A stretch of 25,486 bases of DNA from IMG/VR virus record IMGVR_UViG_3300001848_000034, positions 1-25,486 of that record, one strand, 5' to 3'. Below the pieces are notes generated by a model, which was not told where the DNA came from, did no database searches, and worked only from the letters and a program-made list of their open reading frames with translations. Of this stretch, positions 1 through 25,486 are shown piece by piece; positions within the stretch are counted from its first letter, which is position 1; the number at the start of each line of letters is the position of its first letter. Made by a program: the position numbers and the translations under genes. The stretch comes from a virus.

Positions 1-335
1 ATTCCATTATGACCTACAAGTTCATCAGCTTGATTAGCTATATTAATAAACTCCTGGAGTAATTTCTTATCATCCTGTTTAGAATCCCAATGTGCAAAGT
101 TTATTTCTTTATCATCCTCCCACTTCCAGCAAATACAAATGATAGCTCTTTCCTTTATGATATTAGTATAGTCAATATTCTTTTTATATCCTGCTTCCCA
201 AAATAAACCGATATTAGGACTTGTTTCTATGTCAAAAAATAATCTTCTTCTTTTGGTTTGTAATTGTTGTAATTCTTTTTCTTTTGGTACTTTAAGTACT
301 TTTTTTGATTTGTTTTTTTTGTTTTTGATAATCAT
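1..335 (-). CDS. DnaQ-like 3'-5' exonuclease domain protein (partial)
   Basis: This gene starts at 335 and runs off the left edge, so only about 111 N-terminal residues are visible. After a very basic leader of roughly 30 residues comes the Exo I motif DIETSP (D35, E37), then a hydrophobic strand and a W-x-W stretch, and at the window edge GHNG (H109, N110), which matches the Exo II motif GHNGxxFD. These are the hallmarks of the DEDD/RNase H-like exonuclease superfamily (DnaQ, YprB, polymerase exonuclease domains), which removes nucleotides from DNA 3' ends with two metal ions. The catalytic Asp of Exo II would lie just outside the window. The start overlaps the stop of the endolysin gene as ATGA, so the two are translationally coupled. 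A DNA-processing gene directly after lysis genes suggests that a replication module begins here. It could be a stand-alone exonuclease or the front of a polymerase; the family call is firm, the exact role is not. Confidence 0.8.
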   Translation of the reverse strand, partial: MIIKNKKNKSKKVLKVPKEKELQQLQTKRRRLFFDIETSPNIGLFWEAGYKKNIDYTNIIKERAIICICWKWEDDKEINFAHWDSKQDDKKLLQEFINIANQADELVGHNG

Positions 336-769
336 ATGGTAAAGTATAGGTTAGCTTCTTCTTTTCTCCTGTTCACTAATCCTTTTAATTCTTTACCATT
401 TGCAGTGATATACTTTGTTTCAAACCACATTCTTATTGCAGATGATGTAGAATTTGTATTAACTAAATTAAATAAAGTTTCTGATCCTCCGGTATTCCAG
501 GTATGAGAAACTAATGCATCAAACTGATTCTGATTTAAAGATACTTTAATTTTTTTATTTACAATACTTTCAAATTTAGGAAGCAGATTCTTGAACAAAT
601 CCTCAGCTCTTTGCTGAGTTATTTTATCTCCCTGTTTTACTTTGCTTCCATCCTCATAAAAGGTATTCCCAAATCCAATAGTCCAAAGTCCGGCAGGACA
701 TTTATAAGAATATAATTTGCAAGATTCCCATTTCTTAATAAGATTTATTCCTGCTGAACCGGTTGTCAT
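332..769 (-). CDS. Endolysin, GH24 T4-type lysozyme
   Basis: This 145-residue protein cleaves the glycan chains of peptidoglycan to lyse the host at the end of infection. Family signatures visible are the catalytic triad spaced E-x8-C-x5-T (E15, C24, T30), the GLWTIGFGNT segment around T30, and the C-terminal GLVNRR-x2-E block near residue 130. Cys replaces the Asp of T4 lysozyme at the second position, as is known for several lambdoid-type endolysins of this family. No N-terminal signal or SAR segment is present, so release to the periplasm should depend on a holin. The length is normal for a single-domain GH24 enzyme. The start is fixed by the ATGA overlap with the upstream spanin-like gene, and the stop overlaps the next start in the same way, so this is a tight cassette. 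Confidence 0.93.
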   Translation of the reverse strand: MTTGSAGINLIKKWESCKLYSYKCPAGLWTIGFGNTFYEDGSKVKQGDKITQQRAEDLFKNLLPKFESIVNKKIKVSLNQNQFDALVSHTWNTGGSETLFNLVNTNSTSSAIRMWFETKYITANGKELKGLVNRRKEEANLYFTI

Positions 770-1305
770 TTCTTGAGATTTCTAAATAAATGAAGTAATA
801 TTGAAACTATTAAAGCAATCAAAAAGTAAATATTCATCTTTGATGATCGGTCATATCTTTTATGAGCATCTTCTCTTTCTTCAATCATCCTTTGAATTGT
901 TTCTTTATCTGCACTGGATGAAACTATAACTGTATCATGAATAGCCGGAATCCTTTTAAATATGGTTCTATATCTGTAAATTATTTTAGTATATTTTTGT
1001 AAAAAAGTATCATATCTTTTAATAGTATCATATCTTGAAATAGTATCAGAAATAGTACCGAATACTGTATCAGTTATTTTAAGCTGATTTAAGCTATCTA
1101 ATTGCTGTTTAAGTACATTGTATTCACTTGAGTCAGATTTGCCTTTATTTTGGCTATATGGAAACCACAGAGCCATTCTATTTGAAACAAGTTCAGGATA
1201 GTTAATTTTTGCCTTATTTAATTGCCTATCAGCTTTCTTTGCAGTATAGCATCCTAAGATTCCTAATAAAAAAAATATCACTAAATATTTGGATAGTAAT
1301 TTCAT
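766..1305 (-). CDS. Unimolecular spanin-like lipoprotein (u-spanin)
   Basis: This 179-residue protein begins with a lipoprotein signal peptide: MKLLSKY, a hydrophobic run, and the lipobox ILGC with acylated C19. Residue +2 is Tyr, and there is no acidic surface-export signal after the Cys, so an inner-leaflet outer-membrane anchor is expected. The middle (about 40-155) is hydrophilic and helix/strand forming, with repeated short DT pairs around residues 79-125. A single transmembrane helix spans about 157-174 and is followed by a short basic tail. A lipidated N-terminus plus a C-terminal membrane helix is the defining architecture of u-spanins such as T1 gp11, which link outer and inner membranes and fuse them after peptidoglycan is cut. 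Overlap with the endolysin start supports a lysis role. I infer function from architecture and neighbours, not from sequence identity. An Rz-like component needing a separate partner is the main alternative, but no partner is seen. Confidence 0.72.
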   Translation of the reverse strand: MKLLSKYLVIFFLLGILGCYTAKKADRQLNKAKINYPELVSNRMALWFPYSQNKGKSDSSEYNVLKQQLDSLNQLKITDTVFGTISDTISRYDTIKRYDTFLQKYTKIIYRYRTIFKRIPAIHDTVIVSSSADKETIQRMIEEREDAHKRYDRSSKMNIYFLIALIVSILLHLFRNLKK

Positions 1306-1319
1306 CTTATTTATTTTTG
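1288..1319 (+). promoter_or_regulatory. Candidate Bacteroidota-type promoter, plus strand
   Basis: TTTG at 1288-1291 is followed by a 20 nt spacer and TATTTTTG at 1312-1319. This fits the published Bacteroidota primary-sigma consensus (TTTG, 19-21 nt, TAnnTTTG) at every fixed position. Transcription would start near 1326 and run rightwards into the gene-free region, opposite to all genes. The upstream half overlaps the first codons of the spanin-like gene. In such AT-rich DNA a match somewhere in the window is not rare, so the position in front of the structured gap is what gives it weight. Confidence 0.5.
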
Positions 1320-1322
1320 AAT

Positions 1323-1334
1323 TGAAATTGCATT
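1323..1334. repeat. 12-bp direct repeat, left copy
   Basis: TGAAATTGCATT here is repeated exactly at 1893-1904. The two copies lie 570 bp apart and bracket most of the gene-free region, including the first 91-bp repeat and nearly all of the second. They could be a duplication trace from insertion of the block, or AT-rich coincidence. Confidence 0.5.
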
Positions 1335-1360
1335 AAGGATTAGGGTAATAAATGAGAACC

Positions 1361-1390
1361 GGCTACCATTTCTATGGTGGCCTTTTTATT
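1361..1390 (+). terminator. Intrinsic terminator-like hairpin, plus strand
   Basis: GGCTACCAT (1361-1369) pairs with ATGGTGGCC (1374-1382) around a TTCT loop, giving nine pairs including one G-U. It is followed by five T residues and then ATT. On the minus strand the wobble becomes an A-C mismatch and no T run follows, so the orientation is plus. It lies about 35-65 nt after the predicted start of the plus-strand promoter, and would either define a very short RNA or act as an attenuator for a longer one. Confidence 0.55.
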
Positions 1391-1479
1391 ATCAGTGAGT
1401 TTGGTAAGGTACTTTTCAATCCCTTATCTCATCCATACAATCAGATGGTTCTTTCTTTGAACTAACCCTTTCACTGAAA
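1389..1479 (+). repeat. 91-bp perfect direct repeat, copy A (cloverleaf-like fold)
   Basis: This segment is identical base for base to 1807-1897. Its ends are inverted: TCAGTGA (1392-1398) pairs with TCACTGA (1471-1477). Inside, GGTAAGG (1403-1409) pairs with CCTTATC (1422-1428), and TGGTTC (1446-1451) pairs with GAACTA (1459-1464) around a seven-base pyrimidine loop. A weaker CATC/GATG arm (1430-1433 with 1444-1447) competes with that second hairpin. Both internal arms need a G-U pair on the plus strand that would be A-C on the minus strand, so a plus-strand RNA is the better reading. It is not a tRNA: no T-loop or acceptor-end sequence is present. Confidence 0.85.
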
Positions 1480-1484
1480 AAAAT

Positions 1485-1566
1485 AAGCAGTGGCTTGTAC
1501 TGGTTAAATCCAGTGAGACAAGTTTCATAAATTCACGTTTGAACATATTACTTTTTACCACTGCTT
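1485..1566 (+). other. Nested long stem inside the structured region
   Basis: AAGCAGTGG (1485-1493) pairs perfectly with CCACTGCTT (1558-1566). Directly inside its 5' arm, CTTGTACTGG (1494-1503) pairs with CCAGT (1510-1514) and ACAAG (1518-1522), leaving a GAG bulge and a six-base loop. The two stems would stack on each other. With no wobble pairs, this element alone does not indicate a strand. Confidence 0.65.
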
Positions 1567-1628
1567 TTAAATTGTAATGTGAGAGCTCACCCCACTCATA
1601 GAGCTTATACACTACATATATAATTATT

Positions 1629-1658
1629 TCTCTCGGCCCTACCCTAGAGATTTGTAGG
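1629..1658 (+). other. Possible H-type pseudoknot
   Basis: TCTCT (1629-1633) pairs with AGAGA (1646-1650). The loop between them contains CCTAC (1638-1642), which is complementary to GTAGG (1654-1658) just downstream. The interleaved 5-bp stems with short connecting loops meet the geometry of an H-type pseudoknot. Each stem is short, so chance pairing cannot be excluded. Confidence 0.35.
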
Positions 1659-1700
1659 AACAATAACTATAATGATGTGTAATTTTTTCCCCTCTGCACT

Positions 1701-1775
1701 CAGATGTAATAGCTGACAGTTCAGTTCATTTAAAACAATTTGTCCTATTAATAAGGATGTGCACTATTACATCTG
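1701..1775 (+). other. Perfect 12-bp inverted repeat
   Basis: CAGATGTAATAG (1701-1712) and CTATTACATCTG (1764-1775) are perfect reverse complements separated by 51 bases. The interval contains two smaller hairpins, CTGA/TCAG (1713-1716 with 1721-1724) and TCCT/AGGA (1743-1746 with 1754-1757). This is the longest uninterrupted stem in the gene-free region. It could be an RNA helix or a DNA cruciform/binding site. Confidence 0.65.
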
Positions 1776-1806
1776 TCCACCCTTGGGAAGTGGATTGTGG
1801 TGCATT

Positions 1807-1897
1807 TTATCAGTGAGTTTGGTAAGGTACTTTTCAATCCCTTATCTCATCCATACAATCAGATGGTTCTTTCTTTGAACTAACCCTTTCACTGAAA
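1807..1897 (+). repeat. 91-bp perfect direct repeat, copy B (cloverleaf-like fold)
   Basis: This copy is identical to 1389-1479, at a constant offset of 418 bases, so every stem listed for copy A is preserved. The identity stops sharply at both ends, close to the closing 7-bp stem (1810-1816 with 1889-1895), so the repeat unit and the folded unit coincide. A ten-base TGCATTTTAT runs into its left end at 1801-1810 and recurs at 1909-1918. Confidence 0.85.
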
Positions 1898-1904
1898 TTG
1901 CATT
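1893..1904. repeat. 12-bp direct repeat, right copy
   Basis: This is the second copy of TGAAATTGCATT (first at 1323-1334). It overlaps the last five bases of 91-bp repeat copy B and is followed at once by the related GAAATGCATT. Confidence 0.5.
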
Positions 1905-1967
1905 GAAATGCATTTTATGATGTGCATTATATTACTCAAAAAACACATTATTGTGTGATTTATACTA

Positions 1968-1994
1968 CATTATCGGTTTATTTCCGATATAATG
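1968..1994. other. Hairpin in the gap between holin-like gene and repeat B
   Basis: TATCGG (1971-1976) pairs with CCGATA (1984-1989) around a seven-base loop, and the stem extends by CAT/ATG across a two-base bulge. No T run follows on either strand, so it is not a classical terminator. A smaller CACA/TGTG hairpin lies at 1944-1955. The remaining sequence at 1898-2068 is AT-rich and holds no convincing ORF. Confidence 0.5.
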
Positions 1995-2038
1995 ACTGAA
2001 AATTCACACTTTAATATCAGTCAAATTCAGTCACAAAT

Positions 2039-2059
2039 ATTTGTCAAATTGTGACAAAT
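2039..2059. other. 8-bp hairpin just after the holin-like gene
   Basis: ATTTGTCA (2039-2046) pairs perfectly with TGACAAAT (2052-2059) around AATTG, ten bases past the stop of the holin-like gene. TCAGTCA occurs nearby at 2017-2023 and 2027-2033, with its reverse complement at 1993-1999. There is no T run on the minus strand, so termination is possible but weakly supported; a protein-binding site is an alternative. Confidence 0.4.
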
Positions 2060-2068
2060 TGGAACGGT

Positions 2069-2293
2069 TTAACCTTCTTTTTGGAATGCCTGACCTTTAC
2101 TATTAGTCAATAGGTTTTTAAGCAAATAACCCAAAGCAGAAGTCAAAGCAGTAGTTGCTATAAGATTCCAATCAAATGATAAACTTCCAGCTTGTACAGT
2201 TGTATAGATAACTGTCAATACAGAAGTTAATACTGCTAAAATCAATCCCTTACTTAAATCATTCAAATTAATGTTTAAAAATGGTGAATTCAT
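2069..2293 (-). CDS. Holin-like small membrane protein, two TM helices
   Basis: This 74-residue protein has two hydrophobic helices, about residues 15-35 and 43-61, separated by a short polar turn (GSLSFDW), then a basic/polar tail ending KGQAFQKEG. The size, topology and charged C-terminus fit class II holins, which form the lethal membrane lesion that lets the endolysin out. It sits just after a second small membrane gene and upstream, across the gene-free region, of the spanin and endolysin genes. Small two-helix proteins of this kind are common next to lysis genes in Bacteroidota phages. No catalytic motif is expected. Holin versus antiholin cannot be decided from sequence. Confidence 0.6.
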   Translation of the reverse strand: MNSPFLNINLNDLSKGLILAVLTSVLTVIYTTVQAGSLSFDWNLIATTALTSALGYLLKNLLTNSKGQAFQKEG

Positions 2294-2304
2294 ATATTGT
2301 TGTT

Positions 2305-2514
2305 TTAGTTTTCTAATTTAGTTATTCTCTTTTCATGATCCTCTACATCAGCACTCAATCTCTGAATATCTTTTGTATGACCTACATTATCAAGTAGTAT
2401 ATTCTCTACCTTCCTTTCAAATCTATCAAGCTTCTGAATGAATGTCTTACCTAAATATCCTACTATTCCAATTACAATAAGGATCAGCCAGTTGGTTAAT
2501 TCTTGTGGTGTCAT
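2305..2514 (-). CDS. Small membrane protein with coiled-coil tail (holin/antiholin candidate)
   Basis: This 69-residue protein has one N-terminal transmembrane helix (about residues 8-24) and then a charged amphipathic helix to the C-terminus with heptad-like spacing, ending KRITKLEN. This layout, one helix plus a cytoplasmic coiled coil, resembles the XhlA-type lysis accessory proteins, which work with a holin. It is the immediate upstream neighbour of the two-helix holin-like gene (11 bp gap) and starts one base after the stop of the 88-residue orphan gene upstream. I infer a lysis or holin-regulating role from architecture and place only. Confidence 0.5.
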   Translation of the reverse strand: MTPQELTNWLILIVIGIVGYLGKTFIQKLDRFERKVENILLDNVGHTKDIQRLSADVEDHEKRITKLEN

Positions 2515-2515
2515 T

Positions 2516-2782
2516 TTAATTATTTGATAGAGTTAAACCTAATTTATTACATGCCCAATTAATACAGTAACTATTATCAGCTCCCCATTGAGAATATTCA
2601 CTTTCAGTCATTGTCAAATTACCATTAAGTAAAGTTTTATAATTCATTGACTGATCTAAATCAGTTGTAAGCTCATAATAGAATGAAGCAGTAGTTGCAG
2701 TCATATCTAAAGTTAAACACTTTAAAATTAACTTTGTAGCTATTCCGGCAGTAGGGATATTTATAGGTTGTATATTTATCAT
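2516..2782 (-). CDS. Conserved-looking phage protein of unknown function
   Basis: I do not recognise a family for this 88-residue protein. It has no signal peptide or membrane segment. It looks mostly beta-stranded in its first half (ITKLILKCLTL-like strand, then TASFYYEL) and ends with a segment containing W-x-ADNSYCINWAC, with two Cys near the C-terminus. It lies between the tail fibre and the small lysis membrane genes, 29 bp after the fibre stop and one base before the next start. That position suggests a fibre-associated virion protein or fibre chaperone, which is an inference from place only. Confidence 0.55.
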   Translation of the reverse strand: MINIQPINIPTAGIATKLILKCLTLDMTATTASFYYELTTDLDQSMNYKTLLNGNLTMTESEYSQWGADNSYCINWACNKLGLTLSNN

Positions 2783-2811
2783 TGTTTTATATTTTAATTA
2801 ATTTATCAGTT

Positions 2812-5298
2812 TTACCAAGTTGCTATTGCCACTCTTTTCCATGTATTAGTTGCAGTACAGATATAGATATAGTTAGCATCAATTCTTATTTCTCCTGTTG
2901 TTCCTGTTGCAGTTGCTGAAGCTGGAGCAGTATTTAATGCTGATAAATAAAATTGAGTAGCTCTTGCAGTTCCATTTACATCAAGCATATAACCAGCATT
3001 AGTAGCAGTTCCTACCAATAATTTAGCTGAAGCAGTTACTCCTAATGTAGAAGGATTTATAATGACTGATCCATCAGCATAACATTGTAAAATATTTGCA
3101 GTATAATTTTGAACTACTCCGGCAGATGATCTTTCAGTATAATTTACTCTCCAAGCATTACTTGCTACTGTTGCACTATAAACATACTGCATATCAAATC
3201 CTGCATATCTTGAATTAGTCAATAAATTTGTCTGACCAAATGATATAGCAGCTCCATGAGCAGAGTTTGTACTTGAAGTATAAACACCTACTTTCATATC
3301 CCCATTATAAACATAAGAACCACTTTCATAGTTATTTCTTGCCATTGTTCCTGCTCCACCTCTGATAATATCCAATGGATTAGTAGGACTTGTAGTTCCT
3401 ACTCCTATTCTATCATTTGCTTGATCATAAGCAGAAGCACTACCAAATATTAATTTACCTTTTGTAGTATTAGAAGTAGATGATAATATCAAGTTATTAC
3501 TTGCAGCAGTTCCACCAATAACTGATTGACCACCTGAAACTCCTACTGATAAATTATTAGTTATTGTTCCTGATGTATTAGTTAAACCAGTTGAAAATGT
3601 TAAAGCATCTTGTTTTAAATTGATTCTGTTACTTAAAGAAGATGTATCTATTTTTCTTAAATATGGAGATAGCATATTTGCAGTATCAGAAATATTTATT
3701 TTAAGATTAACTGATGATGTCTTAGCATAATTAGTCAGCATATTTGCAGTATCTGATATTGACAATTTAGTATTAATTCTTGAACTTAAACTGGAAGTAT
3801 CTGAAGCATTCAATTTAGTATTTATTCTTGAACTTAAAGAAGCTGTATCAGAATAATTCATTTTTGATGTCAAATTTGTTTTAGTAGCAATAGTTGAAGT
3901 AGTATCTGAATATTTAACTGCAGTAGCTGATTTTTGATAATTAGTAAGCATGGAAGCAGTATCTGATACTTTTACATATCCATTCAAAGTTAATGTTCTA
4001 ACATAAGGACTTAACATAGAAGCAGTATCTGAATATTTAACTCTTGCATCAATTCTTGTGCTTAAAGTTGCAGTATCAGTTTTGAGAAGATATTTAGATA
4101 ACATTGTAGAAGTATCACTAATGTTCATTTTTAAGTTAATTCTTGAACTTAAAGAAGTAGTATCTGCTTTTCTTAAATAAGGATAAAGCATTGTACTTGT
4201 GTCGGAAATATTTACTTTATTTGCGACATTTGTTTTAGTAGCTATTAAAGAAGAAGTATCTACAACTGAATAAACATTTCTATTCTTCCATACCTTTTGA
4301 GTATCAGAATAAGCTAATATCTGATTATTTACTTTTGAAGTAATTAAAACATCATGAATCTCATCAAGTTCATATCCATTATGACATTTAACAAATATAC
4401 TTCCATTGCCTGAATTTGCTTTAATTACAACTCCTAAATAAACCATATGATATGGAGCTACTGGTTTAGTTTTAGTCCAATTTCCATTTATACTATCTAA
4501 ATAAATGATATCTCCATTTGAAAAAGCTGATGTATTTAATTTTTCAATCTTACCACTTAATATTACCCATCCAGTATCATTTGCATTAATAGTTCCTTTA
4601 ACAAATCCTAATGTATTTGCTGAAGTTGAATCATGCTTATTATTTGCTAATCTTACTGATGGAACATCAGAATTAGTTCCTGATGATCCCCATCTTACAA
4701 CTTGACCATTTGTTAATGTAACTCCGGCATCATTATGAATCTTAGCCATTAATATTACTGCAGTATCATTTCCAAATCTACCATTCTGTACTCCACCTGT
4801 ACTATCTTTAATCCCATATTCAGTTGAACCTATTTTATAAAAAATACTATCCTTACCATTTTTTCTATAAATATTATTAACCCATTTATTTGCAGTATCA
4901 GAAATATTAAGTTTTGTATTTACCAAACTGATTTTAGCATAAGGAGAAAGCATATTGGAAGTATCAGTTATATTCAACTTTAAATTTAAAGCAGATGTAT
5001 CAGCTTTACTATTAATCCTATTACTTAAAGAAGTAGTATCTATTCCTCCTATTTCTCCCCATGTAGCAGTTTTAGGATTGTATTTATAGAACTTATTATT
5101 GCATGAATCAAAAGCTATCGCAGCTTTCTTTGTTACATTAGATTTTAAAGTAGGAACTCCACATACTGTCGGAATACTTAAAGTAGAATCAAAAGCCATT
5201 CTATTAGCTCTATATCCATATTGAGGCATTTCCTGATATACTTGTCCTTTACTTACTAAACTAACTAAACAAAATAAAATAAATAATAATTTTCTCAT
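2812..5298 (-). CDS. Tail fibre / receptor-binding protein with N-terminal signal peptide
   Basis: This 828-residue protein is the likely host-recognition fibre. I start it at 5298, four bases after the first base of the upstream stop, rather than at a Met nine codons earlier inside the previous gene. It opens with a canonical Sec signal peptide (MRKLLFILF, hydrophobic core, cut near SKGQ). Next come a short N-terminal domain, a beta-rich domain at about 170-315 (an NGQVV turn and repeated short strands), and then about 230 residues of short repeats built on SSRINxKxNxSDT and SDTxxMLxxY, as in trimeric fibre shafts. The C-terminal part (about 580-828) carries MLDVNGTARATQFYLS and ends in a small domain with Tyr-rich IYICTATNTWKR, a terminal module common in Bacteroidota phage and prophage fibres. 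A secretion signal on a virion fibre is odd. Receptor specificity cannot be read from sequence. Confidence 0.78.
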   Translation of the reverse strand: MRKLLFILFCLVSLVSKGQVYQEMPQYGYRANRMAFDSTLSIPTVCGVPTLKSNVTKKAAIAFDSCNNKFYKYNPKTATWGEIGGIDTTSLSNRINSKADTSALNLKLNITDTSNMLSPYAKISLVNTKLNISDTANKWVNNIYRKNGKDSIFYKIGSTEYGIKDSTGGVQNGRFGNDTAVILMAKIHNDAGVTLTNGQVVRWGSSGTNSDVPSVRLANNKHDSTSANTLGFVKGTINANDTGWVILSGKIEKLNTSAFSNGDIIYLDSINGNWTKTKPVAPYHMVYLGVVIKANSGNGSIFVKCHNGYELDEIHDVLITSKVNNQILAYSDTQKVWKNRNVYSVVDTSSLIATKTNVANKVNISDTSTMLYPYLRKADTTSLSSRINLKMNISDTSTMLSKYLLKTDTATLSTRIDARVKYSDTASMLSPYVRTLTLNGYVKVSDTASMLTNYQKSATAVKYSDTTSTIATKTNLTSKMNYSDTASLSSRINTKLNASDTSSLSSRINTKLSISDTANMLTNYAKTSSVNLKINISDTANMLSPYLRKIDTSSLSNRINLKQDALTFSTGLTNTSGTITNNLSVGVSGGQSVIGGTAASNNLILSSTSNTTKGKLIFGSASAYDQANDRIGVGTTSPTNPLDIIRGGAGTMARNNYESGSYVYNGDMKVGVYTSSTNSAHGAAISFGQTNLLTNSRYAGFDMQYVYSATVASNAWRVNYTERSSAGVVQNYTANILQCYADGSVIINPSTLGVTASAKLLVGTATNAGYMLDVNGTARATQFYLSALNTAPASATATGTTGEIRIDANYIYICTATNTWKRVAIATW

Positions 5299-5299
5299 A

Positions 5300-5731
5300 T
5301 TATACCGGCATTGAACAAGCATCAAACTTTGATACTACACTTAAATTAAAAGTTAAATAAACTCCACTCAAATAATCTTCAAACTTCTCACTCACTGCAT
5401 CCCAACTAATAGTAGCATCTATTGTATAAGGATTACTTCCATTTCTTAATGTACTAATAATATCAGCAGCTATTGAATGCATATCACTAACTACATCAGT
5501 TTCAAATTCACTTTCTACTCCTGATTTATCTAAAAACCAAATCTCAATTTGATAGGTTTGTTCCCTACCAGCATTCAATTCACCCCTATTAATAGCAAAT
5601 GAAGCTAAAGGGAATACTGGTTGATTATCCCAATTTAACCACTCTATTGGAGTTGCAAACTTTACTGTGTGAATCATTTGATGACTTTCCAGCAGAGTTT
5701 GAATTTCCTTTACTACTTGATTGTATGTCAT
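5300..5731 (-). CDS. Tail terminator / tail completion-like protein
   Basis: This 143-residue protein has the length and alternating helix/strand pattern of tail-terminator proteins: an N-terminal helix (VVKEIQTLLESH), a strand-rich middle including YQIEIWFLDKSG, a long helix (DMHSIAADIISTLR) and C-terminal strands. Proteins of this type cap the tail tube and join it to the head. It lies between the connector and the fibre, in a block with the portal, which fits. There is no signature residue set, so the call rests on fold-like pattern and context. A 71-bp gap separates it from the connector gene. The ATG at 5731 is the first start after an in-frame stop a few codons upstream. Confidence 0.5.
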   Translation of the reverse strand: MTYNQVVKEIQTLLESHQMIHTVKFATPIEWLNWDNQPVFPLASFAINRGELNAGREQTYQIEIWFLDKSGVESEFETDVVSDMHSIAADIISTLRNGSNPYTIDATISWDAVSEKFEDYLSGVYLTFNLSVVSKFDACSMPV

Positions 5732-5802
5732 TTGAATTTAAATTGAACTTTTGTTTTACTTTGTCTATGTACTCTTTTTTGTACCCTTTACTCATATATT
5801 GT

Positions 5803-6591
5803 TTATTGGTATAAGAATGTAAATACTTCACCTGCACTTGCAACATCTCCAGTAGGTAAAGTTACTATACCACTTGTAATTTGAAGATATTGAGTATCTG
5901 AAGTAGGACTTGGTGTAATTGATTTACTTAATCCACCTCTTGAAGCAAAATAAGTTGTTCTACCAATCATAGCTACAATAGTAAAATTAGTTTCTCCACC
6001 TGTTGCAACATAAGTAGCTATTAATGGACTTGGAGTAGTTGAATAACTGTTTACATATCTTGGATTCATTCTCTCTGCTCCTCCTAAATAAATAGGACAA
6101 GTATAAGCTTTATCTTCAGGGAATATTACATCTAATCCCATTCCATAATTTAAATACTCACCATAAAGAGTATAATTTTGTTTTAAATAGCTTATCATCC
6201 TGGTATTATAGAATTCAGCCATTGATTTATATTTCTGCTCTAAAAGCTCTAAATCTGCTCTTGATGGAGTATTACTTTCTTCACTTGTTTTTTGCAAAAA
6301 TCCCTTACTAAATAACTGATAACCCATTGTCATTGGAAGCATACTCATAGTGTACCAAATCAAAGCATCAGTGATATAATCATTGATAAGAGTAGTTTCA
6401 TAATTATTCAAGTTATTAAGTTCTATTCCTGTCTGTAATCTTTTGTAAAGAGTAGAACCTAAAACCGGTTGAATGTAAATATCTCCAGCTACCTTAATCA
6501 TAGGAAATAATTGCTTACCATCAATATTATTTGAAGCTCCTGTTCTTTCCTTAAAGGTTTGTTCAGTTATAAAAAGTATGTTTTTGCTCAT
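5803..6591 (-). CDS. Head-tail connector (adaptor)-like protein
   Basis: This 262-residue protein begins MSKNILFITEQTFKERTG and has a helical first two-thirds rich in aromatic residues (about 20-150), resembling the helical-bundle adaptor proteins that bind beneath the portal. The last 75 residues form a separate beta domain, starting near SPLIATYVATGGE and ending VASAGEVFTFLYQ. It follows the portal gene directly (3 bp gap) in the same operon, which is the usual place for a connector. Family membership is inferred from layout and from similarity in style to uncharacterised Bacteroidota phage proteins. The extra beta domain could be a decoration or a tail-contact module. Confidence 0.55.
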   Translation of the reverse strand: MSKNILFITEQTFKERTGASNNIDGKQLFPMIKVAGDIYIQPVLGSTLYKRLQTGIELNNLNNYETTLINDYITDALIWYTMSMLPMTMGYQLFSKGFLQKTSEESNTPSRADLELLEQKYKSMAEFYNTRMISYLKQNYTLYGEYLNYGMGLDVIFPEDKAYTCPIYLGGAERMNPRYVNSYSTTPSPLIATYVATGGETNFTIVAMIGRTTYFASRGGLSKSITPSPTSDTQYLQITSGIVTLPTGDVASAGEVFTFLYQ

Positions 6592-6594
6592 TTC

Positions 6595-8598
6595 TTAATC
6601 TTTTCTTTTTACTAAATTAGCTTTCCATTCATGTCTGCAATATGGTCTATGTGATCCATCAGGTTCAGTAAACCATCCACCCCTTCTATCCCAAACTGAA
6701 TAACCCATAACCATTGAAATACTCTCAATATCTGACCTGCTATAAAACCTGTTCAATTTCATTAATCTTGCACAAAAAGGCCTATTTCTTGAATCCTGAG
6801 GACCTTCATAAGAATATCTAATCAAAATCTCAGTTACTTTCTTTGATGGATTCTTACCCTGTAATTCTGAAATAGGAGCAGTTAATTCTCTTTCAATAAT
6901 TATATCAGTTCCTATCTTAGATTGGTTCTGCTTTAAATATTCATTATCAACTAAATCCTGAATGGTTTGCTCTACATCCTTTGTAGATACCTTTAAAGTA
7001 CTTGCAATCACTTCAGGAGTAATTCTCTTATCCTTACTGATTAAATCCAAAATATTGGCCTGTAATTGATTTAAAGAACTAATATCCTCAAAGGTTTCAT
7101 ACTCTGCTACTTCTGATACTTTTTTTTTATCAATTATGATAAAGTTATCAGGACTCTCTCCATGATTTCCAAAAGCTTCAATCAATCTATCATCATTAGT
7201 CATTGAGAATTTCTGAATCTCATCATGAGTTAAAGGACTATCATCTATACCTAAAAAATCATTCACATCCTGATCAGTGAATCCAAATCCATTCTTAAGC
7301 ATTAAACTTGCCTGAGCTTTAGTCAATTTACCTGATGTAAACTGTCTAACTATTCTCATCACATTCTGATATTGTCTGCCTGATAGATTCTTTAAATTGT
7401 CATTTGAAGTATAAGTAGGAGCATCCACTTGAATTTCATTTTTTACTGCAACTGCTCCATCAGATGTAACTTGTCCTTTTTGTAATGGTTCTCTACCCAT
7501 CAATTCTCTAATCTCATCCTGAGTTAAATTTTGAGCCATTATAGCTTCACTAAATTCAAAGTTCAATGGTTCTACTGGTTGTATCTTAAATTCCCCTGCT
7601 TCGCCTTTTAAATTCCTTAAATAAGTAAATACTGATTCAAGTTCCTGCTGTCTTGATTGAACATAAGTATTATTAAAAATTTGATAAGCATCTCTAATCT
7701 CATTTCTTGCTCCTAATTGACCATCTGATTTAATACCAAATAGAACCGGAGAAGTAATCTGATGAGAAGCAAATACCTCTTGAGTAATTAAATTATTGAT
7801 ATTAGTGAAATCCTCTTTAGTAAGCATTGTAGTTCCTAAATCCTGAATATCAGCACTGTTCTCCTTACTCTTATTAAACATTATCACTACTCTTTTTCCA
7901 CTATCACCGGTAAACTTCTTTAGCAATGCCCTTTCAACTTCTCCTTTATTCTCCTCCCCAAGAGGTTGTCCGTCATTCAAATTTATAAGCTTAGAACCTA
8001 CCCATCCCTGTTTAGCATTACCTAAGATATGTCTTGATACCTCAATATCACTCTCAATGTAATTTAATCCCTGAAAATATGAAGGATAAGGATAGATTTC
8101 ACTTGATGGATTGTACTCTTTTATGTACATAATCTGACTACCTACTGGATTATTCAAATCAAAAGCTTTATATTCTCTTGCCTTTTCTTTAAAATCTGAC
8201 CAGTCATTCTTGACATAAAATGTCAATAAATCTTTACTCACTCTAACCTTATGAAATTCTAAATGATAAACCTCTGATATTTTCTTTGCCCTATTCCAAA
8301 TAATCTGAAGATAATAACCTCTGTAAAGCTCATCATCCTTAATGCACTTCTTCATTACATCATTCCATGAATCTCTTGTATTAGCAGTACCGGCATTCTC
8401 AAACCCTTTACCATAGATATAATTGCATTTTCCCTTTACAATAGCTCCATGTTTAGGACTCTCATTAAATAGTCCTAATAAGTATTTAGGATAGTTATTA
8501 TCATGTCCAAATTCAACATAACCCTTTCCTTTAACCTCTCTGAATTTAGGTTGTTCTGCTTGATCAAATTGTAATACTATGTGTTTATAATTATTCAT
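6595..8598 (-). CDS. Portal protein with C-terminal winged-helix-like and MuF-like domains
   Basis: This 667-residue protein forms the dodecameric ring at the unique capsid vertex through which DNA enters and leaves. The first 400 or so residues have portal features: the early VEFGHDNNYPKYL segment, a clip/stem region, and the conserved stretch about 260-330 with FTNINNLITQEVFASHQI, SPVLFGI and GARNEIRDAYQIF. After a linker, residues about 507-558 resemble a winged helix-turn-helix (RITPEVIASTLKVSTKDV). Residues about 588-660 carry GPQDSRNRPFCARL, SRSDIES, GYSVWDRRGGW and PYCRHEW, a Cys/His-containing block like the C-terminal domain of MuF-type head morphogenesis proteins. MuF is usually a separate gene after the portal; here no separate MuF is present, consistent with fusion. 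The portal call is strong; the two tail domains are less certain. Confidence 0.85.
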   Translation of the reverse strand: MNNYKHIVLQFDQAEQPKFREVKGKGYVEFGHDNNYPKYLLGLFNESPKHGAIVKGKCNYIYGKGFENAGTANTRDSWNDVMKKCIKDDELYRGYYLQIIWNRAKKISEVYHLEFHKVRVSKDLLTFYVKNDWSDFKEKAREYKAFDLNNPVGSQIMYIKEYNPSSEIYPYPSYFQGLNYIESDIEVSRHILGNAKQGWVGSKLINLNDGQPLGEENKGEVERALLKKFTGDSGKRVVIMFNKSKENSADIQDLGTTMLTKEDFTNINNLITQEVFASHQITSPVLFGIKSDGQLGARNEIRDAYQIFNNTYVQSRQQELESVFTYLRNLKGEAGEFKIQPVEPLNFEFSEAIMAQNLTQDEIRELMGREPLQKGQVTSDGAVAVKNEIQVDAPTYTSNDNLKNLSGRQYQNVMRIVRQFTSGKLTKAQASLMLKNGFGFTDQDVNDFLGIDDSPLTHDEIQKFSMTNDDRLIEAFGNHGESPDNFIIIDKKKVSEVAEYETFEDISSLNQLQANILDLISKDKRITPEVIASTLKVSTKDVEQTIQDLVDNEYLKQNQSKIGTDIIIERELTAPISELQGKNPSKKVTEILIRYSYEGPQDSRNRPFCARLMKLNRFYSRSDIESISMVMGYSVWDRRGGWFTEPDGSHRPYCRHEWKANLVKRKD

Positions 8599-8600
8599 TT

Positions 8601-8972
8601 TTATCCATTGTAAGTTATAAAGGAATTATCTTGCTCATCATATTTTGTAGGTTCATAAGTATTAGCAGGATTCAAATACATATAACCTGATTCTAAAATA
8701 GGCCCTATTGGACTTGGTTCTTCTGCATTATCATCCCATTGTCTTATTTCATAAGTCCAAAATCCAGTATCTTCTTCATCAAAAGTAGTTGTATTTATAT
8801 CAAACATTTGATACCTTGATGTGGTACTTAAATTTTCATATACTACCTCAATAATTGATTGAGTAATTCTATTTGTAAATTTAAAAAAATAATATGAAAA
8901 AATTTCATCAGTATTTTCTGCTGGTGTGCAGTAAATAATTTTTGAAACTTCATCTTTAGTTAATATTATCAT
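8601..8972 (-). CDS. Small virion protein of unknown function
   Basis: This 123-residue protein is almost entirely beta-strand in pattern: FSYYFFKFTNRIT, SIIEVVYENLS, RYQMFDINTTTF, GFWTYEIRQWDD, SGYMYL. It resembles a group of small uncharacterised proteins found beside capsid and tail-tube genes in Bacteroidota phages, with an Ig-like or jelly-roll look. It lies between the tail-tube-like gene and the portal and is preceded by a strong terminator, so its transcript arises by read-through or from an unseen promoter. A head-decoration or tail-associated role is plausible. No enzymatic motif is visible. Confidence 0.5.
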   Translation of the reverse strand: MIILTKDEVSKIIYCTPAENTDEIFSYYFFKFTNRITQSIIEVVYENLSTTSRYQMFDINTTTFDEEDTGFWTYEIRQWDDNAEEPSPIGPILESGYMYLNPANTYEPTKYDEQDNSFITYNG

Positions 8973-8981
8973 ATCTACATT

Positions 8982-9014
8982 AAAAAACCCCCGACTTTTA
9001 ATCGGTCGGAGGTT
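8982..9014 (-). terminator. Intrinsic terminator after the tail-tube-like gene
   Basis: On the minus strand AACCTCCGAC pairs with GTCGGGGGTT (plus-strand arms 9005-9014 and 8986-8995). All ten pairs form, one of them a G-U that would be mismatched on the other strand. A T run follows (plus-strand A run 8982-8987, partly in the stem). It stands 22 bases after the stop of the gene ending at 9037. Confidence 0.88.
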
Positions 9015-9036
9015 CTAAATTTAATTTTAAGTTTTA

Positions 9037-9576
9037 TTAAGTACCTGGAGTTTCTAAAGTAGAAACAATGTTAGAAGGAACTACCAAGAAATCTTCTCTT
9101 TCCATAGAAGTAAAGGTTAGCATATAACCATTACGATCAGCAAGAGCAGTACCTGAACCAGCTTCTGTTCCAGTCATCTGAAGTCCAAACTCCTTACCAT
9201 ACATTCTTGCAGTACCATCACCCTCAACACAAACAAAAGTTAATCTGTTTTTAGCAAGAGTAGTAACTATATTTCTTACAGTTGCTGATCTACTATTGAT
9301 AGGGAATTTAACCTCATGAGTAAAGTAAAAAGTTCCATTCTCAGGACTTGCAGAAATTGAGTTAGAAGCCATAGCAGTTCCTCTTGGAACTTCAAACTTC
9401 CAGAATCTTGTTCCTGAATCCTTTGTTAAAGCAGTTACAACACCTGAAGCAGATGTTACTCTTGATATTCCTGAAGCATCATAAAGATTGCTATTTTCTA
9501 TTAGATAGATAGTTTCAATACCACCAACTGATTCGTTACATTCTATTGCATATCCACCTGTTATTGCACAAGCCAT
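9037..9576 (-). CDS. Probable major tail tube protein
   Basis: This 179-residue protein has no membrane or signal segment and is predominantly beta. It starts MACAITGGYAIECNESVGGI, and the C-terminal half has NRLTFVCVEGDGTARMYG, GTALADRNGYMLTFTSMERED and a long hydrophobic strand LVVPSNIV. The ADRNGYMLTFT block is typical of small abundant virion proteins, tail-tube type, in Bacteroidota phages. Flanking terminators on both sides indicate a highly expressed structural gene, like the neighbouring capsid gene. A head-decoration protein is the alternative. The start is 19 bases past the T run of the preceding terminator, with an A-rich leader and no Shine-Dalgarno. Confidence 0.55.
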   Translation of the reverse strand: MACAITGGYAIECNESVGGIETIYLIENSNLYDASGISRVTSASGVVTALTKDSGTRFWKFEVPRGTAMASNSISASPENGTFYFTHEVKFPINSRSATVRNIVTTLAKNRLTFVCVEGDGTARMYGKEFGLQMTGTEAGSGTALADRNGYMLTFTSMEREDFLVVPSNIVSTLETPGT

Positions 9577-9589
9577 ATTGTTTAGATTT

Positions 9590-9618
9590 AAAAAAGGGTA
9601 GGGTAAACTTCCCTACCC
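9590..9618 (-). terminator. Intrinsic terminator after the major capsid gene
   Basis: GGGTAGGG (9596-9603) and CCCTACCC (9611-9618) form a perfect 8-bp GC-rich stem with a seven-base loop. On the minus strand it is followed by six T (plus-strand A run 9590-9595). It lies 27 bases after the capsid stop and so near the next start (9576) that a promoter hardly fits between them. Confidence 0.92.
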
Positions 9619-9645
9619 CTCTGATTATGAATTATTATTTACTAA

Positions 9646-10605
9646 TTAGATAGCTGAGATAAACTTAACACATTCAGTAGTGAAACCAACTGCAACACCT
9701 ACTTTCCATTCAGCTCTGAATCTTACATCATTGTTATCTTGAGAATACCACATTTTGTAGTTGTTTTCTTCAGCTTCAAGATCAAATCCGATAGCCATGT
9801 TTGACAAACTGATAGCATAAGCATCACCAGTACCATTCAAACCATTTACAGGAACAATCTCAACATTTGTACCTGGAAGGATAAATGATTGAGCATTTAT
9901 ATCCTGAGGATTGTAAGAGAACAAGTTCAAAGCTCTGTAAGCCAAGATTAACAAACGATACCAATCATAACCTACCCAAATCTTAACATCTCCTTTAGCC
10001 ATTACCTGTGCAGGGATAGCTTTGTAAATACCTTCAGTAGCAGCTATAACATTTGAAGAAGTTACAGTAGTGATAGTAGCAACTCCAGTATAACCTGATA
10101 CATTCGCATCTATTGGAGAACCAGCAGCTATAATCTTTTGGAAACCATTGAATTTGTTCAAGTTTGCAGTAGCAGAACCTGAATCACCTTGCCATATTGC
10201 AGTTTCTAATTGAGAAGCAATTCTTGCATTCTTTTTAGCCAAGTAAGCAGCTTGGAAATCTGCATTACCGAAATCCTCATAAGTAGAACCAGCTTTCAAT
10301 GCCTGAGCAGTGAAGTAAACTTCTAAATCTTTTGGACAAATCTTTTCTTCTACTTTGATTTTACCAGGAGTCAAGATAACTTCTGAAAAAGTAGTTGTTC
10401 CTGAAGGATCAAAAGTACAAGATTGAGTAGCGAATACTGCATCAGTATCCATAGTAGGTAAAGCAGTAGGTCCTTTAACACCTGTAAGAACAATACCACC
10501 ATCCAAAATCATCTGTTGAGTTTTAGCTTCAGTTACTGCTGAAGTCAATAAAGGTTGTACAAGCTCTTTAGTATATGCTGATAAACCTGAAAAATTTAAA
10601 GCCAT
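9646..10605 (-). CDS. Major capsid protein
   Basis: This 319-residue protein builds the icosahedral shell, probably in the HK97 fold. It has an N-terminal helix (about 10-35), the early TALPTMDTDAVFATQSCTF stretch, a long spine-helix-like segment with DFGNADFQAAYLAKKNARIASQLE (about 122-145), a middle domain with GDVKIWVGYDWYRLLI, the P-domain-like TNVEIVPVNGLNG strand, and the C-terminal RFRAEWKVGVAVGF, a closing motif of phage capsid proteins. It follows the scaffold-like and protease genes and has its own strong terminator. There is no obvious cleavable delta domain of the HK97 type; scaffold functions appear to reside in the separate upstream gene. Context and pattern together make the call strong. 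Confidence 0.87.
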   Translation of the reverse strand: MALNFSGLSAYTKELVQPLLTSAVTEAKTQQMILDGGIVLTGVKGPTALPTMDTDAVFATQSCTFDPSGTTTFSEVILTPGKIKVEEKICPKDLEVYFTAQALKAGSTYEDFGNADFQAAYLAKKNARIASQLETAIWQGDSGSATANLNKFNGFQKIIAAGSPIDANVSGYTGVATITTVTSSNVIAATEGIYKAIPAQVMAKGDVKIWVGYDWYRLLILAYRALNLFSYNPQDINAQSFILPGTNVEIVPVNGLNGTGDAYAISLSNMAIGFDLEAEENNYKMWYSQDNNDVRFRAEWKVGVAVGFTTECVKFISAI

Positions 10606-10653
10606 GTTTTTAAGTTTTAAGTTTTATTAAATTACATTAATTATTAATCAAGT

Positions 10654-11256
10654 TTATTTTGTGAATAAACCTCTATAATTCTTTTTTGATTCCTCACTTT
10701 TGAATGAAGAAGTTTGTGAAATTGCACTATCAGGAACACCGGTAGGAGTTTCAGATAATGTTTGAGTTAATGAAATAAGTCCTTCAATAACCTTTGTAGC
10801 TTTAGATAATTTAGCTTCATAATCAGCAAACTTTGCTTCATAAGATGCAAACTTCTCATTTGTAGATGCTTCAAAAGCTGAGAATATTTCTTCCATTCCC
10901 AATTTCTTCTTATCCATTTTACCCATGTCCTCTACCATAGCAGGAGCATCAGCAGCAGGAACTATAACAGTTATTGCTCCGTTATCTCCAATAGTAAGAA
11001 CTGTTCCATCTTCCAAAGTCAAATCTCCAACTGGAGCAGGTTGTCCGGCAATAGTTACTACACCACCTACACCCAATTCAGAAATTTCAACTTCAGTTCC
11101 ATCAGCCAATTTAGCTTTGATAGGTTGAACCATTTCAGGAGTAGCAGGAGTAGTTGCAGGAGTAGTTGCAGGAGTACCAGCAGGAACTTCTCCAGCATTA
11201 TTAACCAACTCATTGAAAGTCAGTTTTAATTTCTCTAATATTTCTTTTGGATTCAT
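10654..11256 (-). CDS. Capsid scaffold-like protein
   Basis: This 200-residue, acidic, low-complexity protein lies directly upstream of the capsid gene. It starts with a helix (KEILEKLKLTFNELV), followed by a Pro/Thr/Ala linker of TPAT repeats (about 25-40). Then come a small beta barrel-like segment (about 46-100) with KLADGTEVEIS, VGGVVTIAG and LEDGTVLTIGDNGAITV, and a charged coiled coil (about 110-170, with FASYEAKFADYEAKLSK), ending in a Lys-rich tip. A coiled coil plus a basic C-terminus next to the protease and capsid genes is what scaffolding proteins look like; the C-terminus normally binds the capsid protein. The beta segment suggests it may instead, or also, remain as a virion component. 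Confidence 0.6.
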   Translation of the reverse strand: MNPKEILEKLKLTFNELVNNAGEVPAGTPATTPATTPATPEMVQPIKAKLADGTEVEISELGVGGVVTIAGQPAPVGDLTLEDGTVLTIGDNGAITVIVPAADAPAMVEDMGKMDKKKLGMEEIFSAFEASTNEKFASYEAKFADYEAKLSKATKVIEGLISLTQTLSETPTGVPDSAISQTSSFKSEESKKNYRGLFTK

Positions 11257-11316
11257 AATTTATATTATATTGTTTAGTGGGAATATTTGAAAATAATCCC
11301 TTTTAAAAATTAAATT

Positions 11317-13071
11317 TTAAATGTCTTTAAGTAATTCAGCTATGTAGTTAAGAGTTTCCTGTTCAACTGATAGTTGTTTTACTGTTTGTTTAGGTTCTTC
11401 ATAATCAAATAAACCCTCTACTGAAAACCCTCTTAATTCCCCTGATTTAATCTTATTCCATACATCAGGATTCTCTACATAAAAACTGCCAAACCAACTA
11501 CCATCAGCAACATCCTCAAATCCTTTCATTGGCAGGATTCCTCTTTTCTTATCTACAATAAAACTCTCAAACATAGTAACTCCATCAACTACTTGATTCT
11601 GATCATGCATTAAATTAACATTTGCCTGATATTTCTTCTTTGCAAACTTGATGGATATTTCTTTAATAGTATCAGCAGAAAACTTCACATAATGCTCTCC
11701 GAATGTGTCATTATTTCTATAAATCAATTCATCTGCAATCATAAGAGGACCTGATATAATCTTCTCATCTTCACTGATAATCTGAAACTGACTGAATTTC
11801 TTTGAGTCAATTTGCTTTAATTTTCTTGATGCCCATGCAATACCCTCATCACCTCCCCATGCTAACCACATTAATCTTCCACATCCATCTCCTAATTCTT
11901 TCTGAGAACTTTGTCTATGCCTTTCAAAAGCAGACATCCTGGCTATTGTATCTCTTGAGATGTTCTCTCCATTGGCTAATTGATTTGCTCTTGCCTTACC
12001 TACTGGAGTTCCACATGATCCCCATCCATTCTTTTCAACCCAATTCAAAGCTATCTTTGCATTTTCACTTGCCTTTTTAGGATAGTCATTATAAGTTTCA
12101 GCAAATTCTGTTGCAAATAATATATCAAATTTGTTACCAATCTTTCCTAACTCCTTTATAACATCAGCATTATTATCATAGTGTTTAGATATACCTAAAT
12201 CCTTTATCTTTTGAATTTTAGCTTTATTAGAACCAGTAGCATAAACTCTGCTTTCAGGTATTCCTAAATCTTTTGCAGTTTGTAGCATTCCTGTCAGCTC
12301 AGACCTTGCACTGATGATATAAACAATATTTCCTTCAGCTATTAATCTCTTTGCTAATTCTTTACCTCTTGGAGTAGATAAAGTTTCATCATAATCAAAT
12401 GAAATCTTTTCTCCAGCAAACTTAATAGGCCCACCAACTACCCATGCATCACAGGTTCTTTTACTTGCACATTTAAAATCAAATGCTTCACAATACCCTA
12501 AATCACCTGCATTAATAACATTATAAGGATCAAGTTCATTACCAATACCCTGAGCAATACAATCCTTAATCATTTTACTCACATTGAAAAAAGAACAGTT
12601 ACCACAAACTGATTGTTTAGCATTGTCAGGAGTAGTATTAAATTGTTTACCTTTTGCTATCCAGTATTCCTCATTAGGTAGATTAGGATTTAAAGGACCA
12701 TAATGAGCAACATTAATAGCAGTTTGTCTATTAGCAAGATTTGTTTTAATATCCTGAGTAGCTACCGGACAAGTTGATTGTACTGCAAAATCAGAAGCAA
12801 AATGTTCATCCCACAATGAATTACAAATTGCTACTGCTTGTTCTGATGATTTACCTTCATCAATTACATACTTTATACATCTTGGTAAAAACTCATCTTT
12901 ATGCTCTCCTTTAGATGGATTTATAAACTCCTGATTTTCTTCCTTAAAAGCTAAAAAGTCCTTTTTGATAGCCGGTTGATCTACCAAAGCCACATAAGAA
13001 ACCTCAGAATCATCATTCAAAGATTCATTTATTTTAAGCTCATATACTGGTAATTCTTGAAACTTAGTCAT
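11317..13071 (-). CDS. XkdF-like prohead protease carrying Cys-cluster and HAD-like inserts
   Basis: This 584-residue protein is far longer than a usual prohead protease. The N-terminus (about 8-45, ending VDQPAIKKDFLAF) and the C-terminal domain (about 425-560, GPLMIADELIYR, NLMHDQ, GELRGFSVEG) match the two ends of XkdF-type proteases; likely catalytic residues are H489 and S550. Between them lie a short DEFLPRC-x-DEGKSSEQAVAIC block (59-83), a Cys cluster (C156, C159, C171, C194, C201, C207), and a HAD-like domain with DYDET (D226, D228, T230), S254, K283/K285 and D299/D303. A further segment follows (about 325-422) with GRLMWLAWGGDEG, a module seen in other phage head proteins. The protease should cleave scaffold during capsid maturation. 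Roles of the inserts are unknown. It is a single intact frame. Confidence 0.72.
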   Translation of the reverse strand: MTKFQELPVYELKINESLNDDSEVSYVALVDQPAIKKDFLAFKEENQEFINPSKGEHKDEFLPRCIKYVIDEGKSSEQAVAICNSLWDEHFASDFAVQSTCPVATQDIKTNLANRQTAINVAHYGPLNPNLPNEEYWIAKGKQFNTTPDNAKQSVCGNCSFFNVSKMIKDCIAQGIGNELDPYNVINAGDLGYCEAFDFKCASKRTCDAWVVGGPIKFAGEKISFDYDETLSTPRGKELAKRLIAEGNIVYIISARSELTGMLQTAKDLGIPESRVYATGSNKAKIQKIKDLGISKHYDNNADVIKELGKIGNKFDILFATEFAETYNDYPKKASENAKIALNWVEKNGWGSCGTPVGKARANQLANGENISRDTIARMSAFERHRQSSQKELGDGCGRLMWLAWGGDEGIAWASRKLKQIDSKKFSQFQIISEDEKIISGPLMIADELIYRNNDTFGEHYVKFSADTIKEISIKFAKKKYQANVNLMHDQNQVVDGVTMFESFIVDKKRGILPMKGFEDVADGSWFGSFYVENPDVWNKIKSGELRGFSVEGLFDYEEPKQTVKQLSVEQETLNYIAELLKDI

Positions 13072-13114
13072 ACTATTAATGGTATTTTTTATTAATAATC
13101 CTATTTAACTGCTT

Positions 13115-14938
13115 TTAACTTATTCTTGCAGCCCTATTCAATCTTTGAATCCTCTCCTGATTACCTGAAACATCTGATTCTAAAACAAATGCTCTTGCAG
13201 TAGCAGAAGCTAATTGATTTACTTGTCCCTGATTTATTGTTGTTGTAGCAGTTTGAGGAGCAACTGGAGCAGATGGAACATTCATTCCTCCTGATGGAAC
13301 TGAACCTCCTCCACCTCCTTTTCCTGGTATTTGAACTGACATTATCTTTTTAATATTAGCAATACCTCCAGCAACTGCAAGTCCTGCTTGGATATATGGA
13401 TAAGCAGGCCCTAATACAGATATTGGATTTTTTTGAGCATTTTTAAATGCTGACCATGCAGATTGATAAGTATCTATTGTAGCAGCAGCAATAGCAGTAG
13501 CTTTTCCTGCAGCAGTTTCTTTACCTACTAAATCAGATATATTAGAAAGTAATGCAACTCCTCTTTGAGCTTGAGCTATTTTATTATTTGCTACTTCTTC
13601 ATCTAATTTCTTTTGATATTCAGCATAAGCAATATCTGCTTCTTGTTGTCTTTCCATTTGTTGAATAGCATCATCAACATCATCAACTTTATCTTTATTT
13701 TTTTTATCTCTTATTTGTTGTTCAAGAGCTTGATTATCGGTTACAAATTGTAAATATAAATCCTGTAAAGTAGCATTCTTTTCAGTTTCAGAAGCTTTAC
13801 TTTGTTCAATAGATTGTTTTTGTCTTAAATAATCAAATTCAAGCTTTTTCTTTGCTCTCTCATCTTCATCTTTAATATTCTTTAAAAAAATGTCTTCTTC
13901 TATTTGTCTTCTTTGTTCCTGTAAAGATTTATTAGCAGCTAAAATCTCATCATTCTTTCTTTTATTTTCAGCTATTATTTTATCATTTGCATCTTTAGCA
14001 TCTTTTGCAATTTTATCATTTACTTCTTTTTGTTTACTTATTCTATCATTATCAGCTTTTTCAATTTCTCTTTGAGCTAATTCTCTTGCTTGTTTTATAT
14101 ATTCTTGCTTCTGCTTTTCATTTAATTTATCATTCTCTAAAATCTCATTCTGATTTTTCTTAAATTCATTGTTTGCCTTAATCTTTCTGACAGTATATTC
14201 ATCATATTTATCAGCATTATATTTTAAGAATCTATCAGTTTCTTCTATTTGCTTTTTATTGGATGCTATTAATTTATCAGTTGCCCTTTGAGCTTCAGAT
14301 GTAATACCGACAAAGTCAGTAATATTCTGAATTAAATCCATTATAAAACCTCCTAACTTAGCAAGTCCAGGAAATAGATTTGCAACAACTTGTTTAATCT
14401 TCTCAAAGTTTGCTATCAATATCGGAATGGCTATAACTAATAATCCAATTCCTGTACTACCAATAGCAGCTTTTAAACCATTGAATGCACTTATTACATT
14501 ACCTTTCAGAACTGAACCTAAATTGACAAAAGCATCTTTTGCCTCAAGAACTGTATTAAGTCCCTGAGATAAAGCCATAGCTCCCTGAACCTTTGCAAGA
14601 GTTTTAGTAAGTTCTTCTGATTGAGAACCAAATAAAGCTTGAGCTCCCTGTAATGCAGAGAATCCACCTACAACACCCTGTAAAGCTGAACTAAATGCTT
14701 TGAATTTAGCATCAGGATTAAATGCATCAGTAAGATTTTTAGCATCACCAATCTTATCTTTTAATTCTGCTGCTCTTTTAGCTGCATTAATAGCTTCAGT
14801 TGATGTTGCACCAAACTTATCAGATAATGCTGCTACATCTGCCTGAGCTTCCTTTAATTGAGCTCTTAAACTCTTTACTGAACCTTCAGCTCCTGAACTA
14901 TTTATTGTTGCCTCTAAAGCTACTACTGTCTTTGCCAT
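13115..14938 (-). CDS. Tape measure protein
   Basis: This 607-residue protein sets tail length. The N-terminal 150 residues are Ala/Gly-rich helices (SSALQGVVGGFSALQGAQAL). A hydrophobic segment at about 159-178 can cross a membrane, and a long charged coiled coil runs from about 215 to 470, rich in Lys, Glu, Gln and Asn. A second hydrophobic helical stretch (about 475-535) precedes a Gly-rich linker (GKGGGGGSVPSGG), and the end reads ESDVSGNQERIQRLNRAARIS, typical of tape measures in Bacteroidota phages. By the usual rule of about 0.15 nm per residue the tail would be near 90 nm. It follows the baseplate genes and precedes the protease gene, an unusual position. Confidence 0.85.
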   Translation of the reverse strand: MAKTVVALEATINSSGAEGSVKSLRAQLKEAQADVAALSDKFGATSTEAINAAKRAAELKDKIGDAKNLTDAFNPDAKFKAFSSALQGVVGGFSALQGAQALFGSQSEELTKTLAKVQGAMALSQGLNTVLEAKDAFVNLGSVLKGNVISAFNGLKAAIGSTGIGLLVIAIPILIANFEKIKQVVANLFPGLAKLGGFIMDLIQNITDFVGITSEAQRATDKLIASNKKQIEETDRFLKYNADKYDEYTVRKIKANNEFKKNQNEILENDKLNEKQKQEYIKQARELAQREIEKADNDRISKQKEVNDKIAKDAKDANDKIIAENKRKNDEILAANKSLQEQRRQIEEDIFLKNIKDEDERAKKKLEFDYLRQKQSIEQSKASETEKNATLQDLYLQFVTDNQALEQQIRDKKNKDKVDDVDDAIQQMERQQEADIAYAEYQKKLDEEVANNKIAQAQRGVALLSNISDLVGKETAAGKATAIAAATIDTYQSAWSAFKNAQKNPISVLGPAYPYIQAGLAVAGGIANIKKIMSVQIPGKGGGGGSVPSGGMNVPSAPVAPQTATTTINQGQVNQLASATARAFVLESDVSGNQERIQRLNRAARIS

Positions 14939-14943
14939 ATTAA

Positions 14944-15393
14944 TTAGTTATAAACTCTTATTTCAATTTTAAAATCTCTTAATAAATCATCTTCCTCAGT
15001 CCATGAACCTCCATTTATTTTATATGTTTTTATTAAAATGCTATTTGTATCATTATATGTTAATGTGATATATTTGAACCTATCTGAACTTATTTCAATA
15101 GGTTCATATTGATTATTAGTAAAAAAAGTTTTATTTTCTGTAAATAAATTATTTGGAGAGTTTATTATATATGCACTTGCTTCATTTCTATATATAACAA
15201 AATCTTCTTGAAAAGTATTTTCATAAACAATTACTTCAGGATCATCTGTTCCATATTGACTTATTTTAGCTACAAATCTTTTATATCCTCCGGTAGTTAC
15301 CCATCCACTTCCATCATATTCTAATCCTGAACCAGTATTACCTGATACATCATACCAAGCTCCATCTATTGCATCAAAGTATTTTAAATCCAT
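14944..15393 (-). CDS. Small tail-associated protein of unknown function
   Basis: This 149-residue protein has a beta-rich pattern with many aromatic and Gly residues: WYDVSGNTGSGLEYDG, YKRFVAKISQYG, DFVIYRNEASAYII, FKYITLTYNDT, and a final strand FKIEIRVYN. No family is recognised. It lies between the large tail-tip protein and the tape measure gene, with 4-5 bp spacing on each side, so it is co-translated with tail genes and probably belongs to the tail tip or baseplate. No membrane or signal segment is seen. Confidence 0.5.
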   Translation of the reverse strand: MDLKYFDAIDGAWYDVSGNTGSGLEYDGSGWVTTGGYKRFVAKISQYGTDDPEVIVYENTFQEDFVIYRNEASAYIINSPNNLFTENKTFFTNNQYEPIEISSDRFKYITLTYNDTNSILIKTYKINGGSWTEEDDLLRDFKIEIRVYN

Positions 15394-15397
15394 AGTA

Positions 15398-17491
15398 TTA
15401 ATTATAGTTTGTTGATATTACTCTTAATAATTGAACTTCACATAGTTCTCCTGGAGTATAATCAATTATCTTTTGTAATCTATATAAAACCCCATCTATT
15501 AAAACATATCGGCTAAAATCAAGATTATAGATGTCAGATTCAGTGAATTTCATTTTGACTGTCAGTAATCTACTATCCTTATCAGTAATCTCTGCTAAAT
15601 AACTTGAATAATAAGCATTGAATAAATTATTAGATAAAGCTCCAGCTACCAATGTGAAGTATAGTTGTTTAGTAGCTCCGAAGTTTATATCAATACTTGG
15701 AACATCAGGATCATTTAAATGACCAGCATAACCATAATCAGTTAATGCACTTGATAAATTAGTTCCATTATTTTGAATATACCAATTAGAATATCCTGTT
15801 AATTTATTAGCATATAAAATTCTAATATTAGAGGCCATTCTTTCTTCAAGAGTATTATTTCTTTTATAAATAGCACTTACAATTTTATCTACTGCAACAT
15901 TATTAACTACATATCCTACTAATGGAGTTGCTGAAAATATTACTTCAGTTTTGTCAGTTTCTTTAGCAAATTCAAATCCATTATCATAAATCCTATCCCC
16001 ATAACCCTCCTGATAAAGCTTTCTATATTCTTCATTCCTCCAATCATTATCTGATTTATAACAAATTTGATAATATCTTGCATTAAGTTCAGACATTGGT
16101 TTAATCTTAATAACTTGACTTCTATCTACTTTATCTGACCAATCTAAATAAGTTGTTCTATCATTTTGATAAAAATCTACCCATGGTTCAATAATTAAAT
16201 GTCTTTCTTTAAATTTATCTTCAGTAACCATTAAATAAAACATTTTTAAAATAGAAGCAAAAAAATCCTTTTGCTTTATATTAATAGGTAATGTTGAATT
16301 TAAAATTAGATTATCATTTAAAGTTACTGGTAACACAATAGGAACTGGAGATGTAGCAGTTATTAAATTACCTGATTGTGGACTAAATCCAGCTTGTGTA
16401 AATGTATTAATACCTGATGGAATAAATTTAATCTCTATTGTATCATTTGTCAAAAAATTATACTGCCCTGAAAAATTATATGAAAAAGGTATAAAATAAG
16501 GAACATTTGATACAGGTTTATTAATGTTTATATTTTTACCTGAACCAGTTACTTGAACTCCATTTATATAAGTATATAAATTACCTGATAATCTTGCAGA
16601 TAATAAACCTGTATTTTGTATATAAATATATCCTTGATAATTTATATTGTAATTTAAAGAAGCATTTGATGAAATATACTTTAATTTATTTTCATTAATT
16701 AAATCAAATCCTCCTATAACATTTTGAAATCTTAATGAAGCTGTTGTATTTACTTCTAAAGGAGTAACTAAAAAATTTGCTTGTAATGCTTGAGTTTTTA
16801 CAGTTGTTAATCTATCCTGATTATTAGGTATAATTAAACTTTTAGCAAAATTAGTTTTAAAAAAATTTGATTCCCATGTAAATCCATTCTCAGTTATTAT
16901 TTTATCAAATATTTCTTTTACAAATAGTGAAGGTCTGAATGCTTTATAATCATAGTCAATTTTATTAACACTGACATTACCATAATCAATTAAAGGATAA
17001 TAATATCCATATCCTGCATTATGATTATTCCAACTATTAATAATATTTGTAACTGAATAAATATGATTATAAGATGAAAAATCTAATTCATTTATTTTCT
17101 TATTTCCTAATTTAGCAAAGAATCCTCCTAATTCACCAAATAAAGCAATCTCATATTCAATCAATCCATCATCAATAATTATCTCTAATAATCTTAATGT
17201 ACCCTTAATAACCTGAACTCCATTGTATTCCATCTTCATCTTTGCTGACCTGGAAGCATTGAAGTTATATTCTACATTTGCAGTTCCATCAACAGTAAAA
17301 TTAGCAGAACCAAATTCAAAGATATTACCTAATAACCGATTATTATTAGCAGTACCAGGTAAAACTATTGTCTTACTGAATGCAGTAGCTTTACTATCAA
17401 GATTTTGCAAATCATCAATAGCATAAGTTATTTGATTGCTAAATCCCTGATTGACATCAAGCTCATTATCTTCTATAAATAATCTAATCAT
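15398..17491 (-). CDS. Large tail-tip / baseplate protein
   Basis: This 697-residue, mostly beta protein begins MIRLFIEDNELDVNQGF, followed by a segment with SKTIVLPGTANNNRLLGNIF near residues 39-58. That opening is shared by large tail proteins of many Bacteroidota phages, and the conserved part looks like distal-tail or hub proteins. The middle contains FKERHLIIEPWVDFYQND and Tyr-rich strands. The end has RYVLIDGVLYRLQKI and a Cys-containing closing strand, typical of hub domains that contact the fibre. It precedes the tape measure gene and follows another baseplate-like gene. A tail-hub or Dit/Tal-like role is inferred from position and style; no enzyme domain for peptidoglycan is visible. 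Confidence 0.6.
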   Translation of the reverse strand: MIRLFIEDNELDVNQGFSNQITYAIDDLQNLDSKATAFSKTIVLPGTANNNRLLGNIFEFGSANFTVDGTANVEYNFNASRSAKMKMEYNGVQVIKGTLRLLEIIIDDGLIEYEIALFGELGGFFAKLGNKKINELDFSSYNHIYSVTNIINSWNNHNAGYGYYYPLIDYGNVSVNKIDYDYKAFRPSLFVKEIFDKIITENGFTWESNFFKTNFAKSLIIPNNQDRLTTVKTQALQANFLVTPLEVNTTASLRFQNVIGGFDLINENKLKYISSNASLNYNINYQGYIYIQNTGLLSARLSGNLYTYINGVQVTGSGKNININKPVSNVPYFIPFSYNFSGQYNFLTNDTIEIKFIPSGINTFTQAGFSPQSGNLITATSPVPIVLPVTLNDNLILNSTLPINIKQKDFFASILKMFYLMVTEDKFKERHLIIEPWVDFYQNDRTTYLDWSDKVDRSQVIKIKPMSELNARYYQICYKSDNDWRNEEYRKLYQEGYGDRIYDNGFEFAKETDKTEVIFSATPLVGYVVNNVAVDKIVSAIYKRNNTLEERMASNIRILYANKLTGYSNWYIQNNGTNLSSALTDYGYAGHLNDPDVPSIDINFGATKQLYFTLVAGALSNNLFNAYYSSYLAEITDKDSRLLTVKMKFTESDIYNLDFSRYVLIDGVLYRLQKIIDYTPGELCEVQLLRVISTNYN

Positions 17492-17505
17492 AGTATTATC
17501 TTATG

Positions 17506-18816
17506 TTATCTCAAAAATCCTCTCCTAACTTGGTTTAATTCTACTTCAATTTCCAATATCTTAAGTCCATTATTTTGATTCTTTGAATACTCATAATTAG
17601 TATTCTTTATTGTTACAGGCATCCAATTATTATCAGTTATTTCAGGAAAGTTTGCATAAATCTGAGGACTTGATATTAATTCTGCTAACCATACATATTC
17701 TTCATCAGTAGGATAATTCATTGTGAGTTTATAAGTCCAGTTTAATTTACTTCCATAATTTATTTTAGTTTCTAATCTTGGATAAGTATATAAAATATAT
17801 GGAACATAAGAATTTCTATAATCTTTTTGTGTAAATGATTTTCTTTCAATATCCATATTTAATCTACTTGATAAATCAAATCTTGCAGTATCAAACATCC
17901 CCCATTGATTCATAAAATATAAATCTATAGGTTCATATCTTGGATTGCAATCTAAATAAATTCTAAATGGTTGATTTGTTAATATATTTCCATTATCTAA
18001 ATCAATAATATCTACTTCATAATAAGAAATTGAATTTCCTATTGTTGTTTTACCTGCTGAATTTAATAAAATATTTATTGCTTTTGGTCCTATGTTAAAT
18101 TGATAAAATTCATAAACCTCAACAGTTTGATAAGAACCCCCATCAATATATTGATCATATGTAGAAAATATAGAACCATTTTCATAATATTGAACAACTT
18201 TTAATCCTAAATATTTATTAGAATCATCATGAAGTTTAAATGGAACTAATAAATCTCCATTTATTCTACATTTAGTATTTAATGGTCTATTAGTTAAAAA
18301 TTTATTATTAAAATTATTTATAGGATTTATTCCTTGTGATTTTCTATTAAATAAAGGAGTTGCATAATTGTATGCTTTTTGAGTACCACTTGCCTCATTT
18401 AATAAAGTAACTAAAGTTCCACCGGAAACATAATTACCTGATACATAAGCTCCTCCTGAAATATATTCCTCTCCAAATCTTATATCATAATTTATAGCAA
18501 TCTGATTAATTTGATTTGGTTCTCCTCCAAAATTAAAAAATGGATCATTTGTTGATGTATATGCTTGTATTAAAGCATGTACAAACTCATAAGTAATTTC
18601 ATTTCTTACTGAAGGACCAGCATCAAAATAACCATAAGCAGTTATAGGATCAGGATAAAGTTTAACTCTTGTAAGTTGATTACCATTTGCATATACATCA
18701 AATACATATTTAAAATCAGGCATTCCTGAAGCATCACTTAAAGCAGAACAAAACATAGTATCTTGGACTGTTAATTCTATTGATTCAGCATTTATTAAAC
18801 TACTAACTATACTCAT
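17506..18816 (-). CDS. Baseplate / distal tail-like protein
   Basis: This 436-residue protein is rich in Tyr, Asn and beta strands. Notable segments are GYFDAGPSVRNEITYEF (about 62-78), EEYISGGAYVSGNYVSGGT with a short Gly-Gly-containing repeat (about 116-134), and a C-terminal part with YVWLAELISSPQIYANFPE and ILEIEVELNQVRRGFLR. The W-x-x-LxxSPxI element followed by closing strands resembles the C-terminal domain of distal tail proteins. It stands between the gp10-like neck gene and the large tail-tip gene. I read it as a tail-tip component; exact family is not identified. Confidence 0.55.
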   Translation of the reverse strand: MSIVSSLINAESIELTVQDTMFCSALSDASGMPDFKYVFDVYANGNQLTRVKLYPDPITAYGYFDAGPSVRNEITYEFVHALIQAYTSTNDPFFNFGGEPNQINQIAINYDIRFGEEYISGGAYVSGNYVSGGTLVTLLNEASGTQKAYNYATPLFNRKSQGINPINNFNNKFLTNRPLNTKCRINGDLLVPFKLHDDSNKYLGLKVVQYYENGSIFSTYDQYIDGGSYQTVEVYEFYQFNIGPKAINILLNSAGKTTIGNSISYYEVDIIDLDNGNILTNQPFRIYLDCNPRYEPIDLYFMNQWGMFDTARFDLSSRLNMDIERKSFTQKDYRNSYVPYILYTYPRLETKINYGSKLNWTYKLTMNYPTDEEYVWLAELISSPQIYANFPEITDNNWMPVTIKNTNYEYSKNQNNGLKILEIEVELNQVRRGFLR

Positions 18817-18820
18817 ATTA

Positions 18821-19453
18821 TTATTTCTTTTTTAATTGTAAAGCCAACTTAACATCTTCTCCAAATGCATCTGCCATATCTTGTTCCCAGTTCGCGAACA
18901 CCTTTTCAAATGCATCAGTAAAGTAATCAGTTTGCTTTATACCATATTTTTTAATATTATAAATCAAAGTATCTACCTGCCTATCAATCAAAGATTTCTT
19001 TTTAGCTTGTTTAATGTTCTTTCTCTCAAGTCCTATAACTGTCTTACCCATTACTTGTTTATTGCTAACTTTTGCTTTACCTTTTAAAATGTATTCTTTA
19101 ATACTTACTCTACCTTCGGCATTCATTCCATAGTTCTTAAACTTGTAAGGACTATTAGGAGCATTCTTTGAATTTCTTACACCTTTAACCCCCTCATTCA
19201 CAAAGTCATAATAATCAAGCATTGTTATAGTTAGCTTCTTCCCATCTGTATCAACTATTGGATTAATAGATTCCATCAAATCACCAGTAGCTCCAACAAT
19301 CTTTCTTTGCTTCATTATATCCTCAAGTACTCGCTTAAATTCAGCTCCATACTGCTCTAATACATTAGATGCAACAAAACTTTGAAATTCATCTCTTGAA
19401 CTTCCTATCCTACCTAATGCTCTGTTTTGTGCTTCTGTCAAGCTTATCGGCAT
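18821..19453 (-). CDS. HK97 gp10-like head-tail joining protein
   Basis: This 210-residue protein shows the core of the gp10/tail-completion family: a helical N-terminus, then TGDLMESINPIV (about 56-67), a strand DGKKLTITML and the signature DYYDFVNEGVKGV (about 80-92). The family forms the ring that connects head and tail in siphoviruses. The second half is very basic and helical (KQAKKKSLIDRQVDTLIYNIKKYG) and ends in LKKK, longer than usual for the family. Its first 44 bases overlap the end of the -1 frame of the upstream chaperone gene, as expected if that frame is really translated. Confidence 0.7.
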   Translation of the reverse strand: MPISLTEAQNRALGRIGSSRDEFQSFVASNVLEQYGAEFKRVLEDIMKQRKIVGATGDLMESINPIVDTDGKKLTITMLDYYDFVNEGVKGVRNSKNAPNSPYKFKNYGMNAEGRVSIKEYILKGKAKVSNKQVMGKTVIGLERKNIKQAKKKSLIDRQVDTLIYNIKKYGIKQTDYFTDAFEKVFANWEQDMADAFGEDVKLALQLKKK

Positions 19454-20164
19454 CGTACTTTTGTTTTACTTTTATGTAAGATAAATCATTTAAAAACTGA
19501 TAAACACTTAAATCCCATACCTCATTTAAACTGATATTTTCAAATTCTGATACCAATTTGGCATTAAATATCCATCCATAAGATTTTTGAAACTCATCAG
19601 GTGCTGGTTCAACATCTCTTTTTCCATCTGATCTCCCTCCAAAGAGGACTGTAAAGCTTTCATTGATTCGCTGAAAACTTTGTAAAAAAAAACACAAGAT
19701 TGATAAGCTACATTGAAATCTGCTTCCAACATATCCTCTGCATATTTAGAATGATGTTCAGCATTATACTTATCAGGAACTAATCCCTTCCATGTCCATT
19801 TCATAGGAGTACACATTGTAGCCATTAACTTATGTAAATTCCCTATCACATCACTGGCAAAAGTTGCAGTTTCAACATATCTACCGGCAGTCAATTCATT
19901 TATTTCAAGATTTAACCAATACCATTTCCCATTAGCCTTAATCAAGTTTTTAGGTTTACCCTCAATAAATCCCTTTGAAATAATATCAAAAGATTTATTA
20001 ATTCTTAAGCATAACCGGTTGAACTTTTTAATTGACATCTTATTAATCTCATATTCACTTTTACCTGTGAATATCTGAACCAATAGAATTGATTTATCAA
20101 TCTCATCCAAATTTGTCAAAGAAGCTTGATGTAATTCCTGAAATTTCTTAATGGTCAATCTCAT
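19410..20164 (-). CDS. Tail assembly chaperone, -1 frameshift product
   Basis: Translation from 20164 slipping back one base on the T9 run (plus-strand 19684-19692) gives a protein of about 251 residues. It has the first 160 residues of the short form, then LQSFQRINESFTVLFGG and a further 74 residues including KSYGWIFNAKLVSEF and YQFLNDLSYIKVKQKY. This C-terminal part has the composition of a folded helical protein and has no usable ATG of its own; the only start in its frame at the junction is a TTG inside the slippery area. Programmed -1 frameshifting in the gene pair before the tape measure is a hallmark of long-tailed phages. Here the tape measure is four genes away rather than next. A real indel in the homopolymer is the competing explanation. 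Confidence 0.6.
19526..20164 (-). CDS. Tail assembly chaperone, short (frame 0) product
   Basis: This 212-residue product starts at MRLTIKKF, the first Met after the terminase stop; 44 further upstream codons in the frame lie mostly in the terminase gene and are not used. The body (about 1-160) is helical, with IFTGKSEYEINKM, ELTAGRYVETATF and IGNLHKLMATMC, in the style of tail-assembly chaperones of Bacteroidota phages, which bind the tape measure before tube polymerisation. After VFF (residue 160) the frame-0 tail of 52 residues looks like an out-of-frame shadow. The conserved-looking continuation is in the -1 frame, reached at a T9 run. The short form may still be made, as in lambda G versus G-T. 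Confidence 0.6.
   Translation of the reverse strand: MRLTIKKFQELHQASLTNLDEIDKSILLVQIFTGKSEYEINKMSIKKFNRLCLRINKSFDIISKGFIEGKPKNLIKANGKWYWLNLEINELTAGRYVETATFASDVIGNLHKLMATMCTPMKWTWKGLVPDKYNAEHHSKYAEDMLEADFNVAYQSCVFFYKVFSESMKALQSSLEGDQMEKEMLNQHLMSFKNLMDGYLMPNWYQNLKISV
19684..19692 (-). promoter_or_regulatory. Slippery T9 run for -1 frameshift
   Basis: Read in frame 0 the minus strand is GTT TTT TTT TAC, which contains T TTT TTT, a heptamer on which two tRNA-Phe can re-pair after slipping back one base. The next codon is then TTA instead of TAC. Polymerase slippage on nine T could give the same products. I did not identify a clear stimulatory pseudoknot downstream. Confidence 0.55.
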
Positions 20165-20213
20165 AATAGTTAATGGGAGTTTTTTTAAATTGTTTCCGAT
20201 AAAATAAATATAA

Positions 20214-21365
20214 TTAAATAAATCTATATACACCTGAGAACTTATGTTCATTCCGGCACTTATTAGCCAAAGCCAAAGCATTGACACAATCATCATGATA
20301 ACCTACTGGAGCATTATACCTAACCCCTGTTGAAGTATAAACATATTCAAACATTTCTAATTCTGACTTTATAGGCCCATCCGGATAGGAAATCTCTTGC
20401 TTATGGATTGTAGAGGCCAATAATTCCATTAATTGTTGCTTTGATTGGGATGTGTACTTAAAGCCATACATCCTCTGAAAATGCCTCTGCAAATCCTCTG
20501 TAATAGCATCACCTACCCCTGTGCTATCAATCATAATAGGTTTATTCCTATCCAGTGTTAAGATATGGTCCTTTGTCTGCTTCCAATCCTTTTGGAATCT
20601 TTCAAAGTAAGATACATTTCCATTTATATCAAGTCCAATGATGACAGTATAGTCAAATGATTTAGCCAAGTCAATACCAAAATACATAGGTTCTGACTGA
20701 CTTAATTGTTTAGTGCATAAAGTAATAAAATTATTACCAAAAGGATTAGCTGCATTCTCCATAGGATTAGCCATGTATTCCTGCTCAAATACTGACTGAG
20801 GGAGTTGTAATCTTGCATCATTAATCTCATCAATATCAATATAAGGATTATCATATGTGGAGAACTTAAAAGATTTCCAGTCATGTTCATTCTTATTAAA
20901 TAGATGATAAAAATAATTCTTACCCTTTGGAGTTGATAGGAACAATGCTCTACCCTTATAATCAGTCAGAGTAGGTCTGATTGAGTTTAACCACCCATCC
21001 TCTAAATTAGGAATAAATGAAGCTTCATCCACAACTACAAAATGGAATTTCCTTCCCCTGAGATTATCCAATCTCTCACCGGTAAAGAATTCAACTGTTC
21101 CTCCATTAGGAAAGTAAATAATCAAATCAGATTTATTATTCTCAAATGGAATAATCTTAATAAGCTTCTCAAAGAATGTTTTTGATAGTTTGTAAGTAGG
21201 AGTAATATATGCAACATTATTGCCCATTAAGGCAGTTTTAATAATCTCTATTTGGGATAGTTCTGACTTACCAAATCTTCTGCCACACATAACCACTCTA
21301 AATCTTGATGAGTTGTCAAGGATTACTTGTTGGTTGATATGTGGTTTAGATAGTTCAATCCTCAT
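20214..21365 (-). CDS. terL: Terminase large subunit
   Basis: This 383-residue motor ATPase and nuclease packages DNA into the prohead. It has a Walker A-like GRRFGKS (28-34), Walker B FVVVDEAS with D113-E114, and the coupling motif LSTPKGK (143-149). The RNase H-like nuclease domain has acidic residues in GIDLAKSFDYT (D232), MIDSTGVGD (D280, D286) and GYHDDCVNALALA (D358, D359). It is short but complete for both domains. Its start overlaps the stop of the small-subunit-like gene by four bases. The family identification is certain; headful versus cos packaging cannot be told from this. Confidence 0.97.
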   Translation of the reverse strand: MRIELSKPHINQQVILDNSSRFRVVMCGRRFGKSELSQIEIIKTALMGNNVAYITPTYKLSKTFFEKLIKIIPFENNKSDLIIYFPNGGTVEFFTGERLDNLRGRKFHFVVVDEASFIPNLEDGWLNSIRPTLTDYKGRALFLSTPKGKNYFYHLFNKNEHDWKSFKFSTYDNPYIDIDEINDARLQLPQSVFEQEYMANPMENAANPFGNNFITLCTKQLSQSEPMYFGIDLAKSFDYTVIIGLDINGNVSYFERFQKDWKQTKDHILTLDRNKPIMIDSTGVGDAITEDLQRHFQRMYGFKYTSQSKQQLMELLASTIHKQEISYPDGPIKSELEMFEYVYTSTGVRYNAPVGYHDDCVNALALANKCRNEHKFSGVYRFI

Positions 21366-21751
21366 AGTATGGTTTTTCCCTCAACAAATACTACTTCAAT
21401 CTTACCAGTATTCTCTACTGCCTGAGTTTCTTTAGGTTTACCAAATGCTCTATTAATTACTATCTCTAAATTCCAAAGTGATGATTTAGAGAAATCCTTT
21501 ATCATAGCTTTAGCAATCATTCTTTCAAACATAGTACATTCCTCATTATCTACTATCTGTTTAACTTCATTCTCAGTCAAAGCAGCTATGTTCTTGATAG
21601 TATCACAAAGCTGACTATTAGTATATCCTATCTCTGCAATTTGAGATACTAATTTTCTTGGAGCTCCTGCATAATTCCTATTAGGATCAAACCCTTTTTG
21701 ATAATGTTTGAGATTCTTTAAGCTATTCTCATTAGTTCCTCTTTTTGACAT
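21362..21751 (-). CDS. Terminase small subunit-like protein
   Basis: This 129-residue, basic protein starts MSKRGTNENSLKNLKHYQKG, followed by GAPRKL and a helical core (SQIAEIGYTNSQLCDTI, then EVKQIVDNEECTMFERMIAKAMI) and ends with FGKPKETQAVEN and a short strand. The GRPxKL-like linker, helical DNA-binding core and position immediately before the large subunit, with an ATGA-type overlap, match small terminase subunits of Bacteroidota phages. Its job would be to recognise the packaging site and regulate the motor. The sequence is divergent, so the call depends partly on position. Confidence 0.7.
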   Translation of the reverse strand: MSKRGTNENSLKNLKHYQKGFDPNRNYAGAPRKLVSQIAEIGYTNSQLCDTIKNIAALTENEVKQIVDNEECTMFERMIAKAMIKDFSKSSLWNLEIVINRAFGKPKETQAVENTGKIEVVFVEGKTIL

Positions 21752-22098
21752 TACTCAATTTTGTTTTTATAGTGATCAATAAGTTTCTCCATTTCAGCTG
21801 CATAAAATGTGCCGAAATCATTATATCCCTTATTATCCTGTTCATATAGTTTGTAAAATATTGACCTTAATCTTTGTGATGGAGTTTTCTGATTAATCTC
21901 TGATTTCAATCCTCCTATTAGAACCTCCTCAGATTGTGTAAATGGTTCTACTTTCAATCCAATATAGCAGAAGTTCTGATTTAGCTGAAACACATCACTT
22001 GCCTGATTTGGATTCAGTTCCTGAGTACCTATTGTAATCTTTAAGGTTTTATCCTTTCTTGTAGATATGCCCTCTATTTGACCTGCTATTAATATCAT
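21751..22098 (-). CDS. Conserved phage protein of unknown function
   Basis: This 115-residue protein has an N-terminal beta portion (MILIAGQIEGISTRKDKTLKI, then ITIGTQELNPNQASDVF, FCYIGLKVEPF) and a helical C-terminal half with KTPSQRLRSIFYKLYEQ and YYAAEMEKLIDHYKNKIE-like helices. I recognise the pattern as one met upstream of terminases in Bacteroidota phages, without known function. The first half could be a small OB-like or swapped-barrel fold and the second half a protein-binding module. It overlaps both neighbours by one to four bases, so it is made together with the glycosyltransferase and the small terminase subunit. Confidence 0.5.
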   Translation of the reverse strand: MILIAGQIEGISTRKDKTLKITIGTQELNPNQASDVFQLNQNFCYIGLKVEPFTQSEEVLIGGLKSEINQKTPSQRLRSIFYKLYEQDNKGYNDFGTFYAAEMEKLIDHYKNKIE

Positions 22099-22766
22099 AT
22101 GTTTATTATTGTTTCTCTTGGTTCTAATAAAGATGAACAGGTATGACCGGGAGCTTGAACCAATCTATACTCCCCACCCAATCCCATAGCAATAGTACTC
22201 CAACAGGAATAACATCCAGTGAACATAACTGCATTCTGAATCAAATAAGCTCCCTCTAAAAAATCACACTCATAATAACTCACATCAGTATTGAAAGTAG
22301 CATTAAATAGCTCCCATTCACTTTTATAGCCAATAAAGATAACCTCATCAGCTATTGATTTAAGATACTCTACTTCCTTTGCCCAATTAAATCCCCAATC
22401 CTCATAGTTTGTAGTCCTGTTAATTACTGCATATTTGTTATCCTTAAACTTATCTACTGGAGGTAAAGTAAGCCATCCATCTTTCCATGTAGGATCAATA
22501 GGAATATTCTGACCTTTGAAATGAGCTTCTACTAAATTATTAAAATGACCTGCATAGTCCCTGAACCGGTTTAAGTTATAACCTATATTCTCTCCATCCT
22601 TAACTACAACATTTGTAATATAAGGTTGAACTGCAATCAGCTTCTTGATGGATTCTGACCTTTGCTTGTCAAAGTTAGTGATGTACAAAGTTCCTCCTCC
22701 CATAGCTCTTATGGTAGGTAGTGAAAATATAATATCACCAGTAGCTCCTGAATGTGTAAACTCCAT
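22095..22766 (-). CDS. GT9-like glycosyltransferase (heptosyltransferase type)
   Basis: This 223-residue protein opens with MEFTHSGATGDIIFSLPTIRAMGG, the N-terminal Rossmann start of GT9/ADP-heptose transferases, where the HSGATGDIIFSLP loop approaches the acceptor. The second half has YAVINRTTNYEDWGFNW, VIFIGYKSEWELF and an end segment AYLIQNAVMFTGCYSCWSTIAMGLG, which fits the nucleotide-sugar-binding part of a GT-B fold. It is shorter than bacterial GT9 enzymes (about 300-350), so parts are compacted. The likely reaction is transfer of a sugar from an activated nucleotide donor; donor and acceptor are unknown. Targets could be virion protein, phage DNA or host lipopolysaccharide. Confidence 0.7.
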   Translation of the reverse strand: MEFTHSGATGDIIFSLPTIRAMGGGTLYITNFDKQRSESIKKLIAVQPYITNVVVKDGENIGYNLNRFRDYAGHFNNLVEAHFKGQNIPIDPTWKDGWLTLPPVDKFKDNKYAVINRTTNYEDWGFNWAKEVEYLKSIADEVIFIGYKSEWELFNATFNTDVSYYECDFLEGAYLIQNAVMFTGCYSCWSTIAMGLGGEYRLVQAPGHTCSSLLEPRETIINI

Positions 22767-22769
22767 TAA

Positions 22770-23069
22770 TCAGTTGATTTTAGATAAATACCATTTATAA
22801 ATTGTATGTAACATTTCAGCTACACAAACAGGACAAGTTTTTTGATAACTATAATTAGGATTCTCTAATCTATAAACTGAAACTATATCAGCTTGAATGT
22901 GGTGATGAAAATTTACTATCTCACCTGTTTTCATATACAAGTCATAGATATGTTTATGCTTTTCAAGTACATCACTTCTGAATGAGGTCTTTAAATGTGT
23001 TTCTTCTTGTGATGTTGATGTCTTTGAGGTTGTACTTTTTGACAGCCCATTCATAGGTTTTCTCGCCAT
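22770..23069 (-). CDS. Small CPVC-motif protein, unknown function
   Basis: This 99-residue protein has a polar, Ser/Thr/Lys-rich N-terminus and a C-terminal half with HHH at 55-57 and CPVC at 79-82, followed by a helix ending YKWYLSKIN. The His and Cys groups could bind one metal ion. The first 30 or so codons overlap the end of the upstream glycosyltransferase gene by 98 bases, and no other ATG in frame lies before residue 46, so either the overlap is real or translation starts at a non-ATG codon. Short proteins with a C-terminal CxxC helix are common in Bacteroidota phages near the terminase. No function can be given. Confidence 0.5.
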   Translation of the reverse strand: MARKPMNGLSKSTTSKTSTSQEETHLKTSFRSDVLEKHKHIYDLYMKTGEIVNFHHHIQADIVSVYRLENPNYSYQKTCPVCVAEMLHTIYKWYLSKIN

Positions 23070-23991
23070 AATCTTTTATTTTATTTGGATTATTAATTAA
23101 ATCTTTTAAATGCTTATACCAATCAGATTGCTTCTCTACCCAAAATACAGGAGCATCTTTATCCAATGCATAAGGATTAACCTTACTGACTATCACTGGA
23201 GCTTTCTTACAAGCTGCTTCAAGTATCTTAAGATTAGATTTGCAACTATGCCATGGACTATCCTCCAAAGGAACAAGAACTATATCAGCATAACTGTATA
23301 AGTTCATATATTCAGTAGGAGCTAATGGTCCTAATTTCATATAAGGTAACTGACCATTGAAAGTAAAAGAATTAAACATACTATCCCAAATCATCTTACT
23401 TACAGGATCAGAATCAGTATAACCACCTATAACCATTTTAATCTTCTTCTCAAAATCCTTTAATCTTCTTAATGGATGTTTGAGTATCTTCATATCATGT
23501 TCATGAGTAGCTCCTCCTGCCCAAAATATTCTAATCCTTTCATCTTCTACTTTATCCAAAGTAAACTGATGTTCACCATAAGGTAAAGCATTTGGGAATA
23601 TCTTCACATTTGGATTTAATGGATATATCCTTTCAGCAAGTACTTCATTTGTGCAAGTAACTAAATCAGCTAATCTGATGTTATTTTCTATAACCGGTTT
23701 AAGTTCATGATAGGTATTGTAATTAATATGATTAGCAGGTAATATCCAATCATCATCCATATCTAATACAACTTTACTTCCCATTTGCTTTTTTACCTCC
23801 TCCCAATCTTTATCCAGGACTGACTTCCTATTATAAAGGATTAAATCCCATCCCTCCTCAAGTTTCTCATAGGTAGGTATATTAGTAACAAATCCTTTAA
23901 CATCATTCATAAATGCTAAAGGAAGTACTACCCTATGAAATGAACATCCTGACTGATGATGTCCTAATCCTAATATCCTGAGTTTATCCAT
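22972..23991 (-). CDS. GT4-like glycosyltransferase
   Basis: This 339-residue protein has a GT-B layout. The N-terminal domain (about 1-140) has LRILGLGHHQSGCSFHR, KVVLDMDDDW (73-82) and ADLVTCTNEVLAE (108-120), the latter typical of the step where such enzymes choose the sugar acceptor side. The C-terminal domain (about 150-339) has RIRIFWAGGATHEHD, NGQLPYMKLG, YADIVLVPLEDS and SNLKILEAACKKAPVIVS, matching the nucleotide-sugar site of family 4 transferases with Glu258. It probably acts in the host cytoplasm. It is followed by the CPVC protein and the GT9-like enzyme, so two sugar transfers in series are likely. It overlaps the preceding gene by eight bases. Confidence 0.82.
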   Translation of the reverse strand: MDKLRILGLGHHQSGCSFHRVVLPLAFMNDVKGFVTNIPTYEKLEEGWDLILYNRKSVLDKDWEEVKKQMGSKVVLDMDDDWILPANHINYNTYHELKPVIENNIRLADLVTCTNEVLAERIYPLNPNVKIFPNALPYGEHQFTLDKVEDERIRIFWAGGATHEHDMKILKHPLRRLKDFEKKIKMVIGGYTDSDPVSKMIWDSMFNSFTFNGQLPYMKLGPLAPTEYMNLYSYADIVLVPLEDSPWHSCKSNLKILEAACKKAPVIVSKVNPYALDKDAPVFWVEKQSDWYKHLKDLINNPNKIKDYGEKTYEWAVKKYNLKDINITRRNTFKDLIQK

Positions 23992-24292
23992 TTTGTAATT
24001 GTTTTACAATCATAAAGGCATTACATCCTATTGCATACAAATGACCGAACTTCTGCTCATCTGAATAGTTCCCCTGCATAATTTCAATGGTATGTCTGAA
24101 TAAAGCTTGTTTGAGAGATTCTACATCAATCGGCTTGGTCCAATTACCTACTGGATATTTATCCCTGTTCAACTGCATCCTCTCTGCCATTCCTTTGATA
24201 TACTCAAAGTCAATATCATAGATAAGCTTATCATCAGATTCTTTGAATCCTTTATACTCTTTATCAGTAGGTATGTTTATTCCATATAACAT
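23984..24292 (-). CDS. dATP/dGTP diphosphohydrolase-like (DUF5664/MazG-related) protein
   Basis: This 102-residue helical protein shows a pattern typical of phage proteins related to nucleotide pyrophosphohydrolases: KYPVGNWTKPI (45-55), SLKQALFRHTIEIMQG (59-74) with R66-H67, and KFGHLYAIGCNAFMIVKQL (81-99) with H84 and N91. In that group the His and acidic residues sit in a four-helix core and hydrolyse dNTPs, which can lower host nucleotide pools or protect modified phage DNA. The usual ExxE metal motif is not obvious, so activity is uncertain. It is short and could be a non-catalytic relative. Confidence 0.5.
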   Translation of the reverse strand: MLYGINIPTDKEYKGFKESDDKLIYDIDFEYIKGMAERMQLNRDKYPVGNWTKPIDVESLKQALFRHTIEIMQGNYSDEQKFGHLYAIGCNAFMIVKQLQNG

Positions 24293-24293
24293 A

Positions 24294-24542
24294 TTACTTC
24301 ATTTTAATTCCTAAATATCCAGCTCCAAAAGCTATTATTAAAAAATAAGTTACCTGAATAGGTAACAAGTATAATCCAACTGCTGACCATACTGATAAGC
24401 AGGTAACACAGTCAAAAGGTTTAATCCTATTATGAGGCATTAATCCAAATCCTTTCTTTATTGCAGATGGTATTCTTGCTATATTCACAAAGTAATAAGC
24501 AAATAGCCATGATCCCAATGGAATCCATATTAACTCACTCAT
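24294..24542 (-). CDS. Small CxxC membrane protein (DUF1360-like)
   Basis: This 82-residue protein has three hydrophobic segments, about 5-22, 50-62 and 64-78. Between the first and second is RIKPFDCVTCLSVW with C45 and C48. The PFDCxxCxxxW element resembles DUF1360-type small membrane proteins found in phages and Bacteroidota. Its role is unknown; a redox- or metal-sensing loop or a superinfection-related membrane function are guesses. It lies one base past the next gene's start and three bases after the sigma-like gene, in the same operon. Confidence 0.5.
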   Translation of the reverse strand: MSELIWIPLGSWLFAYYFVNIARIPSAIKKGFGLMPHNRIKPFDCVTCLSVWSAVGLYLLPIQVTYFLIIAFGAGYLGIKMK

Positions 24543-24545
24543 AAT

Positions 24546-25070
24546 TTAATCATCTAATTTAGATTTAATAGTTTCCTTTAATTCCTCTTTAGTTTTCTTC
24601 ACTACAAGAAATACATGCTTTTTAGGGATATTGAAATAATCAGCTACTTTCTTACAGGATTTAAGTTCAACATACTTCTTGAAGATTATTGATTCATGAG
24701 CATCATTTGCACTCAATCTTAATTTCTCATTAAGTTTATTATTAGCATGATTAGCCAGTTCACTTGAATCGGTATTTGTTTCTGAATACTCATAAAGTTC
24801 TGATATGAACTCCAGGTTATTGGTTTTATACTTCTTGTAGAATTCACCCTTTGTTCCAGTGGCCATTTTCCATAATACCCCCAAAGTAAACTTAACCAGG
24901 TTGCCTTCCTTTTGTATTTGGATGAGTTTCTTGCAGTTATAATTAAGGAGGACTAAAACAAGTTCCTGCTTCAAGTCCTCCTGTAAATCTTGTGGTTTTA
25001 TTTTGGATAGTAGATAGTTCACCCTTTCATTTTGATACATTTGTTCAATAAAAGGATGACATTTATTCAT
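24546..25070 (-). CDS. Sigma-70-like RNA polymerase factor, phage-encoded
   Basis: This 174-residue protein has two helical blocks arranged like sigma regions 2 and 4. Residues about 25-85 (DLQEDLKQELVLVLLNY, then FTLGVLWKMATGTKGEFYKKY) match the core-binding part of small sigma factors. Residues about 122-168 (AHESIIFKKYVELKSCKKVADYF, IPKKHVFLVVKKTKEEL) form a helix-turn-helix like region 4. The middle is Asn/Glu-rich and linker-like. It should redirect host RNA polymerase to phage promoters, perhaps the late genes that follow, which lack host-type promoters in their gaps. A TAACTTTG promoter element lies 19-26 bases upstream of its start. Divergence is high, so a DNA-binding regulator with sigma-like folds is also possible. 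Confidence 0.65.
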   Translation of the reverse strand: MNKCHPFIEQMYQNERVNYLLSKIKPQDLQEDLKQELVLVLLNYNCKKLIQIQKEGNLVKFTLGVLWKMATGTKGEFYKKYKTNNLEFISELYEYSETNTDSSELANHANNKLNEKLRLSANDAHESIIFKKYVELKSCKKVADYFNIPKKHVFLVVKKTKEELKETIKSKLDD

Positions 25071-25088
25071 GATATATCACTGTTATTT

Positions 25089-25096
25089 CAAAGTTA
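25089..25096 (-). promoter_or_regulatory. Candidate -7 element for the sigma-like gene
   Basis: The minus strand reads TAACTTTG, a full match to the Bacteroidota TAnnTTTG element, ending 18 bases before the ATG at 25070. The upstream -33 TTTG is not present at 19-21 bases; only GTTA-like sequence stands there. Early expression of the sigma-like gene from a host-recognised promoter would make sense. Confidence 0.35.
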
Positions 25097-25106
25097 TATC
25101 TGAAAT

Positions 25107-25337
25107 TTAAAAAGGTAACCCTTCTTCAATTTTACTCTCTTTTTTAAAAGTATCAAGTTCAATGTAGAATTTTCCTTCTTTTGATTTCTTTACATCAAGA
25201 TTCACCCATCCATTTGATGAGTTATCTTTGATGAATTGGATAGCTTCATCAGCTTTTAAAGATAGTTTACCTACTACAAATTCAGGAGCATTGTCATTCC
25301 TTTTGAATGAGAATCCTTTTGCAAAAACTTTGTCCAT
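25107..25337 (-). CDS. Small protein with SSB-like acidic C-terminal tip
   Basis: This 76-residue protein starts MDKVFAKGFSFKRNDNAPEF and has strands VVGKLSLKADEAIQFI, GWVNLDVKKSKEGKFYIELDTF, with basic and aromatic residues as in small nucleic-acid-binding folds. It ends KIEEGLPF, which resembles the acidic-PF tip that SSB proteins use to recruit partners. It could be a minimal ssDNA-binding protein or a partner of the replication machinery. It is short for an OB-fold SSB. The gene lies 36 bases upstream of the sigma-like gene and after a 53-base AT-rich gap (25338-25390) that contains no full promoter match. Confidence 0.5.
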   Translation of the reverse strand: MDKVFAKGFSFKRNDNAPEFVVGKLSLKADEAIQFIKDNSSNGWVNLDVKKSKEGKFYIELDTFKKESKIEEGLPF

Positions 25338-25390
25338 GTTGATTGATTTGATTTTTAAAGATTAAATATACTATTTTTTTTAATTCAAAA

Positions 25391-25486
25391 TTAAATTTTA
25401 TATTTTTTAATTATTTCTTCAAGTTCTTCTCTTGACCATTTCTTAACTCCATATCTTGAATCCTGTTCTAACTGATGGACTTCCCT
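25391..25486 (-). CDS. C-terminal end of an unknown protein (partial)
   Basis: The last 31 codons of a gene entering from the right edge read REVHQLEQDSRYGVKKW, SREELEEIIKKYKI and a TAA at 25391. It is hydrophilic and helical. No family can be named from so little. The frame is open to the window edge and ends just before the AT-rich gap of the 76-residue gene. Confidence 0.55.
   Translation of the reverse strand, partial: REVHQLEQDSRYGVKKWSREELEEIIKKYKI

Follow-up and report, generated by a model that had tools for sequence, protein, structure and literature searches.

GOLLD and ROOL, structured RNAs of phages, are often found near tRNA islands. Riboswitches combine a conserved aptamer with an expression platform placed ahead of related genes. 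Many GOLLD RNAs exceed 800 nt in length (PMC12286853), and a catalogue of candidate structured RNAs from human microbiomes includes some that lie near phage domains in Bacteroidetes (PMC8040213). Phages also make short antisense RNAs, amongst them the OOP RNA of lambda (77 nt) and the sar RNA of P22 (68/69 nt), as well as PAK_P4as15, which is antisense to an endolysin gene and may delay lysis (PMC12197685). Here we analyze a locus that invites comparison with all of these, located in the virus record IMGVR_UViG_3300001848_000034 (positions 1 to 25,486; these 25,486 nucleotides, which may be a genome fragment, are referred to as the window). An original prediction had proposed one large structured RNA in a gap between two likely lysis genes, transcribed in the direction opposite to every phage gene. 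With somewhat better than even confidence in the explanation as a whole, we instead read this gap as a composite of two unrelated small RNAs and filler: an element on the gene-sense strand that occurs twice (element A), and an antisense transcription unit at the start of the neighboring gene (unit B).

Genomic setting of the gap

Gene calls put every credible gene of the window on the minus strand. The 763-nt gap at positions 1306-2068 contains no credible gene, as had been proposed, and is flanked by a holin-like gene (2069-2293, minus strand, 74 aa, with membrane segments) and a spanin-like gene (766-1305, minus strand, 179 aa, with a lipobox and a C-terminal membrane segment), after which a phage lysozyme gene (PF00959) comes next. 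The holin-like and spanin-like genes were named by architecture and place; neither has a match in PHROG or Pfam. The gap as a whole folds better than its shuffles on either strand, with z-scores of -5.0 on the plus and -4.5 on the minus strand, so folding alone does not name the strand that is transcribed.

Farther along the window, the XkdF-like head protease (11317-13071) carries PF14550 at residues 433-554 and about 400 extra N-terminal residues, in which a HAD-like motif can be seen by eye. Across relatives the length of this protease ranges from 335 to 584 aa.

Sequence, fold and strand of element A

The two identical branched domains of the original prediction correspond to an exact 91-nt direct repeat, positions 1389-1479 being the same as 1807-1897. 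Relatives were gathered by lysozyme and spanin searches, followed by pattern scans of the viral collection and a search with a covariance model. Most of the close relatives carry a single repeat unit in the same holin-spanin gap, and the element occurs in about 20 further viral contigs, giving an alignment of 22 sequences that includes both window copies. Within the window the covariance model R1 finds copy 1 at 1806-1896 (94.5 bits) and copy 2 at 1388-1478 (95.0 bits), both on the minus strand and identical over 91 nt. Members score between 83 and 100 bits, and the next-best matches reach 17-18 bits. A loose viral pattern contributed two true members, L103 and L122; most of its further matches show a fixed spacing of 65-66 nt and look like unrelated conserved sequence.

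On the gene-sense strand the consensus of about 89 nt forms a four-way junction of the helices P1 to P4. P1 consists of five nearly invariant pairs with a GG/CC step and a variable outer extension, P2 is closed by an AAAGAAA loop (variants AAGGAAA, AAUGAAA and AAUUAAA), P3 varies in both sequence and length, and P4 is capped by a GNRA tetraloop for which only GAAA, GCAA and GAGA are found. The stretches AAGGGTT and ACC are invariant. In the 22-row alignment, which was fitted to the covariance model, 91.6% of cells pair and 17 of the 28 pairs show two-sided changes. The two-sided cells number 105, as opposed to 39±5 in shuffled alignments and 4-19 with the pairing partners slid, although they are not independent events, since every member stems from a single group of uncultured phages. 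A MAFFT alignment of 16 sequences, made free of any model, agrees, with 69 two-sided cells against 27±4 (slides 1-15); the structure was drawn on this alignment before any model was built, which is partly why it beats its slid versions, while the compensatory changes are independent of the drawing.

The strand is indicated by the same sequences. In 21 of the 22, the minus strand gives the more stable consensus fold (mean -15.4 kcal/mol as against -8.7 kcal/mol on the plus strand; Wilcoxon p = 5e-5), and on the gene-sense strand G-U cells outnumber A-C cells by 36 to 15. Members differ in length by amounts that are not divisible by three, an argument against a coding function. An open reading frame at 1424-1663 that enters the repeat was rejected as a gene: no conserved protein was found for it, and it has matches only via the repeat itself. 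On this comparative evidence, element A is almost certainly a structured RNA of the gene-sense strand.

To our knowledge, element A represents an undescribed phage RNA family, its newness being judged against Rfam 15. The covariance-model search that the original prediction had proposed found no Rfam 15 family at gathering score in the whole window, and loose-threshold scans of the gap and seven relatives gave nothing near gathering score and nothing on the sense strand of element A. Ribozyme models known to Rfam did not match it even at loose thresholds, and inspection by eye revealed no hammerhead, hairpin or twister-sister core. Named phages and plasmids gave no match. When 395 genomes of the same phylum, centred on a Lewinellaceae genome, were searched, a single weak match of 29.6 bits came back, judged to be chance because the conserved core is missing, and a pattern scan of genome contigs returned two matches, both devoid of the fold.

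Genomic placement of element A

Where element A is present in the larger contigs that we searched, it occurs once; the window alone has two. The sites fall into at least four contexts, always in gene-sense orientation: between holin and spanin; after c7 or the primase-like c51 and ahead of the c20 family; after c36 and ahead of a helicase region; and ahead of c9, after c3 or c45 (c-numbers denote protein clusters made in this analysis). As downstream genes are common to L011 and L089/L142, there are fewer independent contexts than the upstream neighbors suggest. These neighborhoods also occur free of the element: that of c7 in the window and in G011, that of c36 in L011, L010 and G007, and the holin/spanin neighborhood in G008. 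The relatives G001, G007 and G008, whose records may be fragments, yielded no element A at all, which suggests that it is dispensable. Its start usually overlaps the upstream stop codon or lies no more than 12 nt away from it. A sense promoter of the form TTG-N17-21-TAnnTTTG was not found within 300 nt upstream, so that element A would depend on transcription of the operon and on processing. In L011 (L087) and L142, the genes c20-c72-c33 behind the element are common while the gene in front differs (primase-like c51 vs c7), as if the block had moved together with element A.

Within the window, the identity of the two copies starts 1 nt before P1 at the 5' end, stops 2-3 nt past it at the 3' end and covers the otherwise variable P3 loop. 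Given these sharp borders and the identical P3 loop, the duplication looks like a recent and precise event; the two copies may have arisen by recombination or be an assembly artefact. Similar direct repeats ending in TGCATTTTAT lie on both sides of copy 1 (1788-1810 and 1896-1918). They are reminiscent of a degraded target-site duplication and may be due to chance in AT-rich DNA.

Remaining segments of the gap

Between the two copies lies a hairpin-rich insert of 327 nt (1480-1806), for which no homologue was found among the loci compared, named phages or plasmids. The segment next to the holin-like gene (1898-2068) contains inverted repeats and resembles early-operon control regions of L010 and L099, where the similar stretches precede other genes and have a terminator on one side and a promoter on the other. 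This likeness makes control-region DNA, and not RNA, the probable identity of the segment. Neither segment has support as a conserved RNA. The intergenic control regions in question (L010 3080-3500 and L099 1540-1740) feature a terminator with a TTTCTA loop, the inverted repeats ATCGG..CCGAT and TTTGTCAC..GTGACA, and a promoter of the form TTG-N-TAnnTTTG.

A probable antisense transcription unit at the start of the spanin gene

On the plus strand, the spanin end of the gap shows the arrangement of a short transcription unit. A predicted promoter of Bacteroidota type at 1289-1319 (TTG at 1289-1291, N20, TATTTTTG at 1312-1319) overlaps the spanin start codon on the opposite strand and fits the consensus described for Bacteroides, TTTG / TAnnTTTG (PMC7366714). 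A predicted intrinsic terminator follows at 1361-1390, with the hairpin GGCTACCAT(TTCT)ATGGTGGCC at 1361-1382 and a T-run. The predicted RNA between the two, antisense to the spanin leader, would span about 65 nt (1325-1390, plus strand), with ends deduced from promoter and terminator.

Among relatives, all 72 of 72 cells of the terminator stem pair, with two-sided changes in eight of nine pairs, and the hairpin favors the plus strand in 8/8 rows. The promoter is conserved on the plus strand at the spanin start as TTG-N18-20-TAnnTTTG, with the caveat that its -7 box overlaps the A-rich spanin leader and that a box of this kind occurs close to the start of 43 genes out of 419. When 864 kb of loci were scanned for a promoter and a terminator within 90 nt, 20 matches were obtained, compared with one in block-shuffled sequence; 14 of the 20 are antisense at the spanin start, in the window and 13 other contigs. 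The two signals also go together in a comparison of 13 spanin genes, where the terminator accompanies all seven genes whose start bears a -7 box and is missing from the six others. Unit B is thus very probably a real antisense transcription unit, to the extent that conserved signals in the DNA can identify one.

Unit B occurs in L004, L010 and L103, where element A is absent from the record or located elsewhere, and is therefore independent of element A. Conversely, L012 contains element A and has no unit B at its spanin gene, so the two need not work together. We had considered a pairing between the invariant AGGGU of element A and an ACCCU in the minus-strand spanin leader (window 1320-1360), but dropped it, as ACCCU is missing in L012, L100 and other sites. 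The ACCCU itself is conserved across a large part of the holin/spanin clade. Short promoter-terminator units of comparable length are also found in other places in the lysozyme-contig relatives L046, L059, L060, L016 and L017. Moreover, a hydrophobic open reading frame of 55-79 aa, represented by L103 3383-3550 (plus strand) with homologues in L122, G001 and G009, lies opposite to the late operon, adjoins the holin-like gene and is located beyond the antisense unit in those contigs that have the unit; it may represent a genuine gene of the opposite strand.

Discussion

Comparison between related sequences shows the fold and strand of element A, its occurrence as a single copy at differing sites, and the conservation of unit B with its promoter and terminator. 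In the mechanism we propose, RNA A would be co-transcribed with its own operon on the gene-sense strand and adopt a compact junction fold that includes the GNRA loop and the conserved A-rich loop. Its most likely mode of action would be that of a stand-alone RNA working in trans, with a protein or a second RNA as a possible binding partner, either after release from the phage mRNA or while still within it. A single copy that shifts between lysis and other operons is unlike a switch for one gene and would fit a self-acting RNA; we rate the chances that element A works in trans as about even. RNA B would be transcribed from the promoter over the spanin start codon to the conserved terminator and, being complementary to the spanin leader, would most likely damp or time spanin expression. 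Taken together with the filler, these two RNAs make up the composite explanation to which the somewhat better than even confidence stated above applies.

A cis-acting role of element A in the mRNA of the adjoining gene, whether as a processing or stability site, in translation control or as a riboswitch, we consider rather unlikely. Its constant gene-sense orientation and its position at or just after the upstream stop codon, often 7-30 nt ahead of the next start, would suit such a role, as would a highly conserved junction and loops that resemble aptamers; however, compact phage operons would put any insert beside a stop codon. The neighbors vary by site on both sides, and no conserved sense terminator or sequestering platform is seen behind the element. 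The arrangement that characterizes riboswitches is not apparent either, as neither the 3' flanks nor the genes downstream stay the same from site to site. The element might also be a self-cleaving ribozyme that separates segments of the polycistronic phage mRNA, to which its compact multi-helix fold, many invariant unpaired bases and location inside operons lend some plausibility; the lack of a match to the known Rfam ribozyme models, loose thresholds included, counts against it, and we give such an activity a very slim chance. Only slightly less improbable is a function at the level of DNA, in which single-stranded hairpins would mark a replication start, a single-strand initiation site or a recombination site. 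The retention of G-U pairs and the GNRA-type loop variation are RNA-like, the element keeps the orientation of the local genes, including in L011, whose operon there faces the lysis genes, and some relatives do without the element, whereas its single copy per genome fragment, its changing places, the proximity of several sites to replication genes and the precise duplication in the window are what such DNA might display. A bolder form of the stand-alone reading, which we regard as doubtful, would make element A a mobile RNA gene of Bacteroidota-type phages and a new functional class, possibly catalytic or protein-binding, that is kept at one copy per genome, can move from one operon site to another as an exact unit and has just been duplicated here.

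A single structured RNA extending over all 763 nt of the plus strand can hardly be upheld. The plus strand does fold better than shuffled sequence, and promoter-like and terminator-like sites are present on it, but the terminator at 1361-1390 is at the wrong end for such a transcript and points into the gap, the repeat domains are gene-sense, and relatives carry just the single 89-nt unit, with neither the insert nor the 5' part conserved. Conservation is confined to the repeat domains and to 1289-1390. Accordingly, the selection for a plus-strand RNA that the original prediction had deduced from G-U positions holds for the 1361 hairpin, while the repeat arms, to which it had been extended, favor the minus strand by both stability and G-U count. 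In the same way, transcription against the phage genes does not apply to the gene-sense repeat domain, but survives in the separate unit at 1289-1390. The expectation of an undescribed structured RNA is borne out by the repeat domain as a covarying family that Rfam does not contain, and in the alignments of relatives two-sided changes were counted in both the element A pairs and the 1361 stem, as given above.

The composite reading provides, with element A, a covariation-supported RNA family of 89 nt that comes with 22 aligned sequences and a covariance model and is ready for in vitro work. That it occurs once per genome fragment yet changes place is unusual and suggests that the RNA itself carries the function. 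Conservation of unit B at the spanin start suggests that Bacteroidota-type phages use RNA control in the last step of lysis.

Like element A, the candidate RNAs of the human-microbiome catalogue (PMC8040213) were predicted by comparison; we set element A beside them by description only, and the source of that catalogue, human microbiomes, differs from that of our set. GOLLD and ROOL resemble element A in being structured phage RNAs. The original prediction of a large, ornate RNA in their style is not sustained, as the conserved unit measures about 89 nt, far less than either of them, stands alone once per genome fragment in relatives, and matches no GOLLD or ROOL model. Their tRNA-island setting is not seen here, the 25-kb window, which may be a fragment, containing no tRNA or tmRNA. 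The predicted unit B differs from lambda OOP, P22 sar and PAK_P4as15 in its Bacteroidota-type promoter and its spanin-leader target; the resemblance to them described here is one of layout. On sequence evidence, it has what characterizes RNAs of the OOP type, namely its own promoter on the strand opposite to its target and a covarying intrinsic terminator (1361-1390) that would give a short RNA. Unit B thus resembles all three as a short phage antisense RNA with its own promoter and terminator, comes close to lambda OOP and P22 sar in size with its approximately 65 nt, and shares with PAK_P4as15 a position at a lysis gene.
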